Origin: an uncultured Bacteroidales bacterium
GTDB taxonomy: Bacteria > Bacteroidota > Bacteroidia > Bacteroidales > P3
Direction: 5' to 3'
DNA length: 64,000 nt
NCBI GenBank assembly: GCA_900314725.1
Contig: OMWJ01000006.1
Span: 52,201 to 116,200 of the forward strand
Both the position numbers and the translations under genes were made by a program. Of the stretch, positions 1-64,000 are shown in pieces. How positions within the stretch are numbered: the stretch's first letter is position 1; every line of letters starts with the position of its first letter. The notes beneath the pieces are model-generated. The model had not been told where the DNA came from. It made no database searches and saw nothing but the letters and a program-made list of their open reading frames with translations.

Positions 1-545
1 CTCTAAGCAGGAACAATCTTAATGGTGGTTTACAGGTATCTATGGAGATAAATATTTCGCAAAGAGGTGCAAAAGAAAGTACTGCCAATGACCCTTTTGT
101 GTACAAAGCCAATTTAGACTATGTTGATATTCCTTTCATGCTGCATTATATTGATACTAAAGGAGGTATAACTCTTGGTGCAGGTATAATGTATTCCCGT
201 CTATTTCATTCAAAGGAGACTTGGACACTGCCTGATACACTTATTTGGGGAATGGACAGACCAACGACAACAAAAGCCAAATTTCTGAAAAATGATTTGA
301 GCATTGTGGGAGACTTCCGTTTTACTGTATGGAAGAACTTTAAGTTAGACGTAAGATACCAATATTCTCTGTTACCTATCAGAAAAGACTTTGAATACAA
401 CAATTCCTATCAGCCAACAGACGCTAATAATTACAGAACGTGGAAGCGAGATTACAAAAATAATTGGCTAAGTGTCAAACTTATCTATATGATAAACGAG
501 GAACAGGAACAAGTTTATACTAAACGGAAAGTAAATTACAGATAG
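1..545 (+). CDS. PorT-family outer membrane beta-barrel protein, C-terminal part
   Basis: The frame is open from the left edge of the window and ends in a stop directly before coaD, so only the C-terminal ~180 residues are present. The text shows alternating hydrophobic beta-strand pattern, with a PorT-like segment (YVDIPFMLHY), followed by glycine-rich turns and a strand ending in WLSVKLIYMI. Such proteins sit in the outer membrane of Bacteroidota as small barrels of unclear function. It abuts coaD with no spacer, so the two are probably cotranscribed. The internal ATG at base 42 is not the true start because homologous-looking residues (NLNGGLQVS) precede it in frame. Family call is confident; specific role is unknown. 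Confidence 0.75.
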   Translation, partial: LSRNNLNGGLQVSMEINISQRGAKESTANDPFVYKANLDYVDIPFMLHYIDTKGGITLGAGIMYSRLFHSKETWTLPDTLIWGMDRPTTTKAKFLKNDLSIVGDFRFTVWKNFKLDVRYQYSLLPIRKDFEYNNSYQPTDANNYRTWKRDYKNNWLSVKLIYMINEEQEQVYTKRKVNYR

Positions 546-1004
546 ATGAAAAAAGCGTTATTTGCAGGCAGTTTTGACCCCGTAACTTTAGGACATAAAG
601 ATATAGTTTTAAAGGCGTTACCTTTGTTTGATGAAGTTATAGTTGCGATAGGAAACAACACTGAGAAAAAGACTATGTTTTCATTGGAACAGAGGTCAGA
701 ATGGTTGAAAAAGACCTTTGCTGCCTATAAAAATGTAAAGATAGATACCTTTGACTGTCTGACGGTTGATTATTGCAAGGAAAATGGAATAAAGTATATC
801 ATCAGAGGTTTGAGGAATGAGTTAGATTATTCATACGAAAACAATATAGCCTGCATAAATAAGGAAATAGCTTCGGAAATAGAAACAATATTCTTTGCTT
901 CCGATATAAAAATGAATGTTATTTCATCTTCATTTGTTAGAGAAATGATTCTATACAAAAAAGATGTTTCAAAATATATCCCTGAAGAAATTACAATTGA
1001 ATAA
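546..1004 (+). CDS. coaD: phosphopantetheine adenylyltransferase
   Basis: Transfers AMP from ATP to 4'-phosphopantetheine to make dephospho-CoA, the fourth step of coenzyme A synthesis, in the cytoplasm. The 152-residue product has the usual length. It opens with the nucleotidyltransferase motif GSFDPVTLGH (His of the HxGH-type signature at residue ~18), has the substrate-binding RGLRNELDYSYE around residue 89, and the SSSFVRE motif near residue 128. ATG starts on the base after the upstream barrel stop. A bidirectional terminator follows the gene. Confidence 0.97.
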   Translation: MKKALFAGSFDPVTLGHKDIVLKALPLFDEVIVAIGNNTEKKTMFSLEQRSEWLKKTFAAYKNVKIDTFDCLTVDYCKENGIKYIIRGLRNELDYSYENNIACINKEIASEIETIFFASDIKMNVISSSFVREMILYKKDVSKYIPEEITIE

Positions 1005-1014
1005 AACAGTTTTT

Positions 1015-1053
1015 AAAAAAAAGTCAGACAAATCAAATTGCCCGACTTTTTTG
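1015..1053. terminator. bidirectional rho-independent terminator
   Basis: An A-run plus aagtc at 1017-1025 pairs with gacttttttt-type sequence at 1044-1052. It lies between the convergent ends of coaD (+) and the transketolase operon (-) and carries A/T tracts on both sides, so it can stop both. Confidence 0.7.
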
Positions 1054-1066
1054 TTTGAAGTTATCA

Positions 1067-2020
1067 TTATTTTCTTGAAATAACTTTCTTTGCTTTTTCT
1101 ATTATATTCTTTGCATTCAAACCATACTTGTCCATAAGTTGCATAGGTTTGCCTGACTCTCCGAATTGATCATCAATACCTACATATTCCATTGGTGAAG
1201 GATAGTTTCTTGCCAAAAGTTGAGCAATACTGTCCCCAAGACCTCCGTTATACAGATGTTCTTCACAAGCAACCACACAACCTGTCTTCTTTACTGAAGT
1301 TAATATAGCTTCATTGTCCAAAGGTTTTATAGTGTGAATATTTATTATTTCAGCACTTATACCCTCTTTCTCTAATTCCTGTGCTGCAAGTATTGCCTGC
1401 CAAACCAAATGACCTGTTGCAAAAATAGATACATCTTTTCCCTCGTTAAGCATTAAAGCTTTTCCTATTTCAAAAGGAGTATCCTCTGTTAAGAATACAG
1501 GTACTTTTGGACGACCATAGCGAATATAGACAGGACCATTGTAACGTGCTGAGGCTATTGTTGCCTGCTTTGCCTGAGTAAAGTCGCAAGGATTGATAAC
1601 AACCATATTAGGCATCATTCTCATCAAGCCAATATCTTCAAGTATTTGGTGTGTTGCTCCGTCTTCTCCTAATGTAATACCAGCATGAGAACCTGCTATC
1701 TTTACATTAGTATCTGAATATGCTACACTTTGACGTATTTGGTCGTATGTTCTTCCTGTTGAGAAAGCAGCAAAAGAACCTACAAAAGGAATCTTTCCAC
1801 TAAGTGCCATACCTGAAGCAATGCTAACCATATTACTTTCTGCTATACCCACTTCTATAAAACGTTCAGGAAATTCTTTTTGAAACAAATCCATACGAAC
1901 GCTTGGACTAAGGTCTGCACACAAAGCTACCACATTAGGATTTTCTTTTCCTGCTTCAAGTAAGCCTTCTCCAAAACCAGAGCGAGTGTCTTTCTCGGCT
2001 AATATCTTATATTCTTTCAT
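1067..2020 (-). CDS. transketolase, C-terminal subunit (split enzyme)
   Basis: Supplies the pyrimidine-binding and C-terminal domains of a two-subunit thiamine diphosphate transketolase of the non-oxidative pentose phosphate pathway. The 317 residues match a split subunit (intact enzymes are ~650). Visible are the activating glutamate region (RFIEVGIAESNM, near residue 58), the GITLGEDGATHQ stretch near residue 115 and a C-terminal transketolase domain ending in the GLNAKNIIEKAKK segment. It could alternatively belong to a DXP-synthase-like family, but the partner at 3440-4285 makes transketolase far likelier. It lies 8 nt downstream of the vWA gene that separates the two halves. Confidence 0.92.
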   Translation of the reverse strand: MKEYKILAEKDTRSGFGEGLLEAGKENPNVVALCADLSPSVRMDLFQKEFPERFIEVGIAESNMVSIASGMALSGKIPFVGSFAAFSTGRTYDQIRQSVAYSDTNVKIAGSHAGITLGEDGATHQILEDIGLMRMMPNMVVINPCDFTQAKQATIASARYNGPVYIRYGRPKVPVFLTEDTPFEIGKALMLNEGKDVSIFATGHLVWQAILAAQELEKEGISAEIINIHTIKPLDNEAILTSVKKTGCVVACEEHLYNGGLGDSIAQLLARNYPSPMEYVGIDDQFGESGKPMQLMDKYGLNAKNIIEKAKKVISRK

Positions 2021-2028
2021 AATTATAT

Positions 2029-3450
2029 CTACTTAATTATTACTTTTGTTATCTTATTTGACTCTATTTTTATTTCTTGTGTTATGTTTTTTGCATTAGG
2101 TATCTTTTCTTTTGCGATAAGGATATATTCTCCTGGCAAAAGTTCTATGTTTTCTTTTATCTTGTCTTCTTCTATGTTCTTAACCCAAGACAGTTTCCCT
2201 TTTTGTCTGACAAACAATGAACCTGTGAAGTTTGCATTCTTCTTTTCCAAAGACAATATACCTGCAAGTGGCACTTCTATTGTTGTTAAAGAACTTTGAG
2301 TTATCTCCACACTGTCCAAACATAAGCGAGGTAATGAAAGAACTTCCAAATCATATTTTCCTACCAAGTATTTTTCTTTTTTGTTAAGTTGCTGGGCGTT
2401 TATAATTTGTTTGTCCCCTACCCTTTTTATTACAGTTTTATAAGGCTTTATGTTCAAATCATTTTTCTCAGATGAAAACTTTATCAACAAACTTCCTTGA
2501 GGAGTTTTCATAGGTATTACTGTGTGAGAGCCAGCTTCTATAGTTATGTTGTCTTTTTCTACAGGTGGTATGGTATGTACTACAATATCATAATCAGATA
2601 AAGGATCAATGAATATTGTGTCGGAAATACCATTGGAATTAAAAGAATGAATGAAACTATATCTTGTCTGTTTGCTCTTGCTGTCTATAAATGTTATAGG
2701 AATAAAAGTTTCTGTGCTTTGAAGATAAGAGTCTAAAAGATTAACCTGAACAGATGTATTATGCAATGCCTGTTTGATTATTTTATTTATAATCTTTGAA
2801 AACTCCACTTCGTTGTTTGCTTCATAATATGAGCCTGCATTCTGATAGAACTCTTTCATTCCTTTGTTTATTCCTATGATAAAAGGCTTTAAACACACCC
2901 CTTGCTTTTGCAGATTCTTGGATGTTTCGGTTATATTTCCACCACATCTGTCTATATTGTTAAGAATCATTATAACAATATTTCTACAATGTTTGTCATT
3001 AGGAAAATCGTCTCTTAATTTTTCTAATGAATTGCTCACAGCAGAAGTACCCTTTGGAACAAGTCCTTTAAGTTTGGATTTCAAAGCATCTGTATTCAAA
3101 CGATAAAAAGGAACAAGCAAACGAGAATCCTCACAATCTTGAGTAGAATAGTCTTTTTCGCTTCCAAACACTCTTAAAGCACATTCAACACCTTCTTGCG
3201 TGGATAAACTATCAACAATATTGGAAACAAGTGATTGAGTTATTTTTATTTTGCTTTCACTTTGCCATTTCTCATACATATTATAGGAGCAATCCACCAC
3301 AAAAAGGATTCGTGTCTTTTCTACTTGTTGCGAAAAAGCCATCAGACAAGAAGAGAAAACCAAGAAAACAAGACAAAGGTTTTTAATAATATGGTTTAGA
3401 AACTTTGTCTTTTTCCCTACAGAGTTCTTATTTTGATTTTTAATAATCAC
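2029..3450 (-). CDS. secreted von Willebrand factor A domain protein
   Basis: A 473-residue exported protein of unknown function. It begins at a GTG overlapping the end of the transketolase N-subunit by 11 nt and has an N-terminal hydrophobic segment ending LMAFSQQ (residues ~25-42). A vWA domain spans about residues 45-230: the MIDAS first motif is VVDCSYNM (DxSxN rather than DxSxS), with the Thr of PKGTSAVSNS and the Asp of NNIDRCGG. The C-terminal half is beta-rich with repeated segments that look like carboxypeptidase-regulatory or Ig-like folds. Its position inside a transketolase operon is unexplained. vWA fold is confident; ligand and role are not known. Confidence 0.75.
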   Translation of the reverse strand: MIIKNQNKNSVGKKTKFLNHIIKNLCLVFLVFSSCLMAFSQQVEKTRILFVVDCSYNMYEKWQSESKIKITQSLVSNIVDSLSTQEGVECALRVFGSEKDYSTQDCEDSRLLVPFYRLNTDALKSKLKGLVPKGTSAVSNSLEKLRDDFPNDKHCRNIVIMILNNIDRCGGNITETSKNLQKQGVCLKPFIIGINKGMKEFYQNAGSYYEANNEVEFSKIINKIIKQALHNTSVQVNLLDSYLQSTETFIPITFIDSKSKQTRYSFIHSFNSNGISDTIFIDPLSDYDIVVHTIPPVEKDNITIEAGSHTVIPMKTPQGSLLIKFSSEKNDLNIKPYKTVIKRVGDKQIINAQQLNKKEKYLVGKYDLEVLSLPRLCLDSVEITQSSLTTIEVPLAGILSLEKKNANFTGSLFVRQKGKLSWVKNIEEDKIKENIELLPGEYILIAKEKIPNAKNITQEIKIESNKITKVIIK

Positions 3451-4285
3451 CTAATGTTTCTTTAAGTTGAGATAATGCCTTAGCTGTTTGTTCATCGTTT
3501 GGAGCCTTGCCGTGCCAACCGTTATCATCAAGCATAAAATCAACACCAAAGCCCATTTTGGTATTCATCAGAAGCATTACCGGTTTTCCTTTATGACAAG
3601 CTTGCTTACATTCTTTCAATGTATTTACAAGTTCTTGCATATCGTTGCCATTACATTCTTTTACTTCCCATTTAAATGCTATAAACTTGTCTTTTAATGA
3701 TGAAGAATCACAAACCTGTTCTGTTCTTCCGTCTATTTGAGCATGATTTACATCTATAATAGAAATAAGGTTATCTACTTTATTTGCTCCTGCAAACATA
3801 GCAGCTTCCCATATTTGTCCTTCTTCTATTTCGCCATCTCCATGAAGAGTAAAGACTATTTTATCATCATTATTCATTTTTTTAGTAAGAGCAGCACCTA
3901 CTCCAACACTCATTCCTTGTCCAAGAGAACCACTTGCCGCTCTCACACCTTCTAATTTAGCATGATAAGAAGGATGTCCTTGCAAACGAGAACCCATTTG
4001 TCTAAGCGTTGCTAATTCTTTTACTGGGAAATATCCTCTTCGTGCGAGTGCAGAATACCAAACAGGAGCAATATGTCCTATACTAAGGAAAAACATATCT
4101 TCGCCCCTACCCTCACGTGTGTAGTTCTTTGGCTCTATATCCATAATATCAAAATAAAGAGCTGTGAAAAGGTCGGCGCAATCCAAACTTCCTCCCGGAT
4201 GTCCTGAATTTGCAGAGTTTATCATACGTAAAACATCTCTACGTATTTGTGTTGCAATATCTTGCAATTCATTTATAGTTTTCAT
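3440..4285 (-). CDS. transketolase, N-terminal subunit (split enzyme)
   Basis: Provides the diphosphate- and Mg-binding half of a split transketolase. The 281 residues contain NSANSGHPGGSLDCADL (substrate His) near residue 23, and the thiamine diphosphate motif GDGEIEEGQIWEA at ~149 ending in an Asn-containing stretch (IIDVNHAQIDG). Ends in LGDY, where the reading frame overlaps the start of the vWA gene. It is the first gene of a three-gene minus-strand operon (N-subunit, vWA, C-subunit). Confidence 0.93.
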   Translation of the reverse strand: MKTINELQDIATQIRRDVLRMINSANSGHPGGSLDCADLFTALYFDIMDIEPKNYTREGRGEDMFFLSIGHIAPVWYSALARRGYFPVKELATLRQMGSRLQGHPSYHAKLEGVRAASGSLGQGMSVGVGAALTKKMNNDDKIVFTLHGDGEIEEGQIWEAAMFAGANKVDNLISIIDVNHAQIDGRTEQVCDSSSLKDKFIAFKWEVKECNGNDMQELVNTLKECKQACHKGKPVMLLMNTKMGFGVDFMLDDNGWHGKAPNDEQTAKALSQLKETLGDY

Positions 4286-4331
4286 TATCAGTACTTTTTA
4301 TTTCTGTGATTAAATTCTAAAAAAAACATTG

Positions 4332-4339
4332 CAAATTTA
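4332..4339 (-). promoter_or_regulatory. -7 element, transketolase operon
   Basis: Minus strand reads TAAATTTG, a match to the Bacteroidota -7 consensus TAnnTTTG, 47 nt before the N-subunit ATG. No clear -33 TTG is visible. Confidence 0.5.
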
Positions 4340-4453
4340 TAAATAAATTCTCTTATTTCTGTTATTTTTTTCTTTTTTTTATAAAAAACAAATCTTTTTT
4401 AGCAAATAAAGAAAAATAAAGACTTAAAATGTGGTCAATTAAAAAAGTTTGTA

Positions 4454-4461
4454 TAAATTTG
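4454..4461 (+). promoter_or_regulatory. -7 element, aconitase gene
   Basis: TAAATTTG followed by C fits TAnnTTTG and lies about 60 nt before the aconitase ATG. The -33 box is weak. Confidence 0.55.
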
Positions 4462-4522
4462 CAGTTTTAAACCCTAATCGGTTGAAAGATAGTTTCAATT
4501 TTAAATAAATAAAACAATTAAC

Positions 4523-6760
4523 ATGGTAGAACTTATCAATAAAGGAGTATATCTTCTTGACGGAGAAAAACTTGTTGAGTCAGCTAATACTACTGCTGAC
4601 GAAGCCAGAGAAAATACCATTGCTTATCAAATACTTCGTTCTCACGATGTAGATCATAGCAAAGGTAAAAAAATGCGTATCAAATTTGATGCTTTGATTT
4701 CTCATGACATTACTTATGTAGGTATTATTCAAACTGCAAGAGCAAGTGGTTTAACTAAATTCCCTATCCCTTATGGAATGACTAATTGCCACAATTCTCT
4801 TTGTGCTGTTGGTGGAACAATAAATGAAGATGACCATGTATTTGGTCTTTCTGCTGCAAAAAAATATGGTGGTATATTTGTTCCAACTAACCAAGCCGTT
4901 ATTCACCAATATGCAAGAGAAGCAATGGCTAAGTGCGGAAATATGATTCTTGGTTCAGACTCACATACACGTTATGGTTCTCTTGGAAACATGGGTGTTG
5001 GAGAAGGTGGTGGAGAATTGGTAAAACAATTGTTAGAAAACACTTGGGATATTAATGCTCCTGAAGTTGTTCTTGTTTGGTTAGAAGGTTCTCCAAGAAA
5101 AGGAATAGGTCCTCACGATGTTGCTATTTCTTTAGTTAAGGCTACATTTGAAAACGGATTTGTAAAAAATAAAGTTCTTGAATTTGCTGGTCCTGGTGTA
5201 AAGAATCTTCCTATTGATTTCCGTAATGGAATAGAAGTAATGACAACTGAAACAACATGTCTTTCTTCTATATGGGTTACTGATGAAGAAGTACATAATT
5301 ATTATAAGATGCACAATCGTCCTGAAGATTACAAAGAACTTCGTCCAGGAAAAGTTGCATATTATGATAGCATGATAAAGATAGATCTTTCTAAACAAGA
5401 AAGTATGATTGCTTTACCTTATCACCCATCAAATGCTTACACTATTCACGAATTACAAGCTAATCCAGAAAAAATACTTAGAGAAGTAGAAGAAGATTCT
5501 AAGAAACGTTTTGGAGATAAGATTGAAATAGATCTTGTAAGCAAAATAAAAGATGGAAAAGTATGGGCAGATCAAGGTATTATAGCAGGATGTGCTGGTG
5601 GTACATATGACAACTTAGCTGCTGCTGCTGCAATACTAAAAGATAAATCTACAGGCAATGGATACTTTACTGCAAGTGTTTATCCTCAGAGTGTTCCTGT
5701 TTATCTTGCTGCTACACGTTCTCATATTGCTGAGGATTTACTTGAAGCTGGTGTTGCTATTAAACCTGCTTTCTGTGGTCCTTGCTTTGGTGCTGGTGAT
5801 GTTCCTGCAAACAATGGCTTCTCTATTCGTCATACAACAAGAAACTTCCCTAACCGTGAAGGAAGTAAGCCAGGACAAGGACAAATTTCTCTTGTTGCTT
5901 TAATGGATGCTCGTTCTATTGCTGCTACTGCCGCAAATGGTGGTGTTATTACTGCTGCAACAGATATAGACTACACAGTAAATTACGAAGGATATAAATA
6001 TGATCCTAAGGTTTATGAAAAACGAGTTTATCAAGGATTTGGAAAAGCAGACGCTTCTCAAGAATTGCGTTACGGACCAAATATCAAGGATTGGCCAAAG
6101 ATGTATGCTATGCAAGAAAATATGTTAGTAGAACTTGCAGCAGTTATTCACGATCCTGTAACAACAACAGATGAATTAATACCTTCAGGAGAGACATCTT
6201 CTTATCGTTCTAATCCATTAAAGTTATCTGAATTCGCTCTTTCTCGTAGAGTCCCTGAATATGTACCTACATCAAAGAGAATTCAAAGTGAAGACTTAGA
6301 AAGAAGAGCTGGAAAAACTCCTCAACACGTATTAGATGCACTTAACAAAGTTGGAGCAAAAGCAGAAAACACTTCATTTGGTTCTTGCGTATTTGCAAAC
6401 AAACCTGGTGATGGTTCTGCAAGAGAACAAGCAGCTTCTTGTCAAAAAGTTCTTGGTGGTGATGCCAATATTTGTTATGAATATGCTACCAAACGTTATC
6501 GTTCAAATTGTATTAACTGGGGTATAGTTCCTTTCACTATTGCTAAGGAAACTGCATTTGATTACAATGTTGGAGATTTCGTTTATATAGAAGGAATAAG
6601 AGAAGCTATACTTAGTGGAAAAGAAGAAATAGATGCAAAAGTTATAACAAAAGACGGTGTAAAAGATATTCATCTATTCTTCCAAAATCTTACAAACGAC
6701 GAAAGAGAAATCTTAGCAGACGGTTGTTTGATGAATTACTACGCATCTCATAAGAAATAA
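4523..6760 (+). CDS. acnA: aconitate hydratase (mitochondrial-type)
   Basis: Interconverts citrate and isocitrate through cis-aconitate using a [4Fe-4S] cluster, in the TCA cycle. At 745 residues it matches the mitochondrial/Bacteroidota-type aconitase rather than the ~890-residue AcnA. Recognisable parts are the substrate-loop HNSLCAVGG, SDSHTRYGSLGNMGVGEGGGE, the cluster cysteines in GCAGGTYDNL and PAFCGPCFGAGD, and the domain-4 stretch RYRSNCINWG with catalytic-site arginines. It stands alone with its own promoter and a strong terminator at 6784-6814. Confidence 0.95.
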   Translation: MVELINKGVYLLDGEKLVESANTTADEARENTIAYQILRSHDVDHSKGKKMRIKFDALISHDITYVGIIQTARASGLTKFPIPYGMTNCHNSLCAVGGTINEDDHVFGLSAAKKYGGIFVPTNQAVIHQYAREAMAKCGNMILGSDSHTRYGSLGNMGVGEGGGELVKQLLENTWDINAPEVVLVWLEGSPRKGIGPHDVAISLVKATFENGFVKNKVLEFAGPGVKNLPIDFRNGIEVMTTETTCLSSIWVTDEEVHNYYKMHNRPEDYKELRPGKVAYYDSMIKIDLSKQESMIALPYHPSNAYTIHELQANPEKILREVEEDSKKRFGDKIEIDLVSKIKDGKVWADQGIIAGCAGGTYDNLAAAAAILKDKSTGNGYFTASVYPQSVPVYLAATRSHIAEDLLEAGVAIKPAFCGPCFGAGDVPANNGFSIRHTTRNFPNREGSKPGQGQISLVALMDARSIAATAANGGVITAATDIDYTVNYEGYKYDPKVYEKRVYQGFGKADASQELRYGPNIKDWPKMYAMQENMLVELAAVIHDPVTTTDELIPSGETSSYRSNPLKLSEFALSRRVPEYVPTSKRIQSEDLERRAGKTPQHVLDALNKVGAKAENTSFGSCVFANKPGDGSAREQAASCQKVLGGDANICYEYATKRYRSNCINWGIVPFTIAKETAFDYNVGDFVYIEGIREAILSGKEEIDAKVITKDGVKDIHLFFQNLTNDEREILADGCLMNYYASHKK

Positions 6761-6783
6761 TATAAACTAAGTAACAAACAATG

Positions 6784-6814
6784 AAAAGGACGATACAAAA
6801 TGTATCGTCCTTTT
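6784..6814. terminator. bidirectional terminator after aconitase
   Basis: Perfect 13-bp stem (6784-6796 with 6802-6814, core ggacgatac/gtatcgtcc) framed by A4 and T4, between convergent acnA and mltG. Confidence 0.85.
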
Positions 6815-6836
6815 GCTTTATTGTTATACTTTATTA

Positions 6837-7868
6837 TTATTTTATATTTCGTTTATTTAAAGCAGAGTGGTATTTTTTTGCATTAAGATTATGTTCTTGA
6901 ACTGTAGATGCAAAATTATGATAACCAGAAAAATCTTCTTTAGCACAAAAATAAAGATAATTATGTTGTTTATAGTTTAACACTGCTTTAATTGTAGATA
7001 TATCAGGCAAACAAATTGGTGCAGGAGGCAAGCCTTTATACTTATATGTATTAAAAGGAGAATCTATTCTTAGATGTTCTAAGCGTATTCTTTGTAGAGT
7101 AAAATCTCCATAGGCAAACTTTACCGTTGGGTCTGCTTGAAGCAACATATCAGATTTCAATCTATTAATATACACTCCTGCAATCAGTGATTTTTCATCT
7201 TCTTTTACTGTTTCTTCTTGAACAATAGAAGCCAATGCAATTATCTCTTCTTTAGTATATCCAATATTCTTGATACGATTTTGTTGTTTATTCCACCATT
7301 TATCTGAAAAATTGAAAAGACGTTGAATTAAATCCTTAGCATTCACAGTCCAATAAAACTCATATGTATCTGGAAGAATATGATAAAACAGTTCATTAGG
7401 ATAACTATAATTCAAAGAATCTATTGCCTTTATTATATCTTCTTTGCTTAACAAAAGTTTTTTAGCAACTTTCCCAGCAAAAATATCTGTAGTTCTAACA
7501 TTATTAATAGTTATTCTTATTGTCTGTTGTTCTCCATTCCTTATTTTTTTTACTAATGAATAAACAGAAATATCTTTTTTTATTACATAGTAGCCTGTCT
7601 TGAAATTCTTATCTAAGGAAAACAAGTTTGAAAATAAAGCAAAACTTAAGCTATTATCATTTATTATGTTTTGTTTCTGTAGTTTAGAACACAATTCTTT
7701 ATATGTTGTATTCGGATAGATATATAAATCTACTTCGCTTTTATTATTTGTCGTAGAGGTAAAAAGCATTATTGTAGTAAATACCAAAACCAAAACTATA
7801 GTAAGAATAGATATTAAAATAACACTCAGTACTTTATGCTTTCTTATAAAATCTTTTATCTTATTCAT
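6837..7868 (-). CDS. mltG: endolytic murein transglycosylase MltG (YceG-like)
   Basis: Cleaves nascent peptidoglycan glycan strands in the periplasm next to the inner membrane. The 343-residue protein has an N-terminal transmembrane helix (residues ~14-36) then a YceG domain. The catalytic glutamate lies in the segment ALASIVQEETVKEDE, followed by the conserved AGVYINRLKSDMLLQADPTVKFAYGD. It is separated by 2 nt from the downstream-facing acetyltransferase gene upstream of it, so both are probably one transcript from the promoter near 8414. Confidence 0.94.
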   Translation of the reverse strand: MNKIKDFIRKHKVLSVILISILTIVLVLVFTTIMLFTSTTNNKSEVDLYIYPNTTYKELCSKLQKQNIINDNSLSFALFSNLFSLDKNFKTGYYVIKKDISVYSLVKKIRNGEQQTIRITINNVRTTDIFAGKVAKKLLLSKEDIIKAIDSLNYSYPNELFYHILPDTYEFYWTVNAKDLIQRLFNFSDKWWNKQQNRIKNIGYTKEEIIALASIVQEETVKEDEKSLIAGVYINRLKSDMLLQADPTVKFAYGDFTLQRIRLEHLRIDSPFNTYKYKGLPPAPICLPDISTIKAVLNYKQHNYLYFCAKEDFSGYHNFASTVQEHNLNAKKYHSALNKRNIK

Positions 7869-7870
7869 CT

Positions 7871-8392
7871 TTATAGTATTTTTTGATAAACAAAGATATT
7901 CTCAAAACATTCTTTTCTTCTAATCCATTGTTCAAGAGTAGCAGTTTTATTATAACCTACTTTTGCAAATAGTTTTTGACTTGCAACATTATTTTCTCCA
8001 ATTAAAGCATACAACTGATGTAAAAGCAAAGTATTTCTTGCATAGTCTTCCAATAATATTAAAGATTGTTCGCCATGATTTTTTCTTCTATAATCTTCCG
8101 CAATATATATTCCAACTCCCGCTCTTTGATTTTTTACATCTATGTCAAACAAATCCACACAACCTATCGCCACTCTTTCCTTTCCCAACAAATCTACAAT
8201 ATTGCGTGTTTGTCCTGCTGAAAAAACATCTTCAGATTGAGAACTGAGTACGTAGTTTTCAATATCAAATTTAGAGATAAATCGAGATGTCAAACCAATA
8301 GACCATTGTTCTGTATCATTCTCCCATTTATAGAGATTATCTACATCAGTCAATTCAACAGCCCTTAGCAATATTTTATCTTTATTTTCCAT
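7871..8392 (-). CDS. GNAT-family N-acetyltransferase (RimJ/SpeG-like)
   Basis: A 173-residue cytoplasmic acetyltransferase that would use acetyl-CoA to modify a protein or polyamine amine. The GNAT core shows the acetyl-CoA loop region AEDYRRKNHGEQ (degenerate Q/RxxGxG/A) and the C-terminal ENNVASQKLFAKVGY typical of RimL/RimJ and SpeG-like members. First gene of a two-gene operon with mltG. Substrate cannot be told from sequence. Confidence 0.85.
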   Translation of the reverse strand: MENKDKILLRAVELTDVDNLYKWENDTEQWSIGLTSRFISKFDIENYVLSSQSEDVFSAGQTRNIVDLLGKERVAIGCVDLFDIDVKNQRAGVGIYIAEDYRRKNHGEQSLILLEDYARNTLLLHQLYALIGENNVASQKLFAKVGYNKTATLEQWIRRKECFENIFVYQKIL

Positions 8393-8413
8393 TTAAAAAA
8401 CTGTTTTACGTTG

Positions 8414-8421
8414 CAAATTTA
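8414..8421 (-). promoter_or_regulatory. -7 element, GNAT-mltG operon
   Basis: Minus strand TAAATTTG followed by C, 22 nt before the acetyltransferase ATG; fits TAnnTTTG. No good -33 box. Confidence 0.5.
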
Positions 8422-8513
8422 CAACTTTTTTACCTCCTATAGGTAATTTAAAGATATTTTACTCACAGTGTAGCAAAAATAATTTAGATATTTGTTCGTT
8501 ATATCTAAAAAGT

Positions 8514-9398
8514 ATGACAAAGACTCTTTACATTATTGTCGGTGCAACGGCAAGTGGCAAAACATCATTGGCTATTGAGTTAGCAAAACATTTTCATTGC
8601 GAGATTGTTTCTGCTGATTCGCGTCAGATATTCAAAGAGATGAATATTGGTGTTGCTCGTCCTACTTTGGAAGAATTAAAGGCAGTTAGACACCATTTGA
8701 TAGCAGCTTGGAGCATAAACGAAGAGTATAACGTTGCCCGTTACGAAAAACAAGCCATAAATATCATAGATACACTTTTCCAACAAAACGATTATTCTGT
8801 TCTCGTTGGCGGTAGTGGTTTATACATCAATGCAGTTATTAACGGAATAGACGATATGCCAGATATTTCCAAAGAAGTACGCTCACAAGTTCAACAACTC
8901 TATGAAGAAAAAGGCTTAGTCTATCTACAGAATTTACTAAAGGAAAAAGATATTGAATATTACAACATAGTAGATAAACAAAACCATCGCCGTATTCAAA
9001 GAGCCTTGGAGATATATTTTCAAACAGGCAAAACTTTCACCTCTTTCCGTACTTCAAATACTGCACAAAGAAACTTCAAAATCAAGATTATAGGTATCAA
9101 CAGAGAAAGACAAGACTTAATAAACAGGATTAATCAAAGAACAGACCTAATGATAAAAGACGGATTAGTAGAGGAAGCAAGAGAACTCTTTGATTATAGA
9201 CACTTAGTTGCTCTAAATACTGTCGGATATAAGGAATTGTTTGATTATTTTCAAAACACTATATCATTAAACGAAGCTATTGAACTAATAAAAGTTCATA
9301 CTCGCCAATATGCAAAGCGTCAAATGACTTGGTTTAACAAGGTTCCTAATATAAAATGGATAGATACAACAAACGAGATAAATTTTGATGAATTATGA
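8514..9398 (+). CDS. miaA: tRNA dimethylallyltransferase
   Basis: Adds a dimethylallyl group to N6 of A37 in tRNAs that read UNN codons. The 294-residue protein has the P-loop GATASGKTSLAIEL at residues 8-21, the DSRQIFKEMNIGVARPT motif, and GGSGLYINAVINGID near residue 100, all diagnostic. The ATG follows an AT-rich leader without a Shine-Dalgarno. Its stop overlaps the OmpA gene ATG by 4 nt. Confidence 0.96.
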   Translation: MTKTLYIIVGATASGKTSLAIELAKHFHCEIVSADSRQIFKEMNIGVARPTLEELKAVRHHLIAAWSINEEYNVARYEKQAINIIDTLFQQNDYSVLVGGSGLYINAVINGIDDMPDISKEVRSQVQQLYEEKGLVYLQNLLKEKDIEYYNIVDKQNHRRIQRALEIYFQTGKTFTSFRTSNTAQRNFKIKIIGINRERQDLINRINQRTDLMIKDGLVEEARELFDYRHLVALNTVGYKELFDYFQNTISLNEAIELIKVHTRQYAKRQMTWFNKVPNIKWIDTTNEINFDEL

Positions 9399-10555
9399 AG
9401 CATAAGTTTTTATTCTTTTTTTTATTTGTTCTCCCCTGCTCTTTTGTCTTTTGTCAGACAGATGAAGACTCCAATCTTATCTACAACTATTCTTTTGAAG
9501 AACATATTGCTTGCCCTAAAAGAATAGACCCCTACGGATATATGAATGAGCCTTTGGGTTGGTGGCAACCTACTTCGGGTTCTGCAGACTATTACAATAA
9601 CTGTGGAGGAAAGCAATGTCATGTTCCAAAGAACAAACTCGGTATCCAAATGCCAAGGACCGGAGGGAGTATGGTAGGAATTTATTGTTCATTGACTGAT
9701 TATAGAGAGTATATAGAAACCGAGTTAAAAGAAAAACTTTTGAAAGGAGAAACATATCATCTTAGTTTTTGGGTTAGTTTAAGCGAATATTCACCCGAAG
9801 CCGTTGCTACTATTGGCGGATTATTTACAACTAAGATGATAAGTGATACTACTCGCCAGATGATAACCAATAACACAACAAAGATTGTCAATAATGTAAA
9901 ACAAAACATCTCATCTTTCTACAAACCACAAGTCGTCAATCCTTTTGCGAGAGTGCTTGTAGACACAACAGATTGGATGAAGATAGAAGGAGATTTCATT
10001 GCACAGGGAGGAGAGAAATTTCTTACCATAGGCAACTTCTACCCTGCCGAACAAAGCAACGTCAATTATCCAAAAGGTCTAAGAAATATTCTTCCAGGTG
10101 CTTATTACTATGTTGATGATGTTGAGTTGTATTGCCTAACCTGTGGAAAAACAAAACAAGAGGGGGACATTCAAATAACAAGAACACAAGACACCGTAAC
10201 CTATTCAGTAGGAGAAGTCATAATATTAGAAAACATATTCTTTGAATTTGACAAAAGCATTCTCTTACCTCAAAGCTATGTAGAACTTCACAATCTTATT
10301 AATCTCTTAGAAAGAAAACCTAATATGAAAATTGAGATTTCTGGTCATACCGACAATAAAGGCAAAGACAAATACAACATGGAACTGTCTTTAAACAGAG
10401 CAAAAGCCGTTTATGATTATCTTTTGCTTGCTGGAATTGACAAAAAAAGATTGAAGTACAAAGGTTATGGAGCAACAAAGCCTATTGCTGACAACAAGAC
10501 CGATGAAGGTAGGTCAAAAAACAGAAGAGTTGAGTTTAAGATTCTGAATTTATAA
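9395..10555 (+). CDS. OmpA-family outer membrane protein
   Basis: A 386-residue exported protein with a signal peptide (residues 1-20, ending CSFVFCQ). Residues ~25-245 form an uncharacterised beta-rich domain with several cysteines, similar in layout to a carbohydrate-binding module. Residues ~280-386 form an OmpA/MotB peptidoglycan-binding domain: FFEFDKSILLPQS, ISGHTDNKG, NRAKAVYDYL, and the terminal GRSKNRRVEFKI. Likely tethers the outer membrane to peptidoglycan. It is translationally coupled to miaA, and its 3' end overlaps the convergent CPBP gene by 20 nt. Confidence 0.88.
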   Translation: MKHKFLFFFLFVLPCSFVFCQTDEDSNLIYNYSFEEHIACPKRIDPYGYMNEPLGWWQPTSGSADYYNNCGGKQCHVPKNKLGIQMPRTGGSMVGIYCSLTDYREYIETELKEKLLKGETYHLSFWVSLSEYSPEAVATIGGLFTTKMISDTTRQMITNNTTKIVNNVKQNISSFYKPQVVNPFARVLVDTTDWMKIEGDFIAQGGEKFLTIGNFYPAEQSNVNYPKGLRNILPGAYYYVDDVELYCLTCGKTKQEGDIQITRTQDTVTYSVGEVIILENIFFEFDKSILLPQSYVELHNLINLLERKPNMKIEISGHTDNKGKDKYNMELSLNRAKAVYDYLLLAGIDKKRLKYKGYGATKPIADNKTDEGRSKNRRVEFKILNL

Positions 10556-11339
10556 GCTTCTTTTTCTCATATAATAATATAATAGCAGCAATCAGAAGTA
10601 TGGAAGGGATGATATAGAGTATATTATCAAAAATCTTTTCTTCCATATCCATCATTCCATCTTTTCCCTGCAATAATATAGCAAGAAGAACCATAAAGTT
10701 ATTAGCAAAATGCACAAGAATATTCACCCAAAGGCTCTTTGAGTAATAAAACATCAAACCCAAGATAAAGCCAAGTATAAATCTGGCAACAAGATTACCG
10801 AAATCAAAATGCATAGCGGAAAAAACAAGAGCCGTGATTATTATTGCTATGTAACTATTTTTGGTAACTTTACTTAGATTTGTTTGTATTATTCCCCTGA
10901 AAAACCATTCTTCAAACACAGCAGGAAACACAGCAACGCCAAAGACAAGTACTATCACTTTAAAAGTAGAAGCGTTGCTACAAAGTTTCAGTATTGTCTG
11001 ATCTGTTTCAGGTTTTGAAAAATAATCCACCAAAGGTACTGAGGCTGCAAACAATATCACAGCAACAACAAGCCATTTCCAACTGTCAGGCTTTTGAAAT
11101 AGAGAAGTGTCTATCCACTTTTTGTCAAAAATTTTATGATAAACGACAACACTTCCTCCGAAAGCAATCACAGTAGCCAAGATTAGAAGAGTGGTCATAT
11201 CATTTGTGTAAAAGAAGATTATACCTCCTAAGACAGAAGCCGCTAACAAAAAGGCTATATATAAGCCTAAGAGTATGAAAACTCGTGAAATATAATTATT
11301 TATTTTCATATCATTAAAAAAAATAAGGACCTTATTCAA
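10536..11339 (-). CDS. CPBP-family intramembrane metalloprotease
   Basis: A 267-residue inner-membrane protein with about eight hydrophobic helices. The CAAX-protease-and-bacteriocin-processing signature is clear: EEWFFRGIIQ (EExxxR) around residue 142 and FSAMHFDFGN (conserved His) about 35 residues later. Members cleave membrane-embedded substrates or act in peptide immunity; the substrate here is unknown. 3' end overlaps the OmpA gene on the other strand. Confidence 0.87.
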   Translation of the reverse strand: MNKVLIFFNDMKINNYISRVFILLGLYIAFLLAASVLGGIIFFYTNDMTTLLILATVIAFGGSVVVYHKIFDKKWIDTSLFQKPDSWKWLVVAVILFAASVPLVDYFSKPETDQTILKLCSNASTFKVIVLVFGVAVFPAVFEEWFFRGIIQTNLSKVTKNSYIAIIITALVFSAMHFDFGNLVARFILGFILGLMFYYSKSLWVNILVHFANNFMVLLAILLQGKDGMMDMEEKIFDNILYIIPSILLIAAIILLYEKKKLINSES

Positions 11340-11371
11340 AGATATAAAGTCCTCAAAACAAATTCCTTTTT

Positions 11372-11593
11372 TTAATATTCTTCATCATTAAAGAAGAAGT
11401 CTTCCTTTGTTGGATAATCTGGCCAAATATCCTCTATTGAGTCGTAGATATCTCCTTCGTCTTCTATTTCCCTAAGGTTTTCAACTACTTCTGCTGGAGA
11501 CCCTGTTCTAACAGCATAATCTATCAACTCTTCTTTTGTTGCCGGCCAAGGAGCATCCTCCAAATGAGACGCAAGTTCTAAACTCCAATACAT
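11372..11593 (-). CDS. DUF2795-type small acidic protein
   Basis: A 73-residue very acidic protein. The central segment PWPATKEELIDYAVRTGSP and the following VVENLREIEDEGD match the short DUF2795 family, found across Bacteroidota and Actinobacteria, of unknown function. It has no signal peptide or membrane segment. It sits upstream-adjacent to the CPBP gene and downstream of the adenosyltransferase on the same strand. Confidence 0.8.
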   Translation of the reverse strand: MYWSLELASHLEDAPWPATKEELIDYAVRTGSPAEVVENLREIEDEGDIYDSIEDIWPDYPTKEDFFFNDEEY

Positions 11594-11623
11594 GTTATTT
11601 TATTTTTGTTGTTTTTTTATTCA

Positions 11624-12166
11624 TTATGCTTCCCAAAACTTTTCAGTTCTATGCTTATCTTGCATTACTTTTCTTGCCAAAACAAAAAAGTAGTCAGACA
11701 AACGGTTAAGATAACACAAAACATTAGGATTCAATCCATATTTATCATTGACTTCAACACAAAGTCTTTCACATTTTCTGCAAATAGTACGAGCCAAATG
11801 CAACAAACATGCAGTTTGTGAAGAAGAAGGAATAATAAATGCTCTGAGTTTTGGAAGTTCTTCTTCCATAGCATCTATCTTTCTTTCCAAGAACCTAATG
11901 TCGCTATCTAAAATAGCACCCATCTTATCCAATAAGTCCTCTTTTTCACAAGCAACTATGCTTTCGCAAATGAACAACTTTCTTTGTATAACGATAAAAG
12001 AGTTTTTGTAGTCATCAACTTTAAGCAAAGTACCTATGTATCCCATAAGACTTACCAAAGAGTCTAACTCTCCGTAAGCTTGTACTCTTATGTCGTACTT
12101 CTTTACTCTTGTACCACCAACCAAAGAAGTGGTGCCCGTATCCCCTGTTTTTGTATATGTAGCCAT
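11624..12166 (-). CDS. cob(I)alamin adenosyltransferase, PduO type
   Basis: Transfers adenosyl from ATP to reduced cobalamin to form coenzyme B12. The 180-residue protein carries the ATP loop TKTGDTGTTSLVGGTRVKK at residues 4-22, the AYGELDSLVS motif, and LHLARTICRKCERLCV near residue 125. The usual PGG before the LHLAR helix reads PSSS here. It heads a same-strand cluster with the NifU-like and Mrp genes upstream, suggesting joint expression of metal-cofactor functions. Confidence 0.92.
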   Translation of the reverse strand: MATYTKTGDTGTTSLVGGTRVKKYDIRVQAYGELDSLVSLMGYIGTLLKVDDYKNSFIVIQRKLFICESIVACEKEDLLDKMGAILDSDIRFLERKIDAMEEELPKLRAFIIPSSSQTACLLHLARTICRKCERLCVEVNDKYGLNPNVLCYLNRLSDYFFVLARKVMQDKHRTEKFWEA

Positions 12167-12184
12167 GTCGTTTTTTTTGAGATT

Positions 12185-12439
12185 TTATAGTGGTTTGATA
12201 TTTTCTACAGAAACTATTTCTGGTATTGCATCTTTTATTGCAAGTTCTACGTTTTGCTTTAATGTCATCATAGCGTATGGACATGAACCGCAATGTCCTT
12301 GTAATTCAACATTAACTATTTTGTCATCTGTCAAAGAAACAAAAGCAATATCTCCTCCATCTTCTTGTAGGTATGGACGTATTTGCTCTATAGCGTTTTT
12401 CACTTTTGCTTCCAAGATATTTCTTTCTTCTGTTGTCAT
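12185..12439 (-). CDS. NifU-like C-terminal-domain iron-sulfur protein
   Basis: An 84-residue protein consisting only of the NifU C-terminal scaffold domain. The cluster-binding motif CGSCPYAMMTLK (CxxC) occurs near residue 52, preceded by IRPYLQEDGGDIAFV. It probably carries or transfers Fe-S clusters. It lies 20 nt downstream of mrp, a well-known Fe-S partnership, and 18 nt upstream of the adenosyltransferase gene. Confidence 0.93.
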   Translation of the reverse strand: MTTEERNILEAKVKNAIEQIRPYLQEDGGDIAFVSLTDDKIVNVELQGHCGSCPYAMMTLKQNVELAIKDAIPEIVSVENIKPL

Positions 12440-12459
12440 AATTATTTAGTTTTTTTATT

Positions 12460-13287
12460 TTATTCTTTATCTAATTTTTCTACAATTCTGTCTGCTACGA
12501 CTTTAAATGCTTTGCTTTCTGCATTATCCTTCAAAGCAATAGGCATACCATCATCGTTAGCCTGCGAAACTGAGCAGGAAATAGGTATCTGACCCAAGAA
12601 ATCAACGTTCAATTCTTTGCTCAGTTGCTTTCCACCTTCTTTTCCGAAGATATAATACTTGTTATTAGGCAATTCTTCTGGTGTAAAGTAAGCCATATTT
12701 TCAACCAATCCAAGAATAGGAATATTTATCTGGTCGTTGTTGAACATATTTATTGCACGGCGAACATCACTTACTGCCAACTGTTGTGGAGTGCAGACAA
12801 ACAAAGCTCCACTTGGACGAAATGTTTGAACAAGTGTCAGCTGAATATCACCTGTTCCAGGAGGCATATCCAAGATAAGGTAGTCTAATTCACCCCAATG
12901 AGTTTCACTTAGCAACTGTTTAAGTGCATTAGAAGCCATTGGACCACGCCACATCAAAGGTGCAGAATAATCAACCATAAAACCTATGCTCATCAACTTG
13001 ATTCCATATCTTTCAACAGGAACCATTAGTTCTCTGTCTCCTTGTTTGGTGGCAAGTATCTCTGTTCTATCTATATTGAAAAGAGTTGGCAAAGACGGTC
13101 CATAAACATCTGCATCCGCCAAACCTACCCTATATCCTTCCTTTGCTAAACAAACAGCCAAATTAACAGCAACTGTGCTTTTTCCAACACCACCTTTGCC
13201 ACTACCTACAGCAATAATATGCTTAATGCTTGACATTGCTTGCTTAATAGCTTCTTGTTCTTTCTTTCTTTCCTCAAAAGGATTCAT
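12460..13287 (-). CDS. mrp: Mrp/NBP35-family Fe-S carrier ATPase
   Basis: A 275-residue ParA-like P-loop ATPase that carries Fe-S clusters to apo-proteins. Deviant Walker A GSGKGGVGKSTVAVNL starts at residue 28; DADVYGPSLP and the Walker B-like LILDMPPGTGD follow. This version lacks the ~90-residue DUF59 domain found at the N-terminus of many Mrp proteins. The usual C-terminal CxxC pair is not visible: the corresponding region reads VENMAYFTPEELPNNKYYIF without cysteines, an oddity. Confidence 0.93.
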   Translation of the reverse strand: MNPFEERKKEQEAIKQAMSSIKHIIAVGSGKGGVGKSTVAVNLAVCLAKEGYRVGLADADVYGPSLPTLFNIDRTEILATKQGDRELMVPVERYGIKLMSIGFMVDYSAPLMWRGPMASNALKQLLSETHWGELDYLILDMPPGTGDIQLTLVQTFRPSGALFVCTPQQLAVSDVRRAINMFNNDQINIPILGLVENMAYFTPEELPNNKYYIFGKEGGKQLSKELNVDFLGQIPISCSVSQANDDGMPIALKDNAESKAFKVVADRIVEKLDKE

Positions 13288-13351
13288 ATCTGTTTTCTGT
13301 TTTGTTCTATATTATTCACTATCCACTCCTAATGCCGTTAGAAATGGCTTG

Positions 13352-13359
13352 CAAAAGTA
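13352..13359 (-). promoter_or_regulatory. -7 element, mrp operon
   Basis: Minus strand TACTTTTG followed by C, 65 nt before the mrp ATG; fits TAnnTTTG. Confidence 0.5.
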
Positions 13360-13540
13360 CAAAATAAAAACAAATAATCGCATTTTTATTAGACAAATTT
13401 TATCTTCTTTACATAAAAGTTTGATTTATAGAATGATTTGTCGGTTTTTTATTTACATTTCATTCAGTTGCAGGCTTTGTATTTTTTTAAGGAAATCCAT
13501 ATTTTTGTCTTGATGAAAAAAGTCTTCGTTTTTGAAAAAA

Positions 13541-13596
13541 AAGACTTGATGTTTTATGTATAAAGACTTGATGTTTTATGTATAAAGACTTGATCT
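13541..13596. repeat. 22-nt tandem repeat, about 2.5 copies
   Basis: Unit aagacttgatgttttatgta plus ta occurs at 13541-13562 and 13563-13584 identically, then a partial copy. Flanked by aagtcttcgttttt at ~13520 and tcttcgtcttttt at ~13610, which resemble cores of the repeats near 27300 and 39840. Confidence 0.8.
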
Positions 13597-13769
13597 TTTT
13601 TTCTCAAATCTTCGTCTTTTTTTCAAAAAAGCTAAGTCATTGTTTTTGAACAATAAACATCAGTGCCACAAAAATAGGATTATCCTTCACACGAGGACAA
13701 TAAGAACAAGGATTTTGACGTTATAAACAAAAAAACAAGAAAATTTTTACTAATTCAAGAATTTATTGT

Positions 13770-13777
13770 ACTTTTGT
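13770..13777 (+). promoter_or_regulatory. -7 element, purA
   Basis: TACTTTTG, 20 nt before the ATG, exact match to TAnnTTTG with a T-rich -33 region 20 nt upstream. Confidence 0.6.
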
Positions 13778-13797
13778 AAATTCTAATTTAAGACACT

Positions 13798-15102
13798 ATG
13801 ACTATAAATAAAGTTGATATTCTTCTCGGATTACAGTGGGGAGATGAAGGTAAAGGAAAGGTTGTTGATTTCTTATCAAGAGATTACGATATAATTGCTC
13901 GTTTTAATGGTGGGCCAAATGCCGGACATACTTTGGAATTCAACGGAATGAAACATGCCTTACATATTATTCCATCTGGAATCTGTCATCAAGATAAGGA
14001 AAACATTATTGGTAATGGTGTATTGGTTGAGCCTTGTATTTTCTTAGAAGAGATTGCATCTTTGGAAAGCAAAGGTTTTTCTCCAAAAAACAACTTGATA
14101 ATCTCTAACAAAGCACACTTAATACTACCAACTCACCGATTAATGGACGCTGCCAATGAAAAATCTAAGGGAGACAAAAAGATAGGTTCTACCCTTAAAG
14201 GCATAGGTCCTGCATATACCGACAAAGTTGCCCGTACAGGAATAAGAATTGGAGATATATTTGAGAAAGATTTCTTTGAAAAATATAATTCTACAAAAAC
14301 TCTTCACCTTAATCAAATCAAGGCTTTAGGCTTTAAAGTAGAAGACTTCAAAATCGCTGACAAGGCTCTTGAAGACTATGAGAAAGAATGGTTTAAATCA
14401 TTGGAAGAGTTGAAGAAATTCAATATTCAAAACACAGAATACTATATCAACAATGCTATCAACAACGGCAAAAAAATTCTTGCTGAAGGAGCTCAGGCTA
14501 CTATGCTTGATATAGATTTTGGTTCTTATCCTTTTGTTACTTCATCATCTACAATAAGTGCTGGTGTTTGTTCCGGTTTGGGTATTGCTCCAACTTGCAT
14601 TGGAAGAATCTATGGAACAACAAAAGCATATTGTACAAGAGTAGGCAGTGGTCCTTTCCCAACAGAGTTGTTTGATGAAATGGGAGAGAAACTTTGTGAG
14701 CAGGGACACGAATATGGTGTAACCACAGGCAGAAAAAGACGTACAGGATGGTTAGACTTGGTGGCATTAAAGTACGCTTGCATGATAAATGGCGTAACAG
14801 ACTTAATGCTGATGAAGATAGATGTAATGGATAACTTTGAAACCGTAAAACTATGTGAAAAGTATTCCTTAGACGGCACACAAATTGATTATATTCCTTA
14901 TAGTATGTCTTCAGCAAACCTTTCTCCTGTATATACTGAGTATGATGGCTGGCTGACAAACGTAAGCAAGATAAGAGAGTTTGAAGATTTGCCAAAGAAT
15001 ATGAAAACATATATCAAGGCAATAGAAGATAAGACAGGAATAAGAGTAAGCCTGATTTCTGTTTCACCAGACAGAGAAGACACAATATTTAGAAACAAAT
15101 AA
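13798..15102 (+). CDS. purA: adenylosuccinate synthetase
   Basis: Condenses IMP and aspartate using GTP in AMP synthesis. The 434 residues match the family length. N-terminal GTP-binding loop WGDEGKGKVVDFL with catalytic Asp, then GGPNAGHTLEF with catalytic His, GSTLKGIGPAYTDK, and near the C-terminus the TTGRKRRTGWLDL region are all present. Single gene with its own short-leader promoter; the next gene starts 14 nt after the stop. Confidence 0.97.
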   Translation: MTINKVDILLGLQWGDEGKGKVVDFLSRDYDIIARFNGGPNAGHTLEFNGMKHALHIIPSGICHQDKENIIGNGVLVEPCIFLEEIASLESKGFSPKNNLIISNKAHLILPTHRLMDAANEKSKGDKKIGSTLKGIGPAYTDKVARTGIRIGDIFEKDFFEKYNSTKTLHLNQIKALGFKVEDFKIADKALEDYEKEWFKSLEELKKFNIQNTEYYINNAINNGKKILAEGAQATMLDIDFGSYPFVTSSSTISAGVCSGLGIAPTCIGRIYGTTKAYCTRVGSGPFPTELFDEMGEKLCEQGHEYGVTTGRKRRTGWLDLVALKYACMINGVTDLMLMKIDVMDNFETVKLCEKYSLDGTQIDYIPYSMSSANLSPVYTEYDGWLTNVSKIREFEDLPKNMKTYIKAIEDKTGIRVSLISVSPDREDTIFRNK

Positions 15103-15116
15103 ATAATGTAATAGAT

Positions 15117-16199
15117 ATGAAACATTTTATCTTAACAGCGATACTAATAGGTGCAACTTTGAGTTCTTTCGCTCAACAGAAACTGCGTAAAAGCGAAGTT
15201 CCGCAAGAAGTTCGTATGGGTTTGGAGAATACTTACACCGATTACAAACTTGAAGGTTGGTATTTTGAAACAGGACAGTATGTTGCAAACATAAACATAG
15301 ACAACAATACAGGTAGAGTTTTCTTTACTCCAACCGGAAATTGGCAATATACTATCTTTGAAATAAAACAACAAGAACTACCTACTCTTGTTGATAATTA
15401 TTTTATTAAAAATTATCCTGGCTATCGTATTAAACAATCTCAATATATTGAAGATATGAGCGGCGATAACTATTATCGTCTTATCATTGCGATGAAAGGT
15501 ATTGCACAAACAGAATATGAGATGATATTTGATACTCGTGGCAAGCTAACAAAAACAAATGCTCCCGACCCTGACTATGTTAAAAAAGACTATATTGCTC
15601 GTTTGAATCCTGAAGCAATAGAGTATCGTCAAAAGAAAATGGCTGAGAGAGAAGGTATTGAAGGTGAAGGAATATCTATTGATTACGAAAAAGATGTAGC
15701 TGAAACAAAGAAAAGCAAAAAGGTAGATGTTAAAACACCTGATGCTGTTGATGTTCCAAAAATCCCAGATGAAGTAACATCAGCTTTCAAAAAGAAGTTC
15801 CCTCGTGCAGAAGTAAAACAATGGAAGCAGGAAGGAGAAAACTATCGTGCAACTTACGATCGCAGAGGCTTAGAGGCTGAACTTCTAATGCAAAAGGACG
15901 GGACATTTATCTCTACAACAACAAATATGGAGAAAGCTCGCTATCCTCGTTTGATAACAAAAGACCTTGCTCTTCGCTATCCTAAGGCTAAGATAGAAAA
16001 GTTCCAAAAGATAGACTTTGATTCCAAGTACAAAAAGACTGTTACTGACAAAAAACTTGAAACATATTATTACATAGAACTAACTGAGAAGATAAAAGGT
16101 AGAGACGACAAGAAACGAATCAAAGTAACATACGACAAATCTTTTAAATTTCAAGGCTTAGCAGGCTCAGATGATGAGTATGCAGAAGATGAAGAATAG
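15117..16199 (+). CDS. secreted PepSY-like domain protein
   Basis: A 360-residue exported protein with signal peptide ending SSFAQQ (residues 1-20). Two PepSY-like (beta-lactamase-inhibitor-protein-like) regions can be seen, about residues 25-145 and 215-350, the second starting VPDEVTSAF-type (PKIPDEVTSAFKKKFPRAEV). Joined by a charged linker rich in Lys/Glu. Such proteins are periplasmic in Bacteroidota and unassigned in function. It precedes the OstA-like gene, overlapping it, so they share a transcript and may both serve the envelope. Confidence 0.75.
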   Translation: MKHFILTAILIGATLSSFAQQKLRKSEVPQEVRMGLENTYTDYKLEGWYFETGQYVANINIDNNTGRVFFTPTGNWQYTIFEIKQQELPTLVDNYFIKNYPGYRIKQSQYIEDMSGDNYYRLIIAMKGIAQTEYEMIFDTRGKLTKTNAPDPDYVKKDYIARLNPEAIEYRQKKMAEREGIEGEGISIDYEKDVAETKKSKKVDVKTPDAVDVPKIPDEVTSAFKKKFPRAEVKQWKQEGENYRATYDRRGLEAELLMQKDGTFISTTTNMEKARYPRLITKDLALRYPKAKIEKFQKIDFDSKYKKTVTDKKLETYYYIELTEKIKGRDDKKRIKVTYDKSFKFQGLAGSDDEYAEDEE

Positions 16200-17841
16200 A
16201 GAAACACGAAATAAATATGACAAAAAAAATTGTAGGTTTGTTTTGAACCTGCAATTTTTATTGTTATTTGTTTGCCTTATTTGTTTTAGCACCAATCTTT
16301 CGGCACAAAAACAAATAGACTATCGTTCAAAAGTCGGCTATATCCGTCCTGAAAGTCCCAATGACATGACACTGATTCACAATGTGGTTTTTGTACACGA
16401 CAGTATGACTATGTATTGCGACTCTGCGATATACAACAAAAAGGAAAACTATTTCTTTGCCTTCAATAATATAGTGATGGTTCAAAAAGATACGCGACTA
16501 ACAGGTGATGAACTTCACTACTATGGCAATGAACGAGTAGGACATCTTACCGGTGAGAAAGTTATCTTAGAAGATAAGGAAGTAACCATGCAAACCGATT
16601 ACCTACTCTTAGATAGAAATGACAATACTGTCAGATATATGACCGGAGCAGATATTTGGGATAAAGAGAATACGTTGAAAAGTAAAGAGGGAATCTATTT
16701 TATTGACGACAAATTCTTTAATTTCTACTACTCTGTTGTGGTTACTTCTCCCGATGCTACTATTTACACCGATTCACTCTATTACGACAGCAAGAAAGAC
16801 GAAGCTATCTTCCTTGGACCAACACAAATAGATATGGAAGACAGCACTAAGGTACTAACAACTCAAGGAACTTACAACACAGACTCAGAAGAAGTATATT
16901 CAGAACAACGTCCGCAAATCTATACTAAAGACCAATTCATTACAGGAGATACTATCTACTATCATAGAAAAGAAAAACGCGGCTATGCTTTTGGAAATCT
17001 TTTCATGCAAGATACTACTAACGATATGATAACCACGTGCGACAGTGCAGTATTAAACACTATTGACACACAATCGGTGGCTATTCTCACAGGAAACGTA
17101 CTCTGCAAACAGATTGACAAAGAAGACACCCTTTATTTCCACTCTGACACATTGAGAATAGAAATGGATACAAACTATAAGGTCTATGATTTGTATGGTT
17201 TTCCTCATTGCAAGTTTTTCAGAGAAGATTTTCAAGGTGCAAGTGAATGGTGTCATTATGTTGTAGAGGATTCAATTCTCACCATGCTTGTTTCTCCTAT
17301 GCTTTGGACTGAAGACACACAGCTCTCTTCTGATACTATAGTTATGGAAACAAATGAAAAAGGAATAAAAAAGCTGTATATGTTTCCAAATCCTTTGATT
17401 GTTCAGAACTCCGACACCTTAACTGAACGCTATTTCAATCAGGTCATTGGCAAGAACTTGACCGGCTGGTTTGAAAAGAACAGCATCAAATATGCGGAGA
17501 TAGTCGGCAACAGCGAAATCGTCTATTACCTTTGGGATGAAAAGAAAAAAAAGGACTCAACACTTACAACACAAGACATACAAGATAGCATTGATGTCCC
17601 TAAAACAATAAAAGAGAAAGAACTTACAGGGGTGAATATCGGCAAGGCTCGTCAGCTGAATCTGTATTTCAACAAAGGAGAGATAAAGAAAATGACTGCC
17701 CTTGACAATCCTAACTTCTATATGGATGATGACGAAAAACTGCCTTATGAAATCAAACACTTAAAAGGCTTTGTCTGGAAGATTGAAGACAAACCTTTGG
17801 AACCGATGGATGTTTTCATTAAACGAGAACTGAAAAATTAA
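16189..17841 (+). CDS. OstA-like (LptA/LptD-N-type) envelope protein
   Basis: A ~550-residue exported protein with signal peptide (hydrophobic LLLFVCLICF, cleavage near LSAQ|KQ). It consists of repeated OstA beta-jellyroll segments (for example DEAIFLGPTQ, GYAFGNLFM, DTQSVAILTGNV), the fold that carries lipopolysaccharide across the periplasm in LptA. Likely an LPS-transport bridge component. Several in-frame ATGs exist (16171, 16174, 16180, 16189); I chose 16189 to shorten the overlap with the upstream gene. Confidence 0.85.
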   Translation: MKNRETRNKYDKKNCRFVLNLQFLLLFVCLICFSTNLSAQKQIDYRSKVGYIRPESPNDMTLIHNVVFVHDSMTMYCDSAIYNKKENYFFAFNNIVMVQKDTRLTGDELHYYGNERVGHLTGEKVILEDKEVTMQTDYLLLDRNDNTVRYMTGADIWDKENTLKSKEGIYFIDDKFFNFYYSVVVTSPDATIYTDSLYYDSKKDEAIFLGPTQIDMEDSTKVLTTQGTYNTDSEEVYSEQRPQIYTKDQFITGDTIYYHRKEKRGYAFGNLFMQDTTNDMITTCDSAVLNTIDTQSVAILTGNVLCKQIDKEDTLYFHSDTLRIEMDTNYKVYDLYGFPHCKFFREDFQGASEWCHYVVEDSILTMLVSPMLWTEDTQLSSDTIVMETNEKGIKKLYMFPNPLIVQNSDTLTERYFNQVIGKNLTGWFEKNSIKYAEIVGNSEIVYYLWDEKKKKDSTLTTQDIQDSIDVPKTIKEKELTGVNIGKARQLNLYFNKGEIKKMTALDNPNFYMDDDEKLPYEIKHLKGFVWKIEDKPLEPMDVFIKRELKN

Positions 17842-17891
17842 ATGACATTTTGTCATATTATAATAATTAAGGTATAAATTTTGAGAAGGAA

Positions 17892-18533
17892 ATGTTTAAA
17901 CTAAAAAAAGACAAAACAAAAATGAATAAAGAAGAAAAAAATATAAAAGATCAGAAACTTAATCAAGAAGAAAAAACTCAACAAGATAATAACACTGAAA
18001 CAAAAAACAACACAGAACAAGAAAACAACGAAGAACAGACTGCAACAACTGAAGATTCAAAACAAGAACCTAAAGAAGAGACAACAGAAAGTCTTGGCAA
18101 TAAACTTTTAGAGATAAATGATAAATATCTGAGACTCTATTCTGAATTTGAGAACTACAGAAAGCGTACCAACAAAGAGCGTTTGGAGATGATAGAAAAT
18201 GCTTCTGAGAGTTTGATTAAAGATATTCTTCCTATAGTAGATGATTTTGAGAGAGCCTTGCAGACAATGGAAAAGGAAGAGGATGAAAAGGTGAAGAATA
18301 CTAAAGAAGGTATGACCCTTATCTACAAAAAACTACTCTCCACTTTGGAAAGAAAAGGTTTGAAACCTATCAACGCAAAGGGAGAAATGTTTGATGAAAA
18401 CCTCCACGAAGCCGTTTCTCAACTTCCAGCACAAAACGAAGAAGACAAAGGTAAAGTGTTTGACGAGGTTCAAAAAGGATATTACCTTAACAATAAAGTT
18501 ATAAGATATTCTAAGGTTGTCGTTTCAATATAA
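17892..18533 (+). CDS. grpE: nucleotide exchange factor GrpE
   Basis: Releases ADP from DnaK. The 213-residue protein has a long Gln/Asn/Glu/Lys-rich N-terminal tail (residues 1-70), a coiled coil, then the diagnostic FENYRKRTNKERLEM and the C-terminal beta domain with FDENLHEAVSQLP and KVIRYSKVVVS. It precedes dnaJ by 18 nt, forming a chaperone operon without dnaK. Confidence 0.95.
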   Translation: MFKLKKDKTKMNKEEKNIKDQKLNQEEKTQQDNNTETKNNTEQENNEEQTATTEDSKQEPKEETTESLGNKLLEINDKYLRLYSEFENYRKRTNKERLEMIENASESLIKDILPIVDDFERALQTMEKEEDEKVKNTKEGMTLIYKKLLSTLERKGLKPINAKGEMFDENLHEAVSQLPAQNEEDKGKVFDEVQKGYYLNNKVIRYSKVVVSI

Positions 18534-18551
18534 ATTTAAGGAGGTGGTTTT

Positions 18552-19727
18552 ATGGCTAAGAGAGATTTTTATGAAGTCTTAGGTGTGGCTAAGAATGCAA
18601 GCGAAGACGAGATAAAAAAAGCATATAGGAAACTCGCTTTAAAGTATCATCCTGACAGAAATCCAGGAGATAAAGAAGCAGAGGAAAAATTCAAGGAAGC
18701 AGCTGAAGCTTACAGTGTTTTATCTGATAAGGATAAACGTGCAAAATATGATCAATTTGGAGAAGCAGGCTTAGGCGAGGGTGCTGGATTTGGTTCTGGC
18801 GGAATAGACCTTGATGATATATTCTCTATGTTTGGAGACGTCTTTGGTGGAAGAGGCTTTGGCGGTGGATTCTCTGGCTTCGGAGGTTTTTCTGGCTTTG
18901 GCGGACAACGAAGTGGTGGCGGAAGAAGAGTAAATAAAGGCTCTTCGCTTAGAGTTAAGATGAAACTTACCTTGGAAGAGATAGATAAAGGAGTTAAAAA
19001 GAAAATAAAGGTAAACAAATATATTCCTTGTCAGACTTGTTCAGGCTCTGGTGCTAAAGCAGGAAGCAGTATGGAGACTTGTCCTCACTGTCATGGTAGT
19101 GGAGTAGTTATTCAGACTCAAAGAACTATTCTTGGTCAAATGCAGACTCAAAGTGTTTGCCCTAACTGTGGTGGAGAAGGCAGAATAATTAAAGACAAAT
19201 GTCCTCAATGTCATGGTGATGGTATAGTAAAAGGTGAAGAGATTATTGAAATAGATATTCCTGCTGGAGTAGCAGATGGAATGCAACTGTCTTTCACTGG
19301 AAAAGGAAACGCAGGAGCCAGAAATGGTATTGCAGGAGATTTGATAGTATCCATAGAAGAGTTGGATCATGAGAACTTTGAGCGTGATGGGTCAAACCTA
19401 TGCTTGCAAACCTACATCACTTTTGCTCAAGCTGTGATGGGAACAACAATAGAAGTTCCAACACTTAGCGGAAAAGTAAAGTTCAAGATTGAACAAGGAA
19501 TGCAAAGTGGTAAGATTTATAGACTTAGAGGCAAAGGACTACCTGAATTTGGCAATCCTTACAACAGGGGAGATTTGCTTGTAAGGGTGGATGTTTGGGT
19601 TCCTAAATCTGTTACCAAAGAACAAAAAGAATTATTGGAGAAATTGGATAGTTTAGATAACTTTAAGCCTAATCCAAACGCAAAAGAAAAGAGTTTCTTT
19701 GATAAAATGAAAGATATGTTTTCTTAA
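18552..19727 (+). CDS. dnaJ: chaperone DnaJ
   Basis: Class I J-protein that loads substrates on DnaK. J domain residues 1-70 with YHPDRNPGD, a Gly/Phe-rich stretch (~75-130), four zinc-binding CxxCxGxG repeats ([32 protein letters not shown]) and the C-terminal substrate-binding domains; 391 residues. Unusually for this genome a strong Shine-Dalgarno (aaggaggtg) precedes the ATG by 6 nt. Confidence 0.97.
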
Positions 19728-19747
19728 TTTAGCAAGGAAACGCCTCA

Positions 19748-20314
19748 ATGATGTATTTTGTTTCAAAGATAGAAGATTTAGAAAAAAAATATGGAAATGA
19801 TGAAAATCTTTCTAAAAAAGCCAATGTCTCTATCTTTGCACAAAAATACCTCATAGATAACCTAAAAAAACAAGAGATAAACGCTGATTTCACAATTGCG
19901 AAAACAGACAAAGGCAAACCATACTTTGTAAATCAAAATGGTTTGCTTTTTTCTATTTCTCATACAACTGAATATGTTGCTGTCGGCTTTGACAACACAG
20001 ATATTGGCATTGACATAGAAAGCCTCAGAATAGAAAAAAGCACTGTTGCTAAACGATTCTTTCATAAACAAGAAAACATATATCTTGATTCCCTACCAGA
20101 ACAAGAAAGAGACGCAGCCTTTACTCAACTCTGGACTATCAAAGAAGCGTTTGTAAAAATGACAGGAACAGGCATTGCCGACAATTTTAACAACATAGAC
20201 CTATCTCCAAAGGAATTTACTTTGAATCAAAGTTACACAAAGCATAATGCTAAAATAGTTTCCAAATATCTTGAAAAAGAAGCACTGTTTCTCTCTATCG
20301 TAACAAGGATTTAA
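19748..20314 (+). CDS. 4'-phosphopantetheinyl transferase (Sfp-type)
   Basis: Would attach phosphopantetheine from CoA to a carrier protein. The 188-residue product shows the family's motifs: FSISHTTEYVAVGF, the Mg-binding IGIDIESLR, and WTIKEAFVKMTGTGI. It is shorter than Sfp (~225) but similar to Bacteroidota copies. Whether the target is acyl carrier protein or a secondary-metabolite carrier cannot be judged; no synthase is nearby. Confidence 0.88.
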   Translation: MMYFVSKIEDLEKKYGNDENLSKKANVSIFAQKYLIDNLKKQEINADFTIAKTDKGKPYFVNQNGLLFSISHTTEYVAVGFDNTDIGIDIESLRIEKSTVAKRFFHKQENIYLDSLPEQERDAAFTQLWTIKEAFVKMTGTGIADNFNNIDLSPKEFTLNQSYTKHNAKIVSKYLEKEALFLSIVTRI

Positions 20315-20437
20315 TATATTGGTTCATACATAGTCGCTTTGTTTGTATAACAAAAAGAGCGTTGTTTCACAACAACACCCTTCAAATATACTAAAACAAA
20401 ATGATTATGAAAAAAATTAATTTCTATTTACTTCCTG

Positions 20438-20524
20438 CGGAAAATATAGGATTCGAACCTATGGTACAGTTGCCCGTACACTTGATTTCGAGTCAAGCCC
20501 AATCAACCACTCTGGCAATTTTCC
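20438..20524 (-). tRNA. tRNA-Ser(CGA)
   Basis: Minus strand folds into an 87-nt type II cloverleaf: acceptor GGAAAAT/ATTTTCC, anticodon arm CTTGA-CTCGAAA-TCAAG (anticodon CGA), a long variable arm (TGTAC/GTACC-type) and T-arm ATAGG-TTCGAAT-CCTAT, discriminator G. CCA is not encoded. Reads UCG only. Confidence 0.93.
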
Positions 20525-20628
20525 TTTTTCTCTACTCTCTTTATCAAACTTCCGTCCTTCCTCTCTCCTACTCTATACCCTAAAACAAAATCTCCCGACC
20601 GTACCTTTTCTAATCCTAAATAATATTG

Positions 20629-20703
20629 TAGCGCATAAGGGATTCGAACCCTTGATTTTGAGAATGAGAATCTCACGTCCTAGGCCAACTAGACGAATGC
20701 GCC
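20629..20703 (-). tRNA. tRNA-Glu(CTC)
   Basis: A 75-nt cloverleaf on the minus strand: acceptor GGCGCAT/ATGCGCT (one G-U), anticodon arm TGAGA-TTCTCAT-TCTCA giving CTC, T-arm AAGGG-TTCGAAT-CCCTT, discriminator A, no encoded CCA. Reads GAG only. The Ser and Glu genes are probably one transcript from the promoter at 20721. Confidence 0.92.
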
Positions 20704-20720
20704 ATCTCTAAATCAGTCTG

Positions 20721-20728
20721 CAAAATTA
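20721..20728 (-). promoter_or_regulatory. tRNA promoter
   Basis: Minus strand TTTG-N19-TAATTTTG, an exact Bacteroidota promoter pair, ends 18 nt before the 5' end of tRNA-Glu. Confidence 0.75.
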
Positions 20729-20801
20729 TACAAAAAAACATTATTAGCAAAGTTTTTGTGAAAAAATTTTCTTTACTTTGCAAAAATTTTCTCAACTTAA
20801 A

Positions 20802-21752
20802 ATGAATAACATTATTGATTACTACACCTTAGAAGAAAAGAAAGCATTATCATCCTGCGAGTTGTGTCCTCACAGATGTAAAGTCAATAGGCTAAATAAC
20901 GAAAGAGGTTATTGCAACACGGATAGCAACATAAATATAGCACTAATATGCAATCACAAAGGCGAAGAACCTGTTTTGAGCGGTGAAAAAGGTGTTTGCA
21001 ACGTCTTTTTTTCTCACTGTAATTGCCAGTGTGTTTTTTGCCAGAATAAAACCATATCCAATAATTCATCAATTTGCAAAAACCTATATCAAAGTGTAGA
21101 TAGTGTTATTGAAAAGATTATTGAAGTTTTGCAGACAAGTGAAAACATTGTCGGCTTTGTTTCTCCAACGCCTCATATTCCTGCAATGAAAGTAATCATA
21201 AGAGAACTTCACAAACGAAACATCTATCCCCGTTTTGTCTATAATAGCTCAGGCTATGAAAACGTGGAAGTCTTGAAAGATTTAGAAGAAATTATCAATG
21301 TGTATCTTCCCGATTTCAAATACGCTAACGAAGTTATTGCAAAACAGTTCTCAAAAATAAACAACTATCCTACTCACTGTCTTAATGCCATAAAAGAGAT
21401 GTACAGACAAAAAGGCTCAACCCTTATCACAGACGATAGGGAAATAGCGGAAAACGGTTTAATTATCCGTCATCTTATTTTACCTTCCCATGTTGAAGAA
21501 AGTAAAAAAGTATTGGAAACCATATCTATGGAAATATCCACTTCCGTTAGCCTATCCCTTATGGGACAATATTTTCCTCCTTTCAAAATAGAGGGCTTTG
21601 AAAGTCTAAATAGAACCATAACTAAAGAAGAATACGAAGAGGTAGTAGAACATTTCTATTCCTTAGGCTTTCATAAAGGCTGGCTACAAGAACTTTCCTC
21701 CACAAACACCTGTCTCCCTGATTTTGAAAATAATAGGTTCTTAAATCAATAA
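20802..21752 (+). CDS. radical SAM protein, PflA/AmmeMemoRadiSam-like
   Basis: A ~316-residue radical S-adenosylmethionine enzyme. The cluster motif is CNCQCVFCQN (CxxxCxxC), preceded by a cysteine-rich N-terminal region (CELCPHRCKVNR and GYC) typical of pyruvate formate-lyase-activating-like proteins. The following FVSPTPHIPA and LPDFKYAN stretches fit the radical SAM barrel. I chose the ATG at 20802 because an upstream TTG in frame lies within a promoter-like TACTTTG. Substrate unknown. Confidence 0.85.
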   Translation: MNNIIDYYTLEEKKALSSCELCPHRCKVNRLNNERGYCNTDSNINIALICNHKGEEPVLSGEKGVCNVFFSHCNCQCVFCQNKTISNNSSICKNLYQSVDSVIEKIIEVLQTSENIVGFVSPTPHIPAMKVIIRELHKRNIYPRFVYNSSGYENVEVLKDLEEIINVYLPDFKYANEVIAKQFSKINNYPTHCLNAIKEMYRQKGSTLITDDREIAENGLIIRHLILPSHVEESKKVLETISMEISTSVSLSLMGQYFPPFKIEGFESLNRTITKEEYEEVVEHFYSLGFHKGWLQELSSTNTCLPDFENNRFLNQ

Positions 21753-21902
21753 CTAATTTCTAAACCAATTTAATTAAAACAAAATTTTCCTATACTATAG
21801 GATTATTACTCTTATTTATTAATAATCAGATAAATATCAAAATATTGTAAAAAATATTCTAATATTTTTCTTTTTTATCCTATTAAGTTATAAAAAAATA
21901 CC

Positions 21903-21910
21903 TATCTTTG
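21903..21910 (+). promoter_or_regulatory. promoter of the RNA/GTPase cassette
   Basis: TATCTTTG followed by CAC is an exact TAnnTTTG -7 box in a deeply AT-rich region; transcription would begin near 21916. The -33 box is poor. It is the only clear promoter before the cassette at 22244-27171. Confidence 0.6.
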
Positions 21911-21911
21911 C

Positions 21912-22200
21912 ACTTGTCAATAGTGACATTTCATAACATTAACTATTATTTCTCATTCAAAAAAAGCCTAAGGAACTTCTTTTGATTATATTTCCAGAGA
22001 TATTTTAGTTAAGTAGAGCGTAAAGCTTTTAGAAGAAAAGATCACAACCATTGTTGTATAGTTACATCCCTTATTGATGTAGACTTTCTGTAGGTTGTGT
22101 GGGTATTCTTCCTTAGGCTTTACCCGAATGAGAATAGAAAAGTTTACATCTTTTTATTCCCGAACGTTCTAAATGTTATGACATATTAATTATCTAATAT
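21912..22200 (+). ncRNA. candidate structured RNA or long structured leader
   Basis: Nested complementary segments span this stretch: tcataacatt (21931-21940) with aatgttatga (22172-22181); tctcattc (21952-21959) with gaatgaga (22126-22133); a 13-bp perfect helix aaagcctaaggaa (21963-21975) with ttccttaggcttt (22109-22121); inside it cacaacc (22043-22049) with ggttgtg (22093-22099) and a terminal hairpin tacatc/gatgta (22063-22081). No reading frame of note. It could be an independent RNA (a 6S-like RNA is one option), a cassette-specific RNA, or a regulatory 5' UTR of the gene at 22244. No tmRNA, RNase P or SRP signature is present, and no T-run terminator separates it from the gene. Confidence 0.55.
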
Positions 22201-22243
22201 TTAAAAGCGATGTGCTTGATGCAATAACTAAGCAGAGAATGAT

Positions 22244-22561
22244 ATGAGTAAAAACTATTTAGAAACAGAGATTAAAAGATTTTTTGACAAACCTAAAAAT
22301 GTAGGTTGTCTAATTTTGATTATTCTGTCTATTGTTATTGTCATTATAACAGACCTTTGTGATGGAAATTCTTCATCTAATCTTAAATTTGGAGATTATG
22401 GAATTGTTACTACTGAAACTTTCGGTCGTATAGACAAGAGTACTATAGATGAATTAGGTAGATATACAACCGCAAATGATAAAATAGGAATACTGCAACT
22501 TATGTATGAGGGACGAGTTGATATTATTAAAGCTGGCACAAGAGTAAACAAGTTAGTTTAA
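22244..22561 (+). CDS. small single-pass membrane protein (cassette gene 1)
   Basis: Unrecognised 105-residue protein. A cytoplasmic basic N-terminus (residues 1-19) precedes one transmembrane helix (VGCLILIILSIVIVIITDL, ~20-38), then a ~65-residue soluble domain ending in a beta-rich segment (MYEGRVDIIKAGTRVNKLV) that resembles a small SH3-like barrel. It is first in the six-gene cassette, 43 nt after the structured RNA region and 157 nt before the next gene; that gap holds no ORF. Possibly a sensor or anchor subunit; no function can be assigned. Confidence 0.7.
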   Translation: MSKNYLETEIKRFFDKPKNVGCLILIILSIVIVIITDLCDGNSSSNLKFGDYGIVTTETFGRIDKSTIDELGRYTTANDKIGILQLMYEGRVDIIKAGTRVNKLV

Positions 22562-22718
22562 CGTAGGAGCGAGAACACCACAAGGAAGTGCTTTATGGAT
22601 TGTTTCCTCTCATATCTGGAAAGAATAAATTGTATTATTAAGTAAATTATATTATTGACTATATAAATATACAAAATCCTTTATCAAGATTTATAAACAA
22701 TAAAAAAATAGAATCAAA

Positions 22719-23774
22719 ATGAACGAACAGAACAAAATCTTTAGAATTATTAGTGCAGTACTATTCTTGGCATTTGCATTAGTCAGTTGCTGGGCGACAG
22801 TGGAATCTCTTTATTTGTCCTTACCTGAAATACCTAAAATAGTGTTTTGGGTTGCAGTAATAGGAATCTTTCTTCTAACCTCCTACCTAACCAAGATATT
22901 GGTTAATTGTTTCAATCCAAATATTTATATGGAGAAAAGAGGTATAAAACTTATTGGATGTATTCTTGGAGTACTACTATTATGGTTGAATTTTTCCATG
23001 CCGACAAACACGCATACTTTCTTTTATAAGAAGATGTCAAAAGATATAGCAAAGAGAGAGTTGAATTTTTTAAATGTAGAACTTTCAAAACTCACTGATG
23101 AAAATCTTTACATTCTGAATTATAATAATGAATGGGAAAAGAAAAAATCAAAAGTCTTGAGTCTTCAAAAAGTTTATGAAGCAGAAGTGGATGATTTTCA
23201 AAAACTGGGACATGGCAAAGAAGCAGAAGAGAAATTACAGAAAATAGAAGATGAATTAGGTCTAAAACGAGGTACATTGGAACGCAAATCTCCAAATGGT
23301 AATGGAACACAAGAAAGGACTGCAATAAAAAAGTATTATGATAATCAAATAAAAGACCAACTGGAAGTCCTTCGTAGAGATCATGAAGCAAGACTACAAA
23401 GCCAATTAAAGGGGTTCAGGTCTGAGGCAAATAAAATAAACAACATAAAAAACAATATCAGCAGGACACTTGATGAGATTGATAATCCTTTATTAAAATC
23501 CTCTGAAGTTATAGACAAAGCAACAAAATTAGCACAAACAGGACGTGCTACACTTGATGCAAAATATGGATACCTAACGGTTGATCCATCATACAAGAAT
23601 CAAAGTGTTTATTCATTAGACAGATTAAAGAGTATTACAAAAGTATGGGGAGATTATTTGTCAGGAGAATTTAAAGACAAGAACTATGGACTCATCTATT
23701 GGATACTGCTTTCAATTATTGTAGATTTAGCAGCATTCTTATTTTTTAACATTGCATTTAAATCAGAAGAATAG
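22719..23774 (+). CDS. multi-pass membrane protein with long helical domain (cassette gene 2)
   Basis: Unrecognised 351-residue protein. Three hydrophobic helices fall in residues ~10-32, 40-62 and 77-95, followed by a ~225-residue charged, largely helical and partly coiled-coil domain (Lys/Glu-rich, residues 100-320), then a final transmembrane helix (~322-345, IYWILLSIIVDLAAFLFFNI). Such an arrangement suits an extracytoplasmic or cytoplasmic sensor held between membrane anchors. Separated by 28 nt from the GTPase gene, so cotranscribed. Confidence 0.75.
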   Translation: MNEQNKIFRIISAVLFLAFALVSCWATVESLYLSLPEIPKIVFWVAVIGIFLLTSYLTKILVNCFNPNIYMEKRGIKLIGCILGVLLLWLNFSMPTNTHTFFYKKMSKDIAKRELNFLNVELSKLTDENLYILNYNNEWEKKKSKVLSLQKVYEAEVDDFQKLGHGKEAEEKLQKIEDELGLKRGTLERKSPNGNGTQERTAIKKYYDNQIKDQLEVLRRDHEARLQSQLKGFRSEANKINNIKNNISRTLDEIDNPLLKSSEVIDKATKLAQTGRATLDAKYGYLTVDPSYKNQSVYSLDRLKSITKVWGDYLSGEFKDKNYGLIYWILLSIIVDLAAFLFFNIAFKSEE

Positions 23775-23802
23775 TTAATCAAAAAAATAAAAATATAATA
23801 TT

Positions 23803-24786
23803 ATGCCAGAAATAGAAATACCAAATTTAAATTCAGAAGTTAGTGTTAGAGAAAAAGTTTTACCTGACAATAACGAAAAAATAAATAATCTTCCACAAGA
23901 AGAGGACTTTTCTAAAAGGAATGAAGATTCTGTACAACATATCATCAACCCTTTGGATAATGAAGATAAAATACCGCAGTCAAAGGAATATGATGGATAT
24001 AACGACATAACCATTACAATAAAAGATAGCAAAACACCAATAGTTGTACTATTTGGCCCTAAATCATGTGGAAAAACAATGACTCTTGTAAGATTATCTC
24101 GTTATCTCAAAAAGAATGGTTATGTTATTACTCCTGACAAAACATTCAGAGATTCTAAAGATGAGCATTACAAGCAAATGTGCTATGAATTTCCTAATAT
24201 GATAAACGCGAACAATGCTGCAAGTTCAACTAACCTTATCAGTTTTATGCTTGCTAAAGTTATTAAGGATGGAAGTACAAAATGTCAGATATTAGAGGCT
24301 CCCGGTGAGTTATATTTCGATGAAGACAACCCCGATAAAGAATTTCCTACTTATCTTAACCAGATAACGACATGTAATAACAGAAAGATATGGATATTCA
24401 TGCTTGAGCCAAATTGGAAAAACACTAAGGACAGAGAAAACTATGTAGATAGAATTACTAAATTTTCCAAACAAATAAAGCCTCGTGATAAAGTAATTTT
24501 ATTAATGAATAAAGTTGATAAAGCAGATGGCTTGGTTCTTAATATGGGAACTATTAAATACTCTTCTTTACTAAAAGAAATAAAAGACAGTTATCCTGGA
24601 ATATTAAAACCTTTTGAAAATAAAATACCTATCAGTAATTGGTTTGAAGAGTATAGATGTAAAATAGTTCCTTTCCAAACTGGTTTATTCAGCAAAACAA
24701 GTAGCGGAAAATTAAAATTTACAAAAAGCGATGACATATATCCGAAAAAACTTTGGAACGTAATCAAAAAAATAGTGAAAGGATAA
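23803..24786 (+). CDS. P-loop GTPase (cassette gene 3)
   Basis: A 327-residue soluble protein with a disordered acidic N-terminal ~75 residues, then a GTPase domain: Walker A GPKSCGKTMT at ~84-93, a Walker B/DxxG-equivalent ILEAPGE at ~167, and a G4 motif LMNKVDKAD (NKxD) near residue 238, which specifies guanine. No transmembrane segment. This resembles TRAFAC-type GTPases that computational surveys place in multi-gene prokaryotic conflict systems with GAP-like partners; assignment to a named subfamily would need a profile search. It lies 4 nt before the gene for the coiled-coil tail-anchored protein, indicating tight coupling. Confidence 0.82.
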   Translation: MPEIEIPNLNSEVSVREKVLPDNNEKINNLPQEEDFSKRNEDSVQHIINPLDNEDKIPQSKEYDGYNDITITIKDSKTPIVVLFGPKSCGKTMTLVRLSRYLKKNGYVITPDKTFRDSKDEHYKQMCYEFPNMINANNAASSTNLISFMLAKVIKDGSTKCQILEAPGELYFDEDNPDKEFPTYLNQITTCNNRKIWIFMLEPNWKNTKDRENYVDRITKFSKQIKPRDKVILLMNKVDKADGLVLNMGTIKYSSLLKEIKDSYPGILKPFENKIPISNWFEEYRCKIVPFQTGLFSKTSSGKLKFTKSDDIYPKKLWNVIKKIVKG

Positions 24787-24790
24787 GAGT

Positions 24791-25861
24791 ATGAATATAG
24801 AAGTTTATTTGCATGGCGTACCTGCTGGTTTTAAATCTTTATCAAAAGACAGCGACAAGCAATACCTTGAGGATTTCTATGGAAGTAATAAAATAAATGT
24901 AAATACAGGAATCGTCATAGAAAAAAGAAAAAAGAGTATCTATTACACATTTCTAAGAAATAACCTTATAGCAAATGATGGTCGCAACGGTTCTTATCTT
25001 GGTTTGACTCTTCGCTTGGATGATATGTTTTGTGAAGATGTGGAAGGTATTTATACCCTTCTCTCTACAATATTTAGAGAATATATTATAGGAAGCATTA
25101 TTAAAGACAACAAATACTTAGTAACCGATTTTAACGAAGAGAAAAGAAAAAATATTGAAGAATATATCATTAAGGAAATACAAGAAAAGTTTCCACGCTA
25201 CCTAAAAGCAATAGATAACAGCTTTTCTAACCAACGAGGAAATGTTTTAAACCAGAACATTTTGGAAATAAGCAATAAAAGTATTATTTCCATACTGAAA
25301 AAGAATCTTATTATTTGTCTTTCAGAAGAATATCCAACAATAGATGATAAAATAAAAACTATAGACAGGCAACTACAAATTTCTAAAAGTGAAAATATAG
25401 AAATATCAAACAAATTAAAAGCACTGCAAAATCAAAATAATGAATTAGAGATAAGAAATAATGAATTAAGAGAGAATAACAGACGATTGCAAAATCAAAA
25501 GAATTTTCAAGATAATGTTCACAATATAGAACAACCAATACAAGAAGTGGCAGACTATCTTAGAGAAAGAAGAATTACCAAGGAAAAAGGTATCTCCATA
25601 AAACAGGTATTTATAATAGTTATTGTAATATTATTGGGCATAAACGTATTTATGTTTTGTAAATTCAACAAAACTCTAAACGAAATTAAAACAAATACAA
25701 CTGCTCCTACTGAAGAAATAAACACTAATGATAGAAATAGCGAAGAAGAAGTTTCTAAAACAATTGATACAAAATTAAATCAAAAGGATAGTATAAGTAA
25801 AAATGCAAAAGATACTGCAACAAATAATAATCAAAATGCAAAAGAAACTAAGACTAAATAA
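24791..25861 (+). CDS. coiled-coil tail-anchored partner protein (cassette gene 4)
   Basis: A 356-residue protein: an N-terminal domain (residues 1-170) containing YLGLTLRLDDMF and a VEGIYTLLSTIF helix, a Gln/Asn/Glu-rich coiled coil (~190-245), one transmembrane helix (VFIIVIVILLGINVFMF, ~272-290), and a Thr/Asn/Lys-rich low-complexity tail. The N-terminal domain is visibly related to that of cassette gene 6, which makes these two tandem paralogues with different tails. Being 4 nt after the GTPase, it is the best candidate for that protein's regulator or effector. Its 3' end overlaps gene 5. Confidence 0.75.
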   Translation: MNIEVYLHGVPAGFKSLSKDSDKQYLEDFYGSNKINVNTGIVIEKRKKSIYYTFLRNNLIANDGRNGSYLGLTLRLDDMFCEDVEGIYTLLSTIFREYIIGSIIKDNKYLVTDFNEEKRKNIEEYIIKEIQEKFPRYLKAIDNSFSNQRGNVLNQNILEISNKSIISILKKNLIICLSEEYPTIDDKIKTIDRQLQISKSENIEISNKLKALQNQNNELEIRNNELRENNRRLQNQKNFQDNVHNIEQPIQEVADYLRERRITKEKGISIKQVFIIVIVILLGINVFMFCKFNKTLNEIKTNTTAPTEEINTNDRNSEEEVSKTIDTKLNQKDSISKNAKDTATNNNQNAKETKTK

Positions 25862-26372
25862 GAGATTAATCTTATTATCTTTGATTATTACATTATTGTT
25901 TTCATGTTCGACAAAAGAATCTCCTTCGGCTATAACATACAGCTCTGATAGTATTGATAATGAAGACAGTTCAAATGTAGTTGAAATTCCATTCAAAGAA
26001 AATAAAGGCATTAGGATTATTCCTGTAACAATTAATGGAGTAAATATGGATATGATTTTTGACACAGGGGCTTCAACAACTTGTATTTCTTTGACAGAGG
26101 CCTTATTCCTTTTAAAAAATGGCATGCTTAAAGAAGAAGATATAATAGGCACAAGTTCTTCCCAAATTGCAGACGGAAGCATTACAAAAGATACTAAAAT
26201 CATTCTTCGGGAAGTAGTATTGGATAATAAAATCACATTTACCAATGTACAAGCAAGTGTTGTCCATTCTATGAATGCTCCTCTGCTTTTAGGAAATGCT
26301 GACATTTTAGATAAAGTTGCCTCTTTTAAAATAGATAATGAAAACAAAACAATAAAATTCACATTAAAATAA
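25836..26372 (+). CDS. retropepsin-like aspartic protease, predicted lipoprotein (cassette gene 5)
   Basis: A ~178-residue protein. An N-terminal hydrophobic stretch ends in LLFSC, a lipoprotein cleavage and acylation site. The domain from residue ~55 on is a single-chain retropepsin fold: catalytic MIFDTGASTTCIS (DTGA), a flap-like central region, and the conserved second hydrophobic loop PLLLGNADIL. Bacterial members act as homodimers. I chose the ATG at 25836 because it starts directly before the signal; an earlier in-frame ATG (25803) adds 11 odd residues. It overlaps gene 4 by 26 nt and gene 6 begins 1 nt after its stop. Confidence 0.83.
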   Translation: MQKKLRLNKRLILLSLIITLLFSCSTKESPSAITYSSDSIDNEDSSNVVEIPFKENKGIRIIPVTINGVNMDMIFDTGASTTCISLTEALFLLKNGMLKEEDIIGTSSSQIADGSITKDTKIILREVVLDNKITFTNVQASVVHSMNAPLLLGNADILDKVASFKIDNENKTIKFTLK

Positions 26373-26373
26373 T

Positions 26374-27171
26374 ATGAATTTTGATTTTTATATATTTCTT
26401 AGAGACAATAAGAATCACTACTACCAATACATATACGATTCTACGAAAGATATTTTTCAGAATATAGATATTAAATCCCAGGAACAATTATCCATATTCC
26501 ACGAGGATTCTTTGGTATATTATATCTACACTAAACAAAGGAAGGATGGCTATTTAGGATTTTGTATAGTATTCAATAAAGCAATATTTACCGATTTCAA
26601 TATTTTATACAATTTATTTAGGGCAATAGAATATGACCTTAGATTAAAAGATGCAGTCATTATAGAAAAACTGGTTGATATTTGGACAAACACAATAGAA
26701 ATAACATTAAAACTCAATAAAAAGAAATTTGTTGAATGCGGTAAAACAACGTATAATCTTATTAATGATAAAGACAACAACGAAAAAATATTTGACACAT
26801 CCGGCATCTCAACAAATAAACACCTTAAGATTAGTGCTATTACTAAAGCTATTAAACAATATCAATGGGTTTATATTTTGAGAGAAGAAGATATAATAAA
26901 GACAACATCCGATGTAAAAAGCAATGTTAAGAACAATAAAAAATCCAGAGTTGTCCTTGCCATAAAAAAAATATTCATATTATTCATATTATTCATATTA
27001 ATCGTATTATCTGTAGGTCTGTTGGTATTGTTTTTGTGGATAGGCCACATTAAGACAACGACGGAAGCGTTTGTTATAGGCGGGTTGATATTGATTGGGG
27101 GGTTGATAGACTGGTTGATATTGATTGGGTGGTTGATAGACAGGTTGAAAGACTGGTGGAACTCATTATAG
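26374..27171 (+). CDS. membrane protein with gene-4-like N-terminal domain (cassette gene 6)
   Basis: A 265-residue protein. Residues ~45-95 (VYYIYTKQRKDGYLGFCIV and ILYNLFRAIEYDL) align by eye with the gene 4 N-terminal domain (YYTFLRN and GSYLGLTLRL, IYTLLSTIFREYI). Two hydrophobic segments end the protein (~190-215 and ~222-250). The 3' end of the DNA holds a tandem repeat of ~30 nt encoding repeated LILIGGLID-type residues. Unrecognised family; last gene of the cassette. Confidence 0.7.
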   Translation: MNFDFYIFLRDNKNHYYQYIYDSTKDIFQNIDIKSQEQLSIFHEDSLVYYIYTKQRKDGYLGFCIVFNKAIFTDFNILYNLFRAIEYDLRLKDAVIIEKLVDIWTNTIEITLKLNKKKFVECGKTTYNLINDKDNNEKIFDTSGISTNKHLKISAITKAIKQYQWVYILREEDIIKTTSDVKSNVKNNKKSRVVLAIKKIFILFILFILIVLSVGLLVLFLWIGHIKTTTEAFVIGGLILIGGLIDWLILIGWLIDRLKDWWNSL

Positions 27172-27289
27172 TATTACTTTTAATCCTTACTAATAAACGG
27201 AGGGAAACAAAATACTGGTGGAAATACTGATGGGCAGAAAAAGTTAGTGTAGTTTAAAACAGATACGAATACTAATAATTAGAGATAAA

Positions 27290-27388
27290 AAACTCTTCGT
27301 TTTAATTTAAAAAGACGAAGAGTTTTATATATAAAAACGAAGAATTTAGAAATTAAAACGAAGAGTTTAGAAATTAAAATCAAGAGTT
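27290..27388. repeat. 21-nt repeats with inverted copies
   Basis: Units aaaacgaagaatttagaaatt, aaaacgaagagtttagaaatt and aaaatcaagagttttt follow one another (21-nt period), preceded by an inverted copy pair (aactcttcgtttt / aagacgaagagtt). The same core occurs near 13520-13620 and 39837-39890. It sits in the 208-bp space between cassette gene 6 and the convergent acyl-CoA reductase and overlaps that gene's 3' end slightly. Confidence 0.75.
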
Positions 27389-28384
27389 TTTTAGGAAAGA
27401 TATGGTGTCTATATTGTCGGCGTAATCATCTATCTCTGGAGACTGTGCCTTGCCAAAAGGAATGGTCTTTATTTCTCTTGAAAAGTCAAATCTGCCTGCA
27501 ACAATGCATTGCAACTCATCGTGTTTTTCAACAATAAAATCTTCTACTTCTTTCTTATTTTCGTAGAAACAGTAATTCACAACACTTATAGGACAATGTA
27601 ATTCTTTAGAATTTTGTAACAGATAAAAGCCACCGTCAAGCATGTTGATATTATTCATCTGAAAAACAGCATGGTAATAGTCATAATTATTTTTATATTT
27701 GTGGAAATCAATCAAGAAGGAGTATTTCTTAAACCTATTCTTTAACCATTCTATATCAAAACCTAATGGCAGAAACAACAGTGAAACATTCCTACATCCC
27801 AAGCCCATATACATAAAAACATCATCTTCTATTCCCGATATATCATCATCCTTTTTGTCTATAACAGCAATAGAGGCACGGCTTTTGCGAATAATATGAG
27901 GATATTTCTTGAAATAAGACTCAAAATACAATGAACTGTTATTGCTACCTGTTGCAATCACAAGATCAAAGTCTTTTATCTTATCAACAAAACGAACAGG
28001 CAATTCAGTTTTTTCGCTCATTCTGTTTATAAGGAAAGGGATTATGACCTTATCATTGGAAGATAACTTAACTTGAAGACTGCAATTAGACAAAAGACCG
28101 CAAAGGATGTCATGAAAACCGACTGCAGGGATATTACCAGCACAAATTATAGCAAGGTTTTTCTGCTTTTTGTTTTCTTCATATTTAGCTACAAAATCGT
28201 GCAACTCCTTTTTCTCCAACCAAGGAAGAAACTGCTTTAAGGAATATTGTATATTCTCTTTCAAAAACCACGCATTCCCCTGTTGTGCCTTAATATACAT
28301 AGACAAGTATGGTTCCTTGTCAATATTCTCTCTTATATCCTCTCCTAAAAAAGACAGTCTTTCTATTATTTCTTCTTTCTTCAT
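27380..28384 (-). CDS. acyl-CoA reductase (LuxC-related)
   Basis: A ~334-residue aldehyde-dehydrogenase-superfamily protein of the LuxC-like acyl-CoA reductase type common in Bacteroidota. Visible parts: AIICAGNIPAVGFHDIL (Rossmann loop), DLVIATGSNNSS, and the catalytic-cysteine region GLGCRNVSLLFLP. It would reduce an acyl-CoA or acyl group to an aldehyde with NADPH. Earlier in-frame starts (TTG 28402, ATG 28393) lie at or in a promoter-like sequence, so I chose the ATG at 28384. Confidence 0.8.
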   Translation of the reverse strand: MKKEEIIERLSFLGEDIRENIDKEPYLSMYIKAQQGNAWFLKENIQYSLKQFLPWLEKKELHDFVAKYEENKKQKNLAIICAGNIPAVGFHDILCGLLSNCSLQVKLSSNDKVIIPFLINRMSEKTELPVRFVDKIKDFDLVIATGSNNSSLYFESYFKKYPHIIRKSRASIAVIDKKDDDISGIEDDVFMYMGLGCRNVSLLFLPLGFDIEWLKNRFKKYSFLIDFHKYKNNYDYYHAVFQMNNINMLDGGFYLLQNSKELHCPISVVNYCFYENKKEVEDFIVEKHDELQCIVAGRFDFSREIKTIPFGKAQSPEIDDYADNIDTISFLKNS

Positions 28385-28460
28385 AGTGTTCATAGCAAAC
28401 AATAGGTTTTATCTACTAACGCAATTTTATAGTCTTTATTGCCATTAAAGGCTATTACAA

Positions 28461-28492
28461 AAAATGCTCAAAGCATAACTTTGAGCATTTTA
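28461..28492 (-). terminator. terminator after M13 peptidase gene
   Basis: 13-bp stem aaaatgctcaaag (28461-28473) / ctttgagcatttt (28480-28492), with A/T flanks; it lies just after the peptidase stop and before the acyl-CoA reductase gene. Confidence 0.75.
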
Positions 28493-28513
28493 TCATAAAA
28501 CTTCATTTATCTT

Positions 28514-30547
28514 TTACCAAAGTTTCAATCTTTCACTTGGTTTGATGTACATCTTGTCGGAAGGTTTTACGTTGAATGCATCATACCACATATCTATATG
28601 AGGCAAAGCACCATTTACTCTCCAACGTCCTAAAGAGTGAGGGTCAGATTTAGTTTGCTGACGTATTGCTTGTTCTGTAATATTGCTTGCCCAAACACCT
28701 GCATAAGCAAGGAAAAATCTCTGGTCTGGTGTAAAGCCGTCTATAACAGGAAGCTCTTTTGTTTTTGTTGCGTTCTTGTAAGCATACCATGCAACTTGCA
28801 AACCACCGTGGTCAGCAAGGTTTTCTCCTAATGTCAATTGACCATTAGCGTCAAGGTCAGGCAGAACTTTAATCTTAGAGAAGAACTCAGCATATTGCTT
28901 TCCTTTTTCCTTGAAGTTCTCAACGTCAGAAGCAACCCACCAATCTGTCATATTACCGTCTTTGTCATAGTGAGAGCCTTGGTCATCAAAACCGTGAGTC
29001 ATTTCGTGTCCTATTACAACGCCTATAGCACCATAGTTGAAAGCATCATCTGCTGTTGGGTCAAAGAAAGGATATTGTAATATACCAGCAGGGAAACAAA
29101 TCTCATTGGTTGTTGGATTATAGTAAGCATTAACTGTCTGTGGATACATCTGCCACTCATCTATATCAACAGGCTTGCCGACTTTCTTTTCAATATGGTC
29201 CTTAGTCCAGAAGCGATTGCACTCCATCATATTCTCATAGTATGATTTGTTAGCGTCAATGCTTAAACCAGACATATCAGTCCATTTGTCAGGATAACCT
29301 ATCTTGACATAGAAAGTAAGAAGTTTTTCCAAAGCAGCTATCTTTGTTTCAGGTGTCATCCAATCTTGTGCTTTTATTCTTTCAGCAAGAGCTATCTGAA
29401 GATTCTTTACAAGTTTAGCCATTCTTTCCTTTGAACTCGCAGGGAAATATTTTTCTGCATACATCTTGCCAAGAGCTTCTCCCATCTGTCTTTCAACTTG
29501 AGAAGTGCAACGACGCCAACGAGGTTGCATCTCCTTTGAACCTGAAAGAGTCTTGCCAAAGAAATCAAAGTTAGCCTCAGCTATCTCATCGCTAAGATAA
29601 GAAGCGGCTGATGTGATAACGTCCCATTCAAAGTAAGCCTTGCATTCTTCTGGTTTGATTTTTGCAAGCAGTTCGTTGATTCCTGCTACAAAAGAAGGCT
29701 GACCTACTATCATATTTTGGAAATACATATCTTTTATTCCCATAGCGTTCATTACCTTACGCAAAGGAACGTTTGGATATTTAGCTTCAAAGTCTTTAAG
29801 AGTCATTTTGTTGTAGTTAGCCTCTACATCTCTTAAGTCTGTACGTGAAAGAGAAACTTTTGCAATAGCCGTCTCAACATTCATAATGTATTGCATTTTC
29901 TTTTTAGCTTCTTTTTCTTTGAAACCAAAGAGTTTAAACATACGAACGATATGCTTTTTGTAAGCTTCACGTATCTCCTTAGTAGGTGCATCGTTGTCCA
30001 AATAGTATTCTTTTTGACCAAGAGTCAATCCTCCTTGGTAGATGTTAAGAATATTATTCTTAGAATCTTTTTCATCTGCATTGAAGCCCATATACATAAA
30101 CTCCTGCATGCCATAGTTGGCATACTTAAATTGGAATTTATACAAATCATCCATAGTCTTGCAGGCCTCAAGTTCTTTTATAATAGGCATAACGGGTGTT
30201 ACTCCATCGGCATTTCTCTTTGTTGAGTCCATTGCCATTTTGTATAAATCAGATAATTTTCTTTCTGATGTGCCTTTAGCATAGTTTTTCTTTAATAAAT
30301 CATTAAGTATGTTATTGATTCTTTCGCTATTGTCCTTAGCCAATTGATCAAAAGAGCCAAAACGAGAATAAGCAGCAGGCAAAGGATTGTTTTTCATCCA
30401 ACCACCACAAGCAAATTCATAGAAATCTTCAGCAGGTTTTACTGACTTGTTAAGATTTTCAGGCTTAATACCTGAACCCAAATCGCCTTGTCCTAATGCT
30501 GTTAGTCCCATACAAGCAAACATCATCATAGGAATAAGTTTTTTCAT
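28514..30547 (-). CDS. pepO: M13-family zinc metallopeptidase (neprilysin/PepO-like)
   Basis: A ~677-residue exported endopeptidase. Signal peptide (hydrophobic LIPMMMFACMGLTALGQ). Zinc motif VIGHEMTHGFDD with the third ligand in GENLADHGG (ENxADxGG), and the C-terminal NGALPHIDMWYDAFNV with substrate residues, all typical of M13. Length matches the family. It would cleave peptides in the periplasm or outside the cell. The first ATG (30553) and ATG 30547 differ by two residues; MKKLIP is the better signal-peptide start. Confidence 0.95.
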   Translation of the reverse strand: MKKLIPMMMFACMGLTALGQGDLGSGIKPENLNKSVKPAEDFYEFACGGWMKNNPLPAAYSRFGSFDQLAKDNSERINNILNDLLKKNYAKGTSERKLSDLYKMAMDSTKRNADGVTPVMPIIKELEACKTMDDLYKFQFKYANYGMQEFMYMGFNADEKDSKNNILNIYQGGLTLGQKEYYLDNDAPTKEIREAYKKHIVRMFKLFGFKEKEAKKKMQYIMNVETAIAKVSLSRTDLRDVEANYNKMTLKDFEAKYPNVPLRKVMNAMGIKDMYFQNMIVGQPSFVAGINELLAKIKPEECKAYFEWDVITSAASYLSDEIAEANFDFFGKTLSGSKEMQPRWRRCTSQVERQMGEALGKMYAEKYFPASSKERMAKLVKNLQIALAERIKAQDWMTPETKIAALEKLLTFYVKIGYPDKWTDMSGLSIDANKSYYENMMECNRFWTKDHIEKKVGKPVDIDEWQMYPQTVNAYYNPTTNEICFPAGILQYPFFDPTADDAFNYGAIGVVIGHEMTHGFDDQGSHYDKDGNMTDWWVASDVENFKEKGKQYAEFFSKIKVLPDLDANGQLTLGENLADHGGLQVAWYAYKNATKTKELPVIDGFTPDQRFFLAYAGVWASNITEQAIRQQTKSDPHSLGRWRVNGALPHIDMWYDAFNVKPSDKMYIKPSERLKLW

Positions 30548-30590
30548 CTTCATTACTTTGTTATTTTATATTAACTTTTTTATTTTAAAC

Positions 30591-30833
30591 TTAGACAGTT
30601 ATCTGTCGTTCTATTTCTTCAACGATTTTTTCTGGTGTGGCTTGTTCTATAAGCACCTTACCAACCTTTACATAAGGTGGTTTTGCGTTATCTTCATTGC
30701 AATCCAAGCAAGAAGAAGATAAAACTATAACTTTATCTTGTAAATTTTGAGGAATATAATTCTTCCATTGAGCTAATTGACTACCTCCTGTAAGATAGCA
30801 ATATGTTCCGACACAAATTCTGACTGTAACCAT
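30591..30833 (-). CDS. thioredoxin-like [2Fe-2S] protein, NuoE-like
   Basis: An 80-residue protein that looks like the C-terminal ferredoxin domain of NuoE/HndA. Four cysteines: CVGTYC near residue 7 and CLDCNED near residue 43, in the usual C-x4-C ... C-x2-C arrangement. It is the distal member of a four-gene minus-strand operon with the SpoIIE phosphatase, sensory hydrogenase and another [2Fe-2S] protein, and likely passes electrons to or from the hydrogenase. Confidence 0.82.
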   Translation of the reverse strand: MVTVRICVGTYCYLTGGSQLAQWKNYIPQNLQDKVIVLSSSCLDCNEDNAKPPYVKVGKVLIEQATPEKIVEEIERQITV

Positions 30834-30897
30834 AATGTTATTTGTTTTTTTATTGTTCTTAATACTTATTATACAACGTTATTTTTTGTCTAATATT

Positions 30898-32094
30898 CTA
30901 AATAAACTCTAAATTTATTGTTTTTAGAAGTTTATTCTCTATCAAACGCTTTATTCTTTTCATAACATTACGTCTTATTTCCAACTCCACAGGCAAAGAA
31001 GGGTCTTGATGAGCAACATTTATCTTTGTTCCTACAAGAATATCTATAATATCTGCATCTATAACATATTTTAGTATATTCCAAGCAGGATTATCTTCTG
31101 GCAAGTCATTGAATTTATCCTCTTCCAACAACTTACTCAAAGCTCCAAGAGTTATTATACCTTCAGTAACCAAATCAATTCCTTCAATATGTGACTCAGG
31201 TGGTAAGCCTGAGGCTATTTTATCCAAATCCATATCCACTTCTATCTCCCTATTCAGTTCTCTTGCTATGATTTGGGAAGTTGTGCCACCGCAAACTATT
31301 TTCTTTCCGTCATAGGAAGAAATAACCTCTGCCAAATACTTGTCCTTTTCTTCACTAAACGGAGGTCCTGAACAAATAAGCAGTTTTCTTGGCTCACGTA
31401 CATAAATACTTATGCAGGAAATATCATCTTTGGATTTGAAATTATCGTTCATTTCTGCTTTTCTAACAATTCTCTTTGCCAACTCTCTTGCAGAAATGTT
31501 ATTATTTTTCTTCAAAAGATCTTCTATAAAAGCCTCTACTCCATCATCCCAACCAAAAGGCATATCCATTTTTCCCATACCACTTTGGGAAACTCCGTCA
31601 GAATACACTACAAGTCTATCACCTTTTTTAAGAGAAAGTTCCGAAAGTTTCAATATCCTTTCATAAGCACCTGTCTCTGCATTCTCATTAATCTTATAAG
31701 TCTTAGGATCAAGATGTTCTACCTTTCCGTTTCTAATCAAAAGCAAAGGTGGAGTGTCAAACTCGGCTATCTTTGTTTCACCGTTCTGGTCTATATCTAT
31801 AATAGTAAAGGTTGCGTATGAAATGTTTCGCTTACTATCAACAGGAAGAGTATCCATAATCGTACGAGCTGTACGCATAATAGGTTCTCTTTTGATGGAA
31901 AAATTCATAGCCATTGAAGCTGTCATCGTACTCAAGACATTAGCTTTTATTCCACTGCCTAAACCATCAGACAAAACAGCAATACAACGCTCTTGATTAG
32001 CAACCTTATGCAGCAAAACAGTATCTCCACATGCAAAGTTACCATGTTTGTTTATCTGAAAACATCCTGCTTCTACAAATATATTGTCTGCCAT
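30898..32094 (-). CDS. SpoIIE-like PP2C serine/threonine phosphatase
   Basis: A 398-residue cytoplasmic phosphatase. Metal-binding motifs VLSDGLGSGIKAN (residue ~38), VYSDGVSQSGMGK (~163) and KDDISCISIYV (~217) fit a PP2C fold of the SpoIIE/RsbU group. A second ~170-residue domain of unclear family follows (from RKLLICSGPPF). It starts 18 nt after the [FeFe]-hydrogenase gene. Gene fusions and neighbourhoods of this kind are known for sensory group C [FeFe] hydrogenases, so it probably relays a redox or hydrogen signal by dephosphorylation. Confidence 0.86.
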   Translation of the reverse strand: MADNIFVEAGCFQINKHGNFACGDTVLLHKVANQERCIAVLSDGLGSGIKANVLSTMTASMAMNFSIKREPIMRTARTIMDTLPVDSKRNISYATFTIIDIDQNGETKIAEFDTPPLLLIRNGKVEHLDPKTYKINENAETGAYERILKLSELSLKKGDRLVVYSDGVSQSGMGKMDMPFGWDDGVEAFIEDLLKKNNNISARELAKRIVRKAEMNDNFKSKDDISCISIYVREPRKLLICSGPPFSEEKDKYLAEVISSYDGKKIVCGGTTSQIIARELNREIEVDMDLDKIASGLPPESHIEGIDLVTEGIITLGALSKLLEEDKFNDLPEDNPAWNILKYVIDADIIDILVGTKINVAHQDPSLPVELEIRRNVMKRIKRLIENKLLKTINLEFI

Positions 32095-32112
32095 AGTACC
32101 GATGATTTATGA

Positions 32113-33891
32113 TTATAGTGTATCTTCAGAAGAAGACTTGTTCTCTTGTCCTTGACTATGAGACTCTATAATAGAATTAAGCATACTCTCAGTGTAGGAA
32201 GCATTTTCTCCAAGCAAGAAAGCAATCTGCTGAACAACTTTCATATTTTGTTTGATTACCTCTTGGGTTCTCGTAAGTACTACATCTTTTTTCACCTCAG
32301 GAGCATGCATATTCTCTATTATTCCACAGACTTGCTGATGATCCTGAACAGAAAAAACGCTAAGACGGTAGTAGTTTTCATCTTCTCTAATATCCAACTC
32401 TACCAAATCCTTGCAAGTATCCAAAACATTAGAGAAATAATTGTGGAAAGACAGTGCTTTTGTTATATCCACACCAGACAGACCTGGTTTTAATTCATAC
32501 AACTCTTCCATATCTCCGCCAAGAGTTGAAGCAAACTTTTCATTAGCTTGAACTATCTTCAAGTTAGCATCAACAATAACAACACCTTGAGGCATTTTCT
32601 TAAGAAGAATATTTGTTTTGTCTCTTGCTACTCTTCGCATATAGGAAACACACATATCGTTTTCTGCCAAACCATCTAAAAGAGCAATAGCAAAAGACTT
32701 GCAATTATCATAACCACAACCACCACAATTCAAATAATCACTATCACTTACCTTATTAACTCGTTTTAGGATTTGAATGATATCTTTTTGTGTATAGTCT
32801 TTCTTCTCAAATGAATCTATATCATAAAAGTCTGTAGAGATATCGGTTTGGAAAAGTTGTTGGTATTTATCGTTTTGTTCACAAGTAGTTGTCTTGTCAA
32901 AAACTTGAGTACGCTTTACCAAAGAAGAAGTCTTCTTTATCGTAGCAGGTCCCATAACACAGCCACCTGCACAACCAAGAATCTCCACAAAGTATTTTTT
33001 ATTCTTGTCAAACTTATCCACATCATTCAGGACAGACATCACGTTTTTTACTCCAGAAACTGTAAGAAGTTCGCAATCTTTTGAGGTCAGCTTGCAATGA
33101 TTTGAAATATTACCAAGTTCTTCATTCATCATACAGGAAAGCATTCCTCCATCTGTAGGATAAAGATTTCCTATACCCGCTTTCATCGGAATAAATCTAT
33201 CCTCATCGCTTGGTTTTTGAAACTCTAAATCAACACCTAAAAACTCAAATACTTCATTGATTTCTCTGAAAGTTAGAACATAATCCAATTTATTATCTTT
33301 CAGTTGCAGTTCTGTCTTCTTTGCAATACAAGGACCGACAAAACAAACCTTATAATCAGGATAAATATTCTTTAGGAAAGTAGCATGAGCTTCTACTGGT
33401 GAAGCAATAGGAGAAAGGTTATCTGAATATTGAGGATAATATTTTCTCACTAACTGTATCGTTGTAGGACAGCAGGAAGAAAAATAGACTCCATTAGGTT
33501 GTTGTTCTACCCAATCTTTTGCTTTTTGTGCTACAAGTTCTGCTCCTAAAGCTGTTTCACTTACACCTACAAAACCAGCCTCCTTAAAAGCTGCTACCAA
33601 AGCATTTTGTTCAACATCACAAAACTCACTTAGATAACTTGGTGCTAAGGAAACAACAATCTTTTCCTTACCTTTTAAAGCTCTAACCACTAATTCAACA
33701 TCATTTCTTACTTTCTTTGCATTGGAAGGGCAAACCTCAACACATTTGCCACACCAAATACATCTTTCTGGCACTATGCTTGCTGAATTGTCTTCAAACT
33801 TTATGGCTTTGACTTCGCAAACTTTAACACATTTATAACAATCCTGACAATTGTTCTTTTCTGTATAAATTGGATATTCTTTGGAATTCAT
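32113..33891 (-). CDS. sensory [FeFe] hydrogenase with PAS domain
   Basis: A 592-residue protein. Residues 1-60 hold a two-[4Fe-4S] ferredoxin (CQDCYKCVKVCEVKAI and CIWCGKCVEVCPSNAK). The H-cluster domain (~75-345) has FSSCCPTTIQL, GPCIAKKTELQ and GCAGGCVMGP: the four cluster cysteines are present, but the surrounding residues differ from catalytic enzymes and suit the sensory groups. A four-cysteine Fe-S module follows (NCGGCGYDNCKSF, ~380-405), then a PAS domain (~415-520). The predicted role is H2 or redox sensing, with output through the downstream phosphatase. Confidence 0.88.
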   Translation of the reverse strand: MNSKEYPIYTEKNNCQDCYKCVKVCEVKAIKFEDNSASIVPERCIWCGKCVEVCPSNAKKVRNDVELVVRALKGKEKIVVSLAPSYLSEFCDVEQNALVAAFKEAGFVGVSETALGAELVAQKAKDWVEQQPNGVYFSSCCPTTIQLVRKYYPQYSDNLSPIASPVEAHATFLKNIYPDYKVCFVGPCIAKKTELQLKDNKLDYVLTFREINEVFEFLGVDLEFQKPSDEDRFIPMKAGIGNLYPTDGGMLSCMMNEELGNISNHCKLTSKDCELLTVSGVKNVMSVLNDVDKFDKNKKYFVEILGCAGGCVMGPATIKKTSSLVKRTQVFDKTTTCEQNDKYQQLFQTDISTDFYDIDSFEKKDYTQKDIIQILKRVNKVSDSDYLNCGGCGYDNCKSFAIALLDGLAENDMCVSYMRRVARDKTNILLKKMPQGVVIVDANLKIVQANEKFASTLGGDMEELYELKPGLSGVDITKALSFHNYFSNVLDTCKDLVELDIREDENYYRLSVFSVQDHQQVCGIIENMHAPEVKKDVVLTRTQEVIKQNMKVVQQIAFLLGENASYTESMLNSIIESHSQGQENKSSSEDTL

Positions 33892-33918
33892 ATTTAAAAG
33901 TGGTTACGACCACGGCGA

Positions 33919-34179
33919 TTATTGATGTTTAAATGTCTTATCTAAAATTTCGGCTAATTTGATTTTATCCACACCTTTATAGACCTCATCATTAATGGTT
34001 ACTATCGGACCTTCTCCACACAAACCACTACAAAGCTGTCCTTTAAAATCAACATCTGCATTCAAATTATTTTCCTTTAGATAATCTTGAATAAATTTCA
34101 AATTAATGTTGTTGCCATGTGCAAAACACGAACTGCCTAAGCATATACTAATATTTGTTTTTTCAGCCATATAAGTCAA
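33919..34179 (-). CDS. thioredoxin-like [2Fe-2S] ferredoxin, NuoE-like
   Basis: An 86-residue protein with cysteines in ICLGSSCFAHG and LCSGLCGEGP, matching the NuoE/HndA C-terminal ferredoxin fold. It is the first gene of the sensory-hydrogenase operon, 27 nt before the hydrogenase, and probably an electron carrier for it. Confidence 0.85.
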   Translation of the reverse strand: MTYMAEKTNISICLGSSCFAHGNNINLKFIQDYLKENNLNADVDFKGQLCSGLCGEGPIVTINDEVYKGVDKIKLAEILDKTFKHQ

Positions 34180-34199
34180 ACGTTTTTGTATATAAATGT

Positions 34200-36161
34200 T
34201 TATCTACTTATTATATTCAGTATTTCGTCAATCTGAACATCTTTTCCAAGTATATTACCTTCTTTGTCAACAAGAATATTGCTTGGAAGATATTTTATAT
34301 TGTATAGTTTTACTACTGCAGAATTCCAACGTTTAAGGTCGGAAAGGTTTTCCCATTTATTTATTCCATCTGCTTTGATTGCTTCTTGCCAAGCATACTT
34401 GTTATCATCCAAAGAAACAGAAAGAATATTGAAATTATTTTTCTTGTTATTCTTGTATAGTCTTAAATAGTCTATGTTTTTTCTTCTGGAATTGTTATCC
34501 CAAGATGCCCAGAAAGAAATCAAAGTATATTTAGTATCCTTTATATATGAATACAAAGAAACCATTTCACCCTTTTCATTTTCCAAGGAGAAATCCCTTA
34601 TCTTTGTTTTTTGGTATTCAGTAATGTCTTTATCATTTTCTGAAAGCTGTTCTTTCAATAAAGAATATTGAAACATTGTTGTTGCTTCACCTCTAAGAGA
34701 ATTGACAGCCTTTTGCATATCATTTTCCGCCATATAAGGATAAAGATAGTTGCTAAGAATAAAAGGTGAATATATGCTTGAAGGGTTTTCCAACACATAG
34801 TTTGACAAACATTGCATAGGATTTTTTTCTCTATTGCAAGAGTTTGCTATACGAGAAAACTCATCTTGAGAAGGAGAGCCTTCAACATCTACATCATCAA
34901 GAAACTTACGCTTACCACTTATCTTTATGTTGTCATTGCCCATAAAGAAAGAAATATCACCATCTTTAACAGGCAGGCTTATCATAGCCATACATATCCT
35001 ATCCACCTTACCTGAGAAATAGAAATCGCCATTGTTTATTCTGCTTTCAACAATTTCTTTCTCTCCATCTTTCTTCAAGAGGGTAAGCTTTATAATACCT
35101 TCTTTTATTCCTTCTATATTACCGCTTATATTATATGATTCATCATCTAATAGTTCAAATAACTTGTCGGATAATTCTTCCTTGTAGATATTTCTTGCAA
35201 TGATTCTGCCTGCATTATCAACAAGAACATTATCAGGCAAAGACTTTATCATATAGTCTTTTACTGGCTGAGATTGCCACATTTGAAAATCACATACATT
35301 TGTCCAAGGAATATTATTATCCTTTATTATGTTCTTCCAAAGAGTTTTGTTGTTATCTAAGCTGACTGCATAAATATCAAAACCTTTGTTCTTATATCTT
35401 TCATATATAACCTTTTCGTCTTGCAACTGTTCCATATAGTCTTTTGACCAAGAAGCCCAAAAGTCTATCAAGACATAGTTTCTGCTTCGTATGAATGAGT
35501 TCAAACTTACTTTTTTATTATTTACATCAGTCAAAGCAATCTCAGGAGCTTTTTTTCCTTGAGATATTTTCTCCAAAGACTTGTCTCTATTTCTAAGATG
35601 TTTATAGAAATAACCCGAAGTAGCTTTTCCTTTCAAAGTATTCAAGTGTCTATCCATTTCATCAAAAGACCAATAATAAGAAAGATAACTTGCTATAATA
35701 TCACAAGTAAATATATCTTCAGGATTATTTACCACCCAATTTTCTAAACGAGCAAGATAAACATCATAATCTTCATTGTCTTGCGGATCTACAATAGAAT
35801 ACCAGCGAAGAGTTTCCACCGCATCCTTGAACTTTGGCTTGTCCGTTTTTTTCTCTATCTTCATAGTCATTTGCAGAGATGGTTCAAGATAGATTCTATA
35901 CTGTTTTTTACCATTTAAAGTAAGAAGAGCTGGCATTGTTTCTGTTGCATTACCTCTGAAAACAAATCTGCCTTTGTTATCCAATACTGTAGAATCCAAT
36001 CTTTCGTTGCCATCTGGCAAATAAACTCTAAGGGTTGCATAACCAGAACCTTTTATCACTTGTCCATTAACGGTATAACCCTTACTTGTCATTACATATT
36101 GCTGTGTATAACCTACAAAAGCAAATAAAGTAAATATGACTGCAAATACTATTTTTTTCAT
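34200..36161 (-). CDS. exported protein with two DUF4369/thioredoxin-fold modules, no CxxC
   Basis: A 653-residue periplasmic protein with a signal peptide (ending FVGYTQQ). Residues 25-190 are a DUF4369-like domain, then a thioredoxin fold (~205-345, with DFWASWSKDYMEQL). The pattern repeats: a second DUF4369-like region (~350-440) and thioredoxin fold (~515-650, with SFWASWDNNSRRKN). TlpA-type enzymes have WCxxC here; both sites lack cysteines entirely, so it is not a disulfide oxidoreductase. Related proteins with intact sites are frequent in Bacteroidota. It lies 20 nt before the [2Fe-2S] gene. Confidence 0.82.
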   Translation of the reverse strand: MKKIVFAVIFTLFAFVGYTQQYVMTSKGYTVNGQVIKGSGYATLRVYLPDGNERLDSTVLDNKGRFVFRGNATETMPALLTLNGKKQYRIYLEPSLQMTMKIEKKTDKPKFKDAVETLRWYSIVDPQDNEDYDVYLARLENWVVNNPEDIFTCDIIASYLSYYWSFDEMDRHLNTLKGKATSGYFYKHLRNRDKSLEKISQGKKAPEIALTDVNNKKVSLNSFIRSRNYVLIDFWASWSKDYMEQLQDEKVIYERYKNKGFDIYAVSLDNNKTLWKNIIKDNNIPWTNVCDFQMWQSQPVKDYMIKSLPDNVLVDNAGRIIARNIYKEELSDKLFELLDDESYNISGNIEGIKEGIIKLTLLKKDGEKEIVESRINNGDFYFSGKVDRICMAMISLPVKDGDISFFMGNDNIKISGKRKFLDDVDVEGSPSQDEFSRIANSCNREKNPMQCLSNYVLENPSSIYSPFILSNYLYPYMAENDMQKAVNSLRGEATTMFQYSLLKEQLSENDKDITEYQKTKIRDFSLENEKGEMVSLYSYIKDTKYTLISFWASWDNNSRRKNIDYLRLYKNNKKNNFNILSVSLDDNKYAWQEAIKADGINKWENLSDLKRWNSAVVKLYNIKYLPSNILVDKEGNILGKDVQIDEILNIISR

Positions 36162-36177
36162 AACAAAAATATGATGT

Positions 36178-36642
36178 TTATCTAAAAAATTCTCTTTTTA
36201 TTTCTCTGTTGGTATCCCTCTCCTTGATAGATTCTCGTTTGTCGTATGAGTGTTTTCCTTTAGCAAGTGCTATTTTAAGCTTACACCATCCTCTTTCATC
36301 TATATATAACAATGTAGGTACGATGGTATAACCTTTTTCTTTGCTTTTAGCTTCAAGTTTTCTTAGTTCCTTTCTGTTCAAGAGTAGTTTTCTGTCTCGC
36401 TTTGCCTCAAACTTACCAAAAGAAGAAAATCTGTACTCTGCAATATGCATCTGCATAACCCACAACTCTCCATTAATAAAAGTACAATAAGCATCATTAA
36501 GATTGGCTTTACCTGCTCTTATGCTCTTTATCTCACTTCCGCAAAGAACCATACCTGCGTTATACTCCTGCATAAGAAAGTAAAGAAACGATGCTTTCTT
36601 GTTATTTATCTCTACAATATGTTTTTCTACCTCTTGTTTCAT
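36178..36642 (-). CDS. smpB: SsrA-binding protein SmpB
   Basis: Binds tmRNA for trans-translation. The ~154-residue protein has the family's IVEINNKKASFLYFL N-terminus, GSEIKSIRAGKANLND, and the C-terminal region GKHSYDKRESIKERD that is disordered off the ribosome. Upstream ATG 36651 adds three residues; MKQEVEKH is the usual start. The next gene upstream is tRNA-Arg. Confidence 0.95.
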   Translation of the reverse strand: MKQEVEKHIVEINNKKASFLYFLMQEYNAGMVLCGSEIKSIRAGKANLNDAYCTFINGELWVMQMHIAEYRFSSFGKFEAKRDRKLLLNRKELRKLEAKSKEKGYTIVPTLLYIDERGWCKLKIALAKGKHSYDKRESIKERDTNREIKREFFR

Positions 36643-36683
36643 TGTATGCAAATACTTCCTTTTGCAACACTGTTAAAAGTTTG

Positions 36684-36755
36684 TAGCCCCTGGGGGAATC
36701 GAACCCTCATTTAAAGTTTAGGAAACTTCCGTTCTATCCGTTGAACTAAGAGGCC
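36684..36755 (-). tRNA. tRNA-Arg(CCT)
   Basis: A 72-nt cloverleaf on the minus strand: acceptor GGCCTCT/AGGGGCT with two wobble pairs, anticodon arm GAAGT-TTCCTAA-ACTTT (anticodon CCT), T-loop TTCGATT, discriminator A. T-stem has one A-C mismatch. Reads AGG only. Confidence 0.88.
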
Positions 36756-36806
36756 ATCGTTTCAAAAGACTAAGACTTCATATAGCCTGTCTTTGTCTTT
36801 TGAAAT

Positions 36807-39770
36807 CTATTTCAAAGTACGTTTTACTTCTATTTCATCATATCCTTCAACAATATCTCCCACTTTGATGTCATTGAATTTGTCTATGTTCAAACCGCAA
36901 TCTTGTCCCATAACAACTTCCTTGACTTCATCCTTGAAACGTTTCAAAGAAGCAAGAACGCCACTATAAACAACTATACCATCTCTAATCAAACGAACCT
37001 TAGTGTTCTTGTTAATCTTACCTTCTGTACAATAACAACCAGCAATAGTTCCCACCTTAGAGATTTTAAATGTTTCTCTAACCTCAAGGTTGCAAACAAT
37101 CTTCTCTTTGATTTCAGGAGAAAGCATACCTTCAATAGCATCTTTCAATTCATTGATTGCATCGTAGATGATAGAATACAGACGAATATCTATCTGTTCT
37201 TGTTCTGCAAGTTTTCTTGCTCCTTGAGAAGGACGAACTTGGAAACCAATGATAATAGCATTGGAAGCCGTTGCAAGTAATACGTCAGATTCTGTTATCT
37301 GTCCTACAGATTTGTGAATAACATTTACTTGTACTTCTGGTGTAGAAAGTTTTAATAAAGAGTCTGCTAACGCCTCAACAGAACCATCTACATCAGCTTT
37401 AAGGATAATATTCAATTCCTTGAAGTCTCCAATAGCAATTCTTCTGCCTATTTCATCAAGAGTGATATGTTTTTGAGTACGAAGTCCTTGTTCTCTTTGC
37501 AACTGCATACGTTTAGAGGCAAGGTCTTTAGCTTCTTTCTCTGAAGGAACAACGTTGAAAGTATCACCTGCTTGAGGAGCTCCATTCAATCCTAACAACA
37601 GCACAGGAGTAGAAGGTCCTGCAGAGGTTACAAGTTGATTTCTTTCATTGTACATTGCCTTAACTCTACCATAGCACGAACCAGCAAGTACTATATCTGT
37701 TTGATGAATTGTTCCATCTTGTACTAATATCTTAGCAATATATCCTCTACCTTTGTCCAAAGAAGATTCTATAACTGTTCCCTTTGCACGCTTATGAGGA
37801 TTACCTTTAAGGTCTAACATATCTGATTCCAAAAGAACTTTTTCCAACAGTTGCTCTACGTTTGTACCTTTCTTAGCAGATATTTCCTGAGATTGTATCT
37901 TTCCACCCCAATCTTCTACCAAAAGGTTCATATTAGCCAACTCTCCTTTTATTCTTTCAGGGTCTGCACCAGGTTTGTCTATCTTGTTAAGAGCAAAAAC
38001 AATAGGCACACCTGCTGCTTGAGCGTGATTGATAGCCTCAATAGTCTGTGGCATTATCTTATCATCACAAGCAACAACAATAATAGCTATGTCTGTCATC
38101 TTTGCACCTCTGGCACGCATAGCTGTAAAGGCTTCGTGTCCAGGTGTATCAAGGAAGGTTATCTTTCTGCCTGTGTGAGGAAGAACAACCTCATAGGCTC
38201 CAATATGTTGAGTAATACCTCCTGCTTCACCAGCAATAACATTGGTCTTTCTTATATAGTCTAACAAAGATGTCTTACCATGATCAACGTGTCCCATTAC
38301 CGTAACGATAGGAGAACGTGGTTCAAGGTCTTCTTCTCTGTCTTGTTCTTCTTCACTGTTAAGGGTATCTACAACCTCTGCACCTACAAACTCTACTTGG
38401 AAACCAAACTCATCAGCAATAAGTTGTAATGCTTCTGCGTCTAATCTCTGATTGATTGAAACGAACATACCCAACTGCATACAAGAAGCAATAATCTTTG
38501 TTACAGGAACATTCATCATTGTTGCTAACTCATTGGCAGTAACAAACTCTGTAACCTTAAGAATCTTCTTCTCTTCCTCTATCTGTTGTAGTTCTTCCTG
38601 ATGATGTTGTGAGATTAGTTGTCGTTTTTCTCTACGGTGTTTAGAAGTCTTACTCTTACCCATAGGAGACAATCTTGCAAGGGTTTCTTTGATTTGCTTT
38701 TCTATCTCCTCTGTATTTACTTCCTTAACTTTCTTTTTCTCTTTTTTGTTTTTCTTTTTATCCTTCTTTGCCCTAACCTCTTGCTCAATAGACTTAGCGT
38801 CTTTATTAACAGGACTAGCAGCATTAGTCTTTATACGCTTACGTTTTTTCTTTAAGTCAGCCTCTTCTCTATCCTTTTTGTTTTTATCTTTTTTGGTTTC
38901 TGAATGCTGGAACTGACTCAAATCTACTTTTTCTCCCGTAAGCACAGGACCTGTAAGCTTTACATATTGAGTTTCAATAAAGTTTTCTTTCTTTGGTTCT
39001 ACCTTTGGAGTCTCTGGTTTTTCTACCTTTTCTTCTTTCTTTGGTTCTTCAACTTGTTGTTGCTCAGTTGAAGCAAGTTCAGCAGATTCTTTCTTCTTTT
39101 TCTTCTTCTTGTCTTTCTTTTCCTTAGATTCAGCAGATTCTTTAGGTTGTTCAGCAGATTTCCCCTTCTGTTTCTTTCTCTCTTTTTCTTCTTTCTTTTT
39201 CTCAGCAGCAGTCTTTTTGTCAGGTTTTATCTTGGTATTCAAAGAAGTCAGATCTATCTTACCAAGTATATTGATAGTCTGTCCGTCTTTACCAACAATA
39301 GTTCCCTTTTCTTGTTCATTTATTGTTGGAGCAACAGCCTCTTTGACAGCAGTCTTTTCAACCTTAGGCTCTTTGGCAGTCTTCTTTTCTTGCTTAGGAC
39401 TATGCTTAGCCTTAGCTGTCTTTTCTGCAGGAAAGTCTATGGTATGAGTCTTGACAATAACATCAGCAGCAGTACTTGCAGATTCTCCATGCTTATTAGC
39501 AACATCTTCATGCAAACCATCTTCTGCAACAATGTCTTTTTCTGTTTTTTTGTTTATGCTTATCTGTAGGCTATCTGCTTTTTCTTTCTTTTCTTTCTCG
39601 CCTTGGAAAGCAGCCACGAGCAATTCGTATGCCTCAGAGTCTATCTTTGTCGTAGGTCTGTTTTCTATCGTCTTGCCTTTCTTTGCAAGAAACTCTACGA
39701 TGGTATCCGTACCAATGTTAAACTCTGTTGCTGCTTGTTTTAATCTTATAGACTTCTTTTCTGCTGACAT
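36807..39770 (-). CDS. infB: translation initiation factor IF-2
   Basis: Delivers initiator tRNA to the ribosome using GTP. The 987-residue protein has an N-terminal IF2-N domain (residues 1-50), a ~330-residue Lys/Glu-rich low-complexity region (poly-Lys blocks), and the GTPase core: [42 protein letters not shown]-terminal domains end near EVKRTLK. Last gene of the rimP-nusA-infB operon; 158 nt after nusA including a short-repeat block. Confidence 0.97.
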
Positions 39771-39836
39771 ATCTGCTGTTTTTTTTATTAAATCCTTAAA
39801 TTAATTTTTTTAAATCAAATGTTTATATACTTAAAA

Positions 39837-39890
39837 CTTCGTTTTCAGACTTTAAATCTTCGTTTTCAGACTTTAAATCTTCGTCTTTTT
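39837..39890. repeat. 21-nt tandem repeat between nusA and infB
   Basis: Unit cttcgttttcagactttaa plus at occurs at 39837-39857 and 39858-39878, then cttcgtctttttttg. Reverse complement aaaacgaagatttaaagtct matches the core of the 27290 repeats. Confidence 0.8.
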
Positions 39891-39928
39891 TTGCTAAGTC
39901 TTGAATTTCTTTTTCTCTGCCCTCTTTT

Positions 39929-41185
39929 CTATTCGTTAGCAGACTCATCTTCAAACTCTGCTCTTAGAATATTGAATACATTTTCTACTGTTTCTTGTTC
40001 TAAGTCTGCTCTTTCTGCAACATCTTCTTTAGAAAGAGCAAGCACATCTTTAGCAGTATCACAACCTATAGACTTCAATGCCTCTATAATCCATAGCTCT
40101 ATTTCATCAGAGAATTCTTGCAAATCAACATCGTCTTCATATTCCATATCACTGTCTCTATATACATCTATTTCGTAACCTGTCAGTTTGCTTGCAAGTC
40201 TTATGTTGTAACCGCCTTTGCCTATGGCCAAAGACACTTGGTCTGGTTTCATAAACACGTCTGCTTTCTTGGTATCTTCGTGGATAGTAACAGAAATAAC
40301 TTGAGCTGGAGACAATGCACGGGCAACATAAAGCTCTGCATTTGTAGTATAGTTGATTACATCAATATTCTCGTTTCTCAACTCTCTGACTATGCCGTGA
40401 ATTCTTGAACCTTTCATTCCCACACAAGCACCTACTGGGTCTATTCTGTCGTCATAGCTTTCCACAGCTATCTTTGCTCTTTCTCCAGGTTGGCGAACAG
40501 TGTTCTTTATGGTAATAAGTCCGTCAAATATCTCTGGAACTTCGTTCTCAAACAATCTTTCAAGGAAGATAGGAGAAACTCTTGAAAGAATAATGTTAGG
40601 AATACCGTTCTTCATTTCCACCTTCAAAACTATACCCTTAACTGCATCACCTTTTCTGAAAAAGTCTCCAGGTATTTGTTCCTGCTTTGGAAGAGTTAAT
40701 TCAATACCGTCTTCATCTATTACCATTATTTCTTTCTTCCAAACCTGATAAACCTCACAAACAATAATGTTTCCGACTTTTTCCTTATATTTATTGTATA
40801 TTCTTGCACGGTCGTATTCCTGTACCTTGCCGATTAGGTTTTGTCTAATGCTTAATATATCTCTTCTTCCGAAATCAGCAAAACGTATCTCCTCACTTAA
40901 TTCTTCTCCTACTTCAAAGTCAGGCTCAATCTTTATTGCCTCAGAGTATGGAACTTGAGTGCTTGAATCGGTAACCTGATCATCCTCAACAATGGTACGA
41001 TTTCTCCATATCTCCAAATCGCCCTTATCTACATTAACGATAATGTCTATGTTTTTGTCTGTGCCATATTTCTTGGCCAACAAACCTCTAAGAACATCTT
41101 CCAATATTCTCATAAGAGTTTCGGTATCTATACCTTTATACTCTTTAAATTCTGCAAATGAATCAATTAAACTAAGTTTTTCCAT
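39929..41185 (-). CDS. nusA: transcription elongation/termination factor NusA
   Basis: Modulates RNA polymerase pausing and termination. The 418 residues comprise an N-terminal polymerase-binding domain (1-130), S1 domain (~135-200), and two KH domains (with GACVGMKGSRIHGIVREL and SLAIGKGGYNIRLASKL), then an acidic C-terminal tail with a helix-hairpin-like end. Lies 15 nt after rimP. Confidence 0.96.
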   Translation of the reverse strand: MEKLSLIDSFAEFKEYKGIDTETLMRILEDVLRGLLAKKYGTDKNIDIIVNVDKGDLEIWRNRTIVEDDQVTDSSTQVPYSEAIKIEPDFEVGEELSEEIRFADFGRRDILSIRQNLIGKVQEYDRARIYNKYKEKVGNIIVCEVYQVWKKEIMVIDEDGIELTLPKQEQIPGDFFRKGDAVKGIVLKVEMKNGIPNIILSRVSPIFLERLFENEVPEIFDGLITIKNTVRQPGERAKIAVESYDDRIDPVGACVGMKGSRIHGIVRELRNENIDVINYTTNAELYVARALSPAQVISVTIHEDTKKADVFMKPDQVSLAIGKGGYNIRLASKLTGYEIDVYRDSDMEYEDDVDLQEFSDEIELWIIEALKSIGCDTAKDVLALSKEDVAERADLEQETVENVFNILRAEFEDESANE

Positions 41186-41200
41186 TATATATTATTGTAT

Positions 41201-41647
41201 TTATTTCTTTTTAAAATTAATTATCACCTTTGCTTTGTCTATATCCTCAAAAGAAAAAGCCTTTCCATTCTTGTCTTTTTTAGTTGTAAGGATGATTCCT
41301 ATTTCATCAACATCTGCAAGCACTCCATTATGTTTCTCTCCCTCTTTGTCAATTAGTTCTATGTCTTGTCCAATGTTTTTTTTGAACTGTCTTTTCATAG
41401 TAAAGTATTCTTCCAAACCAAAGGACATAACCGTTAGTTCAAAATCCTCTTTATCCCTGTCTAAGTGCTTGTCTATATAACGCGACAACTCAATACAATC
41501 CTCAACCTTTACGCCATTGTCTCCATCAATACTCACCTCAATAACATTATTCTTGCTAACCTTGATTTGAACAACAAAAATATCATCGCGCTGTAAAGAC
41601 TGTATAGCCTCGTTGGTTATATTTTCTACTAAGTTTTTATCTATCAT
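41201..41647 (-). CDS. rimP: ribosome maturation factor RimP
   Basis: Assists 30S subunit assembly. 148 residues; the N-terminal domain with VIEVSIDGDNGVKVEDC and ELTVMSFGLEEYFT, and a C-terminal SH3-like domain (GVLADVDEIGIIL). First gene of the rimP-nusA-infB operon, which is the usual order. Confidence 0.93.
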   Translation of the reverse strand: MIDKNLVENITNEAIQSLQRDDIFVVQIKVSKNNVIEVSIDGDNGVKVEDCIELSRYIDKHLDRDKEDFELTVMSFGLEEYFTMKRQFKKNIGQDIELIDKEGEKHNGVLADVDEIGIILTTKKDKNGKAFSFEDIDKAKVIINFKKK

Positions 41648-41668
41648 AAATAATTCTCTTATAATAAA

Positions 41669-41712
41669 AAAAGTCCTTAAAGTCTGAAAGACCTTAAAGA
41701 CTAATTAAAGTC
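41669..41712. repeat. short inverted/direct repeat block upstream of rimP
   Basis: Copies of ccttaaagtctgaaag and ccttaaagactaatt, then aaagtcttaataag, lie between the rimP promoter and ORF. The agtctt/aagact pieces can pair and resemble parts of the other intergenic repeats. Confidence 0.5.
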
Positions 41713-41725
41713 TTAATAAGTTTTG

Positions 41726-41733
41726 CAAAATTA
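41726..41733 (-). promoter_or_regulatory. promoter, rimP-nusA-infB operon
   Basis: Minus strand TTG-N19-TAATTTTG matches the Bacteroidota consensus; transcription would begin near 41720, giving a ~70-nt leader that includes the repeat block. Confidence 0.7.
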
Positions 41734-41777
41734 CACAATATTTTTAAACAAACAACAAAAAAAAGTAAAAAAAAGCA

Positions 41778-41785
41778 TATTTTTG
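41778..41785 (+). promoter_or_regulatory. -7 element, nitroreductase gene
   Basis: TATTTTTG followed by C, 23 nt before the ATG. No -33 TTG. Confidence 0.5.
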
Positions 41786-41808
41786 CAAAAAAAATCAACA
41801 AAACACCT

Positions 41809-42309
41809 ATGATTGACACCATTTTAAACAGATGTAGCATCAGAAAATACACTGAGCAGAACATAAAAGAAGAAGATATAAACACCTTACTTAGAGCTGG
41901 TTTCGCGGCTCCTTGCTCAAAGGATAGCAGATGTTGGCACTTCATCGTATTGGATGATAAAGAAATAATGACTTCTTTAGGACAAAACCTGACCTATGCA
42001 CACATGCTTGAGTATGCAAATAAAGCCATTTTGGTTTGTGCAGAACGAGAAAAGGCTCCTTTGTGCTGGTCTTTGGACTGTTCTGCTGCAAGTGAGAACA
42101 TCCTTTTAGCTGCTGAAAGTTTAGGAATTGGAGCTTGCTGGACTGCTGTTTATCCTTACAAAGACAGAGAAGAAGTTGTCAGAAAAAATATGCCAGACAT
42201 CCCATTAGATGTAGAAATTCTATGTATAATTCCTTTAGGTTATCCTGCTAAAGAAAAACGAATCAAAGAAAAATACGACATAAGCAAAATACACCGTAAC
42301 AAATGGTAG
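41809..42309 (+). CDS. nitroreductase-family flavoprotein
   Basis: A 166-residue FMN-dependent oxidoreductase. N-terminal RCSIRKYTEQ, the CSKDSRCWHFIVLDD stretch, and AESLGIGACWTAVYP are typical of the nitroreductase fold. It is short, as in many strict-anaerobe homologues. The natural substrate is unknown. Single gene divergent from the rimP operon. Confidence 0.88.
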   Translation: MIDTILNRCSIRKYTEQNIKEEDINTLLRAGFAAPCSKDSRCWHFIVLDDKEIMTSLGQNLTYAHMLEYANKAILVCAEREKAPLCWSLDCSAASENILLAAESLGIGACWTAVYPYKDREEVVRKNMPDIPLDVEILCIIPLGYPAKEKRIKEKYDISKIHRNKW

Positions 42310-42324
42310 ATGTAAATTCGTTTA

Positions 42325-42948
42325 TCATTTATTGCTTATAACCTCATTAACTTTTATCTCGTAGATTAAGGTTGCATTTGCCTTTATCTTTTCACCATTA
42401 TCATCTAAGTAAAAAGCAAGATTATCAGGGACTATAATTCTTGCAGTTGAACCTTTACTTAATTGCTTTACTGCATAAATCAAACCATAGACAACCCTTG
42501 TATCTCCTGCAACATTAAAAGTCAAAATATTATCTTTACTTTGTTTCTTATTATTAAACGTTTTTTGTTGTGTTTCTTCTTCAACTTTATTAAAGTCATC
42601 AGCAGAACTTCCATTAATATAATAAGAGTTATATTCTATTGTTACTATGTTATTTTCATCAATCTTCTGCCCTACTCCTTTACGAACTTCTTCTACATAT
42701 ACACCACTCACCTCCTGCATATTCCAAGAACGCCTTGAGATAAAAGACTGTATCCTTTGCTTTTCTTTGTCTGATATTATCTTATTAGCAGAAGTAAAGG
42801 ATTTATCCATTTGTTTATTCTTCTCTTCCATAGCACTTTGATAAGGATTTCTACCCTTTGCATATTCCTCCGTTTCTCCTTGTCTTGAACAAGCACTAAA
42901 AAGAGAAAGTATTACTATAGATAATAAAAATAAAAACTTATTAATCAT
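42325..42948 (-). CDS. FKBP-like lipoprotein (GldI-type)
   Basis: A 207-residue predicted lipoprotein (signal ending LFSAC). A FKBP-type region from about residue 90 contains VTIEYNSYYINGS and a stretch with RVVYGLIYAVKQLSKGSTARIIVP-like features (VIPGLxEAI-type loop degenerate, with key aromatic residues partly missing). It resembles the Bacteroidota GldI-like peptidyl-prolyl isomerases. Whether it still has isomerase activity is uncertain. Confidence 0.75.
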   Translation of the reverse strand: MINKFLFLLSIVILSLFSACSRQGETEEYAKGRNPYQSAMEEKNKQMDKSFTSANKIISDKEKQRIQSFISRRSWNMQEVSGVYVEEVRKGVGQKIDENNIVTIEYNSYYINGSSADDFNKVEEETQQKTFNNKKQSKDNILTFNVAGDTRVVYGLIYAVKQLSKGSTARIIVPDNLAFYLDDNGEKIKANATLIYEIKVNEVISNK

Positions 42949-42963
42949 AATATTATATTATTC

Positions 42964-43983
42964 TTATTTACTTATAAAATCTTGATTATATATCTGCTGA
43001 GTAAGAGTTTTTACGACCTTGTCTAAACTTTCATAGCTTTTACCACCAGAAGCCATAACATGACCTCCACCATTCCAATATTTTCTCGCAAATTTATCCA
43101 CATTTATTGAAGCATCTTTGCTGCGGAATGATATTCTTATTTTATCTTCTCTTTCAGTTAGCATAGCACAAAAATCAACTTCTCCTAACTTTAAACAATA
43201 ATTCACTACACCTTCTAAATCTCCTATTTTATAATGAAATCTATTCAATTCTTTTTTTGATAAGTAGATAAAAGCTGCTCTCTGCTTTAAAAAGACTTTC
43301 ATCTTATGAGATATAGCGTAACCTAAGAGTTTCAACCTGTCAAAAGAATAAGTATCAAATATTTTTTGATGTAGTTTTGAGGCTATTATTCCACTCTTCA
43401 ATACATAATGCAACACAGAATAAACATCAGGATCGTCAGACGAATAAGCAATAGAACCCGTGTCGGTTATTATACCCAAATAGAGTGCTGTAGATATTTC
43501 TTTCGATAAAACTTTTTGTTTAGTTAATCTGCTTAATATATTATAAACCACCTCAGAAGATGAACTGCTTTTAGGATAAGAGAAACTCAAATCATACTTA
43601 TCTGGTTTAACGTGATGATCTATTAAAACCTTTTTAGCAGAGCTTTCATTCAGTACTCTTTCCAAGCCGTCTCCACTACGAGTATTATTATTCATATCAA
43701 CTACAAGCAACAAATCTGAGTCAAGTACAGTTTGTTTTGCTTGCTTAAATGTTCGTTCTGCTATCAAATATTCAACATCTTCAACTGCAAACTCTATGTT
43801 TTTAGGAAAGGGATTAGGAATGATAAACGTTGCCTGCTTATCAAGACTTTTTACATAATGATACATAGCAGCACCACTTCCAATAGCATCTCCATCTGGA
43901 TTATAATGAGTTACAATACTTATCTTTTTTGAATTTCTTATAAGGGAATCTAATTTTGCAATATTCTTAGTTATAAATCTCAT
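42964..43983 (-). CDS. DHH/DHHA1 phosphoesterase (NrnA-like)
   Basis: A 339-residue enzyme of the nano-RNase/pAp phosphatase group. Motifs: THYNPDGDAIGSG (residues ~25-37), LLVVDMNN, LIDHHVKPD (DHH), IITDTGSIAYSSDD, and the DHHA1 motif GGGHVMASGGKS. It would degrade oligoribonucleotides, cyclic-dinucleotide products or pAp with Mn2+. Lies 15 nt upstream of the lipoprotein gene, likely one transcript. Confidence 0.92.
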   Translation of the reverse strand: MRFITKNIAKLDSLIRNSKKISIVTHYNPDGDAIGSGAAMYHYVKSLDKQATFIIPNPFPKNIEFAVEDVEYLIAERTFKQAKQTVLDSDLLLVVDMNNNTRSGDGLERVLNESSAKKVLIDHHVKPDKYDLSFSYPKSSSSSEVVYNILSRLTKQKVLSKEISTALYLGIITDTGSIAYSSDDPDVYSVLHYVLKSGIIASKLHQKIFDTYSFDRLKLLGYAISHKMKVFLKQRAAFIYLSKKELNRFHYKIGDLEGVVNYCLKLGEVDFCAMLTEREDKIRISFRSKDASINVDKFARKYWNGGGHVMASGGKSYESLDKVVKTLTQQIYNQDFISK

Positions 43984-44008
43984 TGATATGTTTTGTTTAT
44001 TTTTTTTG

Positions 44009-44016
44009 CAAAATTA
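44009..44016 (-). promoter_or_regulatory. -7 element, NrnA-like gene
   Basis: Minus strand TAATTTTG followed by C, 26 nt before the ATG. Confidence 0.5.
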
Positions 44017-44060
44017 CATATTTTTTAGCAACTATTCCGCACCATTATTAAAAAATATAC

Positions 44061-44068
44061 TAACTTCG
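44061..44068 (+). promoter_or_regulatory. -7 element, GH3/beta-lactamase gene
   Basis: TAACTTCG followed by C differs at one base from TAnnTTTG, 22 nt before the ATG. Confidence 0.45.
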
Positions 44069-44089
44069 CCACCTCAAAAACACTAAAAT

Positions 44090-46924
44090 ATGAAAAAAGT
44101 ATTCACAAGCATTTTTTTATTGGCTCTTTCTTTGAATATAATGGCTCAACAAGCTATAATCACAAAGCAAAAAGGCAGAACAAAATACATCAAGCACAAA
44201 ATGGAGACCATGACACTAAAACAGATGGTCGGCCAAATGATAATGATAGATTCATATGCAAAAGATGACAGCAACTACTATAAAAACGTTATTTACCAAA
44301 TAGATAGCAACGAAGTAGGAGGCGTATGTTTTTTCAAGGGAACTCAGAAAGAGCTTGTAAAACTAAACAAGATATACAACCAGCATTCAAAGACACCTCT
44401 TCTTGTTGCCATAGATGGAGAATGGGGAATGAATATGAGGCTCACTGATGCAGAGACTTTTCCTGTGGCTATGACCTTAGGAGCATTACCTAAAGACAAA
44501 TATCACTTAGTAAGAGATATGGCAGAGGTAATGGCTAAACAATGCAAGGATATGGGAATAAATATCAACTTTGCCCCTGTTGTAGATGTAAATATCAATC
44601 CTAACAATCCTGTAATCAATATGCGTTCTTTTGGACAAGACAAATACAAAGTAAGCCTTCTTGCAAGAGAATACGTCAAAGGCTTACAAGATAATGGGAT
44701 TATGGCAGTAATAAAACATTTTCCCGGACATGGTGATACAGAAATTGACTCTCACAAAGCTACACCGTCTATCACTCACTCAAAAGATTTTATTGACAGC
44801 ATAGATACTTATCCTTTCCGTTACAATATAAATAAAGGAGCATGGGGTGTTATGGTAGGACATCTGCAAGTCAATGCCCTAAGTCAAGATAGCACCAAGC
44901 CTGCTTCCATAAACAAAGACATAATAGACAAGTATCTGAAAAAAGACCTGAAATTTGAAGGCTTAGTATTCACCGATGCTATGAATATGAAAGGTCTTAC
45001 CAATCTTTATGGTGATGGTGAAGCAGAAGTATTGGCAGTATTGAGTGGTGTTGATATAATACTTATGCCAGAAAACACAGACAAAGCTATCAATGCTATA
45101 CTTGCTGCCGTAGAAAATGGTAGAATACCTAAAGAACTGATAAAGAAAAAATGCGAGAAAATACTTGCTTGGAAATATGATATGGGATTATACAAAAAAC
45201 GTGGCGAGTATTCTGTTCCGAACTCTTCCCTACAAGAAAAGACAACACACCTTAACAAACTTATAGCCGAAAACACCATCACTGTTTTAGGAAATACCGA
45301 AGAATATTTGAAACCTTTGAAACACTCTAAAACAGATAGCATTTCTCTTGTTCTGTTAGGTAATACAAGTTTTGACACCTTGATTAACAATCTTTCTAAC
45401 ACATACGCTATCAAGCCTATATATATCAATTCAAAAATGAAAAACAAAGATATAGACAGTCTTGTTGCTTCCCTAAACCCTTCTTCTAAAATAGTTACTG
45501 CTTTTGGTGGAGCAAGATTTTCTTCTTCCAAAGCAAGATACGGAATACCTGACAACACCATACATACTCTCAACGCAATAGCCCAAAAATTCAAAGACAA
45601 CAATGTAGTACTTATGCTGTGTAATCCTTATGTCTTCAAAATGATAGACTCTTCTTATAAATGCAAGGCTTTCGTTGTTGGCTACGAAAACAATACTTAC
45701 ACCCAGCAAGCCATAGCACGTCTATTAAAAGGAGAGATAAGTGCTAAAGGTTCTCTACCTGTAAAAGTTAAGCAAGGTTCTGCTGTGGAAGTTGAGGAAG
45801 TTACAGATGAAGACAAATTCTATATGGACAACAATATAAGCATATCCATAGCACAGAGAATAGACTCCATTGCTTTGAATGGTATAAAAGAGAAAGCATA
45901 TCCTGGTTGTCAGATACTTATTGCAAAAGATGGCAAGATAATGTACGACAAAACCTTTGGCTACTACACATACGACAAAAAAAGAGAAGTCAGCAAAAAC
46001 ACCTTATATGACATTGCTTCCTTAACTAAGGTAATGGCTACAACGCTTGCTGTTATGAAACTTTATGAACAAAACAAAATAAATTTAGACAGCAAAATAT
46101 CCACTTATATTCCTGAACTTAAAAAACAGCAAGCAGGAGAATTAACCGTCAAAGAACTGCTCTCCCACTACACTACACTACCTGCAGTATATCCATTCCA
46201 CAAAAAGAAACTTAAAGACAAAGACATTCACAAGGCTATCCTGAAAGAAATGAAAAACGTTCCTCTTAGCCCTCAAAAATATGTATATTCTGACTTAAAC
46301 TTCTTGCTACTACAATATATGGTTGAAAACATTACCAACGAGAGCTTAGACGAATATCTTCAACGTGAGTTCTACGCTCCTATGAACTTGCAAAACACAA
46401 CCTTTAACCCTCTTTTGAATGGCGTTGCAACAGAGAACATAGCCCCAACAGAAAATGACACCATAGTAAGAAAACAGCTTATATGTGGCGAAGTTCATGA
46501 TCCTTTGGCTTATCTTAACAATGGCGTCTGTGGTAATGCTGGTCTGTTTTCCACTGCTGAAGACCTGTTCAAAATATGCCAGATGTTACTAAATAAAGGC
46601 TCTTTCAACAATAGACAATATCTAAAACCAAGCACCATAAACGCATTCAATAAGAGATACTTTGCTGACAAAGGCATAAGAAGAGCGTTAGGATTTGACA
46701 AGCCTTTGATCAACGGCAACTCTGTCCATTGTTCAAAATACGCTTCTCAGTCTTCATTCGGACACAGTGGCTTTACGGGAACTTACCTATGGATTGACCC
46801 TGAAAACAACACTATATTTATCTTCCTTTCTAACAGAGTCTATCCAACAAGTACTCCTAACCGTTTAGCCCAGATGAATATCAGAACAGATATTAACGAC
46901 TTGATATACCAAATGTTCAAATAA
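44090..46924 (+). CDS. GH3 beta-N-acetylhexosaminidase fused to class C beta-lactamase-like domain
   Basis: A 944-residue exported protein; signal peptide ends NIMAQQ. Residues ~35-370 are a glycoside hydrolase family 3 catalytic domain of the NagZ/BglX-like kind: KHFPGHGDTEIDSHK, with nucleophile Asp in VFTDAMNMKG. Residues ~380-580 are a GH3 C-terminal-like domain, and ~600-944 a serine-hydrolase (beta-lactamase/DD-peptidase) domain with SLTK (SxxK nucleophile) and YSDLNF (YxN-like). This fusion is known in Bacteroidetes; it probably acts on peptidoglycan fragments in the periplasm. Single gene with own terminator. Confidence 0.93.
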   Translation: MKKVFTSIFLLALSLNIMAQQAIITKQKGRTKYIKHKMETMTLKQMVGQMIMIDSYAKDDSNYYKNVIYQIDSNEVGGVCFFKGTQKELVKLNKIYNQHSKTPLLVAIDGEWGMNMRLTDAETFPVAMTLGALPKDKYHLVRDMAEVMAKQCKDMGININFAPVVDVNINPNNPVINMRSFGQDKYKVSLLAREYVKGLQDNGIMAVIKHFPGHGDTEIDSHKATPSITHSKDFIDSIDTYPFRYNINKGAWGVMVGHLQVNALSQDSTKPASINKDIIDKYLKKDLKFEGLVFTDAMNMKGLTNLYGDGEAEVLAVLSGVDIILMPENTDKAINAILAAVENGRIPKELIKKKCEKILAWKYDMGLYKKRGEYSVPNSSLQEKTTHLNKLIAENTITVLGNTEEYLKPLKHSKTDSISLVLLGNTSFDTLINNLSNTYAIKPIYINSKMKNKDIDSLVASLNPSSKIVTAFGGARFSSSKARYGIPDNTIHTLNAIAQKFKDNNVVLMLCNPYVFKMIDSSYKCKAFVVGYENNTYTQQAIARLLKGEISAKGSLPVKVKQGSAVEVEEVTDEDKFYMDNNISISIAQRIDSIALNGIKEKAYPGCQILIAKDGKIMYDKTFGYYTYDKKREVSKNTLYDIASLTKVMATTLAVMKLYEQNKINLDSKISTYIPELKKQQAGELTVKELLSHYTTLPAVYPFHKKKLKDKDIHKAILKEMKNVPLSPQKYVYSDLNFLLLQYMVENITNESLDEYLQREFYAPMNLQNTTFNPLLNGVATENIAPTENDTIVRKQLICGEVHDPLAYLNNGVCGNAGLFSTAEDLFKICQMLLNKGSFNNRQYLKPSTINAFNKRYFADKGIRRALGFDKPLINGNSVHCSKYASQSSFGHSGFTGTYLWIDPENNTIFIFLSNRVYPTSTPNRLAQMNIRTDINDLIYQMFK

Positions 46925-46927
46925 CAG

Positions 46928-46967
46928 AATGAAGCGGACTCTAATTTTTATCCGCTTCATTTTTTTT
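46928..46967 (+). terminator. terminator after GH3/beta-lactamase gene
   Basis: Perfect 11-bp stem aatgaagcgga (46928-46938)/tccgcttcatt (46951-46961) followed by T8. Confidence 0.92.
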
Positions 46968-47067
46968 ACTAAACCAAAGGACAGGTTCTTTCATAGAAAA
47001 TATATCAAAGTTCTTATCGTTTTTACTTTCTTTTTTTTTAAGTGGTATTTTCAATTAATGCTGTACG

Positions 47068-47248
47068 CTACCAAATGTCTGTTCGTAAGGAATGCCTGTA
47101 AAAGAGGTGTCCGGTGGAACATTCGGGAATAGCGGTGATTATTTTCACATCCTTTATATCTCCATACGAAGTAGGCTTGGTTACACAAAACCTATCAACA
47201 CTCTCGTAGAACACACACCATCGCACCAAGTAAAAAGAGTTGCTTCAT
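47068..47248 (-). pseudogene. remnant of a small signal-peptide-type gene, frameshifted
   Basis: Minus strand begins MKQLFLLGAMVCVL, then frame shifts into ESVDRFCVTKPTSYGD and runs on to a TAG at 47068. The first part looks like a signal peptide. No family recognised; the reading is speculative. The stretch 46968-47380 otherwise holds no clear gene. Confidence 0.35.
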
Positions 47249-47327
47249 AATGTTTATTATTAAAGAATTAAAAATCACCCATAATAACTCCCTCCTCCGT
47301 TTATTGCCCTACGAAAAAAAATAAAAA

Positions 47328-47354
47328 CCGCCCGCGTGAAAGAACGCGGGGCGG
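47328..47354 (-). terminator. GC-rich terminator for the fragment gene at 47383-48136
   Basis: ccgcccgcg (47328-47336) pairs with cgcggggcgg (47345-47354) with one bulge; on the minus strand it is followed by T5-A-T7-type sequence. Confidence 0.8.
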
Positions 47355-47382
47355 TGGGATTTGTTCAAGATATAGGCTTATT

Positions 47383-48136
47383 TCAGTTTTCCGGTATAGA
47401 ACTGTCATATTTTCGCCGTAATCTGATCCACGTACTCCTTAACGAAGTAGGTGCAGATATGCGATGCACCGAGTCGCCAATCGAGAGCAGCATCTTGCCC
47501 ACGGCCGTCACCGTGTAGCGGAAGGTCCCGATGTCCTCCAGCTTCACCGAGCGGCCGTTCTTCATGAACAGCTCCATGATTTTCGGCAGCGACATCAGCA
47601 CGTTGTACACGTCGCCCTTCGAGGCGGTACTGTTCGTAGAAGGTCATCTGCAGCACCCCGTCGAAGTCCGGCATCCCGTTCAGCACCCAGTTGCCCTCGG
47701 CGTTGCGCGTCAGCGCCCGCACCTGCACGGCGGCATCAACAGTAGTTGGCGTAACATAGCCATACACCTCAATCTTTTTTATACCTTTAGACTGGTTTGC
47801 CAGAATGGGTGTGCCATTTACTTTCGGTGTCTTATCCTCTTCTGTGGTTTCTACTACAAAGGGAGCTTCGCTGTCTGTAGCAGTACGATTGGCATCGTCA
47901 TAAAACACGCAACGGGTGATAGTATACCCATCAGCAGGGGTAACAGTTGCAATCCAGCCGTATCCCCACCAGCCCCAGATAGCGGTGTATACTGAGCTCC
48001 CTTCTGTAGTATAACTGAATGAAACGGTTGCCACATTCGCCGTGCTGTAGCTGGCTTGCTCTCTGGCTGTTGCTGTAATTGTGGTCAGCAGGGTTTCGGT
48101 CTGCGCATGTGTGCTCATGCCGGCCATGCACATCAT
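47383..48136 (-). pseudogene. frameshifted surface-protein/HU-like mixture
   Basis: Reading from 48136, the first ~165 codons encode a secreted beta-rich protein (signal to THAQTE, then a region rich in Ser/Thr and ending in NWVLNGMPDFDGVLQ, a motif of surface-protein repeats). After the segment FYEQYRLEG the frame becomes nonsense, while a +1 frame (bases ~47610-47457) continues with DVYNVLMSLPKIMELFMKNG and VKLEDIGTFRYTVTAVGK, the C-terminal half of an HU-family protein. A later shift would reach the final HICTYFVKEYVDQ residues. One or more frameshifts, and a GC rise in the HU part, indicate a mosaic pseudogene or errors. Terminator follows at 47328. Confidence 0.55.
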
Positions 48137-48513
48137 GGCAGCGGCAAAAAAGAATCTAATCTTCTCATTTTTTTTTGAATTTTAAAGTAAATTTATTAAA
48201 CAAAGGTTTGTTGCATATACAATAAAAGACATCCTACCCTCCCCGCCACCGGACTTGGCAGCGAGCAGAGCAATTAAAGAAACAAAAACAATCAAATCCG
48301 CCCTCTCCAGAACAATCCGCTCCGTTCTGGGAGGGGTATTTATTCGCAAGCTACGCATTGCGCAACCCTTCGCCGCATATTTCTCTCCGCAAATCATAAC
48401 ACCACAATTATCGTTACTAACCAATGATATTACCATATAATTCATATATTTCTCATGCAAGATAACGACATCTGGTTTGTCTTCTTGCGAAAAAATATGA
48501 TGTCTTTTTCATT
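48137..48513. other. 377-bp gap without a clear gene
   Basis: Holds a hairpin tccagaac/gttctggga at about 48307-48333 and an ORF on the plus strand (48255-48440) whose residues RKLRIAQPFAAYFSPQ recur in small Bacteroides ORFs; I do not regard it as a protein gene. Confidence 0.4.
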
Positions 48514-49338
48514 CTATTTTGTAGTAAATTTGTCTGCTACATTTGCAACAGTTTCCAAATCGTTATATTCCTTTTTCACCTTTCCACAATCTCCGAGAAT
48601 TGATTTTTTTTGAGTGTCTATGTCTTTCTTAAAGGTTATAATCCGATGTCTAATCACAAATGCATATACGATAAAGTTAATCCACCCTATAATAATTAAA
48701 GACACATATAGATATTTCCACAAATCTCCAATTTCCATTTTTATCCATACCGATAGCAACGAGACAATTCCTGATATACATATGATAAAGGAGAACCCAA
48801 TAACGGTTTTTGACAAAGAAGCAAACCATAAAGAAAATCTGGAAACATTCATTTCACCAAATATCTCCCCCATTATTGTGTATAAGATACAGAGTACAGA
48901 GAAAGAAAAAACAAAGACATTAAACTGACAAGGGATAACATTCTGAACTCCAGGCAAGAAAAGAAGGGTGACAGAATACAGAAAAACAAACAAGCATGAG
49001 GCAGTAAGACCCGTTAGTTCACTCTTCTTTTTCAAATTATCCTCCGCATCAACCTTCAATTGATTGACATTTTTTTCTATTCTTTCACAGTTGATTTTTA
49101 ATTGCTCTATTTGGGAAGCTGTGGTGCCCTCACCTATCTTTATTGGGTTTAAAGCGTCTCTGGTTGTTTTGTCAGGAATAATAGATAAACATTCCTTACA
49201 GACATTATTTATCTTATCGTCTGCGTGAAAAAACTTTGTTTTTAATATATTTGTAAAGAATTCGGAATACCCTAATATGACAAATCCAATTGTCAATGTT
49301 GAAAGAAGTTGGTCTACAGCCAGGAAATCACTCATCAT
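48514..49338 (-). CDS. multi-pass membrane protein, partner of PLD-like protein
   Basis: Unrecognised ~274-residue protein. Hydrophobic helices at ~8-32, then a soluble cytoplasmic segment (~35-95), then clustered helices (~98-122, 128-155, 168-192, 202-226) and a cytoplasmic C-terminus. Its ATG lies within the 3' end of the upstream gene (sequence atgatgagtga), so translation is coupled; together they form a two-gene unit. Possibly the membrane effector of a small defence or toxin module; no family recognised. Confidence 0.6.
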   Translation of the reverse strand: MMSDFLAVDQLLSTLTIGFVILGYSEFFTNILKTKFFHADDKINNVCKECLSIIPDKTTRDALNPIKIGEGTTASQIEQLKINCERIEKNVNQLKVDAEDNLKKKSELTGLTASCLFVFLYSVTLLFLPGVQNVIPCQFNVFVFSFSVLCILYTIMGEIFGEMNVSRFSLWFASLSKTVIGFSFIICISGIVSLLSVWIKMEIGDLWKYLYVSLIIIGWINFIVYAFVIRHRIITFKKDIDTQKKSILGDCGKVKKEYNDLETVANVADKFTTK

Positions 49339-49900
49339 AACCAAATAGATTCAATATGTTAACCTCATTAGTGTCAGGCTTATCAAATAATTCATCAAAG
49401 AAATCGGCCATTTTTGTCGCGATATCCACATTATTCATACTGCATTCAGCAGATCGACATTCTGTGTCAATTTCTATTCTGTAAGCCTTTTTATCCCCTA
49501 TCGTAAAATGAATTTCTTTTTGTTCTTCATCGTCAGCCCTATAGGGTATCGCTGTTGTGGTCTTGACAATTATGTCTTTTCCCTGACTCTTGTAATATGC
49601 TAGACGTTTGTAAAGATTTGAGCCTTTTGCACATCCCTCTTCGTAACCGTTCAATAGAATTCGTACTTTTCCGCCTTTTTCGATGAAATCGCTCAAGGCG
49701 GATATGTATTCCGGTGTATTACCTATCGTCCGACAAAGATTCTTTGCAAATACCCTCACCTCTTCTTTAGACTGTCGGAATATCTGTTCTGTAACGACAA
49801 CGGCGTGGTCTGGGTCAGAATTAAGGAATATTCGACCGTCATTATTTTCACCAAGTTGTTTTACAAACCGCTTGTATTCAACAAGTTCTTCTTGTGTCAT
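49328..49900 (-). CDS. small degenerate PLD-like fold protein
   Basis: A 190-residue soluble protein. Segments VRVFAKNLCRTIGN, GGKVRILLNGY and EIHFTIGDKKAYRIE resemble one half of a phospholipase-D/HKD fold, where the HxK motif is degraded (His present, no classic Lys-Asp). It could bind or cut nucleic acid or lipid. It has its own promoter at 49939 and couples to the membrane-protein gene downstream by overlap, as in small abortive-infection-like pairs. Function inferred only from layout. Confidence 0.5.
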   Translation of the reverse strand: MTQEELVEYKRFVKQLGENNDGRIFLNSDPDHAVVVTEQIFRQSKEEVRVFAKNLCRTIGNTPEYISALSDFIEKGGKVRILLNGYEEGCAKGSNLYKRLAYYKSQGKDIIVKTTTAIPYRADDEEQKEIHFTIGDKKAYRIEIDTECRSAECSMNNVDIATKMADFFDELFDKPDTNEVNILNLFGYDE

Positions 49901-49938
49901 TATTTTTATTTTGTTTTTTTTATTAAAATTTCACTTTG

Positions 49939-49946
49939 CAAAAATA
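49939..49946 (-). promoter_or_regulatory. -7 element, PLD-like/membrane pair
   Basis: Minus strand TATTTTTG followed by C, 39 nt before the ATG of the PLD-like gene. Confidence 0.55.
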
Positions 49947-50017
49947 CAAAATTATTTTGAAATGAAGTAATTTTCTGTAAAATTATTATTCTTGCATGGA
50001 AAAACTGCATTAGCAAA

Positions 50018-50656
50018 AAGAGCCAGTGGATCTTCGGCGGAGACGGCTGGGGCTACGACATCGGATTCGGCGGTCTGGACCACGTGCTGGCCAGCGGCGA
50101 GGACGTCAACGTCGTGGTGGTCGACACCGAGGTGTATTCCAACACCGGCGGACAGAGCTCGAAGGCCACCCCGGCCGGCGCTGTCGCCAAGTTCGCCACC
50201 TCCGGCAAGAAGATTCGCAAGAAAGACCTCGGTATGATTGCCAAGAGCTACGGCTACGTCTATGTGGCGCAGGTGGCTATGGGCGCCAGCCAGGCCCAGT
50301 ACTTCAACGTCATCACCTACCACGGCCCGTCGCTCATCATCTGCTACGCACCCTGCATCAACCACGGCATCAAGATTGGTATGGGCCGCACGCAGAACGA
50401 GGAGAAGAAAGCCGTCGAGTGCGGCTACTGGCACCTCTGGCACTTCAACCCCGCCGAGGAAGATGCCGGCAAGAACGGCTTCCACCTCGACTCGAAGGAG
50501 CCCGACTGGAGCAAGTTCCGCGACTTCATCATGGGCGAGGTCCGCTACAACTCGCTGATGAAGACCTCCCCCCAGGAGGCCGAAGAACTCTTCGTCGCCA
50601 CCGAGCGCAATGCCAAACTGCGCTACGAAGGCTACAAGAAACTGAGCGAGATGTAA
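50018..50656 (+). pseudogene. nifJ: 3' fragment of pyruvate:ferredoxin (flavodoxin) oxidoreductase
   Basis: About 210 C-terminal codons of PFOR: QWIFGGDGWGYDIGFGGLDHV (thiamine diphosphate/Mg-binding GDGW), then DTEVYSNTGGQSSKATP and AINHGIKIGMGRTQNEE-type sequence, ending normally at KKLSEM-stop. The remaining ~970 N-terminal codons are absent; upstream of ~50015 the frame runs into low-GC unrelated DNA. The fragment is GC-rich, unlike its flanks, and keeps its own terminator. Either an ancient captured fragment or an assembly junction. No start codon suggests expression. Confidence 0.88.
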
Positions 50657-50681
50657 ACCGGGGACAACACTCTAAAAACGG

Positions 50682-50715
50682 CAACGGCTGCCGTTCGCAA
50701 GGATGGCAGCCGTTG
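50682..50715 (+). terminator. terminator of the nifJ fragment
   Basis: 11-bp GC-rich stem caacggctgcc (50682-50692)/ggcagccgttg (50705-50715) directly after the stop codon, with T-rich tail. Confidence 0.85.
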
Positions 50716-50723
50716 TGATTGTA

Positions 50724-51659
50724 TTAGTAATTGGCAGGTGGCGTGATATTGTATTTCTTACAAAAAACCCGAACTGACGGGAGTCCAATCTCGGCACGTC
50801 GCTTATCAACGTTACTCACATCCTCTATCTCGACGCAGAAATGCTTCCCTGTTTCCGGGTCAAAGGACAGTTGCCTTCCATAGTATGATTTATTGTTGTT
50901 AAACCAATAAACTATGTCATAGACACTGGCATATACATCGGGATGTAAATTACCTTTAAGCACCTCTTTCTTCAACAAATCCATCATATCGGTGTATATC
51001 GTATCTCTCCCATATTCGTTCAACCCCAATGCTTTCGCGCAATGAACCAAGGCAATCTGTAGTAATTGGTTATTCCACACGTCAACATTTCTCCTGTTCA
51101 ATTTCTTGTTCTTAAGCAAGGAACAAAGGTCTAATGCATTCTGTGCAAATACCGCATTCAGCCATTCGTCTTCGCCAAATCTCCCATCCCTTATTTCCTG
51201 ACAGAAGATTTCGTTCTGGACAATCCGTTCAAGATAGGCATTTTCGGTGGGGTCGATTTGTTGCAAATAGTTTTGGCGTAATGTTGGGTAAATACTGGTT
51301 ATATAGACAATTCGTACTGAGTCGAACGCTCCAATTCTGTCTTCCAATGAGCGAAAGCCTATCACTGGATAAGTTTCATACAATTGCCATCCGCACGCAA
51401 CCATACGCTTGACACAATTAACTGCATCGGCAGTATCTTCTAACGCTAAATAGCAGTCGCGCAGATTGGCAAGGTCCTCGGGGAAAGGATAGTAATTGGA
51501 AAACGCCTCTTCATAGCATTCAACTGCCTGAACATAATTGTTTTCTGCCATTTTCGTAAAGGCATCAATGGTCTTTGTGTAGTATGGAATATACGAAGTC
51601 TATGCCTCCACATATCCGAATGCCATAATCATCAAGTATGCCGGTAATAACCTCTTCAT
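50724..51659 (-). pseudogene. secreted TPR-like protein gene with in-frame amber codon
   Basis: From ATG 51659 the frame reads MKRLLPAYLMIMAFGYVEA, then TAG (51600-51602), then TSYIPYYTKTIDAFTKMAEN and a further ~260 codons without interruption. The stop falls exactly where the usual Q after the signal cleavage site (A|Q) would be; one base change (CAG to TAG) explains it. The rest looks like helical TPR-type repeats (YVQAVECYEEAFSNY) then a domain ending ITPPANY. Downstream ATG 51551 would give a cytoplasmic 275-residue protein lacking the signal. Unknown function. Confidence 0.7.
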
Positions 51660-51678
51660 TGTTTTTTATGAGTTAAGT

Positions 51679-51727
51679 GTTTTCAATCCGTTGTTTCATT
51701 TCTGCATTTTCACCGCGCACAGGTGCG
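51679..51727 (-). repeat. leader repeat A (upstream of the TPR-like gene)
   Basis: Shares the pattern ttgtttcatttctgcatttt plus caccgcgcacaggtgcg with copies B and C. On the minus strand it contains cgcac-ctgt-gtgcg hairpin and a mini-ORF MKQRIENT just before the gene's ATG. Confidence 0.7.
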
Positions 51728-51754
51728 ACGCCCCGCAGAAGACTGAGATGTGCA

Positions 51755-51967
51755 TCAGTTGGAGTTTTTGTCTTTCCTTTTGAGTTTCTGCATCAGATGC
51801 AGAACGAGTGTCAGCACCACTGAAACGATGGCTGCCTCGATGGCGGTGGCGCCCCAATGAATATTGTGCCAGCCGTCGGTAATCCAGTCGGCCACTATCA
51901 GCATTGGATAATCAAACAGGAAAAACGCCACAGCATAACTCCAGTTGTATTTCGGGTGTTCGTTCAT
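51755..51967 (-). CDS. small two-helix membrane protein
   Basis: A 70-residue protein with two hydrophobic helices (YAVAFFLFDYPMLIVADW, ~11-28, and ATAIEAAIVSVVLTLVLHL, ~40-58) joined by a short loop, and a basic C-terminus. Unrecognised. Preceded by leader repeat B. The GC is higher than in the surrounding core genes. Confidence 0.6.
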   Translation of the reverse strand: MNEHPKYNWSYAVAFFLFDYPMLIVADWITDGWHNIHWGATAIEAAIVSVVLTLVLHLMQKLKRKDKNSN

Positions 51968-51989
51968 TGTCTGTCTGTGTGTATTGTTT

Positions 51990-52038
51990 TACTTCATTTT
52001 GTTGTTTCATTCGTGCATTTTCACCGCGTACAGGTGCG
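51990..52038 (-). repeat. leader repeat B
   Basis: gttgtttcattcgtgcattt then caccgcgtacaggtgcggg, the second copy of the ~48-nt leader repeat; on the minus strand MKQQNEV-type reading starts at 52010 out of frame with the gene at 51967. Confidence 0.7.
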
Positions 52039-52043
52039 GGGTG

Positions 52044-52086
52044 GCGTTGCAGGGCCGGCGGCGTTCCGCCGCCGGCCCTGCAACGC
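52044..52086. repeat. perfect 20-bp GC-rich palindrome
   Basis: Left arm 52044-52063 (gcgttgcagggccggcggcg), 3-nt loop, right arm 52067-52086, complementary at all 20 positions. No following T-run on either strand. Lies between two small genes. Confidence 0.9.
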
Positions 52087-52092
52087 TATGCT

Positions 52093-52422
52093 TTATAATT
52101 TCTCGTACTCCCAAAAGTAGTCGAAGACAGGTTCTTTTGACTGCCGCGCAGCTTGATAAAGTTCCTTATAATGTTCCGTTGTATTTTCAGCAGAGCCAAA
52201 CTCTTTACTTTCTGCCCAAATTTCGGTTTTGACATTATATGGACTGATAAATTCACATTTTAGGATTATCTTGTCCTGAGATAAAAGAGCGTTTCGTATT
52301 TTGTCCAAAGCTGCGATTGCATCTTTGGCTTTCACGAAAACATACACCATTCCTCCAACACATTTATTCACGACACTAACGGTGGTGTATCTATATTCAA
52401 TGTTTGACCAATATACCTTCAT
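52093..52422 (-). CDS. hypothetical small protein
   Basis: A ~109-residue protein (MKVYWSNIEYRYTTV...) with no signal peptide or membrane segment; alternating charged and hydrophobic residues suggest a small alpha/beta fold. An earlier TTG at 52452 was rejected because ATG 52422 follows leader repeat C as ATGs do after copies A and B. Unrecognised family. Confidence 0.55.
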   Translation of the reverse strand: MKVYWSNIEYRYTTVSVVNKCVGGMVYVFVKAKDAIAALDKIRNALLSQDKIILKCEFISPYNVKTEIWAESKEFGSAENTTEHYKELYQAARQSKEPVFDYFWEYEKL

Positions 52423-52446
52423 TGTTTGCCTGTGTTTATTGTTTCT

Positions 52447-52494
52447 GTTCAATCTGTTGTTTCATTTCTGCATTCTCACCGCGCAAATACGCGG
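52447..52494 (-). repeat. leader repeat C
   Basis: gttcaatctgttgtttcatt then tctgcattctcaccgcgc and aaatacgcgg; forms a ccgcg/cgcgg hairpin on the minus strand and holds the mini-ORF MKQQIEQKQ (52436-52465). Confidence 0.7.
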
Positions 52495-52565
52495 AACATC
52501 CGCACATTATAACGTCGCAACAGCAATTTTATTGCCCGTGAGGCGGTTTTTATTCAGATAGATTA

Positions 52566-52952
52566 TTAAAGTACGTTTTTCAGATACCGCCCTGTCTTCG
52601 AGCGGTCGCAATGGACAATCTCTTGCGGGGTGCCGCTGAAGACGACTTCGCCGCCGGAGGTGCCGCCGAGGGCAAGGAAGGTGCAACTGAAATTGACGAA
52701 GCTACCTTTGCCGAAGGTGGTCTTGCGGCCGTAGTTGATGTTGAAGGGCGGGAAGACGCACACGGTGTCGTCTATTTCCGAGTCGGTTATCTGCCGCAAA
52801 TACTCGCGCACCTCTGCCTCGGTGTGGTAGCCGCTGTTCATCTCCGCCACAAGACGCATACAACGCTGCTCATCGGCGTACAACTCGTCGCTGCCTACGT
52901 ATGTTTTTCCTGTGGGTTGTTCGTTCATTGCTTCATTAGTTGTTATATCCAT
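52566..52952 (-). pseudogene. chimera: maltose acetyltransferase N-terminus fused to UvrA C-terminus
   Basis: The 128-codon frame starts like a maltose O-acetyltransferase (NINYGRKTTFGKGS and VNFSCTFLALGG, beginning of the left-handed beta helix), then switches after LALGG to GGEVVFSGTPQEIVHC and SKTGRYLKNVL, the C-terminus of excinuclease subunit UvrA. Neither partner is complete: the acetyltransferase lacks the remaining ~90 residues, UvrA lacks ~900. Fusion point falls in a shared Gly-Gly stretch. The DNA is GC-rich. Cannot tell a real fusion from an assembly artefact; a full acetyltransferase copy lies at 58386. Confidence 0.65.
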
Positions 52953-53272
52953 ACGCTTTGCGAAAATTACTTTACATAACGTTTCCGCCTATGTTTTATT
53001 GTCCTCGATGCAACAAAAAACTAAAAGCAGAGAAAATAAAAGAGAAATAAAAAAAAAGAGGACAAGAACTTTAATAGATTCTATCCAAAAAGAGTTTTTC
53101 CCTTAAATTCATGTGTCCGTTTAATTAAAGATTAAAATACATCAACTTTTTAAGGTATAAAGAGTTGATGTATTTTATTAAAGTGTTGGTTTTGATATAT
53201 TGAAAAGTTGATTTTTTTTATTTAAAGACAAACTTTTTCGTAGCCATCTCAAAGTTTATGCTTTTTTATTTT
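52953..53272. other. 320-bp gap with hairpin
   Basis: No convincing gene; a 19-codon frame MFYCPRCNKK on the plus strand (around 52990) may be a zinc-ribbon remnant. A 14-bp stem aaaatacatcaact (53135-53148)/agttgatgtatttt (53164-53177) could terminate the ZIP operon. Confidence 0.45.
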
Positions 53273-54052
53273 TTATCCCATTACAACATCAAGCACCATC
53301 ATCAGCACAAAACCTATTGCAAAACCTATAGTGCTAAGATTGCTATGCTTACCATTAGATGCTTCTGGTATCAGTTCCTCTACAACCACATAAAACATAG
53401 CACCAGCAGCAAAGGCAAGCATATACGGCAGAACAGGCATCAACAAAGAAGCCAACAACAAAACAGCAACAGCTCCAACAGGTTCTACTGCTCCACTTAA
53501 AGAACCTATAAGAAATGATTTCCAACGGCTATTACCTGCTGCCCTCATAGGCATGGATATAATAGCTCCTTCTGGAATATTCTGTATGGCAATACCAAGT
53601 GAGACAGCAACAGCACTTGTTACAGATATGTTTGCCATTCCATTTTCTGCTCCTGCAAAGACAACACCAACTGCCATTCCTTCCGGCAGATTGTGAATAG
53701 TTACCGCAAGAGCAAGCATAGTTGTCTTTGACAAACGTGAAGTTATTCCCTCTGGCTTGTCTGTTCCAATATGCAGGTGCGGTGTCAGTTCATCAATTAG
53801 AAACAAAAAACCTATACCAAGTAGAAAACCTACTGCAGCAGGCAAGACTGACAATGCTCCTTTGTTGGCTTCCATTTCCATCGCTGGAATTAACAACGAC
53901 CACACCGAAGCAGCAACCATAACTCCCGAAGCAAAACCGAGCAAAGACTTCTGCAAACGCAACGACATCTCTCCCTTCATCAGAAAGACAAAAGCAGAAC
54001 CCAACATCGTTCCTAATAAGGGTATAAATAAACCAATTACAATCGTTGTCAT
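53273..54052 (-). CDS. ZIP-family metal transporter (ZupT-like)
   Basis: A 259-residue inner-membrane protein with ~8 helices for divalent metal uptake (Zn, Fe, Mn). Metal-site motifs IHNLPEGMAVGVVFAG and GIAIQNIPEGAIIS in adjoining helices are typical. The loop before them contains a His-rich-type LTPHLHIGTD. Start overlaps the flavin reductase stop by 4 nt (atga), so one operon. Confidence 0.93.
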   Translation of the reverse strand: MTTIVIGLFIPLLGTMLGSAFVFLMKGEMSLRLQKSLLGFASGVMVAASVWSLLIPAMEMEANKGALSVLPAAVGFLLGIGFLFLIDELTPHLHIGTDKPEGITSRLSKTTMLALAVTIHNLPEGMAVGVVFAGAENGMANISVTSAVAVSLGIAIQNIPEGAIISMPMRAAGNSRWKSFLIGSLSGAVEPVGAVAVLLLASLLMPVLPYMLAFAAGAMFYVVVEELIPEASNGKHSNLSTIGFAIGFVLMMVLDVVMG

Positions 54053-54612
54053 TTCAATTGCATACCGTCAGAAAAAGCCTTACCGACTGTCTTACCCAAC
54101 TGTATGTAAGTATGATGTACAGGATCAAAGGTTATCAATGACATTTTCTCTACATCTGGCTTGCCGTCTTCTGCTAAATACTCCTCATCACAAAGGATAT
54201 TGACTATTTCTGCAACAAGATAATAACCTGTTCCTTTATCGTCTATCTTTTGCTTAACACGACATTCAAGTGTCATAGGCAAGTCTTTGAATACAGGTGC
54301 ATTAACATTAGGTGCTTTTTCTATTGTCCAACCTGTCTTCTCCATTTTGTCAGGAGTATTTCTCCCACTTACAACACCTACGTAGTCAGCAGCAACCATG
54401 GTCTTAGTTGTTGCAAAGGCTACCGTAAATTCATCATTTTCTGCAAGATTGTCAGTTGTCTGATGAGAACCTAATGAAACAACTATCTCATTCATATCCC
54501 ATTGACCACCCCAAGCAGCATTCATAGCATTTGCTTTACCGTTTTTGTCGTATGTGCCTATAATCAACACCGGCTGTGGAAGAAGCCACGCCGCTCTCTT
54601 AAAACTCTTCAT
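54049..54612 (-). CDS. flavin reductase-like FMN-binding protein
   Basis: A 187-residue protein with a split barrel flavin-binding fold: AWLLPQPVLIIGTYDKNGKA near the start, AMNAAWGGQWD and VVSLGSHQTTDNL. Members bind FMN and reduce flavins or act on small substrates. It probably supplies reduced flavin or handles the metal imported by the ZIP partner; no more precise role is visible. Confidence 0.88.
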   Translation of the reverse strand: MKSFKRAAWLLPQPVLIIGTYDKNGKANAMNAAWGGQWDMNEIVVSLGSHQTTDNLAENDEFTVAFATTKTMVAADYVGVVSGRNTPDKMEKTGWTIEKAPNVNAPVFKDLPMTLECRVKQKIDDKGTGYYLVAEIVNILCDEEYLAEDGKPDVEKMSLITFDPVHHTYIQLGKTVGKAFSDGMQLK

Positions 54613-54773
54613 GATTATATTTTTTTTGTTTTTTAATAATTACAATCCTGACAACGCTCAAATCCTTTAATTATTGTCTTAGCAATCATAAGGAACAAAA
54701 AACAAACCATTCTCAAATTCGCCTTGCTTGTTGATATGGTTGTTGTATTGACAAAAAGTGTAGTTGCTACTGT

Positions 54774-55142
54774 TTACATTTTATCACAGGATTTTTCTCC
54801 TCGTGCTGCTGGTTGGCAACATTTTGGCAGCTTTTCTATGGCACGTGGATTAGGCTCAAAATTAGCAGTACGGACACCATTCTCAGCCAATGCCTTTTCT
54901 ATTTTCTGAGGATTCGTTTTTTTGTCGCGGTAGATTACAGTAACCGATTTCTTATCTTGATGCAAGGTCCATTCAACAACACCTCGCTCGTATGCCAATG
55001 TCTTTTCAATAGTAGCATTCAAACCATTACAGCAATATCCGGGAATAGAAATCTCTGCGGTTTTTGTATTTTTTTTACTTTGGGCAAACATAGTCGTGCC
55101 ACATAAAACCACAAAAAGAATTATAACAAATGTCCTTTTCAT
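54774..55142 (-). CDS. HMA-like periplasmic metal-binding protein
   Basis: A ~122-residue exported protein; signal ends MFAQSK. A ferredoxin-like HMA fold with IPGYCCNGLNATIEK instead of the usual GMxCxxC, then a second beta strand region KKSVTVIYRDKK. The C-terminus has additional cysteines (PKCCQPAARGEKSC) that would add metal ligands. It lies next to the TonB receptor on the same strand, probably a copper-type import or resistance unit. ATG 55142 is chosen; ATG 55151 adds three residues. Confidence 0.78.
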   Translation of the reverse strand: MKRTFVIILFVVLCGTTMFAQSKKNTKTAEISIPGYCCNGLNATIEKTLAYERGVVEWTLHQDKKSVTVIYRDKKTNPQKIEKALAENGVRTANFEPNPRAIEKLPKCCQPAARGEKSCDKM

Positions 55143-55206
55143 ATTTAACAAAGTTTTTATTAATAACGTAAATCAATTAAAAAAATTATAATACACGATT
55201 TTTAGA

Positions 55207-57525
55207 TTACATCACACTTAATCTCAAACCGACATAAAAAAGCCTGCCCATCAGCGGTGCATATATAATAGAAGCGTCAAAAGCCTGCGAAAAAGGTGCA
55301 TCATAACCAATGACAGGATGTGGTTGAACGTAGCCTGTAATATTCTCTATTCCTCCGTAGAGTTCAAAACGTTTGAAACGGCGAGTAATCTGACAAAGCA
55401 TATAAAGATAGGTATCAGTCTCTCCTTGCACCATTCCCTTGTTGAGTGGCAGACGCTGTGGTCCATTGAGTTGAGTGGTAAGGTCAAAACGCCACTTGTC
55501 AAAACGAGTATGATAACTCAAAACAAGCAAGCCTTTCCAAATAGATGTGTATGGTTTTCGCATCATTGCTCCATGATAGTTACACCACACATCGTTGATT
55601 TTTCCTGACAAGGAAGCTGAGAATCCTTCAAAAGGCTCTATACTGAAATCAGCTTGCAGAACATTTGAATAACTCTGACCTTTAAGATTGTAGATATGCA
55701 CTTGGTCTGCTGCAACATCAAAATCTACAACCGCTTGACTAACAAAACGTGTATGATAGAAATCCACCGTAAGAGAGATTTCTCTATCATCTCCTATTTT
55801 GAAACGCTTGGCTATGTTAAGTCCTCCATTCCAAGCTTCTTCACGAGCAATCCATTCGTTAAGCACAATACTTCGTCCTGAAGCAAGGATACCAAAGTTT
55901 TCAGCAATAAGATTTGGAGTGCGGAAGCCACGACCAACAGAACCTCGCAATATCCAATCGTGCCAGATATTCCATCTAAAATGCAGACGTGGTGTGAAAG
56001 CATGGTTCTGAAAATCTTTTCCTGCATAGTGACCAAACACAGATGGATTAGATTCTAAAGGTGAAAAACTATAATCATAGCGTAAGCCAAGAGTAGCATT
56101 GAAAACATCTCCATACAAAAAAGTAAACTGAGCAAAAACACCGGGTATTATTTCCCGATATGAGAAGTTGTCGCCGTTTGAAAACAAGTTCTGTGTAACA
56201 GCTCCTATGTATGGGAAATATTCAAGTTGTTCTTCTACATCACGATAACGAAAAGAAACACCATAATCCACAATATGTCCTCCTCTTACTTCGTCATTAA
56301 CCAAGAGATTAACATACAAACTCTTCTCTTCCCCCTTGTAGTTTGACATTCCATAGTAAGCATCTTGTTTAAACCACGTTCCTGTCACTTGCGAACCAAA
56401 GGAAGAAGTATTGGAGATTCTAAAACCGTTCTTGGTAAAAAAATGTAATCTATCAGTAGTACCACCAAAGCCATAGATACTATCACTTCCACGCATAGAC
56501 TTATCAAAACGCATATCACCACCCAAACGGTTTTCATAGATATAATTAATAAGCGACTGCGACACATAGCCTTTACCATTATCGTAATACCAACGGTTAG
56601 CAACGTTAAACTGTTGCTGCAATGGATAGTCAGCAAAGCCATCATTACCTATATGGTCGGTACGCTTAGCACTGTAAGTACCATACAACAACAAACCTGT
56701 AGCAAGATGTTCGCTGAAACGGTGATTGATTTTAGCCGTGATTTCTGATTTCAAATCACTGTTCTCATACAGATTGAGCGAAAAACGGTCAGCCGTTTGC
56801 GGTTTCTCATATTCAAGGTTAATAGTTCCCGTAATAGCCTCATAACCATTCTTAACAGTGGCTACACCTTTGCTTATTGAGATACTCTCCATCCATTGAC
56901 CCGGCACATAACCCAAGCCGAAAGGAGCAGACAAACCGCTAAGAAATGGAGTATTCTCCAACAACATCTGAGAATAAACACCGGTAAGCCCTAACAACTG
57001 AATCTGCTTGCTACCCGAAACAGCATCACTATAGCCTACATCTACCGTTGCCGAGTTCTCAAAACTTTCACCAAGATTGCAACAAGCCAAACCACGAAGA
57101 CCTTCAATGGTAACAACCTCAGTCTGTTCTATGCTTGACATCTTTGAAAACGAGGATTTTTGACGGCTTCTCACCATAACCTGATCCAAAGTCTGCACTG
57201 ATTTATGCAGCTTGATTTCAATGATAGTATCGGTTGGAGTATGCAGTATTAAAGTGTCGCTGAAATAACCAAGACATCTGACTATCAAAGCATGTGATGT
57301 CTTTTGTAAAGGAAGTGAGAAAACTCCATTGGTATCAGATATTACACCTATGTTAGTACCTGACCAATACAACTCTACAAAAGCTAAGGGCTGATTATCG
57401 TCAGCATCCAGAGTCCTTCCACTCACACGCTGAGCATACAAAGTAGTCGACATAACACAGAGTATAATAAAAATGCAGTATCTCAATACATTTCTATTTT
57501 TTAAGCAGACTCTATAATAATTCAT
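55207..57525 (-). CDS. TonB-dependent receptor with carboxypeptidase-like N-domain
   Basis: A 772-residue outer-membrane receptor. Signal peptide ends LYAQRV, a CarboxypepD_reg-like domain spans ~35-120 (SGRTLDADDNQPLAFV and GVFSLPL), the plug domain ~125-235 (LENTPFLSGLSA and VKNGYEAITGTINLEY), then a 22-strand barrel ending LFYVGLRLSVM. Neighbouring ZIP and HMA genes suggest it imports a metal chelate or metal. A clear promoter precedes it. Confidence 0.93.
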   Translation of the reverse strand: MNYYRVCLKNRNVLRYCIFIILCVMSTTLYAQRVSGRTLDADDNQPLAFVELYWSGTNIGVISDTNGVFSLPLQKTSHALIVRCLGYFSDTLILHTPTDTIIEIKLHKSVQTLDQVMVRSRQKSSFSKMSSIEQTEVVTIEGLRGLACCNLGESFENSATVDVGYSDAVSGSKQIQLLGLTGVYSQMLLENTPFLSGLSAPFGLGYVPGQWMESISISKGVATVKNGYEAITGTINLEYEKPQTADRFSLNLYENSDLKSEITAKINHRFSEHLATGLLLYGTYSAKRTDHIGNDGFADYPLQQQFNVANRWYYDNGKGYVSQSLINYIYENRLGGDMRFDKSMRGSDSIYGFGGTTDRLHFFTKNGFRISNTSSFGSQVTGTWFKQDAYYGMSNYKGEEKSLYVNLLVNDEVRGGHIVDYGVSFRYRDVEEQLEYFPYIGAVTQNLFSNGDNFSYREIIPGVFAQFTFLYGDVFNATLGLRYDYSFSPLESNPSVFGHYAGKDFQNHAFTPRLHFRWNIWHDWILRGSVGRGFRTPNLIAENFGILASGRSIVLNEWIAREEAWNGGLNIAKRFKIGDDREISLTVDFYHTRFVSQAVVDFDVAADQVHIYNLKGQSYSNVLQADFSIEPFEGFSASLSGKINDVWCNYHGAMMRKPYTSIWKGLLVLSYHTRFDKWRFDLTTQLNGPQRLPLNKGMVQGETDTYLYMLCQITRRFKRFELYGGIENITGYVQPHPVIGYDAPFSQAFDASIIYAPLMGRLFYVGLRLSVM

Positions 57526-57977
57526 GATATGAGTTTTCTTTTTTACCCAGCCTACTCAAACAGTTATAATTCCATTAATCAGTAGGGATTATTATGATCT
57601 AACAATCTTTTTCTTTTCGGTTGCAAAGTTACAAATTATTTCTATCCGTAACAATAAAAACAAATAAAAAATCAACAACTACATACTTAGTAACATAGTA
57701 TAGTTAGGATCTATATGTCCTAAAAACAGCACTTGACCATATATGATCGTAGAAACATAGACAACTATATCCTCTTTTTATATATTAAAACAAAAACTGC
57801 AATAAAATACCAACTAATCTATGCTCTTTAATTTTTTTTTCATTTTTTTGCTCAATTATTGTTGGATTTCCAAAATTTTGCAGTAGTTTTACACCCGAAT
57901 TACTTGATATGGCAGTTGCTTTATTGGTTTGTGATTCTTCACTTATCATCGTAGCGGTATCAAGTAATTTTTTTTTG
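57526..57977. other. 452-bp intergenic gap
   Basis: Contains the TonB receptor promoter; otherwise AT-rich with no gene I can support. Confidence 0.4.
57624..57631 (-). promoter_or_regulatory. promoter, TonB receptor-HMA operon
   Basis: Minus strand TTG-N20-TAACTTTG followed by C, an exact Bacteroidota promoter. The ~90-nt leader lacks cobalamin-riboswitch conserved boxes. Confidence 0.8.
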
Positions 57978-58240
57978 CTTACAGCTCATCGCTTTTACCT
58001 CTTCACTCTTAACCCTATCAATCAACGTCTGTGCCTGCTCATCATCAGTGATAACATTCTCTTTTCCTATGGCTTCGCCTAACAAATCTATCAAAGCGTC
58101 CCTCACTTCTGCCTCCTGCTCAGTGATAGGCTATTTCTTCTACCTCTTCTTTTTTATCTCCTCCATCGCTTTTTTCTTGGCTTGTTCTCTCGTTAGGCTC
58201 GGATTCTCCTCCATTATCTGATTTATCCTTACAACATCGT
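57978..58240 (-). pseudogene. degraded remnant of a mobile-element protein
   Basis: Two frame pieces on the minus strand: MEENPSLTREQAKKKAMEE then, in another frame, ITEQEAEVRDALIDLLGEAI and NVITDDEQAQTLIDRVK. Both types occur in large proteins of Bacteroidota mobile elements; here they are interrupted by frameshift and stop, so non-functional. Confidence 0.5.
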
Positions 58241-58310
58241 ATTATCACACAAAAAAAGAGAATAACAAGATGGTTATCTTATTATTCTGCACTAAGTTAT
58301 ACAAAAAAAC

Positions 58311-58336
58311 GAGAGGTTTAGTTTGATTAACCTCTC
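58311..58336. repeat. copy 1 of gagaggtt hairpin repeat
   Basis: gagaggtt / aacctctc hairpin followed by the common tail ctgttttcaatagaataaat. Same element as at 59948 and 60982, but diverged in the loop. Confidence 0.75.
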
Positions 58337-58385
58337 TGTTTTCAATAGAATAAATCTTTAGTTTATTTGGGCAAAGATAGGAAAG

Positions 58386-58940
58386 TTAATGTATTTCCTT
58401 GATTGTGCGTGCAGGAACTCCACCAACAAGCGTATTGTCTGGAACATCGTGCGTTACAACTGCACCTGCTGCCACAACAACATTGTTTCCTATCGTTATT
58501 CCCGGCAGTATTGTAACATTACCACCAATCCATACGTCATTACCTATAGTTACAGGCTTTGCCTGAGCCATATATCCACGGCGTTTTTCAAATGAAAGAG
58601 GATGTCCCACAGTAGTTATGAGAGTATTAGGACCTATCATAACATGGTTACCTATATAAACCTCGCGAATATCAAGAATGGTAAGGTTAAAATTGCCCGT
58701 GAAGTCGTTGCCAATGTATATGTTCTTCCCACAATCGCAGTTAAAAGTCTTGGCTATCCATACTCTCTCTCCCACTCCGCCAAGCATTTGTTTTAGAAAA
58801 TCATACTGCTTCTGATAATCCATACCGTCTATGGCATTATATTCTTCACACCACTTTATTGCCCGTCCCTTGCGTGCTATAAGTTCTTCGTCAGCATAAC
58901 TATATTCCAAGCCTGCTTTCATTTTCTCCATTTCTGTCAT
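58386..58940 (-). CDS. maa: maltose/galactoside O-acetyltransferase
   Basis: A 184-residue trimeric left-handed beta-helix acetyltransferase that acetylates sugars with acetyl-CoA. N-terminal MAC-type helix region, then hexapeptide repeats (GKNIYIGNDF, IGNHVMIGPN, TIGNDVWIGGNVTI, TIGNNVVVAAGAVV) and catalytic His in ITTVGHPLS. Full length. A truncated relative occurs at 52566. In operon-like proximity to truncated nuclease and ORF6N genes upstream. Confidence 0.93.
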   Translation of the reverse strand: MTEMEKMKAGLEYSYADEELIARKGRAIKWCEEYNAIDGMDYQKQYDFLKQMLGGVGERVWIAKTFNCDCGKNIYIGNDFTGNFNLTILDIREVYIGNHVMIGPNTLITTVGHPLSFEKRRGYMAQAKPVTIGNDVWIGGNVTILPGITIGNNVVVAAGAVVTHDVPDNTLVGGVPARTIKEIH

Positions 58941-58957
58941 AACAATTCGTCTTTATT

Positions 58958-59239
58958 TTACATCCATAAAAAGTTGAAGGTATCTGCGTAGAAAGACTTG
59001 TCAATCGCATTGTTCTCAGCAAATAGAACAGGCACATCTATCTTTTCATCACGTCCTTTGCCTTTCTCCACGTCATAACCACAGGCTTCGAGATAAGGGC
59101 GCAACAAAGCGAGTACATCATTCGACACGCGATGAGTGCCGTCTTCAAGTGTTGTTTCTATCTTCTTGAAGCAGTCAATAACGGCCTGTATTTCTTTTGT
59201 AACGCCGTGCGACCGAGGAAAAAACTGATAGTTAATCAT
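58958..59239 (-). pseudogene. N-terminal fragment of a restriction-endonuclease-fold protein
   Basis: A 93-residue frame beginning INYQFFPRSHGVTKEI and including DVPVLFAENNAIDKSFYAD. I recall longer Bacteroides proteins with this start in which a VEAGRA nuclease-like site follows; here the frame ends right before that point, so it is probably truncated. It overlaps the ORF6N gene by 8 nt. Whether any function remains is unclear. Confidence 0.5.
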
Positions 59240-59861
59240 TGGCTTTTGTTTTAAATCCTATAGGCGTGCGAGGCTCGACCTTTATGTCACGCAACTGGTC
59301 GAGGGCTTCGTTAATGGCCTCTATCTGCACGGCTATCTCATTATTGGTTTGCTCTTGTATTTGGTTGATGTCGTTCTGGTCGTGTAATATCTCTTCTACA
59401 TAGGCGTTCAATTGGTCAACTTTGTGGGATAGTTGCTCATAACGCAGGTCGGACAGTTGCATAGAAGCCACAGCATGACGTATGGCAACGAACGCTCGCA
59501 TGATGTTTATGTTGACTTGCATGGCCGTTTTGCTTTTCAGCATGCCAGACAACATTGCCACACCTTCCTCTGTAAATGCGAATGGCAAATATTTGCTATG
59601 TTGGCCTCGACCACTCTTTATGGTGCCATTTTGGCATCTTAAAGAATCATATTCTTCGCGAGTAAGTTCAAACATAAAATCTTCAGGAAAACGGTCAATG
59701 TTTCTTCTTACTTGCCTTTTAAGTTGGCTGACCTCTACTTCGTATAGTTCGGCCAAATCGCTATCAAGCATCACTCGCTGCCCTCGCACCTCATATATAC
59801 TGCTCTTAATCATATCAACCTGCACGCTGTTCGCTATGATTAGTTCGTTTGCCATTTGCAA
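59232..59861 (-). CDS. ORF6N domain protein (phage-type regulator)
   Basis: A 209-residue protein with the ORF6N domain at residues ~15-115: IYEVRGQRVMLDSDLAELYE, RRNIDRFPEDFMFELTREE, and YLPFAFTEEGVAMLSGMLKS. This domain binds DNA and is common in prophages and mobile elements. A C-terminal coiled coil (YEQLSHKVDQLNAYVEEIL...) may oligomerise it. Marks accessory DNA. Confidence 0.9.
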   Translation of the reverse strand: MQMANELIIANSVQVDMIKSSIYEVRGQRVMLDSDLAELYEVEVSQLKRQVRRNIDRFPEDFMFELTREEYDSLRCQNGTIKSGRGQHSKYLPFAFTEEGVAMLSGMLKSKTAMQVNINIMRAFVAIRHAVASMQLSDLRYEQLSHKVDQLNAYVEEILHDQNDINQIQEQTNNEIAVQIEAINEALDQLRDIKVEPRTPIGFKTKAND

Positions 59862-59947
59862 TGATTTTCACACAATAACGTAATAACTTAACTTTTATTA
59901 TTCTCATTCTAAGTTTTTTTATGTGGTTACTATAGCACACAAAAAAC

Positions 59948-60040
59948 GAGAGGTTAAGCGAACTTAACCTCTCTGTTTTCAATAGAATAAATCTTTAGTT
60001 TAGTAAGGCAAAAGCACTGCCTGTAATCCAGCCTCCTATG
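59948..60040. repeat. copy 2: hairpin plus smalltalk 3' remnant
   Basis: gagaggttaag (59948-59958)/cttaacctctc (59963-59973) hairpin, then a stretch ending at 60040 that matches 60982-61074 with one mismatch visible. It carries the last ~13 codons of a smalltalk gene (GGWITGSAFALLN) with no start, so a 93-bp duplication rather than a functional gene. Confidence 0.85.
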
Positions 60041-60128
60041 CAAGACAAAGACAGGAACTTGATACATTTTGTACAAAAGTTCCTGTTGCTATTTTTTTAG
60101 TTTATGTTTATGCTGTAAAGTTTAAGTT

Positions 60129-60476
60129 TCAATTATAGTCTTTTATCAATTTTTCTATAATAGGTTTTAGTCGGGGGATATCTACAGAGATTGTTTCCCA
60201 AAGCTGACGGGGACGTATTTTATAGTAGCCATGCACCAAAACATGACGCATACGCTCAATATCATCCCAATTAATTTCTTCGTGGTTAGCTCTATACTGA
60301 AATGTCAGCTTATACACTGCCTCGCCAATAATCTCCACATGTTTTACCAACCCAAAGTATATCACAGGGTCGGATTGTGCTTCTTCTAAAGTGTGGCGTT
60401 CCACGTAATCGACCAGCACATTTGTGGCTTCAAGAATATGCTGTAATCGTTCAATATCTCTAACCTCTTCTCTCAT
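60129..60476 (-). CDS. hepT: HepT-like (HEPN/DUF86) toxin of a HepT/MntA pair
   Basis: A 115-residue HEPN-fold RNase. The catalytic R-x4-6-H motif is in RHVLVHGYYKI near the C-terminus. In such systems HepT cuts RNA or is neutralised by AMPylation through MntA. The upstream MntA-like gene overlaps by 17 nt. The pair lies between two copies of the 93-bp repeat. Confidence 0.9.
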   Translation of the reverse strand: MREEVRDIERLQHILEATNVLVDYVERHTLEEAQSDPVIYFGLVKHVEIIGEAVYKLTFQYRANHEEINWDDIERMRHVLVHGYYKIRPRQLWETISVDIPRLKPIIEKLIKDYN

Positions 60477-60762
60477 ATATCAGTCGTTTATCACGGTTGA
60501 CTGATTCCACAGCAAATGGCATCAAACATCCGTCCTCTATTAAATCCACACGGCGTCCCGTACTTCGTTCCAATTCACCCATCATATGAGAAATGGTAAG
60601 CAACGAAATACGAGCTGTGTCATCGTATTGCACAAGTATATCAACATCACTCTCGGACGTTTCCTCACCACGGGCGAAAGAGCCAAACAGCCAAGCCCTC
60701 ACGACAGGTTGCGTCTTGAAGTAGTCGGCTATAATCTGTGTCATCGCTTGTGTGCTGCTCAT
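60460..60762 (-). CDS. mntA: MntA-like minimal nucleotidyltransferase antitoxin
   Basis: A 100-residue MNT-type nucleotidyltransferase. The motif GSFARGEETSESDVDILV (GSxxR-x6-13-DxD) is intact at residues ~26-43, so it may AMPylate the HepT Tyr in the VHGYY segment. It is upstream of and overlaps the toxin gene, and has its own promoter at 60834. Confidence 0.92.
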   Translation of the reverse strand: MSSTQAMTQIIADYFKTQPVVRAWLFGSFARGEETSESDVDILVQYDDTARISLLTISHMMGELERSTGRRVDLIEDGCLMPFAVESVNRDKRLIYERRG

Positions 60763-60833
60763 TAGTGTAGTTTTAATGTGTTATTTATCCCCAATAAAAG
60801 CCTACGCATTCAATTGCGTTCTTTTTCAATTCG

Positions 60834-60841
60834 CAAAGTTA
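60834..60841 (-). promoter_or_regulatory. promoter, MntA/HepT operon
   Basis: Minus strand TTG-N19-TAACTTTG matches the Bacteroidota consensus; start of transcription would be near 60827. Confidence 0.75.
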
Positions 60842-60981
60842 CAAACTTTTTTTCAACCTGCAATTTTTTTTATTAAAATAAATAATCGGTAACACTATGA
60901 TTTACATTCACCCCAAACAAGCTGGTTGCTTCGTCTATCAAAAAGAAAATGATTAACCTAATAAAAAAAAAAAAAAAAAAC

Positions 60982-61007
60982 GAGAGGTTAAGCGAACTTA
61001 ACCTCTC
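60982..61007 (-). terminator. terminator of HU-smalltalk operon (repeat copy 3)
   Basis: gagaggttaag (60982-60992)/cttaacctctc (60997-61007), loop cgaa, followed on the minus strand by a long T-run. The same hairpin occurs at 58311 and 59948. Confidence 0.9.
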
Positions 61008-61028
61008 TGTTTTCAATAGAATAAATCT

Positions 61029-61136
61029 TTAGTTTAGTAAGGCAAAGGCACTGCCTGTAATCCAGCCTCCTATGGCGGTCAATATATAGATAAGTATATC
61101 TATTATTGTTTTGATTTTCTTTTTATTCGTTGCCAT
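61029..61136 (-). CDS. smalltalk-like micro-protein
   Basis: A 35-residue protein: MATNKKKIKTIID then ILIYILTAIGGWITG and AFALLN. A basic start plus one hydrophobic helix matches the ~30-residue smalltalk-type proteins found downstream of HU-family genes in Bacteroides. It lies 9 nt after the HU stop, so one operon. Too short for usual gene callers. Function unknown, probably membrane-associated. Confidence 0.75.
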   Translation of the reverse strand: MATNKKKIKTIIDILIYILTAIGGWITGSAFALLN

Positions 61137-61145
61137 AGTCTCTCA

Positions 61146-61559
61146 TTATTCAGGGTCTTGATAGCCTTTGTTGTCCTTTTGTCTTAGACGAACTCCCGCA
61201 GATTTCATTCTCTTGGAGAACACCACATTAGGTCTAAACTTAGTGGTTATCCTTGTTATGGTGTCGTCTGTAACATCGTCAAGAGTAGCCTTTGCCTGTG
61301 CCTTTATGCTTGGAGAGAATGTTCCAAGAGAACCTAATTTCACCTTCACACTGTTGGCATTGTAACGCATTATGACCTCACACAAAGATGTAAGTGCGTT
61401 TTTGACGTCTCCTTTTGCTAAAGAAGTAGCTGAGGCTATCTCTTCTGCTATCTGATTTTCATCTATTGACGATGGAGCAAACAATACTGCTAAGTATTTT
61501 TGTCCTGGGTTTCTACCCGTTGTTACTGTACGCTTTACGCGTGAATAAAGTACTGACAT
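61146..61559 (-). CDS. HU-family DNA-binding protein
   Basis: A 137-residue HU/IHF-like protein of the type abundant in Bacteroidales mobile elements. Features: EIASATSLAKGDVKNALTSL helices, then VKVKLGSLGTFSPSIKAQAK beta arms (GxLGTF motif). Its C-terminus is longer than a classic HU and Arg/Lys-rich. First gene of a two-gene operon with a smalltalk-type protein, with its own strong promoter. Confidence 0.88.
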   Translation of the reverse strand: MSVLYSRVKRTVTTGRNPGQKYLAVLFAPSSIDENQIAEEIASATSLAKGDVKNALTSLCEVIMRYNANSVKVKLGSLGTFSPSIKAQAKATLDDVTDDTITRITTKFRPNVVFSKRMKSAGVRLRQKDNKGYQDPE

Positions 61560-61651
61560 GATTTTTTTGTTTTTTGGTTAATAAATAAATTAAACTTGTC
61601 TTGTAAAAACTGATTTTTCCGTACGTACTTAGTATCTCAACTTTTACTTTA

Positions 61652-61659
61652 CAAAGTTA
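61652..61659 (-). promoter_or_regulatory. promoter, HU operon
   Basis: Minus strand TTTG-N20-TAACTTTG is an exact match to the Bacteroidota consensus. Confidence 0.8.
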
Positions 61660-61700
61660 CGACAATTTTTTGACATAGACAAATTTTTTGCAAACTTTTT

Positions 61701-62069
61701 TTATGAAAAATTAATCTTTTTTCCTCTTTTGTGCTTATCCAATATTCGCTCAAACTTACCCACCCTCACCGTTGTGCGAGAATTGTTGTAATCGTTCTTG
61801 TATTTACCAAGTTGCTCACGAGTAAAATCTTCACCATCCTTATTCTTAAAGATAGGTATAAAATACAGATAGAAAGCATGATCTGGATAATAAAACAAGT
61901 TTTCCTTTACGAACTCACAGAACTTACCCATATATTTATTGCTGTCAATCCAAATGTATATCTTACCTTGCTTTTTGACAAAACCCTCCTTGGACAAGTC
62001 CTTCAAAAGCGAACCCCACCGCAATTTATCATCCTGCTCTATTATCTGATCTTTTATATTGTAGTCCAT
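61701..62069 (-). CDS. hypothetical protein of mobile-element type
   Basis: A 122-residue protein, Lys/Asp/Tyr rich: EQDDKLRWGSLLKDLSKEG and KIYIWIDSNKYMGKF suggest a winged-helix-like N-terminal half; the C-terminus is basic (LDKHKRGKKINFS). Small genes like this lie between VirE/primase and HU genes in Bacteroidota integrated elements. No established function. Confidence 0.6.
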   Translation of the reverse strand: MDYNIKDQIIEQDDKLRWGSLLKDLSKEGFVKKQGKIYIWIDSNKYMGKFCEFVKENLFYYPDHAFYLYFIPIFKNKDGEDFTREQLGKYKNDYNNSRTTVRVGKFERILDKHKRGKKINFS

Positions 62070-62178
62070 CTGCCTAATCTTCTTATTACTTCCTTATATT
62101 TAACCTTTCAGTGCTTCTGTTAATAGCCTTATTTTCTTATATTTCTGTATTAAAAAAATTTTTTCCAAACCTATTTTG

Positions 62179-62186
62179 CAAAGTTA
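62179..62186 (-). promoter_or_regulatory. -7 element, upstream of gene at 61701
   Basis: Minus strand TAACTTTG followed by C, about 110 nt before the ATG; spacing of the -33 box is not ideal. Confidence 0.5.
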
Positions 62187-62290
62187 ATCAAAAAAATCAT
62201 AAAAACATAACAATATTTTTAATTTATTATCAACAAATAGCACATAATACTATAAATCAACATCTTATTTTCTAAAAAAGTAATCATTCA

Positions 62291-62304
62291 CGTAATCGCT
62301 TACG
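62291..62304. promoter_or_regulatory. inverted repeat, possible operator
   Basis: cgtaa-tcgc-ttacg lies in the ~400-bp divergent region between 61701 (-) and 62471 (+). It could bind a dimeric regulator or be a small hairpin; nothing else in this region looks like a gene. Confidence 0.4.
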
Positions 62305-62470
62305 TTTTCAACAACAGAAAGAACAACAGTGTCTCCTACAAGATTAACGGTGTGTATGCTCTGGTGAATAATAACAGACTTTAACTCCTATTTATCAGAA
62401 TTTTGCAAGCGTAACATAAAGTTGCAAAGGAGCTTCACCTTTTTGAAGATTATAAAACATTTCTTACACA

Positions 62471-63217
62471 ATGACAGAGAATATAGAAAAATCAGCTATG
62501 GCTGAAAAACTTCAGATGAGAGATTTTCTTAAGTCCAACAAAATCAGATTCACCACAGGCGTTACATTCAGACAAAACGGCAAGTGGGTCCCAAGCGGCA
62601 ACATAGCCTTCACAGAAGAGATAACGTTGTTTGAACTGCTGAGAATCATCAGCAACCCAAAGGTTGTACGTGATTTTGAAGAACCTAAACACTGGCAAAA
62701 AGCCAAACATACAGACGGTTACCAAAATCCTGCATATAAATACAACTACGATTGGTATGCACTGTGGGAACCTTGCGAAAAAGACGAACGCAAGATATTG
62801 GACAACGTGTATAGAATAGGTGGCATCCTACTTGATATAGACGGACATAAAAAGCTATCTTTCAAGGAAATCGTGGAATTAATTAAAGCAAACTTTCCCT
62901 ACTTTTTCATGGCCTACACTTCCTATTCGCATTACGATAAAAGCATGGATGACCTTGAACCACGAATGAGAATAATCATACCGTTGAAACGTCCCGTAAA
63001 GCCAAGAGAATACAAACTTGCAGTGAATTGTGTGCTGTATATGAGCAAGATACTTAATGAAGGAGATAGCAAAGAAAGCATAAGCTCAGATAAAGGCATA
63101 GACACCTCTATGTTCTCTGCTGAGCATTGTTCCTACGCTCCCGTAACGGCAAGAAAAGACTGCTACAAGTATTTCTACTGTTCAACAAAAGTTTTATTTG
63201 ATTTTTATAATTTATAG
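62471..63217 (+). CDS. VirE N-terminal/primase-like protein
   Basis: A 248-residue protein of the kind encoded beside DUF3987- or AAA-type ATPases in Bacteroidota mobile elements. The region GGILLDIDGHKKLSFKEIV contains an acidic LDIDGH motif, like the catalytic DxD of primase-polymerases, and EPRMRIIIPLKRPVKPREY is a typical VirE/PriCT context. I infer a role in replication priming of an element. It lies 3 nt before the P-loop ATPase gene. Confidence 0.7.
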   Translation: MTENIEKSAMAEKLQMRDFLKSNKIRFTTGVTFRQNGKWVPSGNIAFTEEITLFELLRIISNPKVVRDFEEPKHWQKAKHTDGYQNPAYKYNYDWYALWEPCEKDERKILDNVYRIGGILLDIDGHKKLSFKEIVELIKANFPYFFMAYTSYSHYDKSMDDLEPRMRIIIPLKRPVKPREYKLAVNCVLYMSKILNEGDSKESISSDKGIDTSMFSAEHCSYAPVTARKDCYKYFYCSTKVLFDFYNL

Positions 63218-63220
63218 ATT

Positions 63221-64000
63221 ATGAACATACAAGAAGTTAAAAAACTCATAGAAAAACGTGAGCAGAACAGCAAGAGCATTATCCAAAACAATGCTCAAAA
63301 GGTCAGTCAGGCTATTACCAATAAACATAGCCAAAACAAATCATTTTCAGAACTAATTAATAAGTTTAATCAATTGAATTCAAGCATTGATAATCTGTGT
63401 ATTGAGTTACCTGATTTTTATGTAAAAGAAGGCAACCGTGCTTTACGTATAGGTTCCAAGGAAGGTGCAGGAATATCTTTTATGCAAGACTCCTGCACTT
63501 TTGTCTCCGCACACGACAAGGACCCTATGCAAAAGAAAGCCTACACACTTTTTGACGCTATCTGTAAGCTGAAATTCAATGACGATTTCAAACAAACCAT
63601 ACTCTATCTTTACTTGAATAAAGAAAGATTTTCCATTAATAATAAGGATTTTCCTTACAATCCTACTAACAAAGCAACATCTTCTCTCAACAACACTTTT
63701 CTTGACATCCGCCCAGCAGACGAAGAGAACAAAGGATACCGATTTATCAATATAACAAAAGGCTATCCAAAGGAAAAAAGCTTTGAGCAGAAGTTTATAT
63801 ACTATCCTCTTTGTCCTGTTTCTCAGAGATATACACTGTTATTAGGAGAAAGTGGTGTGGGAAAGACATCTTTCTACACAAAACTCATTGCCGCCTACCT
63901 TAAAGGCGAGGATTTTTTGGATATGAATCTTGTAGACGCCTATAGAGATAAGGTTGTCGTCGTCATCCTCACGGAAGGTGATTCAAACAACATCTGGAAC
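63221..64000 (+). CDS. P-loop ATPase (RepA/DUF3987-like), 5' part
   Basis: The first 260 codons of a gene cut by the window edge. An N-terminal Lys/Gln-rich helical segment (1-60) and a middle region precede a Walker A motif LLGESGVGKTSFYTKL at ~208-223; VVVVILTEGD near 251 may be a Walker B-type strand. Consistent with a replicative helicase-like ATPase of a mobile element, acting with the primase-like product upstream. Confidence 0.72.
   Translation, partial: MNIQEVKKLIEKREQNSKSIIQNNAQKVSQAITNKHSQNKSFSELINKFNQLNSSIDNLCIELPDFYVKEGNRALRIGSKEGAGISFMQDSCTFVSAHDKDPMQKKAYTLFDAICKLKFNDDFKQTILYLYLNKERFSINNKDFPYNPTNKATSSLNNTFLDIRPADEENKGYRFINITKGYPKEKSFEQKFIYYPLCPVSQRYTLLLGESGVGKTSFYTKLIAAYLKGEDFLDMNLVDAYRDKVVVVILTEGDSNNIWN

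Follow-up and report, generated by a model that had tools for sequence, protein, structure and literature searches.

Introduction

Longin is the fold of the Rag regulators FLCN-FNIP and GATOR1, and the bacterial MglA-MglB pair likewise joins a small GTPase to a small partner regulator, there of the roadblock type. Riboswitches and other structured mRNA leaders are long and covarying, contain pseudoknots, precede a same-strand gene and have competing pairings near the start codon, and the clan AA aspartic proteases of TIGR02281 carry a DTGA motif. In DO-GTPase/GAP1 systems, as presented by Kaur et al. 2020 (PMC7159879), a TRAFAC-type GTPase with an invariant Walker B-like glutamate is followed directly by its partner gene and accompanied by membrane-linked components.

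The stretch of Bacteroidales DNA analysed here (the window, 64,000 nucleotides) holds an operon and a leader RNA that share these respective features and depart from each of the known systems. The operon has a single GTPase gene and includes a retropepsin-like protein, unlike the DO-GTPase/GAP1 systems; compared with MglA-MglB, its partner is predicted to be longin-like rather than roadblock, and a membrane coiled-coil protein and a protease are added. Its retropepsin-like gene shares DTGA with the TIGR02281 proteases but, unlike them, is a constant operon partner of a GTPase. The leader resembles riboswitches in all the respects named above, including, in many of its copies, potential competing pairings; it differs in that its clients are unrelated accessory genes, that many copies occur per genome and that it travels with its cargo, and no Rfam family matches it. 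Our main reading, to which we give a probability of roughly 0.6, is that a five-gene operon stands behind a dispersed pseudoknotted RNA, absent from Rfam, which likely acts as a cis switch of accessory genes.

Results

A structured leader and six genes in the window

Six same-strand ORFs at 22244-27171 lie behind a promoter-like TATCTTTG, read from the window sequence, which we take to be the Bacteroidetes-type -7 promoter motif (Table 1); TTTGCA stands at the equivalent place in most same-genus copies of the RNA. The original prediction had joined a promoter, a stretch of nested long-range complementarity and six same-strand genes, one of them a GTPase with NKxD, and each of these elements is present. 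Region 21915-22200 folds with -67.4 kcal/mol (z = -4.11), a value equalled by 1 of 200 dinucleotide shuffles, and its pseudoknots covary among related copies, as described below. All 11 positions of the window PK2 pair, one of them as G-U. Alternative pairings, P5 against PK2 and P1 against a start-codon hairpin, are visible in the sequence of the family; in the window copy the start-codon hairpin is missing and the long closing helix stands alone. A scan with consensus promoters and terminators performed no better than on shuffled sequences.

Table 1. Features of the leader and operon, in window coordinates
Feature	Position	Strand	Basis or remark
Promoter motif TATCTTTG	21903..21910	+	sequence; TTTGCA in most same-genus copies
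5' hairpin TGTCA-ATAG-TGACA	21915..21928	+	sequence; recurs with altered stem in same-genus copies
Leader RNA, closing helix CATAACAT (21932-21939) / ATGTTATG (22173-22180)	21932..22180	+	sequence, folding
Class-1 RNA core	21940..22154	+	model R1, 159.6 bits; window copy in R1 training set
Helix P2 5' strand TTCTCATTC	21950..21958	+	partner GAATGAGAA at 22127-22135
Hairpin P3 (TCAAAA / TTTTGA)	21957..21985	+	loop contains PK1 5' strand
Pseudoknot PK1 5' strand AAGCCTAAGGAA	21964..21975	+	partner TTCCTTAGGCTT at 22109-22120
Hairpin P5 (TACATC / GATGTA)	22063..22081	+	competes with PK2 for same strand
Pseudoknot PK2 5' strand GATGTAGACTT	22076..22086	+	partner AAGTTTACATC at 22140-22150
Gene 1, 105 aa, one hydrophobic segment	22244..22561	+	first gene behind RNA; not conserved with operon
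Gene 2, 351 aa membrane/coiled-coil protein	22719..23774	+	conserved operon member
Gene 3, 327 aa TRAFAC-type GTPase	23803..24786	+	predicted Rag/Gtr/Arf-like fold
Gene 4, 356 aa	24791..25861	+	predicted N-terminal longin-like domain, long helices, hydrophobic segment
Gene 5, retropepsin-like aspartic protease	25803..26372	+	DTGA; lipobox-like LFSC
Gene 6, 265 aa	26374..27171	+	N-terminus aligned with gene 4 group; C-terminal hydrophobic segments

The leader belongs to a dispersed class of pseudoknotted RNAs

The core at 21940-22154 belongs to a dispersed group of pseudoknotted RNAs, which we call class 1. Model R1 finds it 44 times in 14 of 101 relatives and 30 times in 20 of 393 genomes of the order, two genomes being common to the two sets. 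Across 69 aligned copies, in an alignment that had been fitted to the tested structure, 95.8% of cells are paired, both sides have changed in 25 of 29 pairs and covariation reaches 0.478, against 0.199 when shuffled and at most 0.095 when slid. PK1 (helix 4 of the alignment) is paired in 99.3% of cells, with both-side changes in all eight of its pairs. For PK2, which is not included in the class-1 model, 90.7% of cells pair, nine of ten pairs have changed on both sides and covariation is 0.413 (0.292 shuffled, at most 0.149 slid). Support for P1 is weak (z 2.4). P3 was tested per sequence, the column-wise test on alignment A7 being blurred by gaps.

Searches of Rfam 15 at gathering and permissive thresholds placed no family at or near its cut-off on the window leader, nor did any family reach or approach its cut-off on the leaders of 18 class-1 loci, at five GTPase loci with class-2 leaders or at 20 of the 30 class-2 loci. 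The labels of intron, tmRNA and known riboswitch were dropped on this null result, which held for every leader tested. We also rejected the RNA as a phage or plasmid element, since blastn against phage and plasmid collections gave no match and the class-1 pattern, found in seven viral stretches, yielded no full-length strong model match there (best 25.9 bits). No description of the leader was found in the literature searched; PMC8040213 contains a catalogue of 3,161 candidates, and pieces of the class-1 and class-2 RNAs may be among them.

Class-1 leaders precede unrelated accessory genes

In the relatives' set, the next ORF lies on the same strand at all 42 readable class-1 copies. The class-1 RNA is shown to be conserved, covarying, pseudoknotted and followed by a same-strand gene. 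The first genes are R-M genes in 32 of 68 cases and other genes in 36; by Pfam, R-M genes make up 15/42 in the relatives' set and 17/26 in the order set, against a background of 17 EcoRI_methylase loci across 149 order genomes, and the other clients of the leader family include surface-protein and radical-SAM genes. Near-equal leaders stand ahead of unrelated genes at G006/G002, at L067/L077 and at L127/L140. The original prediction had joined the RNA to the GTPase cassette as one unit; the many dispersed copies led us to reject the idea that the RNA is exclusive to that system, and because the RNA precedes other kinds of gene, the "system" is better described as an operon plus a general leader. 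Nor is the RNA required in the EcoRI-methylase system: four of those 17 loci carry it, and one of the 17 starts near a contig end.

The RNA might instead act in trans, as a small RNA transcribed from a promoter of its own, with the downstream genes as mere neighbours that share the promoter. Its own promoter motif, its compact 5'-to-3' fold and the U-rich stretch that directly follows PK2 in both classes would suit such a molecule. The arrangement of the genes argues for a leader: besides the uniform strand of the next ORF, every one of the 15 R-M loci in the relatives' set has its ATG 49-71 nt past the RNA core, with similar spacing in the order set, many R-M copies have a start-codon hairpin continuous with the RNA, and the search between the window RNA and its gene found no terminator-like site. 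We consider a trans-acting RNA unlikely.

The movement of leaders and genes bears on a different account, in which the element is a DNA feature (a cassette end, a recombination site or a portable promoter) and its structure is that of single-stranded DNA folded for integration. The copies are multiple and scattered, and the same cargo is found at different sites. At G006 and G002 the site and the leader are held in common and the gene is exchanged at the start codon, and a phage integrase adjoins one copy of the GTPase operon. The base pairs speak for RNA, however: wobbles fall on the transcribed strand as G-U (one pair is U-A in 21 copies and U-G in 17, another A-U in 32 and G-U in 24), where the other strand would have A-C mismatches. 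The 42 readable copies, moreover, all point into a gene, and a DNA feature seems to us quite improbable. A leader transcribed with its genes remains the preferred reading.

A second class of leaders with equal topology

A second class of leaders, class 2, is divergent from class 1 in sequence and equal to it in topology. It occurs in 69 of 120 relatives (E <= 0.01), with up to 18 copies per genome. Seven class-2 leaders that stand before GTPase operons have folding z values of -4.25 to -7.55, and none of 100 shuffles was as good in any of the seven. Over 33 rows, 92.0% of cells are paired and covariation is 0.629 against 0.245 shuffled; the number of pairs changed on both sides is not above that of shuffles (141/500). 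For P3 and PK2, scores with the own partner exceeded those of 200/200 re-pairings. At 10 of 24 class-2 loci examined, a downstream protein is related to one found behind a class-1 leader. No ORF lies within 600 nt of one class-2 copy (L243), and at another (L230) the first ORF is reverse and encodes 61 aa.

The GTPase operon is conserved in order and scattered in distribution

Genes 2-5 occur in the same order at 12 of 12 loci, gene 4 being counted by place only at three of these, and genes 2, 3 and 5 are recognised by sequence at all 12; two loci have one extra ORF between genes 4 and 5. With phmmer up to E = 1, no relative of gene 1 turned up at the remaining operon loci. The conserved operon is therefore one of five genes (2-6), with gene 1 outside it. 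The proposal that RNA and six genes form one unit thus stands for the recurrence of RNA with operon and for genes 2-6 and falls for gene 1, and the neighbourhood survey did not find the homologues scattered without their neighbours.

The GTPase is present in 7/101 and 3/247 genomes, and the window's own genome has two divergent copies. The neighbours of the operon change between loci, G002 and G006 having theirs in common, and one copy, in a contig of a viral collection, is the integrase-linked one; tblastn of gene 3 against phage and plasmid collections gave no match. No alignable empty site was found for the window locus, the relatives being too divergent. The operon is scattered like an accessory system, and the literature searched contained no description of it. 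If it were instead an invariant module of the envelope or of housekeeping, with the RNA as its ordinary 5' UTR, the kept order of genes 2-5 and the membrane location, called by eye, would be expected. That account is disfavoured by the sparse distribution, the divergent copies, the changing neighbours with one integrase-linked copy and the presence of the RNA ahead of unrelated genes; we regard it as highly improbable.

A leader of the superfamily was found by model ahead of the operon at 9 of 11 readable loci, eight of these matches being by construction because the leaders come from the training sets (the window in R1; L114-L119 and L225 in R2). The ninth, L120, is the only outside model hit (42.2 bits). 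At L106 a leader interrupted by a masked stretch was seen by eye only, the models failing to match it even without filters; L264 has no leader by either model, filters off included, and L224 is unreadable at a contig end. Taken together, most operon copies stand behind this leader or one of equal topology.

Predicted folds of the operon proteins

Gene 3 contains the P-loop GPKSCGKT, a G3-like (Walker B-like) LEAPGE and NKVD, and E165 of LEAPGE is found in 79/79 rows and is invariant in the 86 rows of alignment A5. It is predicted to fold like the Rag/Gtr-type small GTPases, the likeness being the small-GTPase fold with P-loop and NKxD; identity is about 6-17%, and other small GTPases lie within 1-2 Z. 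Of the ~290 residues of a Rag/Gtr chain, gene 3 aligns to about 1-184; its model stops after the G domain and lacks the C-terminal roadblock-type domain of Rag. For gene 4, a longin-like domain is predicted. The domain that the original prediction saw in both genes 4 and 6 is weak in sequence: the N-termini can be aligned, and the gene-6 group is 10-19% identical to window gene 4 (alignment A6), the longin-like assignment being a predicted fold of gene 4 to which gene 6 was compared by sequence only.

Gene 5 was likewise foreseen as a DTGA retropepsin lipoprotein. The retropepsin part is upheld by Pfam gag-asp_proteas (PF13975; 43.4 bits, cut-off 28.2), with TIGR02281 at 32.6 bits, under its cut-off of 57.95; the lipobox-like LFSC, like the membrane segments, was called by eye. 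The true start of gene 5 is probably an internal ATG, because the ORF overlaps gene 4 by 59 nt.

Pfam DO-GTPase and GAP1 gave no match in the operon proteins up to E = 1, gene 4 included. With hhalign, gene 3 scored Prob 8.7 against one DO-GTPase, and gene 4 scored Prob 0.2 against a single GAP1-like protein, GAP1 being named by its place beside DO-GTPases. Both families are unnamed in the fold lists, where their absence carries no weight.

Discussion

In the reading we prefer, the RNA would be made as the 5' portion of the mRNA, and a strand near its 3' end would pair with its 5' end and close the fold. In many R-M copies the same 3' strand could alternatively pair with the nucleotides immediately ahead of the start codon, and the folding of the leader would open or close translation upon some signal. 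The window copy would have to switch by another route, for example the choice between P5 and PK2, because the start-codon hairpin is absent there and only the long closing helix is present. The Rag/Gtr-like GTPase may be regulated by its longin-like partner or partners at the inner membrane, while the retropepsin-like lipoprotein would act on the far side. The original prediction proposed a relay in which protein 2 or 1 would sense an envelope event, the GTPase would switch and the protease would cleave at the membrane; to this proposal the predicted folds contribute a Rag-like GTPase and its longin-like partner.

A broader possibility, which we put forward tentatively and at somewhat less than even odds, is that double-pseudoknot leaders are a cargo-independent control element across Bacteroidales, with at least two interchangeable classes that move with horizontally acquired genes, swap between them and respond to one shared signal, either cellular or arising from infection. 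A single mobile regulon under RNA control would then take in restriction enzymes, surface proteins, radical-SAM peptide clusters and the Rag-longin-retropepsin conflict module. If so, one RNA control point, absent from the catalogues searched, would govern hundreds of accessory and defence-like genes that are unlinked to one another in an order major in gut and rumen, and how bacteria tame newly acquired restriction enzymes would become testable. If the leader is a switch, it offers a common handle on the control of mobile, defence-like cargo. The operon, for its part, would contribute a bacterial GTPase paired with a predicted longin-like protein, as in the eukaryotic Rag/FLCN/GATOR machinery, and joined to a retropepsin-like protein whose action is probably outside the inner membrane.

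Because the operon is accessory, scattered and once integrase-linked, it is most likely, by association, a conflict system directed against phages or competitors. In PADLOC, genes 1, 4, 5 and 6 had no match up to E = 1, and genes 2 and 3 had weak matches, the best being to mad8 over gene 3 residues 71-139 (E 1.3e-5).

Structured leader RNA of the window operon

Six ORFs, a promoter-like motif and long-range complementarity had been proposed to form one unit, and the positions assigned to each were confirmed in the window sequence. The leader segment folds with z = -4.11, one of 200 shuffles being equally good. Rfam holds no match to this RNA; at E values up to 10, it lists only a chance 29-nt match upstream of it. 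A DNA search with the class-1 RNA matched 17 of 61 genomes at E ≤ 0.01; the highest number in one genome was 12, and the weakest matches overall may be chance. From 20 aligned copies, on which RNAalifold placed 29 pairs (16 changed on both sides), we built the class-1 model R1. Under strict filters, R1 identified 44 copies in 14 of 101 relatives and 30 copies in 20 of 393 genomes of the order, the source genome and G054 being common to both sets.

The class-1 alignment A7 comprises 69 distinct copies: 43 of the 44 from relatives, 25 of the 26 new copies from the order set, and L168; L103, whose cargo is identical to that of L102, and L138, a weak partial match, were left out. The stored R1 structure pairs 95.8% of cells in this alignment, and 25 of 29 pairs are changed on both sides. 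A pseudoknot that is absent from the model, PK2, joins the strand 3' of the P5 hairpin to a stretch 3' of P2. On class-1 copies, it pairs 90.7% of cells with 9 of 10 pairs changed on both sides, beats all 500 shuffles, and far exceeds slid partners. A second pseudoknot, PK1, joins the P3 hairpin loop to a distant strand. P3 scores better with its own partners than with re-paired ones (z 4.4, class 1), and the closing helix has modest statistical support (z 2.4, class 1). P5 and PK2 compete for one strand and are mutually exclusive.

Many restriction-modification (R-M) copies carry a hairpin, GATTGATAG...CTATCAATC, that stops a few nucleotides 5' of the ATG. Its GATTGATAG arm can alternatively pair with GCAT..CTA at the RNA 5' end, and these competing pairings may act as a translational switch. 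The start-codon hairpin is absent from the window copy.

Genes behind class-1 leaders

We took the next ORF of at least 50 aa with an ATG start behind the class-1 core at 43 loci in relatives, one of which is cut by a contig edge. At all 42 readable loci, this ORF lies on the same strand, beginning 31 to 235 nt past the core (49–71 nt at the 15 R-M loci). R-M Pfam families, tallied as distinct members, account for 15 of these 42 first genes: nine EcoRI_methylase, three Type ISP, and one each of HSDR_N, D12, and Tsp45I (L105); L101, a ResIII helicase with HNH, was left out of the tally. Order-wide, 17 of 26 first genes (25 R1 loci plus L168) belong to R-M families by Pfam, 14 of them EcoRI_methylase, followed by MmeI, N6_N4, and D12. 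PADLOC agrees with these Pfam tallies. Other cargo includes acyltransferases, SGNH hydrolases, sulfatases, LRR proteins, subtilases, and radical-SAM clusters. The second class-1 copy of the source genome (L092) precedes a 1,626-aa Type ISP-like R-M protein, a pair also found in relatives G009 and G011.

We considered whether the RNA is a fixed part of the EcoRI_methylase system. Of 17 EcoRI_methylase loci in 149 genomes of the order, only four have the class-1 RNA, which rules this out. The gene behind EcoRI_methylase resembles DUF262. Between L099 and L104, these DUF262-like genes are 98% identical whereas the methylases are only 46% identical, suggesting exchange of one part.

Cargo also differs behind nearly equal leaders. 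In G006 and G002, the RNA occupies the same site between homologous flanks and the leaders are 95% identical (A7, gaps counted); the downstream genes are unrelated, with the switch point at or just 5' of the start codon. Unrelated genes likewise follow near-equal leaders of class 1 (L067/L077, 88%; L127/L140, 85%) and of class 2 (L228/L230, 84%; L229/L234, 87%), and the same cargo is common at different sites.

A second leader class

Leaders of other GTPase operons were missed by R1 yet recognizable by eye. For seven of them, folding z-scores range from -4.25 to -7.55, no shuffle among 100 being as good for any, and the seven have 23 pairs in common, 12 changed on both sides. We built the class-2 model R2 from these seven leaders. 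At E ≤ 0.01, it detected class-2 RNAs in 69 of 120 relatives, the richest genome having 18 copies; across the phylum, only 6 of 247 genomes matched at E ≤ 1e-4, the source genome among them. The source genome has class-2 matches at other sites on contigs C10 (L256), C28 (L262), and C4 (L263), and a fourth was counted in the R2 search of relatives.

The class-2 alignment has 33 rows, one of them matching on the reverse strand; 92.0% of its cells are paired, and covariation is 0.629 versus 0.245 when shuffled. Pairs changed on both sides are no more numerous than in shuffled alignments (141 of 500). P3 and PK2 outscore 200 of 200 re-pairings (32 rows). The elements follow the class-1 order: P2, the P3 hairpin whose loop holds PK1, a variable stem with P5, PK1, P2, PK2, and a U-rich stretch. 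At 10 of 24 non-GTPase class-2 loci, a small share of the R2 matches, a protein encoded downstream is related to one found no more than ≈5 kb behind a class-1 leader. We therefore regard both classes as a single superfamily with two sequence classes, whose topology and shared clients point to common ancestry.

Cargo types recur behind both classes. Two genomes have a radical-SAM gene and a small precursor-like protein behind class-1 leaders, and a third has this combination behind a class-2 leader (L069, L082, L239). Small ORFs that look HTH-like by eye (≈63–84 aa where measured) come first behind either class at L120, L106, L139, L145, L168, and L251; the L251 ORF has relatives among them at L168 and L139, and those of L120 and L106 have no Pfam match.

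The GTPase/retropepsin operon

Homologs of the gene 3 GTPase number 917 proteins at E ≤ 0.001. The gene occurs in 7 of 101 relatives (nine places) and, by profile search, in 3 of 247 genomes of the order plus one viral-collection contig. All 12 operon loci retain the order 2, 3, 4, 5; at L119 and L264, one additional ORF separates gene 4 from gene 5. Genes 2, 3, and 5 were identified by sequence at all 12, and gene 4 by sequence at nine and by place and N-terminal inspection at L118, L106, and L225. A gene-6-like gene comes next; some loci show it by sequence, whereas at L115, L116, L118, L106, and L225 it is recognized only from its place or a weak alignment. Gene 1 is not conserved across the operon loci; elsewhere, gene 2 or other small ORFs follow the leader.

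Leader RNAs and associated features of the operon loci and source genome
Feature	Position	Leader class	Basis or remark
Window operon leader	window 21940-22154 (core)	class 1	in R1 training set
Folded window segment	window 21915-22200		
Repeated motif around cgaagagttt	window 27290-27395		directly 3' of gene 6
L092 leader	G000:C5:33170-33362	class 1	R1
L114-L119 and L225 operon leaders		class 2	in R2 training set
L120 operon leader		class 2	R2 42.2 bits, outside training set
L106 operon leader	G000:C5:50000-69000 (locus)	class-2-like, by eye only	partly masked stretch; no model match
L264 operon	IMGVR_UViG_2630968641_000001		no leader RNA found before operon
L224 operon leader			unreadable

Support is good for both the RNA superfamily and the conserved operon, and we infer that they have a joint function. 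Their novelty is judged against Rfam 15 and the literature searched, one large published candidate list lying outside this comparison.

Several loci have further features. L106 is a second, divergent GTPase operon of the source genome, behind a small HTH-like ORF as well as its leader. On the viral-collection contig L264, the GTPase/retropepsin operon adjoins a tyrosine-type phage integrase and pieces that appear HsdS-like by eye, the one scanned having no Pfam match. The repeated motif at the window locus possibly marks the end of an inserted unit. At L119 (G008:C10), the operon directly follows a tRNA and the 16S rRNA 3' end at a contig edge, reflecting either an rrn-linked insertion or an assembly join.
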